From assembly GCA_949290865.1 (NCBI GenBank), contig CASETM010000023.1, forward strand, positions 18,300 to 82,299: a stretch of DNA of 64,000 bases, in the 5' to 3' direction. The position numbers were made by a program, and so were the translations under genes. Shown piece by piece: positions 1-64,000 of the stretch (position 1 is its first letter; the number at the start of each line of letters is the position of its first letter). Origin of the DNA: an uncultured Bacillota bacterium (lineage in GTDB: Bacteria; Bacillota_I; Bacilli_A; Erysipelotrichales; Coprobacillaceae). The notes under the pieces are model-generated. The model was not told the DNA's origin, did no database searches, and saw nothing but the letters and a program-made list of their open reading frames with translations.

Positions 1-1578
1 GCCACCCACAACATCATGTTGCCACTGTCGCTAGTCTGTGGGCTGGTTGTAACTCCATTATTTTTGTCCTGGTCTTGTGGCGTGGTAACGCCGCTGGCCT
101 GATTGTCTTCTGTCTGTATCGCCGTGATCGTAAACTCCGTCTTGGCAGTTCCGCTTGCAGAAACAATGGAAAGAGTATGACTGCCAACTGACAGGGTTTC
201 CAGATAAGCAGCATTCAATGTTACGATCGTGCTGCCTTCCTTCACTGTGTAGCTGGAAGCGTTAATGTCTTTTCCGTCTACCTGTACCTTGATGAAATCG
301 GCAAAGGCTGCGTTGGAGGTAAAGGACAGGCCGTCCGTGCCGCCCTTCTGCCAGCTGCCGTTGGCTCCAGCGATAATAACCGGCGCCTGTACCGGCTCCT
401 GCGCTTCTTTGTATTCAATCGTTATATTCAACGAAGCCGTCGTACCGAATTCCATGGCCAGCGTCACCGGGAAGCTTACTGTTGTATCCGTATAGCTGCT
501 GGCCGCAGCGCCGCCCTTGATGCGGGCGCTTGCGCCGTCATAACCCTGGGGCAACGGTACTGTCAGTGTTCCGCTGAGAGTATCTCCATCATAGTCCGTA
601 AGGGGAATGGTGACGGTGTACTCCGCCTGGATGTCGTAGCCCTCGCTGAGCTGTGCGCCGATCATCGGATTATAATAGTCAATGGCAAGACCCTGGAACT
701 CGGTGAACTCGCCCGCGATCACCGCACTGTCCGGCGTAAAGGCTGCCGTCAGGTCGGGGCGGGGCACATAGCCGCTTTCCTCATCTTCCAGCACACGCAC
801 CAGCAGATCGATGGGGTCTGACGCGGGCTCAATCTTTGTGACGGAGCAGGCGCTCATGGCGAAGATTTGGGTGACATGCATGGTGTTAAAAATATCGCAA
901 TAATTCGCTCCCTCAATTTCTTCGGTGTTGACTGAAATACCAGTGATTGTTTCTACCCGGTTTTCCCCCCCTTCTCAGATAGCCAAGTTCCGACAGGTGC
1001 TCGTAAAAATCTTCCATCAAAAGCTGATCTTTCGACACGACTTCTTCGTCGGCATGCAAAACAGAGATATCCGTCACGGAAATAGCGGTATCGGAGTTAT
1101 TATAAGTGGAGACATTGAGCACTGTGTTGGGAGACAGGGCTGCCGCTACGAATGCCACATTTGTCCAATCCAAATCCATGCTCTCGTATTTTTCCTGATC
1201 CTGGCTGACACGGAGGAAACCGACCTCGCCGCTGCTTTCACTTTCAAATTCCGGAACCAGAGATTTGTAGGGCTCCTCCAGCCCCTCCCGGATTTTTTTC
1301 ATCAACTCATTGGAGTGGATGGCATTGGGAGAATAGACATAGTGGAGTACAAGGAATTCGTCCCCATCGTACCCACCTCTTTTTACCGTTACTGTGTTGG
1401 CATACACCTGGCTGTCCGAGCCGCCTGCGATGGCCTCATCGGAATAGACGTTGTAGGTGTCTCTTTTGGTCGGCGGATCCGCCGCAAACACAGGCACAGA
1501 TAGCAGTGTTACTGTCATGCACAGTGTCAATAAAACAGCCGCAAGTTTTGGGACTCGTTTTCTTGTTTTTATTTTCAT
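1..1578 (-). pseudogene. Secreted surface protein gene, frameshifted; 3' end lies beyond the window
   Basis: Two minus-strand frames join into one protein. The 5' frame (1578 down to 913) starts MKIKTRKRVPKL after a clear GGAGG, has a signal peptide ending near VFAADPP, and runs into a G7 tract (965-971 as C7 on the plus strand). With six Gs the frame would continue into the open frame covering about 970 to 1, which encodes a long extracellular region, an Ig-like repeat (near 110-330) and a C-terminal SPQTSDSGNMMLWVA segment resembling a sorting or anchor signal. As read, translation stops at 913. GC is around 55 percent, far above the rest of the window, which suggests acquisition from a GC-richer gut Firmicute. 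Function unknown. The extra G may be a real null allele, slippage-based switching, or a base-calling error. Confidence 0.8.
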
Positions 1579-1611
1579 TTTAAATTTCCTCCTTTTGGCT
1601 AAAAAAGCCAG

Positions 1612-1914
1612 TTATTTCAGTTCATTTTCCAGTAACTGTTCCACCCAGTCTGCCAGATAATCTACCGCGCGTTGCTATCCCTGACGAGAAAGATTTTTAT
1701 AGGGATCACTGATTTCCACAGTCAGGATGGTAACTGGGGGCTGTTGAGATACAGACAGCGTAAATCCACTTCTGTTGCCATAAACAGTGACTGCAGCATC
1801 GATTCGTCCGCTTTCTGTCTTGTCATATTCGCTTTCTCCAGAATCTAGAACATCATATAACGCATACATCACCAGTCGCTTGGTATATGGCAGAATTCGC
1901 TGTACAGACGTCAT
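1612..1914 (-). pseudogene. Small conserved-looking protein interrupted by an in-frame TAG
   Basis: The frame starts with ATG at 1914 behind AAGGAGG and reads 79 codons to a TAG at 1675-1677. The same frame then stays open for 20 more codons (QRAVDYLADWVEQLLENELK) to TAA at 1612-1614. That tail is a natural amphipathic protein end, so the original product was probably about 100 aa with a sense codon such as CAG or TGG where TAG now stands. I do not recognise the family. It lies 25 nt below the lipoprotein gene and 33 nt above the surface-protein gene, so the three look like one operon in which two members are damaged. Confidence 0.6.
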
Positions 1915-1939
1915 GGTATTGCCTCCTTTTTGAGTTTTT

Positions 1940-2578
1940 TTACTCTATAATTTCGAACTTTTGATTAGGTTCTTCAATTGGTGTCACACTGATACTCTGC
2001 TTTTCCTCTTTCACTGCTGTAATCGCATTATATAGCTTACCATTGTACTCATATCTAACATCTAGCAGTCTGCTGCCTTCATACAGATACCTCTCGTCGC
2101 TAAACTGCTCTCCATCTATGATCCAATATGCGTATTCTTTACCATCTGAACTCCTGTAACCAAAGGAATCAAATTTGCGGTATTGAGTCACACCAATACC
2201 TAGGCCTAGTCCATCATTGCCCGTATTATCTCTTACCAGACATTCTCCAGTATCAGAGCACGCTTCTATTCCCGGAATCAGCAGTTCATTGATAAACTTC
2301 ACCAAAGTTTCTCCTGTGGGTTGCGATGAAAACTTATATATGTATACACCTTCATCATAGGTCACTTCAATACATTCCTCTGACACTAGGTTAACCATAT
2401 TTATTCCCTTGGCTATGGCTGGTGGATCATTTTTTGTAGGAACAGAGAAAGATAAGTCACTTTCATTTTTCTCTTCTCCAGTGCTTTGCGAAGTCCCTTC
2501 ATCCTGATTATTACCGCAGGCGGTAAGACATAGAAGGACTGACAAAGCTAACACAATTTTCATTATTTTTTTTAACAT
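1940..2578 (-). CDS. Lipoprotein of unknown function
   Basis: A 212-aa predicted lipoprotein. The N-terminus MLKKIMKIVLALSVLLCLTAC is a type II signal peptide with an LTAC lipobox, so the mature protein would begin at a lipidated Cys21 and face the outside. A Glu/Ser-rich linker follows, then a globular domain of about 160 residues with two further cysteines (in EACSDTGEC) that could form a disulfide. The start is fixed by GGGAGG 8 nt upstream. It heads a probable operon with the broken small gene and the surface-protein gene. Codon use is closer to the host than in the GC-rich gene beside it. I see no recognisable catalytic motif. Confidence 0.7.
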   Translation of the reverse strand: MLKKIMKIVLALSVLLCLTACGNNQDEGTSQSTGEEKNESDLSFSVPTKNDPPAIAKGINMVNLVSEECIEVTYDEGVYIYKFSSQPTGETLVKFINELLIPGIEACSDTGECLVRDNTGNDGLGLGIGVTQYRKFDSFGYRSSDGKEYAYWIIDGEQFSDERYLYEGSRLLDVRYEYNGKLYNAITAVKEEKQSISVTPIEEPNQKFEIIE

Positions 2579-3184
2579 TCATATTCCCTCCCTTCTCATC
2601 TTTGCATTACTGCATTTTACTCATTCTATATTGTAATAATACAAATAAATCACCCTTTTTCACAGTTCACAAATGTGACATTCTTGAAAAACAGGGGTTC
2701 ACATGTATGCCATTTTCAAAATAAGCATCCATCACTCATATATTATGAACCTCAAAAGCTATACAAATTATTGTAAGGCATGAATTCTTACCCGTAACGA
2801 TATCAGGCCATTTAGTTTTACCTTGATTTTTCTTCATTGTAGTATCTATTCTTCCATTGTCTCTTTCAATTCCTGTATTATTTTGAATGCATGTTCATGT
2901 CTATAAAATATTTCATTTTCCTAAAAAAAAGCACCATTACACAGTTATCCAGTCAATTACCTTTTCTGGACATTGACTGTCTTCTTTTTTGCCTGCAAAA
3001 GATATCTACCTTCTATATTCTGCTGCTAAAACCACATGATACTTACAATTCTATTTTGTATGGACTAAACTGTTTATAACAATATTTTGATTTTATTTTT
3101 AACGTCCTCCTGTTGTTCCTGTTCTTCTTTGCAAGCCAACAGACTTACAAAGAAAAGTAGAAACCGCTTAAGTTTTCTTTATAC
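2579..3184. other. Gene-poor AT-rich stretch with transposon debris
   Basis: About 600 nt between the lipoprotein gene and the terminator at 3185. Apart from the IS200-type relic annotated separately, the only coding-like trace is a minus-strand frame at about 2846-2914 ending in IIQELKETMEE followed by a stop. It has no convincing start and may be the tail of a lost gene. I see no promoter or RNA that I can defend. Confidence 0.5.
2985..3078 (-). pseudogene. IS200/IS605-type TnpA relic (N-terminal fragment)
   Basis: The minus strand reads NSLVHTK*NCKYHVVLAAEYRR followed by a stop. This matches the conserved N-terminus of IS200-type Y1 transposases, which typically read NSL.HTKW.CKYH.VF..KYRR. 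The Trp codon of the family is replaced by TAG and a second TAG follows the YRR. Nothing of the HUH or catalytic Tyr region can be followed further, so this is a decayed fragment and not a functional transposase. Confidence 0.6.
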
Positions 3185-3213
3185 AAAAAAACGCTTCCCT
3201 TGTGGAAAGCGTT
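3185..3213 (-). terminator. Rho-independent terminator of the XRE / MFS-LuxR operon
   Basis: On the minus strand a 10-bp stem (AACGCTTTCC / GGGAAGCGTT, one G-U pair) with an ACAA loop is followed directly by a T tract. It lies 19 nt past the stop codon at 3232. Confidence 0.85.
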
Positions 3214-3231
3214 GTTCGATTCAGATAAATG

Positions 3232-4635
3232 TTATTTTATTGTAAAATGCATATAGCTTTGAAACAAACCCAGTCTTGTCTTTGTTTCTGTCTTTTCATA
3301 AATAGAAGAAATATACCGTTGCAGCATCCGGCGTGAAATATACATGCTGTCAGCAATTTCCTGTACACCATCCTCGGTAGTCAATAACTTTTCCAATACT
3401 TCTGTTTCACGAGGTGTTAGAGAGCAATGCTGAGCATAAAGCTTTAATCGTTCCTGAGAAGACAGTTCCGTGTTGTCAGAAAACAGTTTTTCTGTCTGCA
3501 TGGAAGATGTAGCGGCATTGCCAAGATACGGCAGCAGTACCAGCAGAATCAAAATAGATAGCAGGCAGCTTCCAACAGCTAACGCCGTATTACCAACTGC
3601 GTCATAGATGTTTAAAGCTGGCAGAACAGTTACCGCCACTGTAAAACTGCGAACAATACGTCCCATACTCGCCCACAGTTCGGGATTACCGCTTTTAGGT
3701 GCAAAATCCAAAAACATCACTGTAAAAAAGATTACATAAAAACCACTGTACAGATACATTAGTGCGGTACCGGCAAAATAACTGACTTTATCCGAAAGAA
3801 AGAACATACATACGGAGGAAAGCAGAATAGCACATACTGTGGAAAGGGGCAGATATTTTCGATCACTGATATCTGCAATAAATCCTGCCAAAATTAGACC
3901 CAATGCATAAAACAGGCGCACACCACCATATACATCATAAGATTTTTCAGCATTAAAAGCAGTCAGCACACTGTCAATCATTCCCGCTACAAGACTCATA
4001 AGTACCACTGCAACAATCAAAGCAAATGCTGCTTTGCTGCTAATTTTACTGTCTGACGAATAGGGAAGTGGATTTTCCAAGATCCAGTCTTTTGGCGCTT
4101 TAATAATAAAATAAATCACAAATGCGACACTGAAAATAATACTGATAATAAAGATGAAAGACTGCGGCATCAAATTCTGTATAATAAACTGCAAAAAAAT
4201 TGCTGTTCCCATACCACTGCCTAACATTCTCCCTGTATACAGGTTTCCTGAAAAATACATGGATGTATTGTAATATACACAACCACTAATATGACCGATG
4301 AGCAGCAAGGCTACGGCAGAGTTTATCAGAAAAAGAATCGGATGATCTGCAAACAGCAAAATTACAGCCACCCCAAGGCACAGAACACCAATAATGACCT
4401 GTGCTGTTTTTCTGGAGTTTTCTCCTTTACATAAACGGCGCAAAAGGGAAAACGAAAAAAAGCCTAATCCTGTACAGATAAGTCCAAAGGTATAAACGTG
4501 ATTGACAGCACGACTTCCGAGAATCACAGCGCAACGTTCATTGATAAATGCTTCTGTCAGCATAAAGGCATAAAAACATAATGTAAAACAGAGTCCGCAA
4601 AGGAACTCTGAAGATGTGATCTTCTGTCGTTTCAT
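3232..4635 (-). CDS. Membrane-embedded LuxR-type regulator with MFS-like domain
   Basis: A 467-aa protein. Residues 1-385 contain about 12 hydrophobic helices arranged like a major-facilitator domain. After a linker, residues about 405-465 form a LuxR/FixJ-type helix-turn-helix (LTPRETEVLEKLL ... EIADSMYISRRMLQRYISSIYEK). Proteins of this build tether a DNA-binding domain to a transporter-like sensor, and direct membrane-bound signal-to-promoter coupling is the expected mode; the ligand is unknown. The start codon overlaps the stop of the upstream XRE gene (ATGA), so the two are translationally coupled. The targets are not evident, since no transporter or enzyme operon adjoins it. The family assignment is strong; the specific role is inference. 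Confidence 0.85.
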   Translation of the reverse strand: MKRQKITSSEFLCGLCFTLCFYAFMLTEAFINERCAVILGSRAVNHVYTFGLICTGLGFFSFSLLRRLCKGENSRKTAQVIIGVLCLGVAVILLFADHPILFLINSAVALLLIGHISGCVYYNTSMYFSGNLYTGRMLGSGMGTAIFLQFIIQNLMPQSFIFIISIIFSVAFVIYFIIKAPKDWILENPLPYSSDSKISSKAAFALIVAVVLMSLVAGMIDSVLTAFNAEKSYDVYGGVRLFYALGLILAGFIADISDRKYLPLSTVCAILLSSVCMFFLSDKVSYFAGTALMYLYSGFYVIFFTVMFLDFAPKSGNPELWASMGRIVRSFTVAVTVLPALNIYDAVGNTALAVGSCLLSILILLVLLPYLGNAATSSMQTEKLFSDNTELSSQERLKLYAQHCSLTPRETEVLEKLLTTEDGVQEIADSMYISRRMLQRYISSIYEKTETKTRLGLFQSYMHFTIK

Positions 4636-4847
4636 GATTCTTCAGCCTCCCTCCTGAGCTCCACTACATCACCAATTTCACAGTGAAGCGCCCGGCAGAT
4701 TCGTTCCAGAATTTCTAGGCTCACATATTCGTCATGGCTGAGCTTTGCGATTGTCGAGGGTGACACACCTGCCATTTCAGTTAAGGCGGATTTTTTTATT
4801 TTCATATCTATCAGCTGTTTCCACAGCTTATTATATTGTACTGCCAT
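4632..4847 (-). CDS. Small XRE/Cro-CI family regulator
   Basis: A 71-aa stand-alone helix-turn-helix protein (MAVQYNKLWKQLIDMKIKKS ... ALTEMAGVSPSTIAKLSHDE), with the recognition helix at about residues 25-40. A longer open frame begins at 4886, but the ATG at 4847 has a GAGGTG site at the right distance, so that start is chosen. Its last codons overlap the start of the membrane LuxR-type regulator. Small XRE proteins of this type are usually repressors of their own operon; the palindrome at 4910-4929 is a plausible operator. Confidence 0.85.
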   Translation of the reverse strand: MAVQYNKLWKQLIDMKIKKSALTEMAGVSPSTIAKLSHDEYVSLEILERICRALHCEIGDVVELRREAEES

Positions 4848-4909
4848 ACAGTTCACCTCGTTTTTGTTATAAAAAAATTGTAGCATGAAGTTTGTGAAAC
4901 CTCAATAAT

Positions 4910-4929
4910 TTTTACGATTTCTCGTAAAA
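4910..4929. promoter_or_regulatory. Perfect inverted repeat upstream of the XRE/LuxR operon
   Basis: TTTTACGA and TCGTAAAA are separated by TTTC, 63 nt upstream of the XRE start codon. A perfect 8-bp dyad at promoter distance from a gene for a small DNA-binding protein suggests an autoregulatory operator. The rest of 4930-5225 shows nothing I can assign. Confidence 0.5.
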
Positions 4930-5225
4930 TTCGCTCAGTTTGCATTTTTCACAATTATACTATGTTTTATTCCATCTTCATTAGTTTTTTAAATATTAAA
5001 AGATATTTATATGCTAAAAATTAAAAAACCCTGATTTCATGTTTTTTCTTGTTTAAACTTTGAAAGACAAAGCATTTATCTCCTGTTCGCTCTTTATGAT
5101 AATTAATCAGTTTTCTTCAGTTGGCAAGAAACTGTCGCCTTGCAAAACATAACTGATGTCTATTGTCATTCCCTAATATAATTGATTTCCCTGCTGCTCT
5201 AATCATTCCGACCGATGACAAAAGT

Positions 5226-5261
5226 CAAAGGGAGAGAATTTCCTTACAAAATCTCTCCCTT
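5226..5261 (-). terminator. Hairpin after the manA / zinc-ribbon gene pair
   Basis: Ten-base arms (AAGGGAGAGA / TCTCTCCCTT) form a stable hairpin just past the stop at 5273. The T tract on the minus strand is short, so it may be a weak terminator or an mRNA-end stabiliser. Confidence 0.6.
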
Positions 5262-5272
5262 ATGTAATATTT

Positions 5273-5563
5273 TTATTCATTTATTTCTTCCAGTTCATAT
5301 TTCTCATAGTAAATCAGTAAAATATTCATGATAATATCAATTGCCCAGTAAAACAGAATAAAAACCGCCAAACCGACAATAAACTGATATTTTAATGTTG
5401 TTACCATATATAAAGCTGGAATAAAGGCAATAACGATTGGGATAAATCCCATACCGCTGGGAAAATGAATCTGATAGACAGTATGACACTCCGGACATTC
5501 TTGTCTGGCTTTATAGGCAAATGATGAATCCTTAAATTCATGATCACAGTATCGGCATTTCAT
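5273..5563 (-). CDS. Small zinc-ribbon membrane protein
   Basis: A 96-aa protein. It begins MKCRYCDHEFKD and has a second CPEC knuckle at about residues 23-26, forming a CxxC...CxxC zinc ribbon. Two hydrophobic helices (about residues 35-55 and 60-85) follow, then a short charged tail. The start codon shares one base with the stop of manA (TAATG), so it is translationally coupled to it. Proteins of this type are often annotated as cxxc_20-like, without known function. The role in the cell is unknown. Confidence 0.7.
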   Translation of the reverse strand: MKCRYCDHEFKDSSFAYKARQECPECHTVYQIHFPSGMGFIPIVIAFIPALYMVTTLKYQFIVGLAVFILFYWAIDIIMNILLIYYEKYELEEINE

Positions 5564-6498
5564 TATAAAGTACAGATCATCACGGTCATGTCTCCGTCAT
5601 AAGTCACTTCTTTCTGATCAGAGCAGACAACAAAATGATCACCTTTCTTTATCATTTTTCCTTCCACTTTTCCTTTTCCTGCTATGACTGATACCAATTG
5701 AAATGGTTTGTCATTCATGATCGTATTTAGACCATTCATTTCATACTTGGTTAAAGTCAGATAATTTGATGAAACCATCTGCTTTTTACTTCCATGAGCA
5801 ATTTTTTCTTCCTGCTGCTGATCAACACTGTAAGGCTGGTAAGGAACAGTTGTCACATCAATTGACTGTTTGACATGCAATTCTCTTTCCTTTCCTTCTT
5901 TGTCTTTACGGTGATAATCATACACTCTGTACGTAATATCAGAAGACTGCTGAGCTTCATAAATCAGTGATCCTTTGCATATTGCATGAATCGTACCACT
6001 AGGAATATAGAAAAAATCTCCCTTATGAATGATAAAAGAATTTAACAGTTGATCATAATCATCATGTTCAATTGCTTTAATCAGTTCTTCTTTGGTTTTG
6101 GCATGATGACCCATGACCATTTTTGTATTTTCATCACAATCCAGTACATACCAGCACTCTGTTTTTCCTAAAGAATTTTCATGTTCTTTGGCGTAGTCAT
6201 CATTAGGATGAACCTGCACAGAAAGATTATTACAGGCATCGATGATCTTTACCAGCAAAGGAAACTGTTCATCCTGAATATCACCAAAAAGTTCACGATG
6301 CTGATGATATACCTGAGAAAGCGACTGTCCTTTAAACTCGCCTTCACTGATTTCACAGTCACCATTTCTGTGCGCAGAAATCGCCCAGCACTCTCCTGTC
6401 TGATCACTTGGTATTTCATAGCCATAAACATCTTTTAACTTATGTCCTCCCCATATCATTTCTTTAAATACGGGTTTGACCCATAAAATATGTCCCAT
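5563..6498 (-). CDS. manA: Mannose-6-phosphate isomerase, class I
   Basis: Interconverts mannose-6-phosphate and fructose-6-phosphate, linking mannose use and GDP-mannose supply to glycolysis; cytoplasmic, Zn-dependent. The type I cupin signature is visible: the KPVFKEMIWGG start, the LVKIIDACNNLSVQVHPND stretch with the metal-binding QVHP and downstream E/H ligands (GKTECWYVLD), and the IPSGTIHAI segment. The ATG at 6498 is chosen because GGAGG lies 7 nt upstream; the open frame extends 16 codons further without a usable site. It is 311 aa, the usual size for the short Bacillus-type enzyme. No sugar transporter adjoins it. Confidence 0.92.
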   Translation of the reverse strand: MGHILWVKPVFKEMIWGGHKLKDVYGYEIPSDQTGECWAISAHRNGDCEISEGEFKGQSLSQVYHQHRELFGDIQDEQFPLLVKIIDACNNLSVQVHPNDDYAKEHENSLGKTECWYVLDCDENTKMVMGHHAKTKEELIKAIEHDDYDQLLNSFIIHKGDFFYIPSGTIHAICKGSLIYEAQQSSDITYRVYDYHRKDKEGKERELHVKQSIDVTTVPYQPYSVDQQQEEKIAHGSKKQMVSSNYLTLTKYEMNGLNTIMNDKPFQLVSVIAGKGKVEGKMIKKGDHFVVCSDQKEVTYDGDMTVMICTL

Positions 6499-6583
6499 CA
6501 ACATTCCTCCTATTTCTTTGATATAACTATTATAATATTTTCTCATTCATTTTTCAGTAATTTTTCATAAAGAACTGACTAAT

Positions 6584-7222
6584 CTACAAGATATCCAGTA
6601 TTTCTAGTGGCTGATCAACAAGATAATCAGCTCCAGCTTCAAGCAGATCATCTCTTGAACGAAATCCCCACGTACAGCCAATACACTTCAGTTTTGCATT
6701 TTTCGCTGTTTCCACATCAACATGACTGTCACCCACAAAAATTGTTTCACTCTTTGATGAATCCATGAGCTGCATAGCTAGCTGTGTTAAACAAGGATGT
6801 GGTTTTTTTGGCTGATAAGCCGTATTGCCAAAAACATAGGCAAATTTTCCTGGAAACAGCGTCTTGACAATCTGCACAGCATTTATTTTAGGCTTATTGG
6901 TTACAACCGCCAGTTTATATCCCTTTTTATATAAGATATCAATCAGTTCTGTAATACCCTGATAAGGCTTTGTATGTTTAAGACAATGATCCTTATAATA
7001 ACTGTCAAAACGCTGACGATAAGCTTTGACCTCATCTTTTCGATCAGCTGGCAAAGCTCTTTCTAGCAGTTTATCAACACCATTACCTACAAACAGTTTA
7101 TATTCTTCTAATGTATGCAAAGGCAATCCATCTTCTTCTAAAACATGATTGGTTGCTTCAGCCAGATCCTCAATCGAATCAACAAGCGTACCATCTAAAT
7201 CAAAAATTAATGTATCTATCAT
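6584..7222 (-). CDS. HAD-family phosphatase (phosphoglycolate phosphatase-like)
   Basis: A 212-aa haloacid-dehalogenase phosphatase. Motif I is FDLDGTLVDS, motif II VVTNKPK and motif III/IV GDSHVDVETAKNA. A helical cap lies between motifs I and II, as in Gph/PpaX. Expected to remove phosphate from a small metabolite such as 2-phosphoglycolate or pyrophosphate; the substrate cannot be fixed from sequence. The ATG at 7222 follows AGGTGG at 5 nt and is preferred over an upstream GTG. It stands alone between manA and a divergent small membrane protein gene. Confidence 0.85.
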   Translation of the reverse strand: MIDTLIFDLDGTLVDSIEDLAEATNHVLEEDGLPLHTLEEYKLFVGNGVDKLLERALPADRKDEVKAYRQRFDSYYKDHCLKHTKPYQGITELIDILYKKGYKLAVVTNKPKINAVQIVKTLFPGKFAYVFGNTAYQPKKPHPCLTQLAMQLMDSSKSETIFVGDSHVDVETAKNAKLKCIGCTWGFRSRDDLLEAGADYLVDQPLEILDIL

Positions 7223-7314
7223 CCTTACCACCTATCTTTTTTTGTACTATTATAGCACAACTTACAGTAGGATGAAGCAAAGAAATATGATACAATACAG
7301 GCGAGGTGAAAAAA

Positions 7315-7515
7315 ATGAAACAACAAAAAGATGTCTTTATGACTTTACTGACAGCAATTGGTGGGATCACTGGTCTCATTTTCTATTTTATCAGTGTTTA
7401 CTTCATCAAAGATTATCAGACAATAGCAGCACTTTCTATATTATTTCTCGCTCTCATTTTCAGGGTCATAGGTTATTTATTCGATAAATCGCTATATAAA
7501 AGAAAAGGTCAATGA
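7315..7515 (+). CDS. Small two-helix membrane protein
   Basis: A 66-aa protein (MKQQKDVFMTLLTAIGGITG...) with two hydrophobic helices at about residues 8-30 and 35-55 and a basic C-terminus (KSLYKRKGQ), so both ends probably face the cytoplasm. GAGGTG precedes the ATG at 7315. It is one of the few plus-strand genes here and is divergent from the HAD phosphatase gene. No family recognised. Confidence 0.65.
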   Translation: MKQQKDVFMTLLTAIGGITGLIFYFISVYFIKDYQTIAALSILFLALIFRVIGYLFDKSLYKRKGQ

Positions 7516-7535
7516 TTAAATCATTGATCTTTTTT
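7509..7535 (+). terminator. Terminator after the small membrane protein gene
   Basis: TCAATGA / TCATTGA stem with a TTAAA loop followed by a T tract. It overlaps the stop codon of the plus-strand gene and abuts the end of dacA on the other strand. Confidence 0.8.
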
Positions 7536-8808
7536 AATATCTTCTTTTATAACGATTATAGTATTTTTTTCTTCTTTTCCGACGGATTTTTCTAAAAATA
7601 TTTCTAGCAATAAACAGAAGAGCAATTAATCCAACAATAATACCAATGATCCATGGAAGTACCGCATAAACAATATCCATGACTGTCGCCGAAAACACTT
7701 TATCGATTGATTTTGGTGCTTTGAAAGTCGTTTCATATAAAACCTCTCCATCATATGTCACCTGCAATGTTCCGACTTTATCTCCTTTTTTAACCGGCGC
7801 ATCAACTGTTTCAAAATGATAATCATAATTCAGTTTCCCCTGATCATAATTAACTGGCAAAACTGTATTGATATCGTCATTCAGTATCACATCAAAAGCT
7901 TCTTCTTCGCCATCATTAACATTAATAGTTTTGACTTTTTCACCTTTCTTATTTAACTGAACATACTGATAATTTGCGCCAATATACTGTCCTAATGCCA
8001 ATGTATCATTAATTGTACAGTGACTGTAACTGTCACTGTTTTGACAATGACCAACTACACAAATATAGGTATGTCCATTAATATTCAAAGAGCTGGCCAA
8101 CGTATGTTGTGCTTTCATCGTATATCCACTCTTACATCCCGTAATCATAGACGTATCAATTCTTGCTTTTTTTGCATTATATATTACTTTTTTAACCCAT
8201 TGATGCTTACCGTTACTACAGTTATACTGGTAGCGATTAAACAGTTCAACAAAGTTTTCATTCTGCATCGCATACTGCGTAATCATTGCCATGTCATAAA
8301 CCGTTGTATAATGGTTATCATCATGTATTCCAGTCGTATTGACAAAATTTGAATCTGTTAAACCAAGCTTTTTAACCAGATTGTTCATTTCCGCCACAAA
8401 TGCTTCTTGACTGCCACAGGTATTATTAGCTAAAGCACGACACGCATCAGCTCCAGAAGGAAGCATTGCTCCCATCAATACATCACGATATGTCACAACT
8501 TCTCCAACTTCAAAATTAGCTGCCGAAGCTCCTGTTTCCCAAACCGTGTCAAGATCACTTTGCGTTATGGTCACAGTCTTATCAAGATCATCTATTTTTT
8601 CCAAGGCACAGATAATTGTCAGAATTTTTGTAATACTGGCTGGATACATTCTTTCTCTAGCATTTCTTTCATAAAGCACCTTACCGCTTTCTTCATCAAT
8701 AACAATCGCATTCTGCGCTGAAATCGCAACATCAGCAGCATGAACCGGTGTCACTGGTAAAAATACGGTCAATGTTATAAGCACAGCGACTAGTATTTTT
8801 TTAAACAT
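7534..8808 (-). CDS. dacA: D-alanyl-D-alanine carboxypeptidase (PBP5 type)
   Basis: A 424-aa low-molecular-weight penicillin-binding protein that trims the terminal D-Ala from peptidoglycan stem peptides outside the membrane. Signal peptide at 1-24 (ending VHAAD). The catalytic SxxK is in YPASITKIL. The second motif reads LPSGADAC, so Ala stands where SxN has Asn, and the third reads CKSGYT where KTG is usual. A beta-sandwich domain follows, then a C-terminal membrane helix (about 385-405) and a very basic tail, so the protein is anchored at its end. The 3' end of the EamA transporter gene overlaps its start by 8 nt. The enzyme class is clear; the motif variants are worth noting. Confidence 0.9.
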   Translation of the reverse strand: MFKKILVAVLITLTVFLPVTPVHAADVAISAQNAIVIDEESGKVLYERNARERMYPASITKILTIICALEKIDDLDKTVTITQSDLDTVWETGASAANFEVGEVVTYRDVLMGAMLPSGADACRALANNTCGSQEAFVAEMNNLVKKLGLTDSNFVNTTGIHDDNHYTTVYDMAMITQYAMQNENFVELFNRYQYNCSNGKHQWVKKVIYNAKKARIDTSMITGCKSGYTMKAQHTLASSLNINGHTYICVVGHCQNSDSYSHCTINDTLALGQYIGANYQYVQLNKKGEKVKTINVNDGEEEAFDVILNDDINTVLPVNYDQGKLNYDYHFETVDAPVKKGDKVGTLQVTYDGEVLYETTFKAPKSIDKVFSATVMDIVYAVLPWIIGIIVGLIALLFIARNIFRKIRRKRRKKYYNRYKRRY

Positions 8809-9685
8809 TTCTTTTCCTCCCCCTTAAAAAAGACAATTTTGTTTCTGAAACAATAATTGCCGCAAAAATAACCATAAAGCCTAAAGCGATCTGCATATTG
8901 ATGACTTCTACTTTTAACAGCAACGAAAAAATGACTCCAAATACAGATTCCAGACTTAACAGCAAAGCTGTCGTACATTCATTGACTCGTTTCTGTCCTG
9001 CATTTTGAAAAATATATGCCAGTGTTGTCGCAAAAAATGCCAGATAAAGAATCTGTAAAATAACATCACTATTAATCTGTTCAATAACACGGAAATCTTC
9101 AAACAAACAGGCCGCAACAAACGAACAGACAGCAGCAAAGGCAAATTGCAATACCGTTACATTAATCGGTGAGGTCTTTTGCATGGCTTTTTCACAAATC
9201 ATGATATGAACACCAAAAAGACATCCCCCTATCAATGTATAGATATCACCAAGATTGATCCTTAATGAACTGTCGATGGATACGAGTCCCACGCCAATAA
9301 AACATAAAACAGCTGCGCCCCATTGCCAACGGTCCGGCTTTTTCTTCAGCCAGATCCAACTTAAAAATGGAACAACCGTGCAGTATACCGCTGTTAAAAA
9401 AGCATTCTTGCCAGGAGTTGTCAACTGCAGACCATAAGTTTGAATCGTGAAAGCACAAAACAAAGCCAGTCCCGCCAAAAAACCACCTTTCAAATCAGAT
9501 TTCCTTATTTTTTTTACTTCTCTGAAAAAAAAGACCGACATAAATATTGTACTTAATGTGAAACGTATATATAAAAGAACATGTGGTGTTAAAAAATCCA
9601 CAGCATTTTTCATCACTACAAAGGAACTTCCCCAAATAAGTGCTGATCCCAACAACATCAGTTTTCCAATAAATTCTCTATTCAT
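8801..9685 (-). CDS. EamA/DMT-family transporter
   Basis: A 294-aa polytopic protein with ten hydrophobic helices in two halves, each an EamA repeat (LLGSALIWGSSFVVMKNAVD in the first, a related second half from about residue 150). This is the drug/metabolite transporter fold used by amino-acid and metabolite exporters; the substrate cannot be predicted. It overlaps the start of dacA by 8 nt on the same strand, so the two are co-translated. It ends with a basic tail (RGRKRNV). Confidence 0.85.
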   Translation of the reverse strand: MNREFIGKLMLLGSALIWGSSFVVMKNAVDFLTPHVLLYIRFTLSTIFMSVFFFREVKKIRKSDLKGGFLAGLALFCAFTIQTYGLQLTTPGKNAFLTAVYCTVVPFLSWIWLKKKPDRWQWGAAVLCFIGVGLVSIDSSLRINLGDIYTLIGGCLFGVHIMICEKAMQKTSPINVTVLQFAFAAVCSFVAACLFEDFRVIEQINSDVILQILYLAFFATTLAYIFQNAGQKRVNECTTALLLSLESVFGVIFSLLLKVEVINMQIALGFMVIFAAIIVSETKLSFLRGRKRNV

Positions 9686-9781
9686 CCAAACAACCTCATA
9701 TCAACATTTATTATAAATTCCAAATAATATCATAAAATCTTTATCATCATAACACATTTCTACAATATTTTCACTATAATT

Positions 9782-9811
9782 AAAAAAAAGCAGAAAACTT
9801 CTGCTTTTTTT
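9782..9811 (-). terminator. ileS terminator
   Basis: AGCAGAA / TTCTGCT stem with a short loop and a T8 tract on the minus strand, overlapping the last bases of ileS. Confidence 0.85.
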
Positions 9812-12551
9812 ATTCAGCTTGTACTCGATGCATGATATCTGCACATCGACAGCACAACTCACCATTCATTTCGCTTTCATCAAAATAATTCCAGCAACGT
9901 GGACATTGGTGACCATTAAATTTTTCGACTTTAATATAGCATGTATCATATTCTTCTAAAGTATCATCTTCAACCAGTTCTACCTTAGCAACAATAAACA
10001 GCTGTTTAAGATCATCTGCCAGTTTAGCCAGATCTTTATAATCATCTTTTAAAGAAACAGTAACTTTTGTTTCCATATTAGATTTAATGATCTTTTCATT
10101 CCTTAAACCTTCCAGTGATTTGAGAACATCTTTTCTCAGATCCATAAATCTGGTAAAGAAAGCAATAATTTCATCTTCATTTTCAATATCCAGCAATTCA
10201 TATTTTGGTTCCAGGAAGACAGATTCTGCCTTATCATCATCACAATGGAAATGATCATGAAGTTCTTCACTAGTGAATACCAACACTGGTGATAACAGTT
10301 TCATCATTATTTTAGCATGATAGTACAGTACCGTCTGAACCTGACGACGACGTAATGAATCTGATGCTTCAATATACAGAATATCTTTGGTGAAATCCAT
10401 ATAGAATGAACTCAATGTATTTGTATAGTAATTGAGAATTTCCTGATTAGCACTGGCAAAATCAAATTGTGCATAAGCTTCATCATAAGTTTTCATCAGT
10501 TCATTCAGTTTCGCCAGCATATATTTATCAACATCTGGAAGATCATTGATTGCAACCAGATCTTTAGCCTTGAAATCATTCAAATTTCCTAAAACGAATC
10601 GCATTGTATTACGAATCTTACGATATCCTTCAGCAACCTGTTTCATAATATCATTAGAAATACGAACATCCTGCTGATATGCAACTGAAGTTGCCCAAAG
10701 TCTGACAATATCTGCCCCATACTGATTCACCAGTTTGATAGGATCAACAGTATTTCCTAATGATTTAGACATTTTGTTTCCTTTACCATCCAAAACAAAG
10801 CCATGAGATAAAACCGTTTTGTATGGTGCTTTACCATGCGCTGCAACACCAATAATCAATGACGAATTGAACCATCCACGATACTGATCGCTACCTTCAA
10901 AGTAAAGATCAACTGGATAATCATACCCTCTTTCAATCATGACACCGGTATGTGAACTTCCTGAATCAAACCACACATCCATGATATCTTTTTCTTTTTT
11001 GAAAATACCATTTGGTGAATGTTCATTCGTATATCCTTCAGGTAAAAGATCTTTTTCATCTCTTTCAAACCAGATATTTGATCCATGTTCTCTAAACAGT
11101 TGAGAAACATGATCAAAAACTTCTTTTTCAATAATTGGTGTCCCATCTTCACAATAGAAAATAGGAATTGGCACTCCCCACGTACGCTGACGGGAAATAC
11201 ACCAGTCACCACGTTCTTTGATCATATTATAAATTCTGATATGTCCCCATTCATTCAGCCAGTTGACCTGATCAATTTCATTTAACAGTTTGTCTCTGAT
11301 CTTATCTAATGAGCAGAACCATTGATCAGTTGCTCTAAAGATAATTGGTTTTTTCGTACGCCAGTCATGTGGATAGCTGTGAGTAATAAACTCCAGTTTC
11401 AGCAAGGCACCCAATTCATCAAGTTTTAAAGTGACTGTTTTGTTGGCATCATCAACGTACTGTCCAGCCAGCCATTCACCACAGTCATCCATCATGCAGC
11501 CATGTTCATCAACATTACAGTAGGCTGGCAGACCGTATTTCTGTCCTACAAAGAAGTCGTCAGCCCCAAAACCTGGTGCTGTATGAACGCATCCAGTACC
11601 TGAATCATCAGTAACATGATCACCTAGGATGATCAGTGATTCACGGTCATAAAGTGGATGCTGACAAGTGATATATTCCAGCTGTGAACCTTTATAGTGA
11701 TTGATAATCTGATAATCAGTAATTTCAAATTTCGCCATCAGTTCATCAACCATTGTTTCCAGAACAATCAGTTTTCCCTTTTCGGTTTCAACTAACGCAT
11801 AAGTAAAGTTTGCATTCAGACAGATAGCCAAGTTAGCAGGAATTGTCCATGGTGTTGTTGTCCAGATTACAAATGAAACATCATTGTCTAGAATACCTTT
11901 ACCATCTTTCACCGCAAACTTCACAAAAATAGTTGGTGATTTAACATCATGATATTCAACTTCTGCTTCAGCTAATGCTGATTCTGATGATGGTGACCAG
12001 TAAACCGGTTTTAATCCTTTAAAGATCAGACCATCCATCGCCATCTTACCAAATACTTCGATCTGTCTTGCTTCAAATTCATGCTGTAAAGTCAGATATG
12101 GATGTTTATAATCCGCAAATGTTCCCATTCTGATTAGCTGTTCCATTTGCTTATTGACCTGTTCATGAGCATAAGCATCACATTTTTCCCTGAACTTAGC
12201 AGTATCCATTTCTTTACGGTTAACACCGAGTTTCTGAATGGCATTTTCAATTGGCAGACCATGAGTATCCCATCCAGGAATATATGGTGTATATAACCCC
12301 TGCATATTCTTATAACGACAGATCACATCTTTGATAACCTTATTTAGCATATGCCCCATATGCATGTTGCCATTGGCATATGGTGGTCCATCATGAAAGA
12401 CAAAACTATCTTTTCCTTCATTTTGCTGAATAACCTTTTCATACATATTGCTTTCTTGCCATTTTTTTACATATGTCGGTTCTTTTTTTGGCAGATTTCC
12501 ACGCATTTCAAAGTCAGTTTTTGGCATTAATAACGTATCTTTGTAATTCAT
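9810..12551 (-). CDS. ileS: Isoleucyl-tRNA synthetase
   Basis: A 913-aa class I synthetase that charges tRNA-Ile and edits valine. The HIGH motif reads HMGH in GPPYANGNMHMGH and the KMSKS loop is GNKMSKSLGN. The CP1 editing domain (TTTPWTIPAN, DDSGTGCVHTAPGFG) is complete. The C-terminal zinc finger uses CPRCWNYF and CCRCADIM. The start is MNYKDTLLMP behind GGAAG; upstream in-frame codons lack spacing. It is preceded by a T-box leader that senses uncharged tRNA-Ile and lies downstream of divIVA, the same order as in many Firmicutes. Confidence 0.97.
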   Translation of the reverse strand: MNYKDTLLMPKTDFEMRGNLPKKEPTYVKKWQESNMYEKVIQQNEGKDSFVFHDGPPYANGNMHMGHMLNKVIKDVICRYKNMQGLYTPYIPGWDTHGLPIENAIQKLGVNRKEMDTAKFREKCDAYAHEQVNKQMEQLIRMGTFADYKHPYLTLQHEFEARQIEVFGKMAMDGLIFKGLKPVYWSPSSESALAEAEVEYHDVKSPTIFVKFAVKDGKGILDNDVSFVIWTTTPWTIPANLAICLNANFTYALVETEKGKLIVLETMVDELMAKFEITDYQIINHYKGSQLEYITCQHPLYDRESLIILGDHVTDDSGTGCVHTAPGFGADDFFVGQKYGLPAYCNVDEHGCMMDDCGEWLAGQYVDDANKTVTLKLDELGALLKLEFITHSYPHDWRTKKPIIFRATDQWFCSLDKIRDKLLNEIDQVNWLNEWGHIRIYNMIKERGDWCISRQRTWGVPIPIFYCEDGTPIIEKEVFDHVSQLFREHGSNIWFERDEKDLLPEGYTNEHSPNGIFKKEKDIMDVWFDSGSSHTGVMIERGYDYPVDLYFEGSDQYRGWFNSSLIIGVAAHGKAPYKTVLSHGFVLDGKGNKMSKSLGNTVDPIKLVNQYGADIVRLWATSVAYQQDVRISNDIMKQVAEGYRKIRNTMRFVLGNLNDFKAKDLVAINDLPDVDKYMLAKLNELMKTYDEAYAQFDFASANQEILNYYTNTLSSFYMDFTKDILYIEASDSLRRRQVQTVLYYHAKIMMKLLSPVLVFTSEELHDHFHCDDDKAESVFLEPKYELLDIENEDEIIAFFTRFMDLRKDVLKSLEGLRNEKIIKSNMETKVTVSLKDDYKDLAKLADDLKQLFIVAKVELVEDDTLEEYDTCYIKVEKFNGHQCPRCWNYFDESEMNGELCCRCADIMHRVQAE

Positions 12552-12576
12552 ATTTTTCTTCCTTTCTATTTTCAAA

Positions 12577-12757
12577 ATAAAAACACATCATCTCTAAGGA
12601 CGATGTGATCGCGGTACCACCTTAATTCGTATTTTCATACGCACTTGATATCTTAACGCGATAAACGGCGACTCCTACTTTATTCAAAGCGCTACTCCAG
12701 AGTGATCCATTATAATCCTCGCTGCTGATTTTCACCTGCCATCAGCTCTCTGTAAAC
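12577..12757 (-). promoter_or_regulatory. Ile T-box leader of ileS
   Basis: The minus strand carries a stem I beginning near the AGAGAGCT at 12743-12751, a probable specifier AUC (12704-12706, in GGATCACTCTGG), the T-box AAGGTGGTACCGC (12611-12623) and a terminator hairpin (CACATC... / ...GATGTG, 12584-12608) with a T tract. T-boxes bind uncharged tRNA and switch from terminator to antiterminator. The leader starts only a few nt after the divIVA stop, so its promoter is either upstream of divIVA or the TATAAT at 12762-12767 that overlaps the divIVA stop codon; I see no good -35 for the latter. Confidence 0.93.
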
Positions 12758-12762
12758 TCAAA

Positions 12763-13218
12763 TTATAAACTGTCTCCTTCATCGTATTTCTCATTCATTG
12801 ATTCTTCGTTCATCAGATTGTAAACTTCAGACTTATCAATAGACTCAAGGATATCTTTTGACATTTTTTCAACTGAAGCTCTAAAACGAACTGCCTGAGC
12901 CTTAAAGTCACTCATCTCATCAGATAACGAACGAACATATTCAAGCGATTCGCTAAGTATCATATTAGCATTCTTTTTCGCTTTGTCAATAAGTTCGCTG
13001 GCTTCTTTTAAAGCTAAACGGGCAATTTCTTCATTGGTCTGTTCCTGAATGTTGACACGATGCTGCAACAGATCTTTCTGTTTCTGCAGCTGCTCAAAAT
13101 CATCCTGCAGTTTTTCGATTCTTTCATTCAGTATCCTGATCTGATTTTCTTTTTCTTCAAGCAATACATCAACCTGTGATTTATTGTATCCTCGAAACTG
13201 TTTACTAAAACGCATCAT
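12763..13218 (-). CDS. divIVA: DivIVA-family coiled-coil protein
   Basis: A 151-aa polar/septal scaffold protein. The N-terminal membrane-binding segment is RFSKQFRGYNKSQVD, and a long coiled coil (about residues 25-75) and a second helical region follow. In Firmicutes DivIVA binds negatively curved membranes at septa and recruits division or polarity factors. It sits directly below ylmH in the conserved ylm cluster. The ATG at 13218 follows AGGGAG; a GTG two codons earlier is less likely. Confidence 0.9.
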   Translation of the reverse strand: MMRFSKQFRGYNKSQVDVLLEEKENQIRILNERIEKLQDDFEQLQKQKDLLQHRVNIQEQTNEEIARLALKEASELIDKAKKNANMILSESLEYVRSLSDEMSDFKAQAVRFRASVEKMSKDILESIDKSEVYNLMNEESMNEKYDEGDSL

Positions 13219-13227
13219 GTTCACTCC

Positions 13228-13986
13228 CTACTTATAAAAATATCCTTCAACAACAGAATTATCAGACCTTGTCTGCCTCTGACAGTCGACAAACATAACC
13301 CTGCCATGACCCTTGAAAGATATTATATCCCTATTATTGCATAAATAATTTATTTGTTCAACAGGTTTATGATTAACTTTTACATGTCCTGCACGAATAA
13401 AATCAGCTGCTTTCTGCCTTGAAATTTTATAAAATGAAGCCACAATTTTGTCTAGACGAAAAGATGAAACGATGAACTGTCTGATGATATACTGGTTGTT
13501 CACTTCTATTTTTTCTTCACATAGCTGCAGTTTTACTTTACTGTGTCTGATCTGAGTTAAATAGTCTTTGACATATTCATATATTTTCTTATCAAGAGCA
13601 ATATAGAATTCTCCATCTTTTTCTACAATGTCACCAAACAGTTCTCTTTTGACACCTAATGACATCAACGCACCAAGAATATCACGATGTGTTATTTTTT
13701 CAAAATTCTTGGCATAAATGACTTTAACTACCACTATTGAAAAATCATCATCAGTGATTTCATAATAAGATGGGGCAATAATCATTCTTTGACTTTCACT
13801 ATCAACAAAGCCACTCTTTTGCAGAATCTGAATATCCGGATCGTTACCGATAACTTTTTTAACAATTGACTGATAATAAGGATTGTAAAATGGCGTTAAA
13901 ATAAGTCTTTGCCTGTACTGAACCTGATCTTTATAATCCAGGATCTTTTTCACAAAGACTTCTTCACCTTTAAAATGTTCTAACAT
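13228..13986 (-). CDS. ylmH: YlmH-family S4 RNA-binding protein
   Basis: A 252-aa protein whose C-terminal S4 domain (about residues 175-245: FRLDKIVASFYKISRQKAAD ... GHVKVNHKPVEQ) binds structured RNA. YlmH proteins act on stalled or split ribosomal subunits and were first noted for a link to cell division. The N-terminal LEHFKGEEVFVKKILD aligns with the usual start of the family, which supports ATG at 13986. That ATG lies only a few nt after a strong hairpin with a T tract, and no free SD sequence is visible. It lies between sepF and divIVA, as expected for the ylm cluster. Confidence 0.88.
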   Translation of the reverse strand: MLEHFKGEEVFVKKILDYKDQVQYRQRLILTPFYNPYYQSIVKKVIGNDPDIQILQKSGFVDSESQRMIIAPSYYEITDDDFSIVVVKVIYAKNFEKITHRDILGALMSLGVKRELFGDIVEKDGEFYIALDKKIYEYVKDYLTQIRHSKVKLQLCEEKIEVNNQYIIRQFIVSSFRLDKIVASFYKISRQKAADFIRAGHVKVNHKPVEQINYLCNNRDIISFKGHGRVMFVDCQRQTRSDNSVVEGYFYK

Positions 13987-13991
13987 GTTAT

Positions 13992-14019
13992 AAAAAAGTA
14001 TTAGCTAAGCTAATACTTT
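13992..14019 (-). terminator. Perfect 11-bp hairpin with T tract between sepF and ylmH
   Basis: AAAGTATTAGC and GCTAATACTTT with a three-base loop, followed by T6 on the minus strand and then, 6 nt further on, the ylmH start codon. It could be an internal partial terminator or a translational control element for ylmH. Confidence 0.75.
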
Positions 14020-14023
14020 CCTA

Positions 14024-14467
14024 TTAATCTTCTTGTTCTTCATCATCTAAATCAATTGTTCCGGCAACGGAAATGTTACGAGGCGTACATAAGAAAATCT
14101 TTGGACCAATTCTCTGAATATCACCTTCGATAGCATATATAACACCACTTAAGAAATCAACCACACGTTTAGACTGATCTTTCTGTAAACGATGTAAATT
14201 GACAACAGTCGCTTTTCTTGATTTTAAATAAGTCGCAATTTCCTGTGTTTCTCCAAATGAACGAGGTTCAAACAATACCAGATGACTGTCTTTATTTGCA
14301 TTTAATGCTTTAACAGCTTCTGTGGTTTTAGAATACTTAGCTTGTTCAAACAAACTGGTTTTCGGTTCAGTATCTACTTCAACAGCATCATAGCCATCAT
14401 CAGCCACATCGTATTCGTCCCCTTCTTCATCAAAGAACCATTTTTTTACTTTTTCACCGTATCCCAC
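14024..14467 (-). CDS. sepF: Cell-division protein SepF
   Basis: A 147-aa protein with an N-terminal amphipathic membrane-binding helix ([13 protein letters not shown]), an acidic linker, and the SepF/DUF552 domain (about residues 50-140; [20 protein letters not shown] and [20 protein letters not shown]). SepF polymerises into arcs that tether FtsZ to the membrane. Here sepF lies upstream of ylmH and divIVA, with ftsA/ftsZ a few kb away on the same strand. RBS AGGAGGATG is clear. Confidence 0.93.
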
Positions 14468-14545
14468 GAAGTCATCCTCCTTATCATTTACCTAATTATA
14501 GCATAGTGTTTCATGAAGATAAAGAGCATAAAAACAGAAAAATGA

Positions 14546-14788
14546 CTAAAGATGTTCAATATTAACCAAAATAACATCGCCTTTTAAGGATATAACGCAT
14601 TCAATTGGAATAATCTGGCATGGCGGATCCTTAAAAAAACAGAAGAAATGAAAAAAACATATTTTTTCAACAACGATAGCGATAACCTTTCTGGTACACC
14701 AGTCAATTTCGACATCGGCAATATTTCCAATCTTCTGTCCATCAAAAACATTAATGACATCTTTGCTCTGTAATGATAACAATCTCAT
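14546..14788 (-). CDS. YlmC/YmxH-family PRC-barrel protein
   Basis: An 80-aa single PRC-barrel (MRLLSLQSKDVINVFDGQKIGNIADVEID...), the fold seen in YlmC/YmxH sporulation-linked proteins. Function is unknown in detail. It follows sigG, as ylmC-like genes commonly do near sigE/sigG, and the gap of 24 nt suggests co-transcription in the forespore. Confidence 0.8.
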   Translation of the reverse strand: MRLLSLQSKDVINVFDGQKIGNIADVEIDWCTRKVIAIVVEKICFFHFFCFFKDPPCQIIPIECVISLKGDVILVNIEHL

Positions 14789-14812
14789 TTCATCACCATT
14801 ACATCATATGTC

Positions 14813-15589
14813 TTATTCTAGCTTTTTATGTAGCTTTTCCAAAGCTTTTTTTTCAATGCGTGAAACCTGGGCCTGAGAAATAAATAGTTCCTGTGCAATT
14901 TCACATTGTGACAGTCCAAAAAAATATCTTTGATCAATAACCTGCCGTTCTCTTGAATCAAGACAGTTCAATGCCTGATACAGATCAAGATGATTTTGAT
15001 ATCTTTCAACAATATGATCATCATCCGAAACCGCATCAATCAGTCTGATATCATCATCTTGTCCAATGGCTTCCTGAAAAGAAGCAACGCTACTGGTTGA
15101 AAGCATGGCTTCAATAATTTGTTTCTTGTCTTCATTAAGTATTGCTGCAAGTTCTTCAACTGTTGGTTCTTTCTGATAGAGACTGACATATTCATCAGTT
15201 GCTTTTAAGATGGCATAAGCCAGATCTCGAACATGCCGTGAAATTCTGATTTGTTGGTTATCCCTTAAATATCTCTTCATTTCTCCGATGATCAAAGGAA
15301 CAGCATACGTGGAAAACTGCAGCTGATAAGAAACATCAAAATGATCGATAGCCTTAATCAAACCGATGATTCCCACCTGAAACAGATCTTCCAGATGACT
15401 GGTCTTATGGTAAAATCTTCTCGTCATCGCAATCACCAGCTTAAGATTGCCACGAATAAGCTGCTCTTTTGTTTTTTCATCATGATCGCTCTGATATTTT
15501 TCTATCAGTTGATAAAACTCCTGTTTTGATAAATTCTTTTTTGGTATATAACTGTTTATGAATTGTCCTTCCACAATATCACCAATCAT
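14813..15589 (-). CDS. sigG: RNA polymerase forespore sigma factor SigG
   Basis: A 258-aa sigma-70-family protein. Region 2 (residues 45-115: RGNLKLVIAMTRRFYHKTSHLEDLFQVG) and region 4 (about 195-255: DSRERQVIDQRYFFGLSQCEIAQELFISQAQVSRIEKKAL) are complete. SigG drives late forespore gene expression. It lies 34 nt below sigE, the conserved spoIIGA-sigE-sigG order. It has no pro-sequence, as expected. Its presence says that the organism has the core sporulation programme. Confidence 0.95.
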   Translation of the reverse strand: MIGDIVEGQFINSYIPKKNLSKQEFYQLIEKYQSDHDEKTKEQLIRGNLKLVIAMTRRFYHKTSHLEDLFQVGIIGLIKAIDHFDVSYQLQFSTYAVPLIIGEMKRYLRDNQQIRISRHVRDLAYAILKATDEYVSLYQKEPTVEELAAILNEDKKQIIEAMLSTSSVASFQEAIGQDDDIRLIDAVSDDDHIVERYQNHLDLYQALNCLDSRERQVIDQRYFFGLSQCEIAQELFISQAQVSRIEKKALEKLHKKLE

Positions 15590-15623
15590 ATTGTGTGCTT
15601 TTTAGACATATTTATACGTTTTT

Positions 15624-16319
15624 TTATTTGACTTCATCATAATTAAGCTGCGTTCTTAATTTCTTGATGATCTTTTTTTCCAGACGAGAAATATAAGACT
15701 GTGATATTCCCAGTAGCTGTGCAACATCCTTTTGCGTCAGTTCATCATTATTCTGCAATCCATATCTCAAAATCAGAATTTCTTTTTCACGTTCATTTAA
15801 ACTTTGTAAAGCCTTATAAAACAGTTTCTTCTGATCGCTGTGCATAATTTCCTGTTCAATCAGATCATCTTCAGTACCAACGATATCTCCTAAAAGCAGC
15901 TCATTGCCATCATAGTCAACATTCAGCGGTTCATCTAATGAAATCTCATAGCGGATCTTGTTGTTTTTCCTTAAATACATTAGAATTTCATTTTCAATAC
16001 AACGTGATGCATAAGTTGCCAGTTTGATATTCTTATCCGATTTGAAAGTATTGATAGCTTTCACCAGACCAATCGTACCAATGCTGATCAGATCTTCCAG
16101 TGAACTGTTAGCCGTATTGTCATATCTTTTGGCGACATAAACAACCAGTCGCAGATTATGTTCGATTAGTTTATCTTTTGCTTTCTGATCACCCAAGCAG
16201 GCTCTCGCTATCATCTGCTGTTCTTCTTCTCCCTGCAGTGGTGGCGGCAAAATATCATGTCTACCTATATAATAAAGATATTGATTTTTATTTAATAGCT
16301 GACGTATGATCTGCCACAT
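15624..16319 (-). CDS. sigE: RNA polymerase mother-cell sigma factor SigE (pro-sigma-E)
   Basis: A 231-aa sigma factor with region 2 (HNLRLVVYVAKRYDNTANSS, DLISIGTIGLVKAINTFK) and region 4 (REKEILILRYGLQNNDELTQ). The N-terminus MWQIIRQLLNKNQYLYYIGRHDILPPPL aligns with pro-sigma-E around the YYIG cleavage area, but the pro-segment is about 11 residues shorter than in B. subtilis, as I recall that sequence. SigE is made inactive and processed by SpoIIGA. Its start shares one base with the spoIIGA stop (TAATG), so sigma factor and protease are translated together. Confidence 0.95.
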   Translation of the reverse strand: MWQIIRQLLNKNQYLYYIGRHDILPPPLQGEEEQQMIARACLGDQKAKDKLIEHNLRLVVYVAKRYDNTANSSLEDLISIGTIGLVKAINTFKSDKNIKLATYASRCIENEILMYLRKNNKIRYEISLDEPLNVDYDGNELLLGDIVGTEDDLIEQEIMHSDQKKLFYKALQSLNEREKEILILRYGLQNNDELTQKDVAQLLGISQSYISRLEKKIIKKLRTQLNYDEVK

Positions 16320-17056
16320 TATAATATTCCTCCCATCAGTTCTTTATTCAGCAAACAATCATATTGCATATGATCAATAATACCGATATAGACATCATGC
16401 AGAAGCTGATCATTGACCCAAAAAGAATCGACCTGAATAATATCTACCTGTTTTTCAGACAGAGAATCAATCAGACAAATATCAATGCTTTGATAATCCT
16501 TTACAATTCCTCTCTTAATAAAAATAAGCGGAAAACCTAGATAACAGGCATTATTACCACTATCTAGAAAGCCTTGACAGGTATATGTGTGATGCTGGTA
16601 CAAAAATCGAACATCATAGAAATACTGGTCTGTGATAATTTTCTTTTTTGAATAGACAACATACATATATTCTATGATCGCAAAAATCAGGCTTACACAG
16701 ATAACAGCTATATCAGTATAAGAAGCAGGAGTAATCAAGATCCCATTATAAATAAAAGAATTTTCTATCAATGTATTGATAAACAGAAGTATTGAAAAAT
16801 ATACGATGATATATGCTGGAAAATAAAGAAATATCTGTTTTCTGAATAACAGCATAAACACGAAAAGCCAATAGAAAAGACTGATATAGGGAAGATAATC
16901 TATATAAATAAGAATCAGGGAAATATTACATAAAAAACTGTATAACAATATTTTTTTCAATGACCAGTTAATATTTAAAAGAATAGCAAGTATCTCAAAT
17001 ACAACGATATATATAAAGGCATTAATGATATAAGTCAGTTCTATATAGACATCCAT
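16319..17056 (-). CDS. spoIIGA: Pro-sigma-E processing protease SpoIIGA
   Basis: A 245-aa membrane aspartic protease that cleaves pro-sigma-E in the mother cell. Five hydrophobic helices fill residues 1-140. The cytoplasmic domain has the catalytic GFLDSGN (about residue 168) typical of the family and ends in YDCLLNKELMGG. It is shorter than the B. subtilis protein (about 309 aa) but both halves are present. AAGGGG precedes ATG. It opens the spoIIGA-sigE operon behind a promoter of spoIIG type. Confidence 0.9.
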   Translation of the reverse strand: MDVYIELTYIINAFIYIVVFEILAILLNINWSLKKILLYSFLCNISLILIYIDYLPYISLFYWLFVFMLLFRKQIFLYFPAYIIVYFSILLFINTLIENSFIYNGILITPASYTDIAVICVSLIFAIIEYMYVVYSKKKIITDQYFYDVRFLYQHHTYTCQGFLDSGNNACYLGFPLIFIKRGIVKDYQSIDICLIDSLSEKQVDIIQVDSFWVNDQLLHDVYIGIIDHMQYDCLLNKELMGGIL

Positions 17057-17074
17057 CTTGTTTACCCCTTATCT

Positions 17075-17119
17075 ATCATAACTGTTTTCCAGCAAAAAAA
17101 ATGTCAAAACACTGTCAGC
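17075..17119 (-). promoter_or_regulatory. spoIIG-type promoter with stretched spacer and Spo0A-like boxes
   Basis: The minus strand has TTGACA (17102-17107) and TATGAT (17075-17080) 21 bp apart instead of 17. The B. subtilis spoIIG promoter is known for near-consensus hexamers 22 bp apart that need Spo0A. On the plus strand TGTCAAA (17102-17108) and TGTCAGC (17113-17119), 11 bp apart, resemble the 0A box TGTCGAA and overlap or flank the -35. Confidence 0.65.
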
Positions 17120-17133
17120 CTGCAGGAACACAT

Positions 17134-17162
17134 AAAAAAAAGAATAGTCCTTACAACTATTC
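17134..17162 (-). terminator. proC terminator
   Basis: GAATAGT / ACTATTC stem with a T8 tract directly past the proC stop, separating proC from the spoIIGA promoter. Confidence 0.85.
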
Positions 17163-17163
17163 T

Positions 17164-17943
17164 CTATGAAGATGATTTTGAATGAATCACAGCATCCATT
17201 ACCGCATTTCTAAAACCATTTTCTTCCAGTGCCTTGACACCCTTGATCGTGATTCCACCCGGAGAACAAACCTGATCTTTCAAGATACCAGGATGAAGTT
17301 CTGTCTCCTTAACCATCTGTGCACTGCCTAGTACCATCTGACTGGCCAGCTTATAGGCTGCCGCTCTTGGCAGACCGCTTAAAACCGCTCCATCAGCCAA
17401 AGCCTCAATAAACATATAGACAAATGCTGGTCCACAGCCTGTTAAAGCGCCTCCAGCTGTCATCTGATCATTTTCAATCATATAAACTTCGCCAATGCTT
17501 TCAAAAAGAGCTTTGGCAAACTGCAGTTCTTTTTCATTAAGCGTATTATCTTTTTCAAACAGGGTCATTCCCTGCAGTACATTGGCTGGTGTATTGGGCA
17601 TGACCGTTAAATGATGAGTTCCTGGTAACAGTTCATTATATTTGTCATTGCTGTAGCCCGCCACAATAGAGATGATCATCTGCTCTTTGATATCAGTTTT
17701 CACTTTATTGAGTACTTTTTCAATAATATGCGGTTTTACCGCCATAATGATGACATCACTCTGTTTCACCAGATCATTTTCATCCTGACATAGCTGCAGA
17801 TGATATGTTTCCTGCATAGACTGCTGTTTTTTCTGATCGATATCATAACTGTATATATCTTCTCCCCTGCTAAAACCACTTTTGATGATTCCTTTACAGA
17901 TGGCTGAAGCCATATTGCCCATTCCAATAAAACCAATCTTCAT
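17164..17943 (-). CDS. proC: Pyrroline-5-carboxylate reductase
   Basis: A 259-aa enzyme that makes the last step of proline synthesis, NAD(P)H-dependent reduction of pyrroline-5-carboxylate. Rossmann motif at the start (IGFIGMGNMASAICKGII). The C-terminal helical domain carries the family signature (TALTGCGPAFVY-like: GGALTGCGPAFVYMFIEALA and LKDQVCSPGGITI). No proA/proB nearby. It stands alone between ftsZ and the spoIIG promoter, with its own terminator. Confidence 0.95.
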   Translation of the reverse strand: MKIGFIGMGNMASAICKGIIKSGFSRGEDIYSYDIDQKKQQSMQETYHLQLCQDENDLVKQSDVIIMAVKPHIIEKVLNKVKTDIKEQMIISIVAGYSNDKYNELLPGTHHLTVMPNTPANVLQGMTLFEKDNTLNEKELQFAKALFESIGEVYMIENDQMTAGGALTGCGPAFVYMFIEALADGAVLSGLPRAAAYKLASQMVLGSAQMVKETELHPGILKDQVCSPGGITIKGVKALEENGFRNAVMDAVIHSKSSS

Positions 17944-17958
17944 TGTCTTTTCCTCCTA

Positions 17959-17987
17959 TAAAAATAAGCTAACATCGTTAGCTTATT
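17959..17987 (-). terminator. ftsZ terminator
   Basis: AATAAGCTAAC / GTTAGCTTATT perfect 11-bp stem with a 3-nt loop and a short T tract, 6 nt past the ftsZ stop codon. Confidence 0.85.
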
Positions 17988-17992
17988 CATTA

Positions 17993-19072
17993 TTAAATCC
18001 TTCTGTTTCGAATAAATATTGGCAATCCATCATCATCGTCGTCATCATCAAAACCATTAAATGATTCTTCATCAGCAACTGGTGCTGTTTCTTTGACAAC
18101 AGACTGCTGTCCAATATCATCTTTATCATCTTCAAAACCAGTAGCAATAACAGTGACGATAATTTCATCATCAAGTTTTTCATTGATTGCAATACCTAAA
18201 TATGTGTTGATATCATCGCCAACTTCCTGACTAATTGTTTCTAAAGCAATATTGGCATCATATAATGAAATATTAGGTCCACCGGTAACATTGATGATCG
18301 CATCTTTTGCCCCAGCAACAGAAACTTCCAGCAATGGTGAAGAAATTGCACGTTTGGCAGCTTCCTTAGCTTTATCATCTCCAGAAGACATACCGATTCC
18401 AATCAATGCATTCCCTCTGTCTTTCATAACCGCACTGATATCAGCAAAATCCAGATTGATAAATGCTGGAACAGCAATTAAATCAGTAATTGTCTGCACA
18501 CCTTGACGTAAAACATTATCTGCTTCTCTAAACGCTTCCTGCATTGGGCGACCACCGATCAATTGCAGCAAGCGATCATTAGAAACAACGATGATACTGT
18601 CAACATTGGCACGCAGCTCATCAATACCTTCAACGGCCTGTTTTTTACGTTTCATTCCTTCAAAAGTAAATGGTTTGGTAATAACACCCACTGTCAAAGC
18701 TCCCAGTTCACGGGCGATTTTTGCAAAAACTGGTGCAGCTCCAGTACCAGTTCCACCACCCATACCAGCAGCGATAAAGACCATATCAGCCCCTTCTAAA
18801 GCCGCTCTAATATCTTTTTCAGTTTCTAAAGCAGCTTTTCTTCCAACTTCTGGATTTCCACCTGCTCCTAAACCTTTGGTCAGATCTTTTCCTAAAACAA
18901 TCTTGTTTTCAACAGGTGATCGACGTAAAACCTGGACATCGGTATTTGCGACATAAAATTCGACACCTCTGACACCATCTTCAACCATTCTATTAACGGC
19001 ATTGTTACCTCCGCCACCAACACCAATGACTTTAATTTTAGCCACTTGTTCAAAATCCAATTCTTCGTTCAT
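17993..19072 (-). CDS. ftsZ: Cell-division GTPase FtsZ
   Basis: A 359-aa tubulin homologue that forms the Z ring. The tubulin signature [10 protein letters not shown] (about residues 105-114) and the T7-loop ([15 protein letters not shown]) are intact. The C-terminal linker is rich in Asp (a run near residue 345), and the conserved tip [11 protein letters not shown] binds FtsA and SepF. Lies 23 nt below ftsA, as in other Firmicutes. SD AGGG upstream of ATG is moderate. Confidence 0.97.
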
Positions 19073-19095
19073 TTTATACCCTCACTTTTTATATG

Positions 19096-20355
19096 TTAAT
19101 CTTCTTTAAAAAAAGTATCTAATATCTTACTGAATTTTCCGGTTTTTTCCTTGTTTTCCTTTGTCTTGGTCAATCCCTTAAAACGTATTGACATCGTATT
19201 GGAAATATCCGGCATTTCAACACATGTTTCGTATGGCCCTAAATACTTTGCTCGATCTGCCATATAGAAAATCATCCCTACCGAAGAAACAAAGGCCATA
19301 TCTCTGATTCCAATAATATCTGGACGATAGACTCTGACTGGACCTTCGATCACGGTACCGGCAACTTTATCAAACATTTCCAGTTCACCGCCACCCCCAA
19401 CGATCAGAGTTTCGTAATTAGCACTGTTTTCAATCAAATCAAGTTTTTCCTTGATCACATTCAGCATATCAACAGCTGCCGTTTCCAGGATCAGTGCCAG
19501 ATCTTTTTGCGTATAATCGACACGTCCATCAGGCATTTCTGTTGTATGAATAATATCTTCCTGACCAACTGTATAGTCTAAAGAGCCATATTTAATTTTG
19601 TATGTTTCAGCCTGATTCATGGAAATCTGCAGATTCTGTGCAATTGCTCGTGTTAAATCATAGCCACCAACTGGACAGACAGTCAAATACTGTAAATATC
19701 CATCTTTATAGAAAGAAATCGTTGATGTCTTGTATCCCATGTCAATAATCAAAGCCCCTTCTTGAAGATAAACTGCATCAAAAGCTTCCTTCGCACAAGA
19801 AAAAGCATTGATACAAATATCGATGACTTCCAATCCTGCTTTTTCAACAGCTTCAATATATGGATAAAGAATACGTTTCTGTGATGTAATGATAAGACTA
19901 TCAATGATCAGATTTCGTGTTTTCTGACCAACCGGTGCTTCCAGGGTCATCCCTGAATCACTGTGATATCTTACCGGTATAACACAGACAACTTCTTCTT
20001 TACTTGATATCTTGATTCGTTTTGATAACTGTAAACCACGGACAATATCCTCATTTGTAATCAGCTCATCCCCATTCAAGGACAAACTACTGTTACTCTG
20101 GTACAGTTTTGCACGAATTGTAGGAATATTGATTCCCACCCGCTTAATATTTCCTTCGAGAAATGCATTTGCTTCATCAATTAAAGCACGAATATCATGA
20201 ACCAAAACTCGGTCGTCTTCGACGATTCCTTTTTTTACCCCATGACTAGGGACTTTTTTCGCGAAAAGAACATGCAAATTCGAATTAACAACTTCTCCTA
20301 CCAGTAATTCAATAGTTGCACTTCCTATATCTAAAACAGCATAAATTTGATTCAC
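19096..20355 (-). CDS. ftsA: Cell-division protein FtsA
   Basis: A 419-aa actin-like protein that anchors FtsZ to the membrane. Nucleotide-binding motifs are visible (VLDIGSATIELLVGEV; LIIDMGYKTSTISFY; LIVGGGGELEMF). The C-terminal KTGKFSKILDTFFKED is the amphipathic membrane-targeting helix. Forms a pair with ftsZ. Between divIB and ftsA (20399-20440) there is a weak ACCGTG/CACGGT hairpin. Confidence 0.95.
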   Translation of the reverse strand: MNQIYAVLDIGSATIELLVGEVVNSNLHVLFAKKVPSHGVKKGIVEDDRVLVHDIRALIDEANAFLEGNIKRVGINIPTIRAKLYQSNSSLSLNGDELITNEDIVRGLQLSKRIKISSKEEVVCVIPVRYHSDSGMTLEAPVGQKTRNLIIDSLIITSQKRILYPYIEAVEKAGLEVIDICINAFSCAKEAFDAVYLQEGALIIDMGYKTSTISFYKDGYLQYLTVCPVGGYDLTRAIAQNLQISMNQAETYKIKYGSLDYTVGQEDIIHTTEMPDGRVDYTQKDLALILETAAVDMLNVIKEKLDLIENSANYETLIVGGGGELEMFDKVAGTVIEGPVRVYRPDIIGIRDMAFVSSVGMIFYMADRAKYLGPYETCVEMPDISNTMSIRFKGLTKTKENKEKTGKFSKILDTFFKED

Positions 20356-20451
20356 GCTTATCTCCCCTTATCACATATATACAACATGATAACATAAAAA
20401 CCGTGATATTTAAAGAATTTGATGAAATTACCACGGTATTTTCTTTCATAT

Positions 20452-21219
20452 TCAGTTGTAAACATAAACATTCTGACCAAGAAAATCATAATACCTGTAA
20501 TCTGGATATTGTTTCATGATCATATAGTAATGTGATGACGTCAGCTGCTCTGCCATATTCTCAATTCTAACATAAAAAATTTTACCATCATCCAATTCGA
20601 GTCGACATTTTGTCTGATCTTTGTCAGCAGGTTCAAAAATGATTGCTGAAATCTGATTTTGAACATCTGATGGAATTTTGACATACTCTTTGACAAAAGA
20701 CTGCAGATGTTCCATGTCAAAATTCATCGACTGTGGCATTCTTTGAACATATGAAAGCCACTTCTGTTCCAGATCTTCCTGAATGACACCATCCTGATCA
20801 ACCACATACAGCTTATTGTCGATATAACAGTAAGTTGCTGGATCTTCCTCTTGAATCTTGACTGTAATATTTCCCAGAAGAGAACGAGAAACATCCGCCT
20901 TCTTTACAAAAATAAGTTTTTCTATCTCTTTTTTCAGTTCATCACCATCAACATTAAAATAAAACGTAGAATGTGCCTTCACTGAAATATTTTCAATAAT
21001 AAAGTCACTGTCCAGTTTCTGACAGCCTTCAATCTTGATTGTTTTTACCTTGCTAAGGTCAGAAAGGAAAAAAGCAATGATCAAAAGCAAGGCAACCGTT
21101 ATAATGACAAACCTTTGACGTCTTTTTCTTTTCTTTCTTTTTAATTTCTTTCTCATCAGCAAAACCTGATTTTCATCATGTTCATTATATTTAATATCTG
21201 TTGTCTTTCTTCTTTTCAT
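20452..21219 (-). CDS. divIB: Cell-division protein DivIB/FtsQ
   Basis: A 255-aa bitopic protein. The N-terminus is highly basic (MRKKLKRKKRKRRQ), followed by one membrane helix (about 38-55) and a POTRA domain (KTIKIEGCQKLDSDFIIENI), then the beta domain. DivIB stabilises the FtsL-DivIC complex at the septum. Its ATG shares one base with the murB stop (TAATG). Confidence 0.92.
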   Translation of the reverse strand: MKRRKTTDIKYNEHDENQVLLMRKKLKRKKRKRRQRFVIITVALLLIIAFFLSDLSKVKTIKIEGCQKLDSDFIIENISVKAHSTFYFNVDGDELKKEIEKLIFVKKADVSRSLLGNITVKIQEEDPATYCYIDNKLYVVDQDGVIQEDLEQKWLSYVQRMPQSMNFDMEHLQSFVKEYVKIPSDVQNQISAIIFEPADKDQTKCRLELDDGKIFYVRIENMAEQLTSSHYYMIMKQYPDYRYYDFLGQNVYVYN

Positions 21220-22133
21220 TATAATTCCCAGTTAATAAATCGCACCTCAGGTTTAAGCATAACCGAGAATTTTTCATTCACCTGTTTTTGAACATAGAAA
21301 ATCAAGTCATAAATATCTCTTGCTGAAGCATAGCCATTATTAACAATAAAATTAGAGTGCTTTGGTGATACCTGTGCTCCACCTATCTCATAGCCCCTTA
21401 ATCCTGCATCATCTATCAGTTTCCAGGCAGCCACCCCATCTGGATTTCTGAATACACTACCAGCACTGGGCTGATTCCATGGCTGAGTGGCCATTCTTCT
21501 TTCTTTTCTGCGGTCCAGCAGATCATTCACTTCCTGAACGGTCTTCGTCTGTAAAACAAAAGTTGCTTCGATAATGATCCATTTTTTATGTTCCTGGATG
21601 ATCGAATGACGATAGCCAAAATTCATTTCTTCTTTTGATAAAGTCACAAGCTGAAAATTTTCATTTAAAACTGTAACACTTTCGACAACTTCAGCAATAT
21701 TAGAATTATAGGCTCCAGCATTCATGAAAATACCACCACCGATATTACCAGGAATTCCTCCCATAAACTCAAAACCGCTTAATCCTGCTTTAGCACAGTC
21801 ATAGGCCAATTTGATCATTGGCACTCCACACTGAACTGTCACCCTGTTTCCATTAATTTTATACTGATTAAACTGTTCCAGAGAAATAATGATTCCCTGA
21901 AAACTCTTGTCTGAAAAAAGCAGATTTGATCCTCGACCAATAACAAATAACTGAATACGATGTTTGCGGCAATATTTGATAACCTGGATCAAAGCTTCAA
22001 GATTTTTGACCTTCACAAACAATTTGGCAGGTCCACCAACTCGATAAGTCGTATGCTTATAAAGTGGTTCATCTTTTAATACTGTTCCAACATCAAGATC
22101 TAAAAGATCCTGATAATATTTTTCATACTTCAT
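21219..22133 (-). CDS. murB: UDP-N-acetylenolpyruvoylglucosamine reductase
   Basis: A 304-aa FAD enzyme, type II MurB, that reduces the enolpyruvyl group to give UDP-MurNAc. FAD-binding VIGRGSNLLFSDKSFQG and the GIPGNIGGGIFMNAGAY loop are present; the catalytic region (RKERRMATQPWNQPSAGSVFRNP) has the essential Ser. ATG at 22133 follows AGGTGA; an in-frame GTG three codons earlier would overlap murG. Runs in the murG-murB-divIB-ftsA-ftsZ order. Confidence 0.95.
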   Translation of the reverse strand: MKYEKYYQDLLDLDVGTVLKDEPLYKHTTYRVGGPAKLFVKVKNLEALIQVIKYCRKHRIQLFVIGRGSNLLFSDKSFQGIIISLEQFNQYKINGNRVTVQCGVPMIKLAYDCAKAGLSGFEFMGGIPGNIGGGIFMNAGAYNSNIAEVVESVTVLNENFQLVTLSKEEMNFGYRHSIIQEHKKWIIIEATFVLQTKTVQEVNDLLDRRKERRMATQPWNQPSAGSVFRNPDGVAAWKLIDDAGLRGYEIGGAQVSPKHSNFIVNNGYASARDIYDLIFYVQKQVNEKFSVMLKPEVRFINWEL

Positions 22134-22134
22134 T

Positions 22135-23211
22135 TTATTCACCTAACATTTCAACAATGACATTGTACATATCCTGACAGGCATCAGGCTTGCCAAGTTT
22201 TTTTGCGTTTTCTTTTAAAACATTTAATGCTGTTTCATCATCAATGATACTGTCGATCATAGAGAGCAGCCTGTCGACCTGCAAATCTGCTTCCAAGATC
22301 ATTTTCGCCGCTCCAGATTGAACCAGTTCTGTTGCATTGTATTCCTGATGATTGGCTGCAACATAAGGGCTGGGAATCAGGATTGCTGGTAATCCCAAAG
22401 CTGTCAATTCAGCTAAGGTACTGGCTCCAGCACGAGAAATGATCAAATCAGTGGCATGCATCACTGAAGGCATATCATCAATATATGGAACAATTCTAAC
22501 ATTGTCATTTTCATAACCTTTCATCATTTCATAATAAGGTTTCCCTGTAACATATAAAACCTGATAATTTTTATCTTTAAACTTATCAATAGCGTCAACC
22601 ATAATATCATTGACACTCTTTGATCCTAATGATCCCATCACGATTGTCACCAGTTTCTTATCTCTTTTCAAACGGTATTTTTCATGGATATCATGAGGAA
22701 TTTCATGACAGATCACACTTGCTCTAGGATTACCTAAAAGCAAGGTCTTTTCCTGAGGAAAATCATGATAAGCTTTCTGATAGCAACAGACAATTTTATC
22801 TACTTTTTTAATAAGAATCTTATTGGTCAGACCAATGATTGAATTCTGTTCATGAATCATTGTCTTTATTTTCAGTGCAGCTGCTGCCTGAACAGCACTG
22901 GCACTGGGATAACCACCAAACCCGATAACAATATCCGGAGCAAACTTTCTAATAATTTTTTTGGCGGTAACGACTGATTTCAAAAACAGCATTGCTGAGT
23001 AAGCTTTCTTCAAAGGATTACCAACCAATCCTTTGACATTCAGCCCCACATAATCATATCCCAGTCCAGGGACAACCTGTGATTCCAGACGATCTTTTGT
23101 TCCGATAAAAAGAAACTGTGAGTCTGGCTGCTGTTTTTTTATATATTCAACTAAAGCCAAAGCAGGATACAGATGTCCACCTGTCCCTCCGGCCGCAACA
23201 ACGACTTTCAT
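22135..23211 (-). CDS. murG: Lipid II synthase MurG (GlcNAc transferase)
   Basis: A 358-aa GT-B glycosyltransferase that adds GlcNAc to lipid I on the inner membrane face. The N-terminal AGGTGGHLYPALAL loop and the C-terminal donor-site segment (ISRAGASTLAELTALGLPAILIP) are classic. The stop codon lies one base before the murB ATG. In an intact dcw cluster ftsW normally precedes murG; here an EF-G paralogue, an AlaX gene and the ftsW 3' end come first. Confidence 0.97.
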   Translation of the reverse strand: MKVVVAAGGTGGHLYPALALVEYIKKQQPDSQFLFIGTKDRLESQVVPGLGYDYVGLNVKGLVGNPLKKAYSAMLFLKSVVTAKKIIRKFAPDIVIGFGGYPSASAVQAAAALKIKTMIHEQNSIIGLTNKILIKKVDKIVCCYQKAYHDFPQEKTLLLGNPRASVICHEIPHDIHEKYRLKRDKKLVTIVMGSLGSKSVNDIMVDAIDKFKDKNYQVLYVTGKPYYEMMKGYENDNVRIVPYIDDMPSVMHATDLIISRAGASTLAELTALGLPAILIPSPYVAANHQEYNATELVQSGAAKMILEADLQVDRLLSMIDSIIDDETALNVLKENAKKLGKPDACQDMYNVIVEMLGE

Positions 23212-23342
23212 TCAAATCACTCCTTGTGGTTATTATACTCTATTTCATTTTATTTTGAAATAATAATGTGTTTATCACGATATTTCACTTTAATTATATT
23301 CAATACCGTTTATTTATAACATATAGTTTATCTTTGAGCAAT

Positions 23343-23376
23343 AAAAAATGAAAGTCCGTGAGAACTTTCATTTTTT
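23343..23376 (-). terminator. Terminator of the EF-G paralogue gene
   Basis: AAAATGAAAGT / ACTTTCATTTT stem followed by T on the minus strand, overlapping the stop at 23368; murG must therefore have its own promoter in 23212-23342. Confidence 0.75.
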
Positions 23377-25428
23377 CATTTCAATAATTCTTTTGGCAAT
23401 TAAATCAGGGGCTATTTCATAACCAGTAAAAGTATAATCATAAAAACCTTGACCTTGCGTCATTGATCTTAGATCGATAGCATATTCCATGATTTCCATT
23501 TGTGGAACATAGCATACAATCTTCATCAGATTGTCTTCTAAACTGTCACTTTCCAGTACACGCCCTCGTTTTTTATTAATATGTGACATGATATCACCTA
23601 AATACTGATCATCGATATAAACATTCAATGTCACATATGGTTCCAGAATACATGGCTGTGCTTTTGACATAGCTTCCTTAAAACACATTGATGTTGCTGT
23701 TTTAAACGCCTGTTCACTGGAATCAACAGTATGATATGAACCATCGATCAGCGTTGCTTCAATTCCCAGAACCGGATATCCTGCCAGCACACCATGTTGA
23801 ACACTTTCAACCAGTCCTTTTTCTACTGCTGGGAAATATGCTTTTGGAACTGCACCACCAAATACCTTTTCTTTAAAAATATAAGATGTACTGTAATCAT
23901 GAGTTGGCTTAAATTCTATTTCAACTTCACCGTATTGTCCATGACCACCAGTCTGTTTTTTGAATTTAGTTCGTTGTGTATAAGCTTTCTGAATTGTTTC
24001 ACGATAACAAATAATAATATCTTCCAGTAAAACATCGATCTTGAATCTCGCTTTCAGCTTGGCAACAACACTGTCAAGATGAATATCACCGATTCCATAG
24101 ATACACTGCTGTTTGGTTTCTGCATTTGTTATAAAATTTAACGTTTTATCTTCATCTAAAAGTTTATTTAAAGCACTGGCAATCTTTTCTTCATTGCTTT
24201 TTCCAACCGGCTTGATTCCTTTACCATAATAAGGTTTCGAAAATTTGATATCTGGATATTTTACACGATAATCCAATGTACAAAGTGTATCATTGGTTTC
24301 AGAATGACTCAATTTAGTCATACAGCCAATATCACCGGCACACAGTTCATCAACTTCGATCAGTTCTTTACCGCGCTTCATATAAAGTTTCTGGATTTTT
24401 TCAACTTCATTTTTATTGACATTCAATAATGTCATACCCGTACGGATCGTCCCAGTACAAACCTTAAAAATCGATTCTCTGCCAACAAAAGGATTAGCAA
24501 TCGTTTTAAAGATAAATAATGATGGTGGCAAACTTTCATCAAATCCAATGAGATCTTCTTCTTTCGTATCAACATTTTCAACAACCATTGAATTACACAT
24601 ATCTCCAGCCGCTGAGAAAAAAGCAACAATTGAATTTAACAGGATCTGTATACCAATATTGCTTGTTCCACATAAAACTGGTATCAGTGTCTGATTCGTA
24701 ACACCTTGTCTTAAAGCCCACGAAATTTCTTCTTTCGTAAATGGTTCTTCATTCAAGAATTTTTCAAGCAGCTCATCATTGGTATTAGCAACTGCTTCAT
24801 CGATCATTTCTTTGACTTCCATAACCTCATCCATCATTTCATCAGGAATTGGTGCTGGTTCCGTATATTCACCTTTGAAAATACGTCCTTCCATTTTGGC
24901 AACATTGACATATCCGATCATTTTATTATTATTATGCATGATCGGTACCTGGATTGGTGCAATCACTTTTCCATAAGTCTTTTTCAGCTGTTCCAGTTTT
25001 TCTTTGTAGTCAGCATCAGGATTATCTAGACCATTGATATAAATAATCTTGGCTTTATCTCTGGCACGATACATTGCCTGTTTTGTTCCAATACTGATAT
25101 TTTTATATGATGGAACGACAATCACGGCTGATTCACAGGCATGTAAAGCAGCTTCAACTTCTCCAACAAAATCAAAATTCCCTGGTGTGTCTAATAAATT
25201 AACTTTACAGTTATCCCATTCCAAAGGAATAATAGACATGTTTACTGAAGCTTGGCGTTTAATTTCTTCATCATCATAATCGCTGATGGTATTACCGCTT
25301 TGGATCGATCCAATCTTATCTATTATTCCGGCTCTTTTGGCCATCGCCTCAATAACGCTCGTTTTTCCCGAACCAGAATGTCCTAAAACAGCGACATTTC
25401 CCAGTTCGTCTGCATGATATACTCTCAT
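23368..25428 (-). CDS. Elongation factor G paralogue (EF-G2-like GTPase)
   Basis: A 686-aa five-domain EF-G-like GTPase. P-loop GHSGSGKTS, G3 DTPGNFDF; the G4 motif reads NGLDNP rather than NKxD, and the switch is unusual, as in the divergent EF-G paralogues of Firmicutes and Thermus. Domain IV (GGHGQYGEVEIEF) and domain V are intact. Such paralogues often do not replace FusA; a role in a special ribosome step or stress is probable but not shown. Stands between alaX and murG with own terminator. Confidence 0.85.
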   Translation of the reverse strand: MRVYHADELGNVAVLGHSGSGKTSVIEAMAKRAGIIDKIGSIQSGNTISDYDDEEIKRQASVNMSIIPLEWDNCKVNLLDTPGNFDFVGEVEAALHACESAVIVVPSYKNISIGTKQAMYRARDKAKIIYINGLDNPDADYKEKLEQLKKTYGKVIAPIQVPIMHNNNKMIGYVNVAKMEGRIFKGEYTEPAPIPDEMMDEVMEVKEMIDEAVANTNDELLEKFLNEEPFTKEEISWALRQGVTNQTLIPVLCGTSNIGIQILLNSIVAFFSAAGDMCNSMVVENVDTKEEDLIGFDESLPPSLFIFKTIANPFVGRESIFKVCTGTIRTGMTLLNVNKNEVEKIQKLYMKRGKELIEVDELCAGDIGCMTKLSHSETNDTLCTLDYRVKYPDIKFSKPYYGKGIKPVGKSNEEKIASALNKLLDEDKTLNFITNAETKQQCIYGIGDIHLDSVVAKLKARFKIDVLLEDIIICYRETIQKAYTQRTKFKKQTGGHGQYGEVEIEFKPTHDYSTSYIFKEKVFGGAVPKAYFPAVEKGLVESVQHGVLAGYPVLGIEATLIDGSYHTVDSSEQAFKTATSMCFKEAMSKAQPCILEPYVTLNVYIDDQYLGDIMSHINKKRGRVLESDSLEDNLMKIVCYVPQMEIMEYAIDLRSMTQGQGFYDYTFTGYEIAPDLIAKRIIEMKK

Positions 25429-25512
25429 AAATATATCCCCCTTTCATTGCTTTGATAGTTCTATTATACAATAGGTTAACCATTTATGAAAGCGGTTCCA
25501 TTAGTTTTTTCT

Positions 25513-26646
25513 TTATATCTCCTGCTGCAGGAAGGCTGTTATTTCTTTTTGTGATGCAGCAATGGTCCCCTGTACCATATCTGCCTTGCCTCCCCCTTTA
25601 ACAACAAAGTGATCTTTAAGCAGCTGCAGATAACATCGCGCATCATTCTTTGAAGCAATCATGAAACGATATCCTGTCTCATCTCCAACAAAGACAGCAG
25701 CCATATCATCACACTTTTTCATCAGTTCATTAATATAGAACTGCTGCAAAGAACGATCGATATCACTTTCAAAAACAAGATGATATGGCTTTTGCGCCAA
25801 AGTATGACACCGCTGTTCGATCGTCTGTCTCTTGAAAGCAGCGATTTCCTGTTTGAGACGGCTATTTTCTTCAAGCAGTCTTTCAACATAATGATCAATC
25901 TGATAAACAGGAGATGACAAAAGTCCAGAAATATGATGAACTTCCTCATGTTTGAGGCAATAATCCTCATACGCCTTCTCACCACACAAAAAATAAATTC
26001 TCATTCCTTTTTTATATTTCATAGCCTTGACAATTTTAAAAACACCAATCTCAGCAGTAGAACGGACATGCGGTGCACAACAGGCACAGCAATCAACATC
26101 TTCTATTTCAACGATCCTGATAGCTCCCTGAATCTCTTTTTTACAGCGATATTCCATCGTTTCTGCATTTTCTGGATAGTATCCGGTAATTTTCTTATTA
26201 GCCATAATGACCTCATTGACTTTTTTTTCAATTTCATTAAGCTGTTCATGTGTCAGATAGCCATCATAATCAGTTGTTATTTCATGATCTCCTAAATGAA
26301 AACCAACATTATGAAACCCATACAAATGAAACATCAATCCAGACAGAATATGTTCTCCACTGTGATTCTGCATCTGTACATAACGATAATGGAAATCGAT
26401 CTTTCCTTCCACCTTCCCCTGTACTGCTTCTTTCAGATAATGGTGGATGACATCATCTTTGATACCAACATACAAAACTTCCTTGTCACTGATCGTCCCC
26501 TTGTCACAGTTTTGACCACCCTCTTCAGGAAAAAACAAGGTCTGATCCAAAACCACATCATACCCCCTTTCACATTTTTCACAAGAAATCACTTCTGCCT
26601 GAAAAAATGTATCATAAGGATATAAATCATAAAGTTTCACTGTCAT
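25513..26646 (-). CDS. AlaX-type alanyl-tRNA editing protein with DHHA1 domain
   Basis: A 377-aa stand-alone editing protein related to the AlaRS C-terminal half. The zinc-binding HxxxH (NHSGEHILSG) and the downstream CCACCAPHV Cys/His site are intact; a coiled-coil linker and a DHHA1 domain (VVKGGGKADMVQGTI) follow. AlaX hydrolyses Ser or Gly wrongly attached to tRNA-Ala. ATG at 26646 follows AGGGGTGAT. Located between the EF-G paralogue and the ftsW 3' end. Confidence 0.88.
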   Translation of the reverse strand: MTVKLYDLYPYDTFFQAEVISCEKCERGYDVVLDQTLFFPEEGGQNCDKGTISDKEVLYVGIKDDVIHHYLKEAVQGKVEGKIDFHYRYVQMQNHSGEHILSGLMFHLYGFHNVGFHLGDHEITTDYDGYLTHEQLNEIEKKVNEVIMANKKITGYYPENAETMEYRCKKEIQGAIRIVEIEDVDCCACCAPHVRSTAEIGVFKIVKAMKYKKGMRIYFLCGEKAYEDYCLKHEEVHHISGLLSSPVYQIDHYVERLLEENSRLKQEIAAFKRQTIEQRCHTLAQKPYHLVFESDIDRSLQQFYINELMKKCDDMAAVFVGDETGYRFMIASKNDARCYLQLLKDHFVVKGGGKADMVQGTIAASQKEITAFLQQEI

Positions 26647-26689
26647 CTTATCACCCCTTTTCAAACTACTGATATCATACCATAAAAAA

Positions 26690-26718
26690 AATATTTAATC
26701 TTTGAAAGATTAAATATT
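26690..26718 (-). terminator. Native terminator of ftsW
   Basis: AATATTTAATCTTT / AAAGATTAAATATT stem and a T8 tract that overlap the TAA ending the 3' ftsW fragment. It marks the natural end of the host gene, outside the inserted element. Confidence 0.85.
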
Positions 26719-26819
26719 ATGCTGATTTTGAAATATTTAAAATGATACCAATTTCAATAAAAGTCATGATGATTGATGTTCCTCCATAAGACATCAAGGG
26801 TAAAGTCACACCTGTAACA
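26717..26819 (-). pseudogene. ftsW: 3' fragment of the interrupted ftsW/spoVE-type gene
   Basis: The minus strand reads VTGVTLPLMSYGGTSIIMTF and on through IEIGIILNISKSA to TAA. This is the conserved last region of SEDS glycosyltransferases, which reads PVTGVTLPFxSYGGSS in typical FtsW/SpoVE, and the final membrane helix. The rest of the gene lies 6.6 kb away at 33442-34423. Joining at the shared TGTTACAGGTG gives GLFPVTG|VTLPLMSYGG in frame. As arranged, this fragment has no start and cannot be expressed on its own. Confidence 0.93.
26809..26819. repeat. Left attachment-site core (attL) of the ftsW element
   Basis: CACCTGTAACA, identical to the copy at 33442-33452. On the minus strand it is TGTTACAGGTG, within codons for VTG of FtsW. 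It is the only sequence shared exactly by the two junctions. Confidence 0.85.
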
Positions 26820-26838
26820 TTTCCATTGCGATGATTAT

Positions 26839-28419
26839 TTATTCAGTTAAATAGTTTGAAAAGTCAACCTTAAAATAAATATCTACAGTTTTGTTTTCAC
26901 TTATGTCTATTCTATCAATAACCTGATATAAAAATTCATGTGTTATATATTGAGATTTTAGAAATTCTCTAAGTCGCTGTTGATATTTTTTTTGTACACA
27001 ATCATTAGTTTTCATGACAATTGCTTTTTTTAAACCTTTTATCTCTTTTAATAATATTTTGATATCATTATCATATTTTGATGCCAGCAATTGGTATTGC
27101 TGCAACGAAATGATATCATTAAGTCTATCTTCATACAGTTTTAAAATGAGATTATTTTTTTTATTATATTCCTTTTTCAACTCCTTAATTTTATCCTGAT
27201 TTTTTTTCAGATTCTGATCATTAAATCTGAAAAAAGATGCCATTAACTTATCAACAGTTCTATCTTCTGTCATCTTTTCACCAATTTTTAAAAAAAAATC
27301 TCTCATATCCTGTTCAAGCTGATCATAATTAAAATGATGGGCTGTACATAATTTATATTTGCTATATTTCTGGTAATAATTACAATGTCCATAGTGAGAC
27401 GTCTTAGTTTTATATTTTTTTTCACTAATAGAGATTGCATGACCACATTCTTTACAGAATAATAATCCCTGTAATAAATATTTTTTATCTTTTTTTGCGG
27501 AGTATTTTTTTGTTTTCTTTAATGCTATTTGTACTTTGTCAAACAATTCCTGACTGATTAATGGCTGATGTGTATTTTTCACTATGATCCATTGATCTTC
27601 AGGCAATTCTACCAGTTTTTTTGAATGATAACTCAATTTTTTCCATCTTCCTTGAACCATATGTCCTAAATAAATCTGATCAGTTAAGATGCTTTTCACT
27701 GTTTGAGCACGCCATATTCCTCGTCCTTGATTTTCATTCTTCAATAAAACATGAGATCGATTTTCATTTTTATAGACAGAAGGGATTGGATATCCACATG
27801 ATGTTAATTTCTGAGCGATTTTCCCTGTTCCCAACCCTACACTAGCCCATTCAAACATCTGGATGATATGAGAAGAAACCATAGGATCAGGGATAAGCTG
27901 TTTTGGATTTTGAGGATTTTTCATATATCCATATTTCGCAAAAGAACCAATATAATCCCCTTTTTTTCTTTTTGCATCCAAACTGCTCCGTATTTTCTTT
28001 GAAGTGTCTCTCAAATATAAATCATTAACACTTAAGCGTATTCCCAACATCGCGTCACCAACATTCGAATCATAACCATCATTTACTGCAATAAAACGAA
28101 CTTGTCTGGCCAAAAAATAATCTTCAATATATGTTCCTGTTTTATACAATTCACGCCCTAAGCGAGATAAATCCTTAACAATAACGCAATCAATATATCC
28201 TTTTTCAATATCATTAATAAGATCCTCAAACCCTGGTCGATTAAAATTTGACCCTGTATACCCATCATCACAATAATGCCTGATTATCTTCATTTGATGA
28301 AAAGAAGCAAAAGATTCAATGATCATTTTCTGACTTTCGATAGAGGAACTTTCATCATTCCGATTATCTTCTTTTGATAATCTTTCATACGCTCCAACAC
28401 GATATTCAGATTTCATCAT
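26839..28419 (-). CDS. Large serine recombinase (SpoIVCA/TnpX type)
   Basis: About 526 aa. N-terminal resolvase domain with the nucleophile in YERLSKED and the conserved VKDLSRLGRELYKTGTYIE; recombinase domain (IWRAQTVKSILTDQIYLGHM); zinc ribbon (LLFCKECGHAIS ... CNYY ... LCTAHH); then a long Lys-rich coiled coil, as in large serine integrases. These enzymes cut attP/attB sites with a 2-bp stagger and integrate or excise without host factors. It ends 20 nt from the attL core, the usual place for the integrase. The start is taken at the ATGATG near 28419, 14 nt inside the upstream small ORF; GTG at 28431 is an alternative. Confidence 0.93.
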   Translation of the reverse strand: MMKSEYRVGAYERLSKEDNRNDESSSIESQKMIIESFASFHQMKIIRHYCDDGYTGSNFNRPGFEDLINDIEKGYIDCVIVKDLSRLGRELYKTGTYIEDYFLARQVRFIAVNDGYDSNVGDAMLGIRLSVNDLYLRDTSKKIRSSLDAKRKKGDYIGSFAKYGYMKNPQNPKQLIPDPMVSSHIIQMFEWASVGLGTGKIAQKLTSCGYPIPSVYKNENRSHVLLKNENQGRGIWRAQTVKSILTDQIYLGHMVQGRWKKLSYHSKKLVELPEDQWIIVKNTHQPLISQELFDKVQIALKKTKKYSAKKDKKYLLQGLLFCKECGHAISISEKKYKTKTSHYGHCNYYQKYSKYKLCTAHHFNYDQLEQDMRDFFLKIGEKMTEDRTVDKLMASFFRFNDQNLKKNQDKIKELKKEYNKKNNLILKLYEDRLNDIISLQQYQLLASKYDNDIKILLKEIKGLKKAIVMKTNDCVQKKYQQRLREFLKSQYITHEFLYQVIDRIDISENKTVDIYFKVDFSNYLTE

Positions 28420-28534
28420 AGTCACTCTCACTCATGTTTTTTAGATATCTAATAAAATGCATTTTTAATATTTCTTCAAAACTATCTTTTGTATTCACAA
28501 AATGATAATTATAATTTAAAAAATTTTTTTTCAT
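28406..28534 (-). CDS. 42-aa ORF translationally coupled to the recombinase
   Basis: ATG at 28534 follows a strong GGGAGG at 7 nt and opens MKKNFLNYNYHFVNTKDSFE and on to SESDYDEI, stop at 28406. The product is a small, charged, probably helical protein without known domain. It overlaps the recombinase start by 14 nt, so recombinase translation probably depends on it. Its position suggests a regulator or recombination directionality factor, but no sequence match supports this. Confidence 0.6.
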   Translation of the reverse strand: MKKNFLNYNYHFVNTKDSFEEILKMHFIRYLKNMSESDYDEI

Positions 28535-28621
28535 TCTTTGCCTCCCTTATTTTTAGCTTATTAATCACTCTAAAAAAAAGAACAAATTAGCTATCAAAAC
28601 ATTCAATTCTATAATTACTCA

Positions 28622-28639
28622 TATGTCGCATCAGACATA
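28622..28639. promoter_or_regulatory. Inverted repeat between recombinase and AraC genes
   Basis: TATGTC and GACATA with a six-base spacer, in the 222-nt divergent intergenic region. Possible operator for either gene; nothing more is visible in 28535-28756 beyond AT-rich promoter-like sequence. Confidence 0.35.
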
Positions 28640-28756
28640 ACCATTTTTTCATTAAAGATTATTTAGCCATTTGTTATCTGATATTGAAAAGTATAAAATA
28701 TTTTTTTATAATAAAACAAAGTTGTTTATCTAAAAAATGAAAAAGAGGAAAAAATA

Positions 28757-29590
28757 ATGTTTAGGTACGAAAAAATCAGGCATGACGACAACTTACCAAT
28801 AAAACTCCACGACTTTTTCTTTGACAACTATCCAAGCAAAGGAATAAGCAAGCATTGGCATCGTAGTCTAGAAATACTGGTGCCATTATATGGTCATATT
28901 GATTTGTGGATCAATGGAGAAATAAAAACTACACATGCTGGAAAAATATATATAATCAATTCCGAAGAAATTCACGAAATCATCCCTCACTACACAGAAA
29001 AATACTATAAAGGATATGCTTTACAAATTGATTTCGATTATCTTAAACTTTGCTGTCCAGATATTGATAAAAAATATTTCAGACAACCCGACGCACTAAA
29101 TAATCAACTCATTTTAGGAAAAGTATTAGACATCATCCGTTACTATGACAACCCAAATAAATATAATCATATCCGTATCATCAGTCATTTGCAAATGTTA
29201 ATATTTTTATTATTAAACCATCTAAGCTACAATAAAGATAATTCATTAGAATTAAAAACAAATAAAAACAAAGAAAGAATCATCAAAATACTTCATTATA
29301 TCGACGAAAATTATGCTGAAAATTTATCAGGGTCACGAATCAGCAAAACTTTCTATCTTTCCGAAGGTTATCTGTATAAGTTATTTAAAGAAAACCTAAA
29401 TATCACCTTAAAACAATATATTAATATTGTACGCATAAACCATGCAAAAGAAGATCTGGTAAATACCGCTTACCCAATAATTGATATTGCTATTGATAAT
29501 GGTTTCGCAAATGTCAAATCGTTTAATCATATTTTTAAAGAACAAATAGGTTTAACTCCTAAACAATACCGTGAAAAAATGAAAAAATAA
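28757..29590 (+). CDS. AraC-family regulator
   Basis: A 277-aa regulator with an N-terminal cupin-type sensor domain (KHWHRSLEILVPLYGHIDLW, residues 30-110) and a C-terminal double helix-turn-helix (about 170-275: IHYIDENYAENLSGSRISKT-like first HTH, and IDIAIDNGFANVKSFNHIFK second HTH, ending GLTPKQYREKMKK). Typically activates sugar or polymer-use genes on binding a ligand. Only other cargo of the element is the large esterase, so it is the likely target. RBS AGAGGAAAA is adequate. Strong A+T bias. Confidence 0.92.
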   Translation: MFRYEKIRHDDNLPIKLHDFFFDNYPSKGISKHWHRSLEILVPLYGHIDLWINGEIKTTHAGKIYIINSEEIHEIIPHYTEKYYKGYALQIDFDYLKLCCPDIDKKYFRQPDALNNQLILGKVLDIIRYYDNPNKYNHIRIISHLQMLIFLLLNHLSYNKDNSLELKTNKNKERIIKILHYIDENYAENLSGSRISKTFYLSEGYLYKLFKENLNITLKQYINIVRINHAKEDLVNTAYPIIDIAIDNGFANVKSFNHIFKEQIGLTPKQYREKMKK

Positions 29591-30017
29591 ATATTAAATT
29601 TCCTGTTCTTAAATTAAACACTAAAATTAGAATCTATTATTGCTCACTAAAAATATTCACAAGTCTCCTCGATTATAAATTTATATTCGAAAAATAATAT
29701 ACTATAAATCATAAATTCGAATAACTTTCTTAATATTTCTAATTTACATATATCATTCTAAAAAATAAAATATAAAAAAGAGCTATAACAAAATAAAGTA
29801 ATTACAACTTTTTCAAATACAAAAAGGCAAGCAGAACTCATCACATTCAGGCCTGTCTTTTTTGTATAAACAGGTTATGAAATCCACTGTAATTAAATAA
29901 CCTAATTACACAAAAAAGTGTTATTCATCTCAACTTATTTTACCATTGGATTTTTTATTATTTATAGATTAAAATATAATTCAGTATTTTCCTGCATAAT
30001 AAAAAAAAGGAGAGCAA
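29591..30017. other. Noncoding AT-rich stretch after the AraC gene
   Basis: About 430 nt. Near 29822-29868 a weak hairpin (AAAAAGGCA pairing with TGTCTTTTT) is followed by T on the plus strand and may end the AraC transcript. Otherwise I see no gene or RNA here. Confidence 0.4.
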
Positions 30018-30400
30018 CATTAAAGAACGTCATCCATATAATTTCAAAATCGTGTACAAAATCGTTGCCTTTTCATATATGAATATGAACTTCTCATTAA
30101 GAACTATGACCAATGCCTATAAAAATAATATCCGCTATCAGGTCCTATCCGCTAATCCAACTCGATTGTATAAAACTTTTTGTACATCCATGAAATATAG
30201 AATCAGAGATAATATTTCCATGCTTTTTAGCATATATTTGAAGTGCTCAAAAAAGAACTAGATTCAGATACTTCAATAGCCTTTGTTAAGGAAGCAAAAT
30301 TCAGACCATTGTCAATAGATATACTATCGCATGTCACAAAGCTGTATGCAAACATCTGGATAAACTACATAATAAAATTAACAGATTGCTTTGACTCATG
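30018..30400 (+). pseudogene. IS1182-type transposase relic
   Basis: The plus strand reads ERHPYNFKIVYKIVAFSYMN, then FSLRTMTNAYKNNIRYQVLS ... YKTFCTSMKYRIRDNI. This resembles the N-terminal half of IS1182-family transposases (YM...FSLR..E.ACRNDIR... ATF.RFI). Pieces continue in two further frames (KKELDSDTSIAFV, HKAVCKHLDKLHNKINRLL). The usual start ATG is absent, frameshifts are present, and the catalytic C-terminal half is missing. Confidence 0.55.
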
Positions 30401-30444
30401 ATACTGTCGTATATAACTTAAGCAGGCTGGTTATCTTTTTCATA

Positions 30445-30471
30445 AAAAAAGAAGAAGAGACTGTCTCTTCA
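30445..30471 (-). terminator. Terminator of the esterase gene
   Basis: GAAGAGAC / GTCTCTTC around one central base, with T7 on the minus strand, about 60 nt below the esterase stop codon. Confidence 0.85.
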
Positions 30472-30529
30472 AAAATAGAAATTAATCTTTTTCGTTACAG
30501 TCTCTTATATGTATTAAGTACGTTTTAAA

Positions 30530-33253
30530 TTAATAGTATCTTCTCTTCACTGCTGTGAAAGTAGTTGCAGATAATACCATCATAATTCCTAATCCTAACC
30601 ACGCAGTATCATCACCAGTTTTTACAGATGTTACAGGTTTAGAAGGATTTTGAGTTGCTGAATTATTATCTGAAGCAGTATCATTAGCAGTTTTTACTTG
30701 CTTAGCCAACCATTCCCAAGCATTTAATTGTCCATCATAACATTCATTGTTATCAAAATAGATCCATGACCAATGTCCATTATATTGATATGGTTCTCCA
30801 TTAGAAGTAAATCTACCAGTTGTATCATGTACATCTTCAAATGCTGAAACATGGACATTTTTTGCTCCTGCAGCTAATAGACGTTTTACAGTTGGTTCAA
30901 CACATAATGTTGGATCGACTGTTCCATCATTTTTAGCATACGTGAACCAGATTGGTAAATCTTTAATAGATTCAATCTGTTCATCAGTAATATACTGATC
31001 CTGATAAGCTTCGCAAATCGGGAAGGCTGCTGCAAAATAATCTGGATATGTCAGAATCATTTCCATTGTCATATATCCACCGTTTGAACATCCACCAATG
31101 ATCACTCTATTTGGATCAATATCAGGATTATTCTTTACATAAGCATCAATCATTTCCATTAAACTTTCTGTATAGCATGAACCTTTGTCACCATTTTGAT
31201 AAGCTCCAGTTCCATCATCCATCCACATAGTTGGTGCTTGTGGAACCAATACATATGCGTCATCAAACAATTTCTGGAAATCATTGCTTACCAAAGCAGT
31301 TACTTCATTTCCTAACAGATCAATATATGAGTCATTTTCTCCTTTGTTAGTACCTTCACCAGCACCATGTAACCAGATAACCAAAGCATGTTTATCATTA
31401 TCTTTTGCAGGTCTATAATCCGCATAATTATAAAGCGTTCCATCTTTTGCAGTATAAGTCTGATTAATATCAAAGATGCCATCTACCTGTGGAACAATTT
31501 TTTCATCACCAGCAACGTCAATAGTTTCTTTAATATTGACACTTGTTATCTGCTGTCCTTCAGAAGTAACAACTGCATTATCTGCTAAACTGATATACAG
31601 TTTATAAGGATCGCACCAACTGTTAAATCCAGTGCTTAAACTGTAAATGAATGGTGATCCCGTATTTGGATCAACTTCCATTTCAATAGTTACATATTTT
31701 GATGAAGTAGTGACTTCATTACCATTTTCATCAGAAGCATAAATATTTGTCACAGTACGTGCAGCTTTTGCTAATCCAACTGCACCAGTGTTCCAGTCAA
31801 CTGTGGCTTCTTTTTCTTCTACAACAGTGAAATCATTAGCATCCAATGAAGCAGCATCAATTAGTTTATCCATAGAAATAATTGTCTTTGAAACTGCTGG
31901 TCCCCAGTCATCACCAATAATATAGGCTTTTTGTGTACCAGAAACAACATTATTATCTAATCTCGTCTGTACAGACATCCATTGCCATAAGTTTGCTCCA
32001 TTGGTATCAACACATTGATCATTATAGAAATATGTCCATGACCAGTGTCCATCATAAGTATATGGTTTACCAGTATCTACTGTAGTCAACTGATTATTAT
32101 CATCTAAGAAAAATCTTCCTGTTGTATCATGAACATCACTGAAATATGATTCATGAACTTCTGCTCCAGCTTCTTTCAATCTTTGTGCCAATGGTTTACT
32201 TGTTTTTAATGGATCACAAGTTGTATCATTTTCTGAATGAATAAACCAGATTGGTACATTTTTAATTGATTCAATCATTTCATCACTAACACTGGCACTT
32301 TGTGTTGCTGGACAGATTGGATATGCTGCAGCATAAAGTTCTGGATGCTGGAACAGCATTGTCATTGTCATTGCTCCACCAGCTGAACATCCCCCAACAA
32401 TCACTTTATTTGAATCAATATCAGGATTTTCTTTTAATATTTTTAAAATCAGCTGATAAATCGTTTCAGCACTTGCTTCTGAAGAAACTCCTGACCTTCT
32501 TTGTGGAACCAGTACATAAGCACCACTCATTGCTTCTTGAAAATCAGTATCAACTAATGCAGTTACTTTATTTCCTAATAAATCAATTTGAACATCAGTT
32601 CCAGTTTCTCCAATACCATGATTCCAAATAACTAAAGCATTTGTTTTATCATCTTTTTCTGGAGAATACAGTGCATATGAAACAGCTGCACTATCATATG
32701 TAAATTCACCTTTAACAAATCCATCCAGCTGTGGACAGATTTTTCCATCACCGGCAACATCAATAACCGATTCAACATCTAACTGTGTAATATCATTACC
32801 TTCAGATGTCAATGTTGCTCCATTAACAAGACTTACATCTAATTCATAAGGGTTAGCCCAATTATTAACCCATTTAGCTCCATCCCAAACAATTGGATTA
32901 CCTTCAACAGGAGAAATTGTCATTTCAATTGTTACATATTGAGAATTTTCTTTTATTTCATTCCCATTTTCATCAGATACATAAGCATCAATTATGTTTC
33001 TATCACTTGAATTTTTGTTGTCTAATGTTTGAACAACCTTAAAATCAGTTTTATCAACCGAATCAGCATCGATAACCTGATCAAGATTTAAAATTGTTTT
33101 AGAAACACCTGGCCCCCAGTCATCACCAACTACATATGCTTTCTGCGTCCCAGTTGCTGTGATTCCAGCAGCATATGCAGGCGTAACAGTTAGTCCAAAA
33201 ACCATCATTGCGCTTACAAACGTACTTAATACTTTTCGCGTTTTCATAACCAC
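30530..33253 (-). CDS. Cell-wall-anchored protein with two esterase domains
   Basis: A 907-aa exported protein. Signal peptide 1-29 (ending TPAYAAG). Two tandem homologous units, about 30-430 and 439-850, each with an N-terminal beta domain (GDDWGPGVSKTILNLDQ / GDDWGPAVSKTIISMDK) and an alpha/beta-hydrolase domain. Each has its own triad: Ser290 (GGCSAGG), Asp343, His375 and Ser723 (GGCSNGG), Asp776, His809. The C-terminus (SVKTGDDTAWLG, helix, KRRYY) resembles a sortase signal with a non-canonical motif. The fold is that of PHB-depolymerase/feruloyl-esterase-like enzymes, so de-esterification of plant or mucin polysaccharides is plausible but the substrate is unknown. GTG at 33253 fits GGAGG better than the ATG two codons on. 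Confidence 0.85.
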   Translation of the reverse strand: MVMKTRKVLSTFVSAMMVFGLTVTPAYAAGITATGTQKAYVVGDDWGPGVSKTILNLDQVIDADSVDKTDFKVVQTLDNKNSSDRNIIDAYVSDENGNEIKENSQYVTIEMTISPVEGNPIVWDGAKWVNNWANPYELDVSLVNGATLTSEGNDITQLDVESVIDVAGDGKICPQLDGFVKGEFTYDSAAVSYALYSPEKDDKTNALVIWNHGIGETGTDVQIDLLGNKVTALVDTDFQEAMSGAYVLVPQRRSGVSSEASAETIYQLILKILKENPDIDSNKVIVGGCSAGGAMTMTMLFQHPELYAAAYPICPATQSASVSDEMIESIKNVPIWFIHSENDTTCDPLKTSKPLAQRLKEAGAEVHESYFSDVHDTTGRFFLDDNNQLTTVDTGKPYTYDGHWSWTYFYNDQCVDTNGANLWQWMSVQTRLDNNVVSGTQKAYIIGDDWGPAVSKTIISMDKLIDAASLDANDFTVVEEKEATVDWNTGAVGLAKAARTVTNIYASDENGNEVTTSSKYVTIEMEVDPNTGSPFIYSLSTGFNSWCDPYKLYISLADNAVVTSEGQQITSVNIKETIDVAGDEKIVPQVDGIFDINQTYTAKDGTLYNYADYRPAKDNDKHALVIWLHGAGEGTNKGENDSYIDLLGNEVTALVSNDFQKLFDDAYVLVPQAPTMWMDDGTGAYQNGDKGSCYTESLMEMIDAYVKNNPDIDPNRVIIGGCSNGGYMTMEMILTYPDYFAAAFPICEAYQDQYITDEQIESIKDLPIWFTYAKNDGTVDPTLCVEPTVKRLLAAGAKNVHVSAFEDVHDTTGRFTSNGEPYQYNGHWSWIYFDNNECYDGQLNAWEWLAKQVKTANDTASDNNSATQNPSKPVTSVKTGDDTAWLGLGIMMVLSATTFTAVKRRYY

Positions 33254-33296
33254 TTGTTTTTGCCTCCTTTTTTATATTCTATAAAAATTATAATAA

Positions 33297-33310
33297 GTAA
33301 AGCGCTTTCA
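33297..33310 (-). promoter_or_regulatory. CcpA cre site upstream of the esterase gene
   Basis: TGAAAGCGCTTTAC on the minus strand, a near-perfect catabolite responsive element, 44-57 nt upstream of the start codon. Predicts repression by preferred sugars. Confidence 0.7.
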
Positions 33311-33313
33311 TGC

Positions 33314-33382
33314 GTGCTATTTACTCATGAAAAAAGGGCAATTTTCTCATCTTTTCACATTTTTATGTGCTATTTCCCCATG
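33314..33382. promoter_or_regulatory. Two 16-bp direct repeats, candidate AraC-type sites
   Basis: GTGCTATTTACTCATG (33314-33329) and GTGCTATTTCCCCATG (33367-33382) match at 14 of 16 positions and lie 53 bp apart, five helical turns. They sit just upstream of the cre site and esterase promoter, where an AraC activator would bind. Confidence 0.55.
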
Positions 33383-33406
33383 TGTGTGTATCTTTAATAA
33401 GCATTA

Positions 33407-34423
33407 TTAATTTATTTTACGTATTCGCATCATCATCGTTTCACCTGTAACAGGAAACAAACCCACTACGACCCCCAAATTAATCAAGGTTTGAATACCG
33501 ATTACAGAAACAATGCCAATGATCATAAAACTCCCAAAAATATCATCGATTTTTTTTGATAGATTTAAACAGTGAATAAACAATGATGCATATAAAAGAA
33601 TTAATAAAACTCCTCCTATCAGACCAAATTCTTCCAGATAAATCGCAAAAATAAAATCTGTCTGCGGTTCTGGCAAGTAAAAGTGTTTTTGAATACTGTT
33701 ATCAAAACCCACACCCAATAATCCCCCTGGAGCAATCGCATACAATGACTGGATCATCTGAAATCCCGAACCTAAAGGATCCTGAAAAGGATCAAGAAAT
33801 GCAAGAATCCTTTTCATACGATAGCTTGCTGTCAGAATCATCATCACAATTCCACCGATTCCAATACCTCCTAAAATCATAAAATAGCGAAATGGAAAAG
33901 GTGTCACAATTATCATCACAACAACGGCACAACACATAACAACACCGCTGCCAAAATCAGGCTGCAACATGATCATGATAAATCCTAAAAGTGTTACCAG
34001 CAATGGTTTGATACAGCTTTTTAGCTTTTTCATCTGATGATAATGATGACTTATATAGTCGCTGACATAAATAATCAAAGCAATCTTAAAAATTTCTGAT
34101 GGCTGTAAAGCGAACAGCCCCAGATTGAACCAGCTTCGTGATCCTCCTCTAACTACTCCTATTCCTGGAATCAGTACCAGAATCATTAGAAAAAAAGAAA
34201 AAAGCAGAATCTTAACACAATGTCTTTGATAAAGATGATAATCGATCTTCGCAAAAACTGCCATGCACAGAAGACCGATAGTCACAAAAATCATCTGTCG
34301 TTTAATAAAATAATAACTGTCATCAAATCTATACTGGGCCCAGATATGTGAAGCACTATAAACCATCATCAGACCTATGCCAGTTATCGATAAAACCATG
34401 AATAATATTCTCTTATTTTTCAT
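33407..34423 (-). pseudogene. ftsW: 5' portion of interrupted ftsW/spoVE-type SEDS glycosyltransferase
   Basis: Encodes the first nine or so helices of a lipid II polymerase: KNKRILFMVLSITGIGLMMV, the GSRSWFNLGLFALQPSE loop, QPDFGSG, and LPEPQTDFIFAIYLEEFG, up to GLFPVTG. The family then needs VTLPxxSYGG and a last helix; here 10-11 foreign residues (ETMMMRIRKIN) and TAA follow inside the element. The start is ATG at 34423 behind GAGGGTGAT. Without excision the product lacks the last helix and the conserved SYGG loop and is probably inactive. It could be FtsW proper or the sporulation paralogue SpoVE, which occupies this dcw position in B. subtilis. Confidence 0.93.
33442..33452. repeat. Right attachment-site core (attR) of the ftsW element
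   Basis: CACCTGTAACA, identical to 26809-26819. It lies at the exact point where the FtsW reading frame leaves its family consensus. Confidence 0.85.
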
Positions 34424-34578
34424 CTTTATCACCCTCTTAAATATATTCATTCTGTTTTAAAAAATACCAGACAGAAAAAAAAGGATTTTCTATATACTAA
34501 AAAGATATAACATATTTTGAAAAATATTTTTTAAATTATCTCTTTATGATATATAATTATAATAGCGGAGGTAAAGAG

Positions 34579-35445
34579 ATGAAAATGAATTTACTATTAG
34601 TCGAAGATGCAACAATTTATTTGATTCTTTTTCAACAGTATTTTGAAAAAGACTTTCAGGTCATATCTGCAAAAACTGTATCCGATGCCGTCAATATCGT
34701 CAAAGATAATGATTTCCAGTTCGATGTCGTATTACTGGATCTCATGACAAGAGGGGCCTTTGGACTCATCAGACAAATCAAAAAAGTCGAAAGACTGGCA
34801 CATGTTCCTATCATCGTCATTACAGCCAGTGACGACCCTAAAGACAAAATTCAGGCTTTTGATTTCGGTGCTTACGATTATATAACCAAACCCATTATCG
34901 AAGATGACGTATTAAAGCGTGTCAAAGATGCTGCCATCTATTTTCAGCGTATCAGAGAACTTGATAAGCAAAGAGACTTGTTGATGAATAGTCAGAACAT
35001 TGATTCATTAACACAGATTTACAATCTTGATACTGCCAAATGGCTAGTCAATGAAAAAATAGCAGAAAATCCTGAAGCCATGAAAATGTTGTTTCTGTTT
35101 AAAATAGAAGGGATAGATGAAATCTATCTAGAAGAAGGGAATGCCTGTGGTGACAGTCTAATCAAAGAAATAGCAACTTTTATATCTACACATTTTTCTA
35201 ATATCGATATTATTGGCAGAATATCACATGATACAATTATTGTTTTTGTTCTTAATCAAAGAAGTGTTGAAGAAGCACTGGCCAAAAGAACCGAGCTTTT
35301 ACGACTTTTTGAACAGAAACAGATGGTTAATATCCCGGAAGAAGTTACACTGGCAATTGGTGTTGCATCCTGTCAGGAAAACACCACCTATGAAAAACTC
35401 TATCAGGAAGCTTATGACCGGTTATACAGCAAAACCACGGAATAA
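34579..35445 (+). CDS. Response regulator with degenerate GGDEF domain
   Basis: A 288-aa protein. REC domain at 1-120 with the acidic pair (LLVEDA), phospho-acceptor in VVLLDLM, and YITKP Lys. Residues about 140-285 have the diguanylate-cyclase fold (DSLTQIYNLDTAKWLVNEKI, GNACGDSLIKEIA) but the active-site GGDEF reads SHDTI, so it should not make c-di-GMP. No histidine kinase is adjacent. Good SD GGAGG at 34566. It is divergent from ftsW. May act as a signal-responsive scaffold. Confidence 0.85.
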   Translation: MKMNLLLVEDATIYLILFQQYFEKDFQVISAKTVSDAVNIVKDNDFQFDVVLLDLMTRGAFGLIRQIKKVERLAHVPIIVITASDDPKDKIQAFDFGAYDYITKPIIEDDVLKRVKDAAIYFQRIRELDKQRDLLMNSQNIDSLTQIYNLDTAKWLVNEKIAENPEAMKMLFLFKIEGIDEIYLEEGNACGDSLIKEIATFISTHFSNIDIIGRISHDTIIVFVLNQRSVEEALAKRTELLRLFEQKQMVNIPEEVTLAIGVASCQENTTYEKLYQEAYDRLYSKTTE

Positions 35446-35480
35446 TCATTCCCTGTTTTTTTCATGTAAAGGAGAGCAAA

Positions 35481-36368
35481 ATGATCATTACTGAAAAAAT
35501 TGGCAAAACTCATTTTTCTGCCAGTGAAAAAATTATTATCGATCGGATTACCAGTCTTGGTACGCAGATTGAAAACCTCTCTGCCAGTCAACTGGCTAAA
35601 GATACATATACCAGTGCTCCACTGGTTATCAGAGTTACAAAAAAACTTGGCTATCAGGGATGGAACGATTTTAAAACGGCTTATGTCAAGGAACTGGAAT
35701 ACCTGCTTGAAGAAATGGATGTCGATGCCAGTATTCCTTTTACTATCCACGATAATATCATGACCATTACAACAAATCTTGCCAAACTGGAAAAAGAAAC
35801 GATTCAGGATACCGAAAAACTACTTGATCATGATCAGCTGGCAAAAATATTTTCACTTCTACGACAATGTCAGATCATTGATATCTATGGTATTTTGGAT
35901 CATCTGATTTTAGCAAAGCATTTTCAAAATCAGATGAGCTACATAAAAAAAACGGTTAACATCTGTGAAATAACCGGAAATGAAAAAATCATGGCTTATA
36001 ACGCTTCAGCAAACCACTGTGGTATTATTGTTTCTTATTCGGGACAAACCAGTCATCTGCTGGAAGTTGCAAAAATCTATAAAAATCGTAATATCCCTTT
36101 GATTGCAATCACCTGTATTGGTGAAAACAGTATCAATCAGCTTGCTGATGCTGTCATGTATATGTCTTCAAAAGAAATGCTGAATATCAAGATTGGAGAT
36201 TTTGCTTCTGCAACATCTCTCAAATATTTGCTTGATATTATTTATGCGGGTGTGTTTTCTTTAAACTATAAAGAAAATCTGGAACAGAAAATTGTTATTG
36301 CCTCTCTGGCCGAAGATAAATACAGTGAATACGAATATATCAATGAAGAAAAACAGCTTATCGAATGA
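35481..36368 (+). CDS. RpiR-family transcriptional regulator
   Basis: A 295-aa regulator with an N-terminal HTH_6 domain (about 1-75; QIENLSASQLAKDTYTSAPLVIRV) and a C-terminal SIS domain (125-260; GIIVSYSGQTSHLLEVAKIY), which binds a phosphosugar. RpiR regulators control sugar phosphate use, but no catabolic gene adjoins it. It follows the REC-GGDEF gene by 35 nt and may be co-transcribed. Confidence 0.9.
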   Translation: MIITEKIGKTHFSASEKIIIDRITSLGTQIENLSASQLAKDTYTSAPLVIRVTKKLGYQGWNDFKTAYVKELEYLLEEMDVDASIPFTIHDNIMTITTNLAKLEKETIQDTEKLLDHDQLAKIFSLLRQCQIIDIYGILDHLILAKHFQNQMSYIKKTVNICEITGNEKIMAYNASANHCGIIVSYSGQTSHLLEVAKIYKNRNIPLIAITCIGENSINQLADAVMYMSSKEMLNIKIGDFASATSLKYLLDIIYAGVFSLNYKENLEQKIVIASLAEDKYSEYEYINEEKQLIE

Positions 36369-36380
36369 TAAGCTATTTTT
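36356..36380 (+). terminator. Terminator of the rpiR-type gene
   Basis: GCTTATC / GATAAGC stem with a GAAT loop followed by TATTTTT. It overlaps the stop codon and the 3' end of the convergent 118-aa gene. Confidence 0.75.
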
Positions 36381-36729
36381 GCATTAACTGTTGTTTTAAA
36401 TTGTTAACGTATGTCATCTGTTCATTCATGTTTTCGTTGAGTTTTTTTCTCATTTCATCAATCGTATCATGATGAACTTCAGTATCTTCTTTTTGAGCTC
36501 CAAAGATATATTCATATGCTTTTTTCGCATCATGTTCTAAAACTTCTTTCATCATGTTTAATTCATGTAATCTTTGTTGCTGTTTTTCAATATCACTATG
36601 AATCATAGAGATCATTTCATCATATGTGAATTCTTTTTTATTTCCTTCACTCTGTTTTATTTCATAAGCATCCTTAAAATATTTCTTTAATGATAATTTT
36701 GCTTGTTCATTGATTTGTTCTAGTTTCAT
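36373..36729 (-). CDS. Small coiled-coil protein
   Basis: A 118-aa, highly charged helical protein (MKLEQINEQAKLSLKKYFKD...), rich in Glu/Lys/Gln with heptad-like stretches (about 40-118). GGAGG is 9 nt before ATG at 36729. No family recognised. Lies convergent with the rpiR-type gene (stops 4 nt apart) and below murD. Confidence 0.65.
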   Translation of the reverse strand: MKLEQINEQAKLSLKKYFKDAYEIKQSEGNKKEFTYDEMISMIHSDIEKQQQRLHELNMMKEVLEHDAKKAYEYIFGAQKEDTEVHHDTIDEMRKKLNENMNEQMTYVNNLKQQLMQK

Positions 36730-36862
36730 ATTTGTGTCCTCCTTCAATTGACACCTGCATCATAATCCTAAAATTCTCTTTTGAAAAGCATTTAGCATCA
36801 CATTTAAATACCATTAACAAAACATCACTCATTTTCTCATATTTTTTGTTAAACATATTAAC

Positions 36863-36891
36863 AAAAAATATCTGGCATTAACCAGATATTT
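36863..36891 (-). terminator. murD terminator
   Basis: AAATATCTGG / CCAGATATTT stem with a 5-nt loop and T run, overlapping the last bases of murD. It ends the mraY-murD transcript before the 118-aa gene. Confidence 0.85.
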
Positions 36892-38224
36892 CATGAACAT
36901 ACTGTTTAAATACTCTTCCTCTTTCTTCATAGCCGCTGAATTCATCAAACGAACTTGTAGAAGGAGAAAGCAGAATAACATCCCCTGAATGCGCAATTTC
37001 AAAAGCTTTTTCCACTGCTGACTTCAGATCTTTAACTTCATAACTGCTTTGATGATGCATATCTTCCTTGAAACGATGACCAGCCGCTCCAAAGGTAATC
37101 AAATGAGCAATGTGATCATTATACTCTGACATTTCTTTCAGATTCAAACCTTTATCAAAACCACCCATCAAAAGAATGACCGGTTGAGCAAATGCCTTTA
37201 AGGCAATGATACTGGCATCCGTATTGGTAGCTTTAGAATCATTATAGACACGTACGCCATGATATTCACCAACAAATTCAATACGGTGTTCAACACCATG
37301 AAAATGTCTGACCGTTTCCTTAATCTTCTGACCTGACACTCCTGCCAGCTTACAAATTGCTGTTGCCAGCATGACATTCTGGACATTATGTCTACCCACG
37401 ATCCTGATATCATCAAGTGCCATGATGACTTCATCATCAAAGACAATATGATTATCTTTGATCATGCACTGAGCCTGATGATCAAGTGACTGAGTCACCT
37501 TTTGACAAGGAACAGGATAACGCTGCAGATACTGCTGCAATGTTTCATCATCCTGATTGACAACAAAGTAATCATGCTGATCACAGTTTTCATAAATGCG
37601 CATTTTTGAAGCATAGTACTCATCCAGTGAAGCCATGTAATCCAGATGATCAGGTGTCAGATTGATGACCGTTGAAATTTCCGGTTTGAACTGCTCAATA
37701 TCAAGCAGCTGGAAATTAGACATTTCAATAACAATATAATGATCACTCTCTTTTAGAAGATCATTTTCTAAAACAACATCACACAAAGGTTTCCCAATAT
37801 TTCCGGCAAAATGAACATGTTCATACTGAGCCTTAAGAATTTCATAAATCAATGTAACAGTTGTTGTTTTTCCATTCGTTCCCGTAACCGCAATATAATG
37901 CTGTTTTTTGGCACATTGAAAAGCCAGTTCGATTTCTGTATAGACCGGGATTCCTCGTTCCTTCAGCCTTAAAATAAAGGGCTTGTGATAATTGATCCCA
38001 GGATTCTTGATAACAAAATCAAAATCTCTTTCAAACAGTTCATCAGGATGTTCTCCGGCAATGATTTCAATACCGGCATCTAAATAATCCTGATAACCAT
38101 CAATTTTTTCCAGTTCTTTTCCTTCATTGATCGTAATCGTTGCATTTAATTTCTGCAGCAGTCTGACTGCTGCCTTCCCACTTCTGGCCAGACCAATGAC
38201 CAGAACTTTTTTCCCTGTCAACAT
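36878..38224 (-). CDS. murD: UDP-N-acetylmuramoylalanine--D-glutamate ligase
   Basis: A 448-aa Mur ligase that adds D-Glu to UDP-MurNAc-L-Ala. ATP-binding AVTGTNGKTTTVTLIYEIL, the NLTPDHLDYMASLDEYYASK motif and the C-terminal HRIEFVGEYHGVRVYNDSKATN are intact. mraY precedes it with a one-base gap. In the ancestral order ftsW follows murD; here the REC-GGDEF, rpiR and coiled-coil genes intervene. Confidence 0.97.
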   Translation of the reverse strand: MLTGKKVLVIGLARSGKAAVRLLQKLNATITINEGKELEKIDGYQDYLDAGIEIIAGEHPDELFERDFDFVIKNPGINYHKPFILRLKERGIPVYTEIELAFQCAKKQHYIAVTGTNGKTTTVTLIYEILKAQYEHVHFAGNIGKPLCDVVLENDLLKESDHYIVIEMSNFQLLDIEQFKPEISTVINLTPDHLDYMASLDEYYASKMRIYENCDQHDYFVVNQDDETLQQYLQRYPVPCQKVTQSLDHQAQCMIKDNHIVFDDEVIMALDDIRIVGRHNVQNVMLATAICKLAGVSGQKIKETVRHFHGVEHRIEFVGEYHGVRVYNDSKATNTDASIIALKAFAQPVILLMGGFDKGLNLKEMSEYNDHIAHLITFGAAGHRFKEDMHHQSSYEVKDLKSAVEKAFEIAHSGDVILLSPSTSSFDEFSGYEERGRVFKQYVHEISG

Positions 38225-38225
38225 G

Positions 38226-39203
38226 TTATAACACTCCTAAAACAATAGCGACAATACCACAGATAAAACCAATGAACCAGAAAGAAATCGTTACCTGCTG
38301 TTCGCTCCATCCCAGCATTTCAAAATGATGATGAATTGGTGCCATCTTGAAGACTCTCTTTCCTCTTGTCTTGAAAGAAACAACCTGAATAATAACAGAT
38401 AAAGTTTCCATCAGGAAAACCCCACCAACAATGATCAGCAGCAGTTCCTGTTTAGTCAAGATAGCCAGAATAGCCAGGAATCCTCCTAATCCTAAAGAAC
38501 CAACATCACCCATAAAAATACGTGCAGGATGATAGTTAAAATACATAAATCCTAACAGTGCCCCAATCATTGCTGTTGCATAAGAAGCAACGGCATAGTT
38601 TTTGATCATGATAGCAAAAATAACATATGGTGCAATCGCCACCATTGATAAACCTGTTGCCAGACCATCAAGGCCATCAGATAAATTGACCCCGTTGCTT
38701 TCTCCGGTAAACATGATAAACACCAATACAGCATAAAGCCATCCCAGATCGATTTCTGCTTTGATCAGTGGAATTTTGATAACGGTCGTAAACTCAGGAA
38801 TGTAATTCATCAGAAAATAATAGCAGATGACCGCTAAAATTGCCTGCAAAAGAAATTTCTGCCAGGCTTTCAATCCCTCGTTATGATGCTTTAAAACGAT
38901 CAAAGCATCATCAATAAAACCAATCAGGCTGTAACCAACCAGAACAATCGTGATCAGGATCAGATGTGGATCTAATAGTGATGAATAATTAGCGACAAAT
39001 GCTCCGATGACTGTCGCAATCACAAAGACAACACCACCCATTGTTGGTGTTCCCCCTTTTTTCTTGTGTGACTCCAGTCCTTCTTCTCTTTCTACCTGTC
39101 CAAATTTCATTTTATGTAGAAATGGTATTACTTTTGGCATTGCCAGCAAAACAAAAAGTAAACCCAAAACAAAAGCTAAAATCAGTTTAATAAAGTTTTC
39201 CAT
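38226..39203 (-). CDS. mraY: Phospho-N-acetylmuramoyl-pentapeptide transferase
   Basis: A 325-aa ten-helix enzyme that makes lipid I. The conserved GGTPTMGG, FIDDALIVLKHHNEGL, NLSDGLDGLA, FMGDVGSLGLGG and APIHHHFE loops are intact. The ATG at 39203 is favoured by spacing from AGGGG; an ATG two codons before is too close. It heads the mraY-murD pair; no mraZ, mraW, ftsL or pbpB is visible upstream. Confidence 0.97.
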   Translation of the reverse strand: MENFIKLILAFVLGLLFVLLAMPKVIPFLHKMKFGQVEREEGLESHKKKGGTPTMGGVVFVIATVIGAFVANYSSLLDPHLILITIVLVGYSLIGFIDDALIVLKHHNEGLKAWQKFLLQAILAVICYYFLMNYIPEFTTVIKIPLIKAEIDLGWLYAVLVFIMFTGESNGVNLSDGLDGLATGLSMVAIAPYVIFAIMIKNYAVASYATAMIGALLGFMYFNYHPARIFMGDVGSLGLGGFLAILAILTKQELLLIIVGGVFLMETLSVIIQVVSFKTRGKRVFKMAPIHHHFEMLGWSEQQVTISFWFIGFICGIVAIVLGVL

Positions 39204-39293
39204 TTCCATTCCCCTTTATTTCTTATTTCCTTTACACTATACCATAAATGCCGCCTATCTTCAAATACTATCAGAAAGCACTCGGGTGCAAAC

Positions 39294-39321
39294 AAAAAAA
39301 GAGCACCTGAAATCAGGCACC
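39294..39321 (-). terminator. Terminator of the HPr-like gene
   Basis: Ten-pair stem (GGGTGCCTGA / TCAGGTGCTC, three G-U pairs) with T7 on the minus strand, about 35 nt below the stop codon. Confidence 0.75.
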
Positions 39322-39357
39322 CTTATCATGTTCATTAAATGACAGGTATCATTGTTA

Positions 39358-39636
39358 TTAAACAAGGACCTGTCCTAAATGCATTGTTTCAATTTTATCC
39401 TTTAAAGCTTCGATAGCATGATCTTCATCTTTGCCTTCAGCAATGATCGTTACATGCGCTTTGCAGGGAATCCCTAAAGAAAGCAGTCCCATCATTGATT
39501 TCATGTTAATGTCCTTATCTCCGTAAAGCAAATGAACATAACAGTCAAATATTTTCATGATTTCAACCAGTTTCGTTACTGGTCTTGCGTATAATCCTAC
39601 TGGATCAGTAATATAAACTTCTACTTGTTTTGCCAT
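39358..39636 (-). CDS. Crh-like HPr paralogue lacking the active-site histidine
   Basis: A 92-aa HPr-fold protein. In HPr the segment GLHARPA holds the PEP-phosphorylated His15; here it reads GLYARPV, with Tyr16 in place of His. The regulatory Ser46 segment is kept (KSMMGLLSLGI, Ser47). That combination is the mark of Crh, which cannot carry phosphate for sugar uptake but, when HPr kinase phosphorylates its Ser, acts as co-repressor with CcpA. cre-like sites elsewhere in the window suit this. Has its own SD and terminator; no ptsI adjoins it. Confidence 0.85.
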   Translation of the reverse strand: MAKQVEVYITDPVGLYARPVTKLVEIMKIFDCYVHLLYGDKDINMKSMMGLLSLGIPCKAHVTIIAEGKDEDHAIEALKDKIETMHLGQVLV

Positions 39637-39680
39637 ATGATCTCCTTCTCTCTAACATAGCGCAGCAAAGCAATGATCAA

Positions 39681-40202
39681 TTATCTTTTTTCTATCATGA
39701 CCACATAAGGGGCATTTTCTTTATTCATCATTTCAAACTTAGCTACATTGAATATCATATGATCCAAAGTCAGAAAATATTCCATTAAACCATCACTTTC
39801 TTTTCCCTGATCATGTCCGGTATACACAACAACATAGATCACACCCTTTTTACAAAGACAGGTAGCAGCTTTTTTTAACGTCCTGAGCGTTGTTTCATAT
39901 GTCGTTGTGATCTCCTTATTGCCTCCGGGCAAATAACCTAGATTAAAAATTCCTACATCAAAGCTATCAACATCCTGATCAAACAGTTCATGGCTTTTCA
40001 GATACAATGAAATATTATTTTTATCTTTAATCAGCGCTTTGGTATGCTCAAGCGCTTCTTTTTGAATATCATAGCTGTAAACATGATGACAGTAATCACT
40101 CAAAAACAGTGTATCATGACCATTTCCCATCGTAAAATCAATCCCGTTATCATATTTTCTTTTACTGATACGATCATGAACGAAACTAATCATATTTTCC
40201 AT
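39681..40202 (-). CDS. MnmM/YtqB-type tRNA methyltransferase
   Basis: A 173-aa class I SAM methyltransferase: SAM-binding GIDFTMGNGHDTLFL, acidic YSYDIQ, and the family hallmark FNLGYLPGGNK. YtqB/MnmM proteins methylate nm5s2U at the tRNA wobble position to give mnm5s2U. Its start lies 17 nt within the end of the MATE gene, so both are co-translated. Confidence 0.87.
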   Translation of the reverse strand: MENMISFVHDRISKRKYDNGIDFTMGNGHDTLFLSDYCHHVYSYDIQKEALEHTKALIKDKNNISLYLKSHELFDQDVDSFDVGIFNLGYLPGGNKEITTTYETTLRTLKKAATCLCKKGVIYVVVYTGHDQGKESDGLMEYFLTLDHMIFNVAKFEMMNKENAPYVVMIEKR

Positions 40203-41523
40203 CCCTGTTTCCTCCTTTTCTGATCATCACCAGGATTCCAATCAAATCAGCCAGCAGCCAGCCAATTGGAATCGATGCCCAGATGATCGTTGTTCCATAA
40301 ATATGTGCCAGGGCATAAGACAGAAAAACTCTTGTTCCCAGTGAAACAATCGTCAAAACCACCGACATTCCCGGTTTGCCTATACCACGATAATAACCAT
40401 ACAGCAAAAAAAGCCAGCCAATCCCAATATAAAACGAACCTTCGATGTGCAGGTACTCTACACCCAGTCTAATGATCTCGGTTTCTTGAGGACTGATGAA
40501 CAGACCCATCAAAGTGGCTGCATTGAAAAAAACCAGCAATGAAATGATCACACAAAAAAGCGATGATAGCACAAAACTGTTCTTCACTCCTTGAACAATA
40601 CGGTCATCACGCCTGGCTCCTTTGTTTTGCGCAATAAAAGTTGAAAAAGCATTGCCAAAATCCTGAACTGGCATATAAGCAAAAGCATCGATCTTCACCG
40701 CTACCGTAAAAGCTGACATCGTCATCACACCAAAACTATTCACTAGTCCTTGGATCATCAGGATTCCAAAATTCATGATAGACTGCTGCAGACAGGTCAA
40801 CAGTGAAAAAGCCTGGATCTTTTTAAAAATCTGACGGTCAAAATGGCAGTGCTGACGCTGTGGCAAAAGCTCCTGTTCTTTTTTCCAGACATAAATAGCC
40901 ATTAAAAAAGCCGAAACCGCCTGAGCAATCACGGTTGCAAAAGCTGCTCCCTGAATGCCCATATGTACTTGCGCAATAAAAAATATATCAAGAACGATGT
41001 TGATCATAGCCGATATTCCTAGAAAATAAAGCGGTGTTTTCGAATTTCCCAAAGCTCTAAGCAACGAAGAAAAATAATTAAAGAGAAACGTAAAAATGAT
41101 TCCGCCAAAAACAATGATCAGATACTGAAAAGTCTGATCATAAACATCCTTGGGAATATTTAAAAAATGCAGGATCGGATGGATGCCCAGCATACACAAT
41201 AGCTGGAGCACCAGTGACAGCATTCCGATCGAAACAAAAGCAACAAAAAACGCCACTTTCATCTTGTCTGTTTCATCTGCGCCATAAAGCATAGAAAACA
41301 ATATGCCACTGCCCATACATAACCCTAAAATGATCGACGTCAAAAAAGTCATCAGCGTAAATGCAGAGCCAACCGCCGCTAAGGCCTGACTGCCCAGATA
41401 CTGTCCCACGATTAAAGTATCAGTAATATTGTATAATTGCTGTAAAAGATTACCAATGATCAAAGGTATTGAAAAAAATATGATCGATTTTGTGACATTC
41501 CCCTGAATTAAATCCTTATCCAT
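40186..41523 (-). CDS. MATE-family efflux transporter
   Basis: A 445-aa, 12-helix protein starting MDKDLIQGNVTKSIIFFSIP, with the classic PLIIGNLLQQLYNITDTLIV segment and a related second half (from about residue 230). MATE pumps export cations, drugs or metabolites using Na+ or H+ gradients. ATG at 41523 has GGGGGAAAAG upstream. Part of a close-packed HAD-glycosylase-MATE-mnmM run. Confidence 0.9.
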   Translation of the reverse strand: MDKDLIQGNVTKSIIFFSIPLIIGNLLQQLYNITDTLIVGQYLGSQALAAVGSAFTLMTFLTSIILGLCMGSGILFSMLYGADETDKMKVAFFVAFVSIGMLSLVLQLLCMLGIHPILHFLNIPKDVYDQTFQYLIIVFGGIIFTFLFNYFSSLLRALGNSKTPLYFLGISAMINIVLDIFFIAQVHMGIQGAAFATVIAQAVSAFLMAIYVWKKEQELLPQRQHCHFDRQIFKKIQAFSLLTCLQQSIMNFGILMIQGLVNSFGVMTMSAFTVAVKIDAFAYMPVQDFGNAFSTFIAQNKGARRDDRIVQGVKNSFVLSSLFCVIISLLVFFNAATLMGLFISPQETEIIRLGVEYLHIEGSFYIGIGWLFLLYGYYRGIGKPGMSVVLTIVSLGTRVFLSYALAHIYGTTIIWASIPIGWLLADLIGILVMIRKGGNRDGKYD

Positions 41524-41545
41524 TTTTTCTTTTCCCCCAAACATG

Positions 41546-42022
41546 TTATCTTTCTTCTTTGATCATTTGCCAAAAACTGATCAGCCTGTCAAGATGGTAG
41601 GCAGCGTTGGCAGAAGACGTTGATGGCAATTTCTGACAGAAAATATCATATGAAAAATACTGATGATAATATTTATCTGACAGATTCCCATTTGTATAAA
41701 TTGCCCTAATCGGACAATGTTTAACGATTCGATCAAGATCATTCACTTTGACATTTTTGATAGAAGAATCGCTGGAACCTTTGATATCACAGCTGGCAAT
41801 GACATCCCACAAAGCAATATGATACTTATGTAAAAAGCTTTTTTTCTCTTCGATTGTCTGTGGCAGTTCATCTCCAAAGACAGCTGCTAAAACTTTCCAG
41901 AACCGATTCTGTTCATGATGATAAAAAAATTGAGCCTGTCGTGATTTGACAGATGGAAAAGACCCTAAAATCAAGATACGCGAGTCTTTATCATATACCG
42001 GCTCAATATTATGATGTTCCAT
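41546..42022 (-). CDS. Uracil-DNA-glycosylase-fold enzyme (deoxyinosine glycosylase-like)
   Basis: A 158-aa UDG-superfamily protein. Motif 1 ILGSFPSVKSR, a middle ALWDVIASCDIKGSSDSSIK, and motif 2 LPSTSSANA fit the MUG/DNA-deoxyinosine glycosylase type. Removes damaged bases such as hypoxanthine or uracil from mispairs. ATG shares one base with the stop of the HAD gene (TAATG). Confidence 0.82.
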   Translation of the reverse strand: MEHHNIEPVYDKDSRILILGSFPSVKSRQAQFFYHHEQNRFWKVLAAVFGDELPQTIEEKKSFLHKYHIALWDVIASCDIKGSSDSSIKNVKVNDLDRIVKHCPIRAIYTNGNLSDKYYHQYFSYDIFCQKLPSTSSANAAYHLDRLISFWQMIKEER

Positions 42023-42678
42023 TATTTTTTCACCACTTCCGCAATGACCTTGTCAAGACGATCCAGCACTTTATAGGTTTTCGACAGTGTTTCCGGCGTA
42101 TGGCGAACGATATCAGGAATACAGATCACGGGAATGTGGGCATGATATGCTGCCAGAATCCCATTTTTGCTGTCTTCTAAGACCAGGGCTTCGCTGGCAT
42201 CAACATTAAGAAGTTCCAGGGCTTTTAAAAAGATATCTGGCGCCGGCTTACCATTGATGATCTGATCACCACCAATCACATGATCAAAATCTGCCAGGAC
42301 ATGAATTTTTTCAAGATTTTCCTTCACACGCTCAGTGACGGTCGAAGAAGCAACTGCCATTTTAATTCCCTGATCATGCAGATAGGCAATCAGTTCATAA
42401 AGACCTGGTTTTACTTCAATATCATGTGTGCTATAATATTCGTCATGTAAACGACGTGATTCCTGACGAATCTCCTGATAAGGATAATCGTCACCAAACA
42501 CTGTACGATAATATTCCAGAGCACTGGTTCCATTACGGCCAATCAGATCAAATAACATCTCCTGCGTAATTTTATAGCCAAATTTTTCATGAGCCTTGAC
42601 ACAGATCATGTTTCCGACCGGTTCCGTATCAACCATCAGTCCATCCATATCAAATATAACAGCTTTCACTTTTAACAT
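42022..42678 (-). CDS. HAD-family phosphatase (beta-phosphoglucomutase-like)
   Basis: A 218-aa HAD protein: motif I FDMDGLMVDTEP, motif II ASSTV, motif III/IV GKPAPDIFLKALELL and EDSKNGILAA. Cap and substrate loops suit sugar phosphatases or beta-PGM. ATG at 42678 behind GGAAG; a start six codons earlier lacks spacing. Substrate unknown. Confidence 0.85.
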   Translation of the reverse strand: MLKVKAVIFDMDGLMVDTEPVGNMICVKAHEKFGYKITQEMLFDLIGRNGTSALEYYRTVFGDDYPYQEIRQESRRLHDEYYSTHDIEVKPGLYELIAYLHDQGIKMAVASSTVTERVKENLEKIHVLADFDHVIGGDQIINGKPAPDIFLKALELLNVDASEALVLEDSKNGILAAYHAHIPVICIPDIVRHTPETLSKTYKVLDRLDKVIAEVVKK

Positions 42679-42692
42679 ATCTTTTCTTCCTT

Positions 42693-43842
42693 TCATAACT
42701 GTCGACGTTTTGGTATTTTAAAAAACAGTGCAAAAACCAAAGCAATGCATGTCCCTGCAAATAAAAATCAGTAGAACGCAGACATGGAATAAGTATCAAT
42801 GATCCTTCCGCCAATCAGCTGAAAAGCCATTGCTCCCAATCCTTTCCCTAACATTGCCTGTATACCATAGGCCGTCGATACATATTCTTCTTTAACCAGT
42901 ACAAGGACCAGTCTGACTGTGATCATGGTAAATAAGACCGTTGAAAAGCCTTTAAAAACAAAAACATAGATGATATATTCAACAGTTGGTAAAGATGCAT
43001 ACCAGGCAAAATTGATCATCGAAACGATGATTGCAAAAATCATGATATTGCGAAATGATACCTTCTTGATAATATAATCGGTCACCAGGATCATAGGAAT
43101 TTCAAACAAGGTCGCACATAACTGATAGGTTCCTACCTGTGAGGCATTTCCTCCTAAATATCTGATAAAGATAGACAGATAGTTAAAATTTGTTGAACAT
43201 GAACCCCAGAAAAACAGTGAAATAATCAGAAAAATCACAAAAGGTCGGTTATGCAGCAGTTCCAGTGTCATCGTTTTCGTTGAAAGCTGTTGATTTTCTT
43301 TTTTTTCAACCGGTTCGTTTAACTTCGGATCAGAAACCAGATGATCGTCAGCAGCGTCCCCAAAATCGCAGCCATAAAATTAGAAAACGGTGAAATATAC
43401 TGATAAAGAATGCCACTAATCTGCGCCATGACTGCATAACCAAATGACCCCCACAGTCTGATCTTGCCAAACTGATATGGCGAAGAAATACCAATACGGT
43501 CAGTTAATGGCGTTACGGCATTTATAAAAGATACAGTTATTCCGGATGTCAGCAATAACACCCAGAAATTTCTGTTGATGGCAAAAATACATCCCATCAT
43601 GATAAACAGCAGTAAAACAGATACCTTTTTTAGTGATTTCCATTTATCCGCCAAATAGCCAAAAAAGGCTGTGTAGCAATTGAAAGCAGCGGTGCAAAAG
43701 AAACAATATAGGCAATCTGTGAAGCAGACATGCCAATATCCTGACAGTACATGGACAAAATAACTGTAAAAGCACCATAAGCAAGATAAAAAAAGCAAGA
43801 AATTCCCGCATGGAACAGGTAATGATCTCGTATTTTTTTCAT
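42693..43842 (-). pseudogene. MFS sugar-type permease, decayed by two frameshifts and a nonsense codon
   Basis: The N-terminus (MKKIRDHYLFHAGISCFFYL...) is in one frame and runs to LSIATQPF; it then continues in a second frame as FFGYLADKWKSLKKVSVLLL after loss of one T in a T6 run (43661-43666). A second shift near 43320-43340 moves to the frame VSDPKLNEPVEKKENQ and on to the C-terminal half. An in-frame TGA (42768-42770) after SMSAFY precedes a still readable FLFAGTCIALVFALFF tail that ends at 42693. All 12 helices can be traced. Looks like a galactoside/nucleoside-symporter-type MFS gene in decay. Confidence 0.85.
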
Positions 43843-43863
43843 AATTTTCCCTTCATCTATTTA

Positions 43864-44388
43864 TTATAGCGTTGTTTTATTTTCTGGTATATAGAGATTT
43901 TTCAGATCTGCTTTTTCCAGCTTCAGCAAAGCTGCCTTTTTATCAAGGCCACCGGCATAACCCGTCAGCTTGCCGTTTTTCCCGATAACCCGATGACAGG
44001 GAATGATAATGCCAATAGGATTATGACCAACAGCCTGCCCAATTGCCTGGGCACACTTGCGCTTTCCGGTCCTGCTGGCAACCACTTTTGCCAGTTCATC
44101 ATAAGTTGTCACCTGACCATAGGGAATCATCATCAGATAATGATAAACCAGCTGGCGAAACGCTGTCGTTTCTAGTTTCAAAGGAAAATCGCAAAGCGGC
44201 TGCTGTCCGGCAAAATAACTGTCCAGATAGCTGATAACCTTGCCAAATAAAGGGATATCCTTTTCCATAGCTGTATCCTGATCCTGATATTTCTGCTTTT
44301 CAAACCATAATCCCGTTAAATTTTCACCATCACTTAACATGATCATCCGTCCCAGCGGCGATGAATAATATTGAATATATTTATGCAT
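43864..44388 (-). CDS. ogt: Methylated-DNA--protein-cysteine methyltransferase
   Basis: A 174-aa DNA repair protein that accepts alkyl groups from O6-alkylguanine. The active-site IPCHRVIGKNG (Cys near residue 140) and the HTH region (IPYGQVTTYDELA, CAQAIGQAVGHNP) are intact. ATG at 44388 has GGTGAT upstream; a longer start at 44421 is possible. Next to the glycosylase operon, so a small repair neighbourhood. Confidence 0.93.
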   Translation of the reverse strand: MHKYIQYYSSPLGRMIMLSDGENLTGLWFEKQKYQDQDTAMEKDIPLFGKVISYLDSYFAGQQPLCDFPLKLETTAFRQLVYHYLMMIPYGQVTTYDELAKVVASRTGKRKCAQAIGQAVGHNPIGIIIPCHRVIGKNGKLTGYAGGLDKKAALLKLEKADLKNLYIPENKTTL

Positions 44389-44420
44389 ATGATCACCATC
44401 ACTTATTATAAAGCATTTCA

Positions 44421-44460
44421 AAAAAAAAACACACTTTTACCAAAAAATGAAAAAGTGTGT
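44421..44460 (-). terminator. trp operon terminator
   Basis: ACACACTTTT / AAAAGTGTGT stem with T8 on the minus strand, below the trpA stop. Confidence 0.85.
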
Positions 44461-44467
44461 ATAAAGA

Positions 44468-45244
44468 TCATAATAATGCTTCTGTCAGTAAATGAACATA
44501 ATCATAAATCGCTTTGTCGGCATCTTGTCCATACTGCCCAATAAGTTCAACAATACCACTGCCGACAATGATCGCATCACCATATCGCTTAAACTGCTGA
44601 ACCTGCGAAGGAGTATTGATGCCAAAACCAATAGCCACTGGTACATCTGTAACCTCGTGGATCTGCTGACAGATCTTATCGATATGTTGAGAAAAACTCT
44701 GATCATCACGCCTTCCAGTAACACCCATTGATGAAACTAGATAAATGAATCCTGCAGCCTCTTTGGCAATCATTTCAATACGTTCCTGACTGGTCGGTGC
44801 AATCATCGAAATCAGCTGTACACCGTACTGTTCACAGACATCTTTTACCTCATGACATTCTTCATAAGGCAGATCAGGAATAATGATCCCATCAACCTTA
44901 ACCTCCTGACATTTCTGAAAAAATCTATCATAGCCATAGTGAAAGACAACATTAAGATATGTCATGAAACAAAGCGGGATATCAGTATGTCTGCGTACTT
45001 CTTTGACCATCTTAAAAACATCATCGGTTGTCACTTTGTTTTTCAAAGCGCGAAGATTAGCTTCCTGAATCGTAGGTCCTTCAGCAATCGGATCAGAAAA
45101 AGGAATTCCGATTTCAATCAGATCAGTTCCAGCTTTTTCTAAAGCCAGAATATAGTCAACGGTCTTTTCTAACGTTGGATCTCCCGCAGTCAGAAAACCG
45201 ATAAAAGCTTTATGATTTTTAAATGCCTGATGTATTCTATTCAT
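44468..45244 (-). CDS. trpA: Tryptophan synthase alpha subunit
   Basis: A 258-aa TIM barrel that cleaves indole-3-glycerol phosphate. [19 protein letters not shown] has the catalytic Glu, and the active-site Asp lies in [15 protein letters not shown] at 45244 ([14 protein letters not shown]) follows AGGGGG and overlaps the trpB end by 8 nt. Last gene of trpDCFBA. Confidence 0.96.
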
Positions 45245-46418
45245 GGATATCATTCCCCCTGTATCTGGCAATTGCAGCGACATCCTTATCACCACGTCCT
45301 GACAGACAGACGATCATGATATCGTCTTTAGACATCGTTGGTGCCAGTTTTATAGCATGTGCAACAGCATGTGCACTTTCAATTGCACAGATGATTCCTT
45401 CGACTCTGGCAATATATTCAAATGCAGCAACAGCTTCATCATCAGTAACAGCCACATACTGAGCACGCCCTGTATCATGCAGATTGGCATGTTCAGGTCC
45501 AATCCCAGGATAATCCAGCCCTGCAGAAATAGAATAAACCGGAGAAATCTGTCCGTATTCGTCCTGACAGAAATAAGATTTCATGCCATGAAAGATACCG
45601 AGCGAACCAGTTGAAATAGTTGCTGCGTTTAAAGGTGTATCAATACCTTTTCCCGCTGCTTCGCAGCCAATCAGCTGAACTTCCTGATCATCGATAAAAT
45701 TGTAAAACATTCCCATGGCATTGCTGCCACCACCAACACAGGCCATGACAACTGATGGCAGACGTCCTTCTTTTTCTAATATCTGCTGTTTGGCTTCTTT
45801 AGAAATGACACTTTGAAAATCACGAACGATCATTGGAAAAGGATGAGGACCCATCACTGAACCAAGTACATACATGGTATCATCAATACGTCTGGTCCAT
45901 TCACGCATGGTTTCATTGACCGCATCTTTAAGGGTCATAGTACCTGATGTTACCGGATGAACTTTTGCTCCTAACAGTTCCATTCGATAAACATTTAAAG
46001 CCTGTCTGTCTGTATCTTCTTTTCCCATGAAGATCTCACATTCCAGTCCCAGCAGGGCAGCTGCTGTTGCTGTCGCAACTCCATGCTGGCCAGCACCAGT
46101 TTCAGCAATGACTCTCTTTTTTCCCATTTTCTTTGCCATAAGAACCTGGCCCAGAACATTATTGATCTTGTGAGAACCAGTATGATTAAGATCTTCTCTT
46201 TTTAGATAGATCTTTGCTCCACCAAGATCTTCGGTCATTTTCTTGGCATAATATAAAAGTGAAGGACGTCCGGCATATTCTTTTAATAAGAACTGCAGTT
46301 CATCATTAAATTCTTTATCATTCTTATAAAATTCATAAGCATCTTCGATTTTATGAATTTCACTCATCAGCGTTTCGGGAATATATTGTCCACCATGGAT
46401 CCCATATCTACCTTTCAT
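45237..46418 (-). CDS. trpB: Tryptophan synthase beta subunit
   Basis: A 393-aa PLP enzyme that joins indole and serine. PLP Lys in [11 protein letters not shown], phosphate-binding GGGSNAMG and the C-terminal Ser-binding loop are intact. Standard TrpB1 that pairs with TrpA. Start overlaps trpF by 11 nt. Confidence 0.97.
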
Positions 46419-46998
46419 TTCTAATCCTCCTTATCACTTTTGCTATCTTCTGAGGATCTTTCCATCCCTGTGTCTCAACACCGGTACTGATATCCAGACC
46501 CCAGACATCCTGTTTTAAAGCCTGATCAAGATTATCCAGGCTGATTCCACCTGCCAGAAACAGCGGTTTATCCAGATTTCTGATCAGTTTCCAGTCAAAT
46601 GACTGTCCACTGCCCGCCTGACAGTGATCCAACAGATAATAATCGACATCATATCTGACATCTAAAGATGTTTCATCCTGAATACGGATTGCTTTAATGA
46701 TCGTTGCCGTTGTTTTTTCCTTGAGTCTGGCTATGTATGTTTCATCTTCATGACCATGCAGCTGAATCATATCAATAACATGGTCATCAACCAGAGAAAC
46801 GATATGATCGATCTTTTCATCAACAAAAACACCAACAGCGCATATATCTGCAGCCAGCAGCTGCTTTAATCGTTTTGCCTGCTGAAATGTTATCCGACGT
46901 TTTGTCCCGGCAAAAACAAAACCAATATAGTCTGGCTTATATAAATTGACAGCGTCAATATCTTCTGCTCTTTTTAATCCGCAGATCTTAATTTTCAT
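46408..46998 (-). CDS. trpF: Phosphoribosylanthranilate isomerase
   Basis: A 196-aa TIM barrel that isomerises [14 protein letters not shown] has the catalytic Cys, and the catalytic Asp is in the MIQLHGHED region. C-terminal phosphate-binding [10 protein letters not shown] and GLDISTGVE are intact. Overlaps trpC by 11 nt. Confidence 0.95.
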
Positions 46999-47785
46999 CA
47001 GCCTCTACAATACCTTTTAGAACTTCCAATGTATGACGTTTATTACGGCTTTTCAGCATCGTTTCACCAATCAGCACGCCATCAACATGATGTGCCTCCA
47101 GCATTTCAATATCTTTTCTGTTTCTGATACCACTTTCCGAAATAAAGATCACATCATCTTTGACCATATCTCTTAATTCTACCGTATTGTGCAGATCAAC
47201 ACTGAAATCTCTTAAATCTCGGTTGTTAACACCAATGATCTTGGCTCCAACTCTTAATGCTTTACGCACCTGCATCGAACTGTGAGCTTCTACGACGGCT
47301 GACATGCCAAGGTTATAGGCAAGATTGACACAGCGCATCAAAGTAAATTCATCAACAATTCCAGCAATCAGCAAAATAGCATCAGCGCCTAGCAGTTTGG
47401 CTTCATAAACCATATATTCATCAATCACAAAATCTTTTCTCAACACCGGAATTTTAACGATTTTCTTGATTTCTTTCAGGAAATCATCATCCCCTTTAAA
47501 ATAATCCGGTTCTGTTACAACAGAGATGGCATCAGCTCCGATCATTTCATATTCTTTAGCAATTTCCTTAAAATCAAAATGTGAAACGATCTGTCCTTTA
47601 GAAGGTGAATTTCTCTTCACTTCCAGGATATATGACATATCTTTCTTTTCTAAAGCTTTCTGAAATGGAAATGTCTGATCAATAGGCATGGCAAATGCCA
47701 TTTCCTTCAGCTGTGAAATAGAATGTCTTTTTTTATTCATTTCAACTCTTTCTTTTGTGCTTTCTATAATATCATCTAATATCAT
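46988..47785 (-). CDS. trpC: Indole-3-glycerol phosphate synthase
   Basis: A 265-aa TIM barrel that closes the indole ring. The ILEVKRNSPSKG and PVLRKDFVIDEYMVYEAKLL motifs have the two catalytic Lys, and IGVNNRDLRDF and FISESGIRN follow. Two-base gap below trpD. Confidence 0.96.
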   Translation of the reverse strand: MILDDIIESTKERVEMNKKRHSISQLKEMAFAMPIDQTFPFQKALEKKDMSYILEVKRNSPSKGQIVSHFDFKEIAKEYEMIGADAISVVTEPDYFKGDDDFLKEIKKIVKIPVLRKDFVIDEYMVYEAKLLGADAILLIAGIVDEFTLMRCVNLAYNLGMSAVVEAHSSMQVRKALRVGAKIIGVNNRDLRDFSVDLHNTVELRDMVKDDVIFISESGIRNRKDIEMLEAHHVDGVLIGETMLKSRNKRHTLEVLKGIVEADEN

Positions 47786-47787
47786 CT

Positions 47788-48804
47788 TTACTCCTCCTCA
47801 ATATTTGATTCCCGCACAAACTGTTCCAGTTTATGCAGTGCCTTTTTTTCATCAATCAGTTTCTCAGCAAGAACAATACCTTCCTGCAAAGAATCTGTCT
47901 TTCCCCCAATGTACAGTCCTGCACCCGCATTCATCAAAACTGCCGTACGTGCTCCACCGGACTTCCCATTTAACACGTCCAGAGAAATTCCGGCATTGTC
48001 CTCGGGTGTTCCACCAACAAGTTCTTCTTTCCTGCATCTGGTCAATCCAAACTGTTCAGGTGTTATATAGTAGGTATGATAACGATGTCCATCAACTTCA
48101 CAGACCATGGTTGGTGCTGATGCTGAAATCTCATCAAGACCGTCCATACCATAAACGACCATTGCTCTTTTTACACCGAGCTGACTCAAAACCTTCGCCA
48201 ATGGCTCGACCAGCGCCTGGTCATAGACACCCATAACCTGTAAAGTCGCCCCAGCAGGATTGGTCAAAGGACCTAATACATTAAATACCGTTCTGATTCC
48301 CAGTTCTTTTCTCACCGGTGCCACATATTTCATTGCCAGATGATAATTCTGGGCAAAAAGGAAACAGATATCAATCTTATCCAGCAGCCGTTTGCTTTGT
48401 TTCTCATCAATTCTGATATTGACTCCTAATGCTTCAAGACAATCAGCTGAACCACTTCTTGAACTCGCTGCCCGGTTGCCATGTTTAGCCACTTTCACAC
48501 CACCACTGGCAATAACCAGTGAAGATGTCGTTGAAATATTGAAAGACTGCGAATCATCTCCACCCGTTCCCACAATTTCCAGGACATCCTGATCATTAAG
48601 CAGTCTGATACAGTGATCTCTCATACCTTTGGCACTGGCTGTAATTTCATCAATGGTTTCACCTTTTAATGATAAAGCTGTCAGATAGGCAGCTTTTTGA
48701 ATATCACTGGCTTTTCCATCCATAATTTCATTCATACATGCATAGGCCTGATCATATGTCAGATCCTGTTTTTTCGATAACTGTATAATTGCTTCTCTTA
48801 TCAT
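47788..48804 (-). CDS. trpD: Anthranilate phosphoribosyltransferase
   Basis: A 338-aa enzyme that joins anthranilate and PRPP. The [34 protein letters not shown] and [19 protein letters not shown] motifs are intact. First gene after the Trp T-box. No trpE or trpG occurs in the window, so anthranilate must be made by genes elsewhere or taken up. Confidence 0.96.
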
Positions 48805-48856
48805 CCTGATTCTCCTTCTTTATTGAACTTTCTGTTCTTTCAGCAGGAAATAAAAA

Positions 48857-49085
48857 ACCGTCCTGAAAGAATTACCTTCCAAGGACGGTATAATGACCGC
48901 GGTGCCACCTTGTTTCATGAATCATCATGCTCTTACTAGATGCTATCACATCTATGACTACTTACGTAAGTCTTACGTCAAAGGATACTCAGCTGCTGCC
49001 TTTCACTTTGCCCTCCGTGGTCCATTTAATAGGCTGCGTTCTGCTTGCTTCCACCATCCAAGCTCTCTGTAAGTGCACGATCTAT
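48857..49085 (-). promoter_or_regulatory. Trp T-box leader of the trpDCFBA operon
   Basis: The minus strand carries stem I from AGAGAGCT (49061-49068), the specifier UGG (49022-49024, in AAATGGACCAC), the T-box AAGGTGGCACCGCGG (48898-48912) and a terminator (ACCGTCC / GGACGGT, 48857-48890) with T6. The UGG matches tRNA-Trp, as fits the operon. Confidence 0.95.
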
Positions 49086-49178
49086 TTTTATCTCCACTTC
49101 AACGGTTTCTATGCAATTATTATATGCCTTTTAAAAAAATAATGTCAATCTTTTCTGTAAATGTTTTTTATTTTATAC

Positions 49179-49281
49179 AAAAAAGACCTTTGCGGTCTCT
49201 TAACTACAGCCGGGATACAGATGATTTCATGGTGTCAAAAAATATTTAAGGAAGGTCATTCATCTGTATCCCGTTACTTCG
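49179..49281 (-). ncRNA. Candidate small RNA with long hairpin and terminator
   Basis: About 103 nt predicted from a promoter at 49288-49315 to a terminator at 49179-49199 (AGACC-GCAAA-GGTCT, T6). Main structure: 14-bp perfect stem between 49211-49224 and 49260-49273 with a 35-nt loop that contains ACCUUCCUU, which is complementary to Shine-Dalgarno sequences. No convincing ORF. malQ is closed by its own terminator above, so this is a separate unit. Confidence 0.6.
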
Positions 49282-49287
49282 CTATTA

Positions 49288-49315
49288 ATTATATTTCTTC
49301 GCCTCTAAAAATCAA
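49288..49315 (-). promoter_or_regulatory. Promoter of the candidate small RNA
   Basis: TTGATT (49310-49315) and TATAAT (49288-49293) at 16-bp spacing on the minus strand, with no coding gene between it and the terminator at 49179. Confidence 0.6.
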
Positions 49316-49338
49316 CATTTGACATTCAATTTTTAAGT

Positions 49339-49383
49339 TACAAGCGTTTTCATTTTTACATAAAATAAATTTAACCGCTTTCA
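49339..49383 (-). promoter_or_regulatory. Two cre-like sites upstream of the small RNA promoter
   Basis: TGAAAACGCTTGTA (49339-49352, a good match to cre) and TGAAAGCGGTTAAA (49370-49383, weaker) on the minus strand, 24 and 55 bp above the -35. Upstream cre sites often activate, so CcpA activation of the RNA is possible. Confidence 0.5.
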
Positions 49384-49452
49384 AAACAGATTTTTAGGCT
49401 CTATCAATGAAAAATACCGTATTTTTTCATAAAAAAGCTATCATCCGGTGAC

Positions 49453-49481
49453 AAAAAAAGAGATTAATTTACAATAATCTC
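49453..49481 (-). terminator. malQ terminator
   Basis: GAGATTA / TAATCTC stem and T7 on the minus strand, overlapping the malQ stop. Confidence 0.85.
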
Positions 49482-50944
49482 TTCGTTTCATCGAGCATCT
49501 TCCTGATCATTTTGACATGGCTGCGATAATCATCTAAAGATGTCAGTTTATATGACCAGTTATGCTTTCCTACCGTTCCTGGTGTGTTGATCCGACTTTC
49601 ACGTCCATATCCCAGCAGATCCTGAACCGGAATAACAGCAATCACTGCTTCACAGTTCAAAGTATGATGCAACACCTGCTGTGGCACCGAAGGATCGGTC
49701 ATTTTCAATGTTTTCATGATCTTCTGGATCCGTTCTTTATCTTCCAGATCTTCATACCATTCTTTTAATGGTGCGTTGTCGTGTGTTCCTGTATAGACAA
49801 TACAATGTTCTGGCATTTTAAATTTTTCTTTTTCTTCTGTCGGTCCAAAGGAAAACTGCATGACACGCATTCCCAAAAGTTTATAATGATCTCTCAATTC
49901 GTGAACTTCTTCGCGCAGCTCTCCCAGATCTTCAACGATCATATTCAGCTCTGGCAGCTGTTCATACACTGAATCGAGAAAATCATAGCTCGGTCCTTCG
50001 ATCCATTGCCCATTGCGAGCGGTTTTTTCGCCATATGGAACCGACCAGTACGTATCAAACGCCCTAAAATGATCAATTCGCAGAATATCAAAAACTTCAT
50101 TATTCCATTTCAGTCTTCTCACCCAAAAATCATAATCAGTTTTTTTAAGATAATCCCAGTCATATAAAGGATGTCCCCATAACTGCCCATCTTCTGAAAA
50201 ATAATCTGGTGAAGCTCCGGATACGAAAAGCGGATCATATTTTTCATCCAGCTGAAAACATTCTCTAAATTCATAGACATCTGCTGAATCATGACCAACG
50301 TATAAAGGCAAATCACCCATCAGTGCCATATGACAGCTATGAGCATGGATCTTCAGCAGATTGAACTGCTTCACAAAGATAAACTGTAAGAACTTCATAT
50401 ATTCAATATCATCTTCAAGTCCTTCATTAGAGCCATGAATATCCTGGTCTTCATCATTCCAGTCAACCCATGAAAGGCCTTCATTCGCTTCTTTTAAAGC
50501 CATATATCTGGCATAGCTGTCCAGCCAGAAAGCGCCTTTGATAAAAGTCTGATATTCATCGATAAACTGACTATTATCCTTTTTAAAGTTTTCAAAAGCC
50601 TGCCTGAGATATTTGTTTTTATATTTTCTGACTTTATCATAATCAACAAGATCTTCATCCTGTCGATACGATGGGACTTCAGCGATCAGTTTCCATTCCG
50701 TCAACAGATCCAATGAAATATAAATTTCGTCACCGGCAAAAGAAGAATAAGGTGTATATGGTGAATTTCCGGCGCTCGAAGGATTCATTGGCAGCATCTG
50801 CCAGATCGTAAATCCTGCCTTGGCAGAAAGTTCAATAAACTCATAAGCTTCTTTCCCCAGATCTCCAATCCCATGTCTACCAGGAATGCTGAATAACGGC
50901 AGTAAAACTCCAGCCTGTCTTTTCGTTAAATCTTGAATTTTCAT
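49469..50944 (-). CDS. malQ: 4-alpha-glucanotransferase
   Basis: A 491-aa GH77 amylomaltase that moves maltosyl units between glucans. LFSIPGRHGIGDLGKEAYEF at the start; the nucleophile is in ILRIDHFRAF, the acid/base Glu in MIVEDLGELREEVHELRDHY, and YTGTHDNAPLKEWY near the end. Standard short bacterial length. No malP or transporter adjoins it. Confidence 0.96.
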   Translation of the reverse strand: MKIQDLTKRQAGVLLPLFSIPGRHGIGDLGKEAYEFIELSAKAGFTIWQMLPMNPSSAGNSPYTPYSSFAGDEIYISLDLLTEWKLIAEVPSYRQDEDLVDYDKVRKYKNKYLRQAFENFKKDNSQFIDEYQTFIKGAFWLDSYARYMALKEANEGLSWVDWNDEDQDIHGSNEGLEDDIEYMKFLQFIFVKQFNLLKIHAHSCHMALMGDLPLYVGHDSADVYEFRECFQLDEKYDPLFVSGASPDYFSEDGQLWGHPLYDWDYLKKTDYDFWVRRLKWNNEVFDILRIDHFRAFDTYWSVPYGEKTARNGQWIEGPSYDFLDSVYEQLPELNMIVEDLGELREEVHELRDHYKLLGMRVMQFSFGPTEEKEKFKMPEHCIVYTGTHDNAPLKEWYEDLEDKERIQKIMKTLKMTDPSVPQQVLHHTLNCEAVIAVIPVQDLLGYGRESRINTPGTVGKHNWSYKLTSLDDYRSHVKMIRKMLDETKRLL

Positions 50945-51026
50945 CTTACCTCTCCTTTATTCTTTATGCATATGTTTTATTATAAAGAAATAAAAAATGC
51001 ATTTAAACAAAAACAGACAATTTTTT

Positions 51027-51054
51027 AAAAAAAGATAGATCAGTGATCTATCTT
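51027..51054 (-). terminator. Terminator of the M18 aminopeptidase gene
   Basis: AAGATAGATCA / TGATCTATCTT perfect 11-bp stem around one base, with T on the minus strand. Confidence 0.85.
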
Positions 51055-52417
51055 AAGCATCTTTCAGAAAAACTTTATAGGCCTGATATGTTTCATAGAC
51101 ATCGACCTTGCTGACAACTTCCATTGGTGCATGCATATTTAAAACAGCAATTCCGGCATCGATAACTTCCATATCATAATTTCCCAGAATATAGGCAATC
51201 GTTCCGCCACCACCCTGGTCAACCTTTCCCAGCTCTGCTGTCTGGAAATGAATACCACTATCATCCATGATCTGACGGATATGAGCCATATATTCAGCAG
51301 AAGCATCATTGCTGCCGCTTTTTCCTCGTGATCCCGTATATTTATTAAACACGATTCCATTTCCTAAATATGCAGCATTCTTCTTGTCATTAACACTGAC
51401 GAATAATGGATCAACACCAGCTGAAACGTCACTTGACAGCATTTTTGAACGTCTCAATGCTTCTCTGGTTTTGATAAAACTGTCACATCCCATTTTGGCC
51501 AACAGCTGAGCAACAGTATTTTCAAAGAACAGCGAATGCGCTCCAGTTGCCCCAACTGAGCCAATTTCTTCCTTATCAACCAGAATCACACAGCTTGTAT
51601 AAAGTGGTGTCTCACTATCCAGGATTGCTCTTAAAGATGTATATGCACAAACGCGATCATCATGTCCATATCCGGCTACCATCGATCTGTCTAAACCATA
51701 ATCTCTAGCTTTCCCACTTGGCACAACTTCGATTTCTGCTGAAAGAAAATCTTCTTCTTCAATATCATATTTTTCTTTTAGAAGCTTGAGAATATTCGCT
51801 TTGACTGCATCCTTGTCTTCACCTGTCAAAGGCATGCTGCCAATAGTTACATCCAGATTTTCACCTTCAATAACTTTCGCAGCTTTTTTATCCAGCTGTT
51901 CTGATGAAAGATGGATCAGCAGATCACTGATACCAACAACCGGATCATTTTCATCTTCCCCGATGACTACATCAACAGCTGTTCCATCTTTTTTAACAAC
52001 CACACCATATAATGATAATGGTATAGTCACCCATTGATACTTTTTGATTCCACCATAATAATGTGTATCCAGCAGTGCATAACCTTCTGCTTCATATAAT
52101 GGATTCTGTTTCAGATCCAAACGTGGTGAATCAATATGCGCTCCCAGGATCCTCATCCCTTCATCCAACGGTTTTTCACCAATGATAAATAAAGCCAAAT
52201 TCTTATCTTTGTTATTAACGAAAACCCTATCTCCTGTTTTCAGTTCAGTAACAGTGTCAAGATCCTGAAAACCAGCCTGTTTAGCCAGTTCTATGGAATC
52301 TTTGACACAGGCACGTTCAGTTTTATTCAATGAAATATAACGTTTATAATCTTCATTAAATGACATGACTTCTTCTAATGATCCCTGGTATTTTTCCCAT
52401 GTATTTTTTGCATACAT
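51053..52417 (-). CDS. M18-family aminopeptidase
   Basis: A 454-aa metallo-aminopeptidase. Zn ligands are visible in GAHIDSPRLDLK, YGHDDRVCAYTSLRA, LVDKEEIGSVGATGA and the C-terminal NMHAPMEVVSKVDVYE. Cuts N-terminal residues from peptides in the cytoplasm as a dodecamer. Stand-alone gene with own terminator. Confidence 0.93.
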   Translation of the reverse strand: MYAKNTWEKYQGSLEEVMSFNEDYKRYISLNKTERACVKDSIELAKQAGFQDLDTVTELKTGDRVFVNNKDKNLALFIIGEKPLDEGMRILGAHIDSPRLDLKQNPLYEAEGYALLDTHYYGGIKKYQWVTIPLSLYGVVVKKDGTAVDVVIGEDENDPVVGISDLLIHLSSEQLDKKAAKVIEGENLDVTIGSMPLTGEDKDAVKANILKLLKEKYDIEEEDFLSAEIEVVPSGKARDYGLDRSMVAGYGHDDRVCAYTSLRAILDSETPLYTSCVILVDKEEIGSVGATGAHSLFFENTVAQLLAKMGCDSFIKTREALRRSKMLSSDVSAGVDPLFVSVNDKKNAAYLGNGIVFNKYTGSRGKSGSNDASAEYMAHIRQIMDDSGIHFQTAELGKVDQGGGGTIAYILGNYDMEVIDAGIAVLNMHAPMEVVSKVDVYETYQAYKVFLKDA

Positions 52418-52521
52418 ATATCATTCCTCCATTACTTATAGTATTTCTTATTTTTTCACTACTAAACATTATAGCACTTTTCTTTTTTTTGACAAAAAAT
52501 TCGATTATTTATTTTTGTCTC

Positions 52522-52553
52522 AAAAAAAAACAGGCAAACCTAAAATTTGCCTG
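52522..52553 (-). terminator. Terminator of the GH1 gene
   Basis: CAGGCAAA / TTTGCCTG stem with T9 on the minus strand, just below the stop at 52560. Confidence 0.85.
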
Positions 52554-52559
52554 TTGCTA

Positions 52560-54008
<1,449 letters not shown>

Positions 54009-54029
54009 TTATAATATTATTTATTCAAT

Positions 54030-54052
54030 TATATCATTTTAACGTTAAAAGT
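54030..54052 (-). promoter_or_regulatory. GH1 promoter with overlapping palindrome
   Basis: TATAAT on the minus strand (54030-54035) lies 3 bp from the perfect 14-bp palindrome TTTTAACGTTAAAA (54039-54052), which fills the spacer. A bound repressor would block RNA polymerase. The -35 is poor. Confidence 0.5.
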
Positions 54053-54070
54053 GCTTACATTCTGGATCAA

Positions 54071-54697
54071 TTATTGCACTGAAGTAATGATCCACTGATC
54101 ATCTTTATTTTCAAGTACAAATTTTCCATCAAAATCACTTGATTCTGCCTGCTTTAAAAGTTCTTTCATCTGATCATAATAAACAGGAGCAATATTATCA
54201 TAAATTTTAATCTGATAAGCATTATATCCTTCATTTTGATAAGTCTGCATTAATTCCGTGGAATTGGCATTAACATATTCTTCAGCAATAGCATCGATAT
54301 CAACCGATGATAAGTCAATTGAATTATAATTCATATATTTCCCACTGACAGTAACTGTTGTTTCGTCACCTTCAATTTCTGCATTCGTTATCTTAATATC
54401 CGTAAACAGATCCTTGAATACTGCCTTTTTATATTCTTCAGTTTCATCAATAAAAACCTTACCATAAGTATCTGGATCGTCATACATATTCAACGATGCT
54501 TCCATGGCCGTGATTCCCATTGTATCAATTACCGAATCATCTGTAATTTCAGCCAATTCATCAAATTTACATTCTGAAACGTATGTAAAGAAATTTTCAA
54601 CTACCTTTTCCTGTTCCTCTGTAGAATTTCCACCTGAACACGCAGCCAGTGATATGGTCATCAACACTGCCAACATTAATTTTAAAACCTTTTTCAT
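54071..54697 (-). CDS. Lipoprotein of unknown function
   Basis: A 208-aa lipoprotein, lipobox LAAC (MKKVLKLMLAVLMTISLAAC, Cys20). The rest is acidic, mainly alpha with a beta C-terminus (FVLENKDDQWIITSVQ), like DUF5105/DUF4878-type extracellular domains. Function unknown. 369 nt or so separate it from other clear operons; next to a membrane protein gene on the same strand. Confidence 0.75.
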   Translation of the reverse strand: MKKVLKLMLAVLMTISLAACSGGNSTEEQEKVVENFFTYVSECKFDELAEITDDSVIDTMGITAMEASLNMYDDPDTYGKVFIDETEEYKKAVFKDLFTDIKITNAEIEGDETTVTVSGKYMNYNSIDLSSVDIDAIAEEYVNANSTELMQTYQNEGYNAYQIKIYDNIAPVYYDQMKELLKQAESSDFDGKFVLENKDDQWIITSVQ

Positions 54698-54747
54698 ATT
54701 CTTATCCTCCTTATTATTATTTTATCATGTTCTCATCCTATAACAAC

Positions 54748-54777
54748 AAAAAAAAGCTATTTTACGAAATAGCTTTT
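54748..54777 (-). terminator. Terminator of the 276-aa membrane protein gene
   Basis: AGCTATTT / AAATAGCT stem with T on the minus strand, overlapping the stop at 54762. Confidence 0.8.
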
Positions 54778-55592
54778 CTCTTTAAAAATATATTAATAAT
54801 GAAACCAATGATCGACAGTAACATATATCCGCCACCACAGATATACATATAGCGTATCGATGAAATTTTAAAAGTGATTGTCGATGGCAGCAGCGCACTT
54901 AAAACAAAGACGATAGCGACAGCCATGACAAATGTGAAAATACCACATAACAGATAAACTGTCATAATGGTATTCGCTAAAAGACCTTTTTCTTTCAACG
55001 AAGTACATACCAAATAAATAAATGAAACAGCCATCAGGAATATTGCCAGATAAATATTCCAACTGTTATGAAAAAAATAAGCCTTGGTCATAACTTCCTT
55101 TGTCTGTTCATTTGTCTCAATTCGATAGGCAACTTTATCAACAGTTGACTGATACATGCTTTCCAGATTCATTTTCTGAATAGCTTCATTAAAATGCTGA
55201 TCAAACTGCTCTTTGGTCATATCAGGATGAGCAAGTTCATAAATCATATCCTTTTTATTTTCCAGCTGAACGAGCAGAGTATTCTGATCAAAAGTATTCT
55301 CATCATTAATTGCATCATTTAATACACTGCTGGCATATGCTTTCATGACTTCCTGCGTCTGTTCATCATTTTCTATCAAAGCAACGATCTGTGGAGAATA
55401 GCTTTCATCGATACCAGCAAGCGTCAAAGCATTCTCACCAATTTCCGTAATCGTGTCATCAACAAATGAAGTTGTCATTACCGTATCAACAACATCATCT
55501 TCAATCACATGATGCAAAAACAGTGCTAAACTCAAATAAAGACATGAAACTGTCAAAGTTATCACCGAAAAAACTTTTAAAAAACGTTTCAT
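54762..55592 (-). CDS. Membrane protein with large extracellular domain
   Basis: A 276-aa protein with one N-terminal helix (10-32), an acidic extracellular region (about 33-170, no Cys), and three C-terminal helices (about 175-265) ending in FLKRKAIS. No family recognised. 11 nt below spx, so perhaps one transcript. Confidence 0.7.
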   Translation of the reverse strand: MKRFLKVFSVITLTVSCLYLSLALFLHHVIEDDVVDTVMTTSFVDDTITEIGENALTLAGIDESYSPQIVALIENDEQTQEVMKAYASSVLNDAINDENTFDQNTLLVQLENKKDMIYELAHPDMTKEQFDQHFNEAIQKMNLESMYQSTVDKVAYRIETNEQTKEVMTKAYFFHNSWNIYLAIFLMAVSFIYLVCTSLKEKGLLANTIMTVYLLCGIFTFVMAVAIVFVLSALLPSTITFKISSIRYMYICGGGYMLLSIIGFIINIFLKRKAIS

Positions 55593-55603
55593 AATTCCTC
55601 CTG

Positions 55604-56068
55604 TTACTGTGCATTTCTTTCTTTATCCTGCTGGTACATCTCTTTGATATTGATACATTCATGCGTAATAAACTGCTGACATCCATCCATCTGTGTGCAT
55701 TCAGCCAATTTCCTTAATTCTTTAGGAATAAACACTCTGATTTCCTCAGCGTTATATCCTACCTGAAAACGCCTTTCATCAATGATGATCGGTCTTTTCA
55801 GAATCGAAGGATTATCCTGAATAAACTGAATCAGATCATTCATTTTCATGGAATCAATATCAACCTTGTTTTCTTTGATGATCTTGCTTCTTTTCGAAAT
55901 GATATCATCAGTTCCATTTTCACTACGTTCCAACAGTTCCTGCAGTTCTGCTTTTCTCAGCAAAGTTGAAAAAATATTTTTTTCAATAAAAGGAATGTTA
56001 TGATCTTTTAGCCATGCTTTAACTTTTCGACATGATGCACAGCTTGGGGCAGTATAAATACGAATCAT
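55604..56068 (-). CDS. spx: Spx/ArsC-family regulator
   Basis: A 154-aa thioredoxin-fold protein. CASC redox switch in IRIYTAPSCASCRKVKAWLK; NPSILKRPIIIDERRFQVGY is typical of Spx. Spx binds the RNA-polymerase alpha C-terminal domain and controls thiol-stress genes. The start is uncertain: ATG at 56068 fits family length, but the strong AGGAGA lies further up and a TTG at 56092 is possible. spx, yjbA-like and trpS lie together, as in Bacillus. Confidence 0.87.
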   Translation of the reverse strand: MIRIYTAPSCASCRKVKAWLKDHNIPFIEKNIFSTLLRKAELQELLERSENGTDDIISKRSKIIKENKVDIDSMKMNDLIQFIQDNPSILKRPIIIDERRFQVGYNAEEIRVFIPKELRKLAECTQMDGCQQFITHECINIKEMYQQDKERNAQ

Positions 56069-56092
56069 CTCATTTTTTACTGTCTTTTTCAA

Positions 56093-56235
56093 TTCTTTTT
56101 GACAGTATCTCCTTTCTTTAGAATATATATAACATTTTTCTGTTTCTTGACATAACTGATTATCTTCATTATGACTTCTTTATGTCAACATTATACAACA
56201 TTTTCATTTTTTGTATATTCTTTTTTATGATTAAC
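56093..56235. other. Intergenic region upstream of the trpS leader
   Basis: Divergent region between spx and trpS; only the promoter for trpS (56236-56264) and an SD-like AGGAGA for spx can be named. Confidence 0.4.
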
Positions 56236-56264
56236 TTGATTTTTGACAATTCCCTCTTTATAAT
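56236..56264 (+). promoter_or_regulatory. trpS promoter
   Basis: TTGATT (56236-56241) and TATAAT (56259-56264) at 17-bp spacing, about 25 nt above the T-box stem I. Confidence 0.7.
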
Positions 56265-56289
56265 ACTTTTAAAGACTGTGAAGGAATAT

Positions 56290-56472
56290 AAGTAAATGAT
56301 ATAAAGTGTTACAGAAAGCCTGTGGGTGATGAAAACAGGCCATTTATATGATTGAAATTGGGATTCTGGAGTCATAAAAGGCATAAGTCTTTTATCGTTA
56401 ATCGCGTTAAGATAAAGATGACATAAATAGGTGGCATAGCGTGCAAAACGTCCTGAAAAGGACGTTTTTTAT
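56290..56472 (+). promoter_or_regulatory. Trp T-box leader of trpS
   Basis: Stem I with ACAGAAAGCCTG near 56314, specifier UGG (56359-56361, in AATTGGGATTCTGGAG), a divergent T-box AGGTGGCATAGCG (56429-56441) and a terminator (AACGTCC / GGACGTT, T6; 56447-56472). The CAUAGC in place of CACCGC may weaken tRNA acceptor-end binding. Confidence 0.9.
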
Positions 56473-56489
56473 TTGAAGGAGGATAAATC

Positions 56490-57485
56490 ATGAAAAGAAT
56501 GTTAAGTGGTATCAAGCCAACCGGAAGAGTCACTTTAGGAAATTACATCGGAGCGATCAAACCTTTTGTTTCCTATCAGGATGAATATGAAATGATCGTT
56601 TTCGTTGCCAATCTCCACAGTATGACGATCTATCAAGAACCAAAAGAATTAAGAAAAAATACCAGAGACCTGATTGCCCTGTATCTGGCTGCTGGTCTTG
56701 ACCCTGAAAAGGTCACTCTGTTCCTGCAGTCAGACGTGCTGGAACATGCTCAGCTGGGATGGTATTTAGGATGTATGGTTTCAATGGGAGAATTATCAAG
56801 AATGACCCAGTATAAAGATAAGGCCAGCAAGCTGGGAAAAAATGAATCGATCGGTGCCGGAATCTTCAATTATCCTTCACTGATGAATGCGGATATTCTG
56901 CTTTATGATCCTGACTATGTACCCGTTGGTGAAGATCAGAAACAGCACTGCGAACTGGCCAGAGACATTGCCGAAAGATTCAACAGCCGTTACAGTGAAA
57001 CATTTAAGCTGCCTGAACCACTGGTTCCTAAAGTTGGTGGCAAGATCATGGATCTTCAAGATCCAACAAAAAAAATGTCGAAATCCGAACAGACCAGCAA
57101 AGGATGTATCTACATTCTTGATGATATTCAGGTTTCGAAAAAGAAAATCATGTCAGCCGTCACTGACAGTGACAATCACATTATTTATGATCCAGAAAAT
57201 AAACCTGGTATCTCCAATCTGCTTTCAATCTATTCTATCTTAAGCAAAAAAAGCATTGCCTCATTAGAAGAACAGTACCAGGGCTGCGGTTATGGTCAGT
57301 TCAAAAAAGATCTGGCTGAAGTTGTTGGTCAGGAACTGCAGAAGATCCAGGACAGATATCATGAGATCATTCAAGGCAGCTATATTGATGATGTCTTGAA
57401 AAACGGCGCTGATCACGCCCGTTACATGGCCAGAAAAAAACTGGCAAAAGTTGAAAGGAAAATTGGTATTACGATAAAGAAATAA
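56490..57485 (+). CDS. trpS: Tryptophanyl-tRNA synthetase
   Basis: A 331-aa class I synthetase. SGIKPTGRVTLGNYIGA holds the HIGH-type signature (TLGN) and KKMSKSEQ the KMSKS loop; GEDQKQHCELARDIAERFN binds ATP/Trp. Strong GGAGG. One of few plus-strand genes; T-box-controlled like the trp operon. Confidence 0.97.
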   Translation: MKRMLSGIKPTGRVTLGNYIGAIKPFVSYQDEYEMIVFVANLHSMTIYQEPKELRKNTRDLIALYLAAGLDPEKVTLFLQSDVLEHAQLGWYLGCMVSMGELSRMTQYKDKASKLGKNESIGAGIFNYPSLMNADILLYDPDYVPVGEDQKQHCELARDIAERFNSRYSETFKLPEPLVPKVGGKIMDLQDPTKKMSKSEQTSKGCIYILDDIQVSKKKIMSAVTDSDNHIIYDPENKPGISNLLSIYSILSKKSIASLEEQYQGCGYGQFKKDLAEVVGQELQKIQDRYHEIIQGSYIDDVLKNGADHARYMARKKLAKVERKIGITIKK

Positions 57486-57505
57486 GCCAGGCTTATTTCT
57501 TTTTA
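57477..57505. terminator. Bidirectional terminator between trpS and the yjbA-like gene
   Basis: AAGAAATAAGCC / GGCTTATTTCTT stem with T/A tracts on each side, shared by two convergent genes. Confidence 0.8.
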
Positions 57506-58077
57506 TATTCCTTTTTGATCAGTTCATTATACAGCATTTCATGAATGAAAGAATAGCCGTTTTCAATTAGTTTCTTTAAATGGTCATACTTATGAATGCT
57601 TTTTTCATCCTGAATATTCAACTGTTCACACAAACTCAAAAAAGCTTCAAAATGATCCATATAGAGTTCATCGATCTTATGATTGATATACTGTTTTTTT
57701 AGTCGCTCTTTTCTGGTCAAACCAAATTCCTTCATTTCCCCTTCATCATACATCTGATACTGCAAAGACGTCAGTGGCAAAGCCAGGATTTGTGCATTAA
57801 GTTTCTGCCGGCTGGCAAAATCAAACACACTGCGATAACAGAGCTTTCCTTCGTGATTTGTCTCAACAGCAACAGCATAATGACCATCACCAACTGCAAA
57901 GACTCTGTTAAAATACTCTTTATCAAAAATCAGCAGACAGCCATAAATAAAATCATGCAATGTCTGCTCATCAACCCTGATGCACTGTATTGCCGAAATG
58001 ATTTCAATATCGTCACCCTGTGACCATTCATACGGTTCCAGTAATTCCTCATCTTCTTTTACCCAGTTTACAATCAT
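57493..58077 (-). CDS. YjbA-like (DUF3603) protein
   Basis: A 194-aa soluble protein starting MIVNWVKEDEELLEPYEWSQ. The N-terminal VNW...W...D.IE pattern and gene order beside trpS and spx resemble B. subtilis YjbA (UPF0736/DUF3603), whose function is unknown. ATG at 58077 with AAGGAGGAG; a TTG three codons up is too close. Confidence 0.65.
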   Translation of the reverse strand: MIVNWVKEDEELLEPYEWSQGDDIEIISAIQCIRVDEQTLHDFIYGCLLIFDKEYFNRVFAVGDGHYAVAVETNHEGKLCYRSVFDFASRQKLNAQILALPLTSLQYQMYDEGEMKEFGLTRKERLKKQYINHKIDELYMDHFEAFLSLCEQLNIQDEKSIHKYDHLKKLIENGYSFIHEMLYNELIKKEYKKK

Positions 58078-58183
58078 TATAGCCAAACTCCTCCTTAACT
58101 AATCTATATGCACTGTTATTAAAAAAAATGTTTTTGTATATTTTTCATATAATTTCATATATAATGGGTAACGAGGTGAATAT

Positions 58184-59026
58184 ATGGAACTAATAAAAGA
58201 TATTATCTTATATGCGATACTGGGAGCAATCCAGGGTTTCAGTGAACCAATTCCAATTTCCAGCAGTGGTCATCTGGTATTGTTTCAAAGTATATTTGAA
58301 AAGATGGGACTTATGGTTCCTCAGATGAACGATGTTACATTTGAAGTTATTGTTAACACCGGATCACTGATTGCGATCATGTATTATTATCGACAGGATA
58401 TTGTCAGATTATTCAATTCATTTTTTGGATATATCGCTGTTCCTGCTAAAAGAGATGAACTGTTACCGGATTTCCGTTTCTGTATCCTGCTGATCATAGC
58501 AACCATTCCGGCAGCACTAGGTGGACTTCTCTTCAATGACTATATTGAATCGGCCTTCTCTAATCCTAAACTGGTAGGCTGCACATTACTGATTACTTCA
58601 GTATTTTTAATGTCGATCCATCTATTTGGCTATAAAGGCAAAAGAAATGTTAAGAAGATGAATTTATGGGATGCTTTACGAATGGGACTTTTCCAGCTGC
58701 TGGCTTTATTGCCAGGAATTTCCCGCAGTGGTTCAACTTTAACTGGTGGGATGTTAGGTGGGCTGGAACAGAAAGCTGCACGTGATTTTTCATTCTTTAT
58801 GTTTATGCCTGTCAGTGTTGGGGCCATCATTTTAAAACTGAAGGATTTCCTGACGAGTTCAACTGTGGCATCGCTTTGGCTGCCATATCTTGTCAGCTTT
58901 ATCGTCAGCGGTATCGTCACATACCTGGCATTGAATATGTTATTCAGTATTCTCAACAAACGTAAACTGAACTATTTTTCATACTATTGTGCGATCGTCG
59001 GTGTCCTAGCTATCTTGTTTCTATAA
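58184..59026 (+). CDS. uppP: Undecaprenyl-diphosphatase
   Basis: A 280-aa, eight-helix BacA/UppP enzyme that recycles undecaprenyl pyrophosphate, the lipid carrier used by MraY and MurG. AIQGFSEPIPISSSGHLVLF and LPGISRSGSTLTGGMLGGL hold the catalytic Glu, Ser and Arg. GAGGTGA start. Bacitracin tolerance is the known phenotype. Confidence 0.95.
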   Translation: MELIKDIILYAILGAIQGFSEPIPISSSGHLVLFQSIFEKMGLMVPQMNDVTFEVIVNTGSLIAIMYYYRQDIVRLFNSFFGYIAVPAKRDELLPDFRFCILLIIATIPAALGGLLFNDYIESAFSNPKLVGCTLLITSVFLMSIHLFGYKGKRNVKKMNLWDALRMGLFQLLALLPGISRSGSTLTGGMLGGLEQKAARDFSFFMFMPVSVGAIILKLKDFLTSSTVASLWLPYLVSFIVSGIVTYLALNMLFSILNKRKLNYFSYYCAIVGVLAILFL

Positions 59027-59081
59027 AAAAAGCTGTTATGAAACATCATTATTCTCTTTGATGTTCATCAACAGCTTTTTA
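59025..59081. terminator. Bidirectional terminator between uppP and the ROK gene
   Basis: A long near-perfect hairpin (AAAAAGCTGTT ... ACATCA / TGATGT ... AACAGCTTTTT) serving both convergent genes. Confidence 0.85.
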
Positions 59082-59927
59082 TTTGTCCAGTAAACGCGAC
59101 AGCGCCCCAAGAATATTGGCATGATTGCCATGATGACAGGCAACGATCAAACAGCGATGCCGGTCTTCTTCATATTGATCTCTTAACCACTGATACTGGC
59201 AATCAATCTGTTCAATCAGTATTTTCTGTTCACTGATTCCCCCACCAATAGCCACGACATCGAGATCCAGTATGTAGTCCAGATTATATATCATAAAAGC
59301 AATCTGTCGACAGTACTTTTCAAAGACCTCATTTTTATGATTTTGAAGATAGGCAAAAACAGTCTCTCCATCTTTTTCAATCTGTGCCCTGGCCGCGACT
59401 TTTTCAATGAGTTTGTTAGCATTATTATGACGTCCAAAATTTGTCATTTTCAAATAATCCTGATCAAGTGGCATCAGAATACTGCCGATTTCTCCAGCCT
59501 TATGACGACTACTGTCAATAATATGACCATTCATAATCAAAGTCCCGCCAATACCGCTTCCCAGAACCATCATCATGGCATTGCTGGCACCTTTTAAACT
59601 GCCTTGCCACATTTCTCCAAGTGCAGCACATCTGGCATCATTTTCAACAAGGACCTCAACGTTCAGCAGCTTTTGCAGTTCGCTTTGAACATCATGTCCA
59701 GAAAGAAAAGGCAACAGCGAAATAGCATGCACAAAGCCGTTTTCAATGATTCCTGGCATACTGATCGATATTTTTTCGACATCTCCAACTGTCAGTTCTT
59801 TAATTCTTTCATAAAAATCAGCAACCCCGCTCTTTTCTGTTGGATATTTGTCACCTTTGATATAGTGTTCTTTTTGATAATAGGCATACTTCGTATAGGT
59901 TGCTCCAACATCAATAATCAAATACAT
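59079..59927 (-). CDS. ROK-family sugar kinase-like protein
   Basis: A 282-aa ROK protein. ATP site LIIDVGATYTKYAYY; catalytic ENDARCAALGE; GSGIGGTLIMNGHI. The family zinc-binding CxCGxxGC motif is not seen at the usual place, as in some short ROK kinases. Phosphorylates a hexose or amino sugar, which one unknown. Start ATG follows GGAGAAG. Confidence 0.87.
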   Translation of the reverse strand: MYLIIDVGATYTKYAYYQKEHYIKGDKYPTEKSGVADFYERIKELTVGDVEKISISMPGIIENGFVHAISLLPFLSGHDVQSELQKLLNVEVLVENDARCAALGEMWQGSLKGASNAMMMVLGSGIGGTLIMNGHIIDSSRHKAGEIGSILMPLDQDYLKMTNFGRHNNANKLIEKVAARAQIEKDGETVFAYLQNHKNEVFEKYCRQIAFMIYNLDYILDLDVVAIGGGISEQKILIEQIDCQYQWLRDQYEEDRHRCLIVACHHGNHANILGALSRLLDK

Positions 59928-59940
59928 AGCTTCTCCTTTG

Positions 59941-59968
59941 AAAAAAGCGATAGAATCAATCTACCGCT
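59941..59968 (-). terminator. ridA terminator
   Basis: AGCGGTAGA / TCTATCGCT stem (one G-U pair) with T6 on the minus strand, below ridA. Confidence 0.8.
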
Positions 59969-59972
59969 TCGG

Positions 59973-60347
59973 TTATTTTACCGCAATGACTTCAACTTCA
60001 ATCAATGCCCCTTTAGGCAGTTTGGCAACTTCCACAGCTGATCTGGCTGGATATGGTTCTACAAAATATTCAGCATAAATCCCATTAACAGTAACAAAAT
60101 CATCCATATTATCTAAAAAGACCGTTGTTTTTACAACATTTTCAAAAGATAATCCCTGACTTTCCAGTAATCCTTTGACATTCTTTAAAGCCTGATGAGC
60201 CTGTGCTTCAATACCTTCAGGCATTTCTCCAGTCTGTGGATCGAGAGGAATCTGTCCTGAAAAAAAGAACATATCTCCTGCCTGAATTCCTTGACTGTAT
60301 GGTCCAATAGCACCTGGTGCTTTATCTGTCTTGACAACATTTTTCAT
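59973..60347 (-). CDS. ridA: RidA-family enamine/imine deaminase
   Basis: A 124-aa trimeric RidA/YjgF protein that hydrolyses reactive 2-aminoacrylate. GPYSQGIQAG start, RSAVEVAKLPKGALIEVEVI with the conserved Arg and Glu. ATG at 60347 behind AAGGAGG. Near cysK, whose PLP chemistry can make such enamines. Confidence 0.93.
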   Translation of the reverse strand: MKNVVKTDKAPGAIGPYSQGIQAGDMFFFSGQIPLDPQTGEMPEGIEAQAHQALKNVKGLLESQGLSFENVVKTTVFLDNMDDFVTVNGIYAEYFVEPYPARSAVEVAKLPKGALIEVEVIAVK

Positions 60348-60447
60348 ATCTGCAACCTCCTTGACTATCATTATAACAAACTCTTAGAGATAAAGTGATA
60401 TTTTTGTTATAAAATTGTATAATATTTCTAAGGGATGTGATAACACT

Positions 60448-61713
60448 ATGAAACAAGCATTAGTTTTAGCCGGCGGCGGTGCCAAAGGCGCCTATCAGGC
60501 CGGATGCATCAAAGCTTTAAAAGAACTGAATTTTTCATTTGATATCGTCACCGGTACGTCAATTGGTGCTTTTAACGGTCTGCTCGTCGCTCAGCAGGAC
60601 TATCAGACACTATACGATCTCTGGGATCAACTGACAATTGATATGGTTTTGAAAAATCCGATACACTTTGACTGGTCCATTGAATCACTGATGAAAAATA
60701 CCAATCTGATCAGACCGTTTTTCAAATCCTATCTGGATAAAAAGGGCGCTGACAATGAACCTCTGATCACACTGGTCAGAGATCTGTTCAATGGCCAGAA
60801 GGCCAAAAATTCACCGATTCGCTATGGCTGCTGTACCGTATTATTTCCTCAGCTTAAGCCTTTAGAAATAACCGTTGATGAAATGGAAGAAGACAGGATC
60901 ATTGAATATGCGATTGCTTCAGCAGCCTGTTTCCCTGCTTTCCCTATTCATTATATTGATAAACAGGGATATATTGATGGCGGTTATTATGATAACCTGC
61001 CGATTCATCTGGCCATGAAAATGCATGCTGATCAGATTCTGGCCATTGAACTTAATCAGGAATATACGCATCCACATTTAAGTAATCGCAGCAATATTCA
61101 GATCATCAGACCTTCTCAGCCATTAGGCGGCTTTCTGGATTTTGACAGAACGGTTCTGGACTGGCGGATTCGTTTAGGTTATCTTGATACATTAAAAGCA
61201 TTTGGTCAGTTACAGGGCTATCGCTATGCCTTTCGCTTAGGCAATATCGATCTAAAACTGGCGCAGTGTTTTCATGACCGGATCCTCGACTATGAAATGA
61301 AAAACAATTATCATACTTATAATATCAGTGAAGAAACACCTTTATTAGATATCCTTAAAGAAGATACCTATATAAAAAAACTGCAGTTATCGGATTATCT
61401 GATCCTTGGTGTTGAACTCTTCATGGAAATCTATAAATATCCTACTGATGGTCTTTATCAGCTTGATGAAATCATCCATGATATTCAGAAAATGAAAACT
61501 GATGATGAAGATTTCAAAAAGATGAATCTGTTAAAAAGATCAGGAGAAACACTCAAAGATCTCACCAACAAACAGATCATCAGTTATTTTCTATCTCATT
61601 TAACCAGCAATAACACATCACCAGCCATACCGGAAAATCTCTTTCTCAAAGAATATCTGCTGGCAATGCTGATAGACTGTATCAAAAAAGAAAAACATGT
61701 TGCTGAAAAGTAA
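60448..61713 (+). CDS. Patatin-like phospholipase
   Basis: A 421-aa patatin-family hydrolase. Oxyanion hole [11 protein letters not shown], nucleophile in GTSIGAFNG, Asp in DGGYYDNLP, forming the Ser-Asp dyad. C-terminal about 200 residues helical and unassigned. Acyl hydrolase on phospholipids or other lipid esters in the cytoplasm. ATG at 60448 follows AAGGGATG. Confidence 0.9.
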
Positions 61714-61722
61714 CATGTTTTA
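61692..61722. terminator. Bidirectional terminator between patatin gene and cysK
   Basis: AACATGTT / AACATGTT palindromic arms round GCTGAAAAGT, with A and T tracts; shared by convergent genes. Confidence 0.75.
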
Positions 61723-62652
61723 TTCTTGAATTAGTGGTGTTGACAGATAGCGGTCGCCGCCATCAGCAAGAAAAGCAACAATTGTTTTTCCTTTATTTTC
61801 TGATAATGATGCCAGTTTAATCGCCGCATGCAAAGTCGCTCCTGAAGAAATACCAGCCAGGATGCCTTCGGTTTTCGCCAGATCTTTCCCTGTCGCAAAG
61901 GCTTCATCGTTTTCTACGGTGATGATCTGATCATAAATATCCTGATCAAGCACAGATGGAATAAAATTGGCACCAATGCCCTGAATAGCATGACTGCCAG
62001 CATAACCTTTGGATAAAAGCGGCGAACTAGCTGGTTCTACCGCCACAATGCGTATCCCTGGTATCTTTTCTCTCAGATATTTTCCCGTTCCGGTAATGGT
62101 TCCACCTGTTCCTACACTGGCCACAAAAATGTCGATATCTCCTTCACATTGCTCATACAGTTCCGGACCGGTACTTTGATAATGTGCCTGCGGATTGGCA
62201 GGATTGACAAACTGACCTGCGATCCAGCTGTTATCAATAGTTTCAACCAGTTCATTCGCTTTTTCAATTGCTCCTTTCATTCCCAGAGCACCCGGTGTCA
62301 AGATTACTTCAGCCCCATAGGCTTTCATCAGATTGATTCTTTCAGCAGACATACTGTCAGGCATAACAATGACACATTTCATCTTTAAAGCGGTCGCAAT
62401 GGCTGCCAAAGCAATCCCCGTATTGCCACTGGTTGGTTCGATGATCGTTGTTTTTTCATTAATGATCCCTTTTTCCAGAGCATCAAAAATCATCGCCTTG
62501 GCGACTCTGTCCTTGGCTGAACCAGCTGGATTAAATGATTCCAGCTTGATAAGCAGATCAGCCTGCAGATCATATTTCCTAATAATATTACTGACTCTTA
62601 CCACAGGGGTATGACCAATCAGTTCTGTTAATCCATTTTTGATATCTTTCAT
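61720..62652 (-). CDS. cysK: Cysteine synthase A
   Basis: A 310-aa PLP enzyme that makes cysteine from O-acetylserine and sulfide. PLP Lys in NPAGSAKDRVAKAM; PTSGNTGIALA; GTGGTITGTGKYL. Start overlaps the stop of the ttcA-like gene by 4 nt, so a sulfur-linked pair. Confidence 0.96.
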   Translation of the reverse strand: MKDIKNGLTELIGHTPVVRVSNIIRKYDLQADLLIKLESFNPAGSAKDRVAKAMIFDALEKGIINEKTTIIEPTSGNTGIALAAIATALKMKCVIVMPDSMSAERINLMKAYGAEVILTPGALGMKGAIEKANELVETIDNSWIAGQFVNPANPQAHYQSTGPELYEQCEGDIDIFVASVGTGGTITGTGKYLREKIPGIRIVAVEPASSPLLSKGYAGSHAIQGIGANFIPSVLDQDIYDQIITVENDEAFATGKDLAKTEGILAGISSGATLHAAIKLASLSENKGKTIVAFLADGGDRYLSTPLIQE

Positions 62653-63500
62653 ATTGTCTCCTTATCATAATCATCTAAAAACATATGTTTGCCTTCTTCA
62701 TCTTTATAGGCAATGATCGTTTTTAAATTAACATTTTCTACACTTTTAAAAATATTTCCTTCTACAAAAGGATTGACCTTTTTCAGTTCCTGAATCAGAT
62801 GTTTAATTTCCAGACGCTTTGATTTGTTTTCTTCATTACTGATATCATGATTTTCTTCAGTAAACTTGCAGGCACACTGCAGAAATTCCAGACCATGCTG
62901 GTCACGCCAGCGTTTGATGTCTGCTTCACGAATCAGATACATTGGTCTGATCAGCTGCATTCCCGCAAAATGAAGACTGTGCAATTTTGGCATCATCGTC
63001 TGTATCTGAGCACCATATAACATTCCCATCAGGATCGTCTCGATGACATCATCATAATGATGTCCCAAGGCAATTTTATTACAGCCCAGTTCTTTGGCTT
63101 TAGCATAAAGATTGCCTCTACGCATCCTGGCACATAGATAGCATGGTGATTTTTCAATATGATAAACGGAATCAAAGATCGTTGTTTCAAATATTTGAAC
63201 TGGTACTGCCAGTTTGGCAGCGTTCTCTTCAATCTTTTTTCTGTTGGCAGAATTGTAGCCCGGATCCATCACCAGAAAAACAAGTTCAAAAGGAAATTTG
63301 TTATGCCTTTTCAGTTCCTGAAACAGTTTTGCCATCAGCATGGAATCTTTACCTCCTGATATACAAACTGCAATTTTATCGCCTTCCTGAATCATTTCAT
63401 ACTGATTAATGGCTTTACAGAAAGGTCGCCATAATGTTTTTTTGAAAGGTTTTCTGATACTGTATTCTACATCTTTGACAAATTCATTCTTGTTATCCAT
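62649..63500 (-). CDS. TtcA-like PP-loop tRNA thiolase
   Basis: A 283-aa PP-loop ATPase. AVCISGGKDSMLMAKL binds ATP; CYLCARMRRG and a later Cys pair (CACKF) are likely Fe-S ligands, as in TtcA, which puts sulfur at C32 of tRNA. ATG at 63500 with AGAGGTGATGAA; a much longer frame upstream has no usable start. Coupled to cysK, which provides cysteine, the sulfur source. Confidence 0.87.
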   Translation of the reverse strand: MDNKNEFVKDVEYSIRKPFKKTLWRPFCKAINQYEMIQEGDKIAVCISGGKDSMLMAKLFQELKRHNKFPFELVFLVMDPGYNSANRKKIEENAAKLAVPVQIFETTIFDSVYHIEKSPCYLCARMRRGNLYAKAKELGCNKIALGHHYDDVIETILMGMLYGAQIQTMMPKLHSLHFAGMQLIRPMYLIREADIKRWRDQHGLEFLQCACKFTEENHDISNEENKSKRLEIKHLIQELKKVNPFVEGNIFKSVENVNLKTIIAYKDEEGKHMFLDDYDKETI

Positions 63501-63843
63501 TTCATCACCTCTCGTATAATATGTATAGAAGTTTGAATTAAGGATTTCCTTTATTAAACAATTGAGATATCTCAATTGTTTAAAAATTCCCTTGCTTCTA
63601 CACTCTCTTTTTAAGATAATAGTTTCGTTTTGAATCAAGGTTTTATTCATCACCTCTGCGGCCATCTCGTTATGTTCCGCTTCAAAAAGACTTATTCCTC
63701 TGTTCAAGGCGTACTTTATACCCGAATGAGTTTGTTGCAGCAGTGTTTCTCACTTGTCTCCGTATTTGCAAGGTTGCGTTTGTCTTGATTTAGAAGTGCA
63801 ATTCAAAACCATTTACATACTTGAGAAAGAAGGTCATTATTTT
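63501..63843 (+). ncRNA. Noncoding 5' end of an IS110-type element, bridge-RNA candidate region
   Basis: About 340 nt with no gene. From about 63600 base use is richer in GC and contains several short complementary stretches (e.g. GCGG/CCGC near 63660-63690). In IS110-group elements the region upstream of the transposase is transcribed as a bridge (seeker) RNA that pairs with target and donor. I infer this from the family; the boundary and fold cannot be fixed by eye. The part next to the ttcA-like gene holds its promoter and the palindrome at 63554. Confidence 0.4.
63554..63583. repeat. Perfect 30-bp palindrome
   Basis: TTAAACAATTGAGAT joined directly to its reverse complement, no loop. Could be a target for the IS110-type element, an operator of the ttcA-cysK pair or part of a terminator for upstream transcription. 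Confidence 0.75.
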
Positions 63844-64000
63844 ATGAAAAATTACAATTTTTATGTTGGCATTGATGTCTCTAAAGGCAAGGCTGATGCT
63901 GCTGTTCTGGCTGTCCCTGAATTAAGATCAGTCAAACCCCGTTTCCTTAGAAAAAAATTATCTTTTAAGTTTATTAAATCTGATGTTGTTGAGTTTTTAA
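63844..64000 (+). CDS. IS110-family transposase (N-terminus only, cut by window end)
   Basis: MKNYNFYVGIDVSKGKADAA starts the DEDD RuvC-like domain of IS110-type transposases; the first catalytic Asp is in GIDVSKG. 52 codons are visible before the window ends. AGAAGGTCA lies upstream of ATG at 63844. Whether it is whole cannot be judged. Confidence 0.85.
   Translation, partial: MKNYNFYVGIDVSKGKADAAVLAVPELRSVKPRFLRKKLSFKFIKSDVVEFL

Follow-up and report, generated by a model that had tools for sequence, protein, structure and literature searches.

In the window, the whole stretch of 64,000 nucleotides from a gut bacterium that was analysed, an element of 6,633 bp sits in the glycine codon of the PVTG motif of a SEDS gene that is most likely spoVE. 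We consider it likely that the element is excised by its own recombinase at a GG dinucleotide, an event predicted to restore a gene of 357 codons. What is new is the recurrence of this arrangement: one recombinase clade is found at one spot of spoVE in 19 species from two orders.

Structure of the split gene

The insert is bounded by two copies of CACCTGTAACA, which occurs twice within the 64-kb window (26809-26819 and 33442-33452). Two copies by chance were expected 0.00 times and none of 100 shuffles of the window had two. The minus-strand SEDS ORF continues past GLFPVTG for some codons into the insert, with a stop at 33407, whilst the detached end of the gene (VTLPLMSYGG...SKSA and a stop) is found at 26717-26809. 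The features are as follows.

33445..34423, minus strand: split SEDS gene (likely spoVE), 5′ part; codons 1-327, to the first G of the PVTG glycine codon
33442..33452, minus strand: junction next to the 5′ part, a copy of the repeat; predicted crossover GG at 33444-33445
33425..33444, minus strand: reconstructed attP, other 20-bp half, GTGAAAC...TGCGA
30530..33253, minus strand: exported two-domain esterase (cargo); EstA_Ig_like, and Abhydrolase_2 twice
28757..29590, plus strand: AraC-family regulator (cargo)
28406..28534, minus strand: small ORF of 42 aa that overlaps the start of the recombinase gene; candidate directionality factor (putative role)
26839..28431, minus strand: large serine recombinase; 530 aa when counted from the first GTG, with likely ATG starts slightly further in; PF00239, PF07508, PF13408
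26812..26831, minus strand: reconstructed attP, one 20-bp half, TCGCA...ACAG
26809..26819, minus strand: junction next to the 3′ part, a copy of the repeat; predicted crossover GG at 26811-26812
26717..26811, minus strand: split SEDS gene (likely spoVE), 3′ part; from the second G of the PVTG glycine codon to VTLPLMSYGG...SKSA and the stop

The 5′ part matches positions 3-326 of the 356 in PF01098 and the 3′ part positions 322-354 (35.6 bits). Fusion of the flanks at the repeat gives a single open frame of 357 codons from MKNK (366 if from an upstream ATG), which contains PVTGVTLPLMSYGG. The preliminary description had reported a repeat shared by both junctions, a gene restored by removal at that repeat and a large serine recombinase 20 nt from the end of the insert. 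All three observations were reproduced, the recombinase gene ending at 26839, 20 bp off the repeat. Moreover, the fused frame is open in 16/16 genomes in which both parts were available as single pieces (9 + 7), a count that leaves out G437, G836 and G971.

The draft assembly of the window's genome (G000) comprises 107 contigs, and in several relatives the 5′ and 3′ parts are on separate contigs, as an assembly artefact or a chimeric bin might produce. However, a single 82-kb contig holds both junctions, the split protein cluster P0001 has entries on 5 contigs, and seven other genomes have the two parts together on a single contig (G039, G277, G704, G940, G854, G792 and, on opposite strands, G042). 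On these data and the shuffles, a chance repeat or artefact was rejected for the junctions; such an origin is exceedingly improbable.

Identity of the split gene

The split gene is the third SEDS gene of its genome, besides FtsW-like and RodA-like copies that were recovered by the search for further SEDS genes proposed at the outset. Presence or absence of this third gene agreed with that of Spo0A in 40 of 43 family genomes (both in 30, neither in 10, discordant in 3; Fisher p = 3.6e-7). Spo0A, the sole spore gene looked for in the host genome, was present there and in all six split genomes of the family. In the available text of PMC3533761 and PMC517825, spoVE of B. subtilis is a sigma-E-dependent mother-cell cortex gene. 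A literature search on sporulation of the host found no phenotype paper. The preliminary description had allowed for either spoVE or ftsW; the third SEDS gene and its agreement with Spo0A favour the former and speak against the latter, although the NCBIfam ftsW model passes its own cut-off. The NCBIfam spoVE model (TIGR02615, cut-off 448.8) gave the best score, yet stayed below its cut-off even for intact orthologues (410.5 and 397.2 bits, with 364.9 bits for the 5′ part here). By NCBIfam's own cut-offs the split gene would be called FtsW, and some source records annotate such genes as truncated FtsW. A Mur-ligase gene precedes the third SEDS gene in G042 and a MurG-type glycosyltransferase follows it in G042 and G277, whilst the neighbours in G000 and G016 are different ones.

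A reversible switch in growing cells, whereby a subpopulation excises the element and the third SEDS protein serves growth or stress and not spores, would fit the passing of the ftsW cut-off. It would also fit the negative scan for sporulation promoters, in which sigma-E/sigma-K motifs showed no excess (1, 0 and 0 of 19) upstream of the 19 small ORFs that accompany the recombinases. A precedent is the yin element of C. botulinum which, in the portion of PMC10747680 available, is excised in part of the culture at all time points. Against this, of the 12 family genomes in which Spo0A had no match, 10 also lack the third SEDS gene and so grow without it, and the window's genome has two further SEDS genes. 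We thus regard a growth-phase switch as very unlikely.

Intact and split loci in relatives

The host falls in one genus with Faecalibacillus, and the gene is intact in 5/5 other genomes of the genus. The neighbours (a response regulator with GGDEF and an AlaX-like gene) are the same in the two genomes examined. The comparison with relatives that had been suggested for empty sites therefore revealed an uninterrupted PVTG site in related species. Order-wide, spoVE is split in 9 of the 68 genomes having the gene, and all nine are broken at the same PVTG/PITG motif; partial genes at a contig edge or with a break near residue 95 (G008, G282 and G001) were left out of this count.

Decay of the split copy, a possibility raised earlier, was looked for, and no stops were found in the split 3′ ends: 19/19 have an open frame and SYGG, with pN/pS of 0.24 across 12 overlapping pairs. 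Simple decay of the gene is ruled out for these 3′ ends by their open frames, with the caveat that selection on them may largely predate the insertions.

A recombinase clade at one spot

The window's recombinase is the sole PF07508 match of its genome. It has Resolvase, Recombinase and zinc-ribbon domains, and S19, R90 and R93 are invariant among 12 relatives; S19 we take, from the family motif, to be the catalytic serine. The earlier label 'SpoIVCA type' holds in the wide sense of a large serine recombinase but not in a closer sense, the nearest solved structure by sequence being TnpX (2mhc, residues 13-123, E 8.3e-30).

Scoring up to four candidates per genome across the 315 genomes of the order, we found recombinases at least 51% identical in 9, exactly those with a split spoVE, and all others reached 36% at most. 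In a second order (385 genomes), 10 full-length recombinases shared 49% or more identity with the G467 enzyme. In 10/10 the spoVE 3′ part lies at the recombinase 3′ end, and 8 of these genomes have, in addition, the 5′ part as well as two further SEDS genes. Taken over both orders, a part of spoVE adjoins 19/19 clade recombinases (the 3′ part in 17, the 5′ part in 2) compared with 0/33 other recombinase loci. In a tree with all 33 other loci the 19 form one clade (support 100/100; 0/500 shuffles as low). Within what was searched, the clade is confined to the spoVE spot.

The final tree took in all 34 control loci, i.e. the 33 and L119. The latter (G739, 288 aa), nominally a control, was placed inside the clade in a tree with 17 of the 34 control loci; it is counted in neither the 19 nor the 33 because its contig ends inside the recombinase and the neighbour is not visible. 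A first tree with 13 of 29 control loci grouped the G041 recombinase with those of G002 and G004, a placement that the fuller tree leaves open.

Attachment sites and crossover

The crossover is better placed, as judged from the sequence, at GG/CC inside the repeat (26811-26812 and 33444-33445), because the attP half-sites of nine elements from the host's order mirror around that axis. Pooled symmetry was 85/126 compared with 36.9 ± 5.0 when shuffled, and dropped to 22-44 with the axis shifted by 1-4 positions. In the window's element, TCGCA and TGCGA are mirror images at the outer ends of the two attP halves, although by itself this element reached 6/14, which is not significant (p = 0.11). 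Neither a rejoined chromosome nor a circle was observed in a split strain, and no exact match to the attP of the window's element, or to that of the G002/G004 element, was present in viral_contigs. The skin-like reading given at the outset is supported by the uninterrupted genes that other members of the genus have at this locus, by the attP symmetry of nine elements and by the occurrence of this recombinase clade at this position in another 18 species.

The small ORF upstream of the recombinase

A small ORF accompanies 19/19 clade recombinases, directly upstream in 16 and with one gene between in 3. Twelve of the 19 were seeds of the HMM used, including the window's small ORF, whose own match is therefore by construction; the match in G836 is weak (E 0.0087). 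The small ORF is not unique to the clade, as weak relatives precede 3/19 other recombinases scanned, and also L119.

Cargo and mobility

The elements range from about 3 to 35 kb across the 19 species and carry different cargo, namely an esterase, a capsule locus or conjugation genes; the recombination module stays the same whilst the cargo can be exchanged. The large ORFs of the window's element encode the recombinase, the AraC-family regulator and the esterase, with no phage-type protein among them, and a prophage was therefore rejected. Searches of phage, plasmid and viral collections returned distant recombinases only: 508 matching phage records were all below 60% identity to the recombinase (27.9-39.0% among the 8 matches listed), and the viral contigs gave one match at 29%.

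Family matches to a relaxase, a coupling protein and a VirB4-like ATPase were found in the split relative G002, 17-37 kb from the junction and on the contig with the 5′ part. The far end of this element sits on a different contig. Recombinases of G002 and G004 are 98.5% identical, despite spoVE 3′ parts that differ at 41% of synonymous sites. This points to recent horizontal movement, and vertical co-inheritance of the recombinase within each lineage is untenable for this pair. Both the conjugation genes and this movement would suit a selfish integrative element for which the conserved codon is a landing site, which kills a dispensable gene, is excised for its own transfer only and resides in hosts that have lost or are losing sporulation. 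However, the 3′ parts are open with the motif intact in 19/19, Spo0A is retained by all six split family genomes, and the split form is listed on 144 contigs of one cluster of T. spiroformis, a spore former. A purely selfish element is therefore unlikely, albeit less so than a growth-phase switch.

Proposed mechanism

In the reading we prefer, excision in sporulation, the large serine recombinase would cut the element out at the GG dinucleotide and so restore the 357-codon gene. The small protein encoded just upstream may switch the recombinase from integration to excision. Excision would probably be timed to the mother cell, at the stage at which the cortex requires SpoVE. The spore would retain the element, and a mother cell that loses it would die anyway, so that loss of the element would cost nothing. 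In growing cells, the truncated protein without its last segment (containing the SYGG motif) is presumably inactive, and would do no harm since growth is served by FtsW and RodA.

Comparison with known elements

TnpX, from a Tn4451-type mobilizable element, matches the recombinase described here in the N-terminal domain only; it uses many target sites and excises without a partner. Among NCBIfam models, XisF ranks second for the recombinase, at 95.5 bits and so short of its cut-off of 375. XisF of the cyanobacterial fdxN element carries out a developmental rearrangement in a terminal cell, but differs from the present case in gene, phylum and recombinase subfamily.

The skin elements in sigK (recombinases SpoIVCA in B. 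subtilis and CD1231 in C. difficile) likewise have a large serine recombinase beside a split mother-cell gene. Their gene is rejoined exactly, whereas here rejoining is predicted. Skin splits a sigma factor gene, whilst the element here splits a SEDS cell-wall polymerase gene and has no phage-type protein among its large ORFs. According to the part of PMC5025042 available, excision of the C. difficile element is directed by the 72-aa element protein CD1234, to which the small ORF here may be comparable. Elements that bring their own recombination unit also split further sporulation genes, as described in the available portions of PMC4191935, PMC6957869 and PMC10747680: SPbeta in spsM, vfbin in spoVFB, vrin in spoVR, a prophage in kamA and yin in yabG. 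These are prophages or contain phage-related genes, whereas here a single recombinase clade occupies the same position in 19 species from two orders and the cargo is unrelated. The gin element in gerE of B. cereus ATCC10987 is, as here, without phage genes, and its recombinase GirC acts together with a second factor, GirX, as far as the accessible text of PMC5595907 describes. However, gin differs in its length of 28.6 kb, its three recombinases and its target gene. A literature search, with subscription papers and bioRxiv outside its scope, found no intervening element described in spoVE, and the term 'spoVE' has 0 occurrences in the available portions of PMC4191935, PMC5595907, PMC6957869 and PMC10747680.

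Implications

The att sites offer ready-made orthogonal sites for anaerobe genetics. The cortex SEDS peptidoglycan polymerase would be a new control point, probably at the sigma-E stage, before sigK. Sporulation elements known so far resemble scattered accidents, each in a single species and mostly a single prophage. With one clade at one spot in 19 species and changing cargo, there is now a natural series for testing the domestication of mobile DNA. It allows one to ask whether sporulation domesticates such DNA, what maintains the module whilst its cargo changes and whether a conjugative element can become linked to development. We give an even chance to the broadest reading: that one serine-recombinase module clade, tied in two Bacilli orders to a single codon of a single cell-wall gene, makes its cargo, be it a conjugative element, an esterase, a capsule locus or just one enzyme gene, into DNA that the mother cell eliminates so as to switch on a cortex polymerase. 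Sporulation would thereby select for the module, and the module would shelter unrelated cargo in the germ line.

Structure of the split gene

The SEDS-family gene in the window is divided by a 6.6-kb insert into a 5′ part and a 3′ part. The features are as follows:

start at 34423, in frame as far as GLFPVTG at 33442-33452, minus strand: SEDS-family gene, 5′ part, by ORF reading
26717-26811, minus strand: missing 3′ end of the SEDS gene, 6.6 kb from the 5′ part
nearest the 3′ junction and adjoining the repeat, stop 20 bp from it: large serine recombinase
overlapping the start of the recombinase gene: 42-aa small ORF
next in the insert, opposite strand: AraC regulator
last in the insert, counting from the 3′ junction: exported two-domain esterase

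Past GLFPVTG, the SEDS reading frame enters foreign sequence and meets a stop at 33407 (minus strand). The preliminary description had a split SEDS gene with a repeat at both junctions, a frame of 357 codons restored by joining, and a large serine recombinase 20 nt from the insert end, all of which was borne out. CACCTGTAACA is present at both junctions and nowhere else in the window, and the joined pieces give 357 stop-free codons that include the motif PVTGVTLPLMSYGG. The truncated protein is without its final 30 residues, among them the SYGG stretch in the FtsW alignment, and is presumably inactive.

Identity of the split gene

Further ftsW, rodA or spoVE genes in the host genome, proposed earlier as a check, were indeed found: it carries three SEDS genes, namely the split one, one scoring best under the NCBIfam ftsW model and one, narrowly, under rodA. 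The best NCBIfam model for the split gene was spoVE (364.9 bits, under the cut-off of 448.8), and it scored 339.1 bits against the ftsW model, above the cut-off of 337.5. Across 43 genomes of the family, 30 have this gene together with Spo0A, 10 have neither and 3 are discordant; the Spo0A match in G008 is partial, and one discordant genome (G015) is 72% complete. Family genomes without the third SEDS gene have two SEDS genes each. In the related genome G042, the spoVE-like gene is preceded by a Mur-ligase gene and followed by a MurG-type gene, which is the layout around spoVE of B. subtilis. We infer that the split gene is most likely spoVE. B. subtilis spoVE is described as transcribed under sigma-E in the mother cell and required for cortex (PMC3533761; PMC517825).

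Empty sites and recurrence at the same codon

Relatives with empty sites, which the preliminary description proposed to look for, do exist. In the genus, the other five genomes all have the gene intact (74-83% identity), and in both genomes examined for context (G016 and G013) it is flanked as in the window, by a response regulator with GGDEF and, at its opposite end, by an AlaX-like gene. No intact gene from the host's own species was found among the protein clusters, the nearest being 91% identical. Of the 120 top-ranking protein clusters matched by the joined protein, 91 are intact and 29 terminate just past P[VI]TG; the latter form 6 groups at 95% identity, with 24 of the 29 in one T. spiroformis-type group. 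One intact protein (P0020) is 95.4% identical over the 5′ part to the T. spiroformis-type split proteins.

Across the 315 genomes of the host's order, the gene was detected (E ≤ 1e-60) in 68 and is split at PVTG in nine (the host G000, G002, G004, G039, G041, G042, G243, G254 and, at PITG, G277). A separate search of the 315 genomes, scoring at most 4 recombinase candidates per genome, picked up homologues of 51% identity or more in precisely the same nine, the next best being at most 36%. A sample of 385 genomes from another order in this class (the second order) contained ten full-length recombinases sharing 49% identity or more with the G467 recombinase, all ten with the spoVE 3′ part at their end, and one more, partial, at a contig end. 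The 5′ part and two other SEDS genes were found in 8 of these 10 genomes; other SEDS genes number two in G971 and one in G836. With nine in the host's order and ten in the second, the recombinase therefore adjoins a spoVE part in 19/19 cases, this being the 5′ part in G254 and G277. None of the 33 other recombinase loci used as controls lies next to a spoVE part, within a flank of up to 1.5 kb. The spoVE-site recombinases form a clade with 100/100 support in a tree containing all 33 control loci and L119, a partial recombinase.

Some loci differ in arrangement. In G254 (L088) and G277 (L087), the recombinase points toward the spoVE 5′ part, opposite to the other seventeen, the module being reversed inside the element. 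In G001 (L032, 2388-3451), PVTG is uninterrupted in the spoVE-like gene, whose frame is broken near residue 90-95, with ~14 bases between the pieces, reflecting either a frameshift or an assembly error. In G437 (C14:16412-21050, L156), the 5′ part is further broken in two (profile positions 5-232 and 228-326, separated by 3.6 kb on the same contig), which is a second insertion into the same split gene. Large serine recombinases are abundant in the second order (genomes of 0.7-1.9 Mb), with matches to the G467 protein at E ≤ 1e-80 in 176/385.

Attachment site and recombination module

Serine integrases generally make a two-base crossover between half-sites. For nine elements of the host's order, attP, the circle site, was taken as the element-side sequence from each junction (20+20 bp). 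Of the 126 positions tested in its two halves, 85 are symmetric around the glycine-codon GG; shuffling gave 36.9 ± 5.0, and shifting the axis by one to four bases gave 22-44. Sharing between junctions about the axis is limited to GG in G254 and spans 7-11 bases in the others, interrupted in none. In the window's element TCGCA is mirrored by TGCGA, but for this single element the symmetry is not significant (p = 0.11).

The small ORF, a candidate directionality factor, is found with all 19 recombinases: it lies immediately upstream of 16, and a single gene separates the two in G002, G004 and G254. Twelve of the 19 were seeds of the search profile, and among the seven non-seeds the G836 match was weak (E = 0.0087). 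ORFs resembling it also occur upstream of a few other recombinases (L127, L089, L105), as expected if the small ORF is a recombinase partner.

Cargo and movement

The cargo is not conserved between elements: AraC and the esterase in the window, one oxidoreductase in the 3.1-kb element of G277, and a capsule or exopolysaccharide cluster in the 35-kb element of G039. Relaxase, coupling protein and VirB4-like genes occur on the G002 contig. The G002 and G004 recombinases are 98.5% identical despite clearly diverged spoVE ends, and therefore the element moved recently.

Related copies of an AAA-ATPase_like/PDDEXK_9 gene lie next to a junction or next to the recombinase in 5/9 elements (G002, G004, G039, G041, G042). 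Exported proteins (window 30530-33253; L031 10460-13930; L027 2391-4187) end in VKTGD, a hydrophobic segment and a basic tail, apparently a sorting signal of this family distinct from LPXTG.

Proposed mechanism and relation to known elements

The element would integrate at the glycine codon, splitting spoVE. During sporulation, the small protein would direct the recombinase of the mother cell onto the junctions attL and attR, so that the element would leave as a circle and spoVE would be made whole again; the mother cell would lose the element while the spore retained it. Such small-protein-driven excision would be analogous to that in C. difficile, where CD1234, controlled by sigma-E and SpoIIID, directs CD1231, according to PMC5025042. 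Counting against sporulation-timed excision, no sigma-E or sigma-K motif stood out in a motif scan upstream of the 19 small ORFs. Counting against the proposed excision, no excised form was seen when attP of the window's and the G002/G004 elements was sought among viral contigs.

In the single-contig genome G042 (L027, L056, L058; C1:861820-909975), the 5′ part (minus strand) and the 3′ part with the recombinase (plus strand) diverge, 47 kb apart. This layout, if real rather than a misassembly, implies that recombination would invert 48 kb with no excision and still restore spoVE.

Known intervening elements include skin, vfbin, vrin, SPbeta, kamA, gin and yin (PMC4191935, PMC5595907, PMC6957869, PMC10747680); our literature searches on such elements found no paper on one inside spoVE. 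Compared with these, the element described here would work in the same way but in a new gene, likely spoVE, and it differs in that a single recombinase clade keeps to one site in different orders, the cargo being exchangeable.
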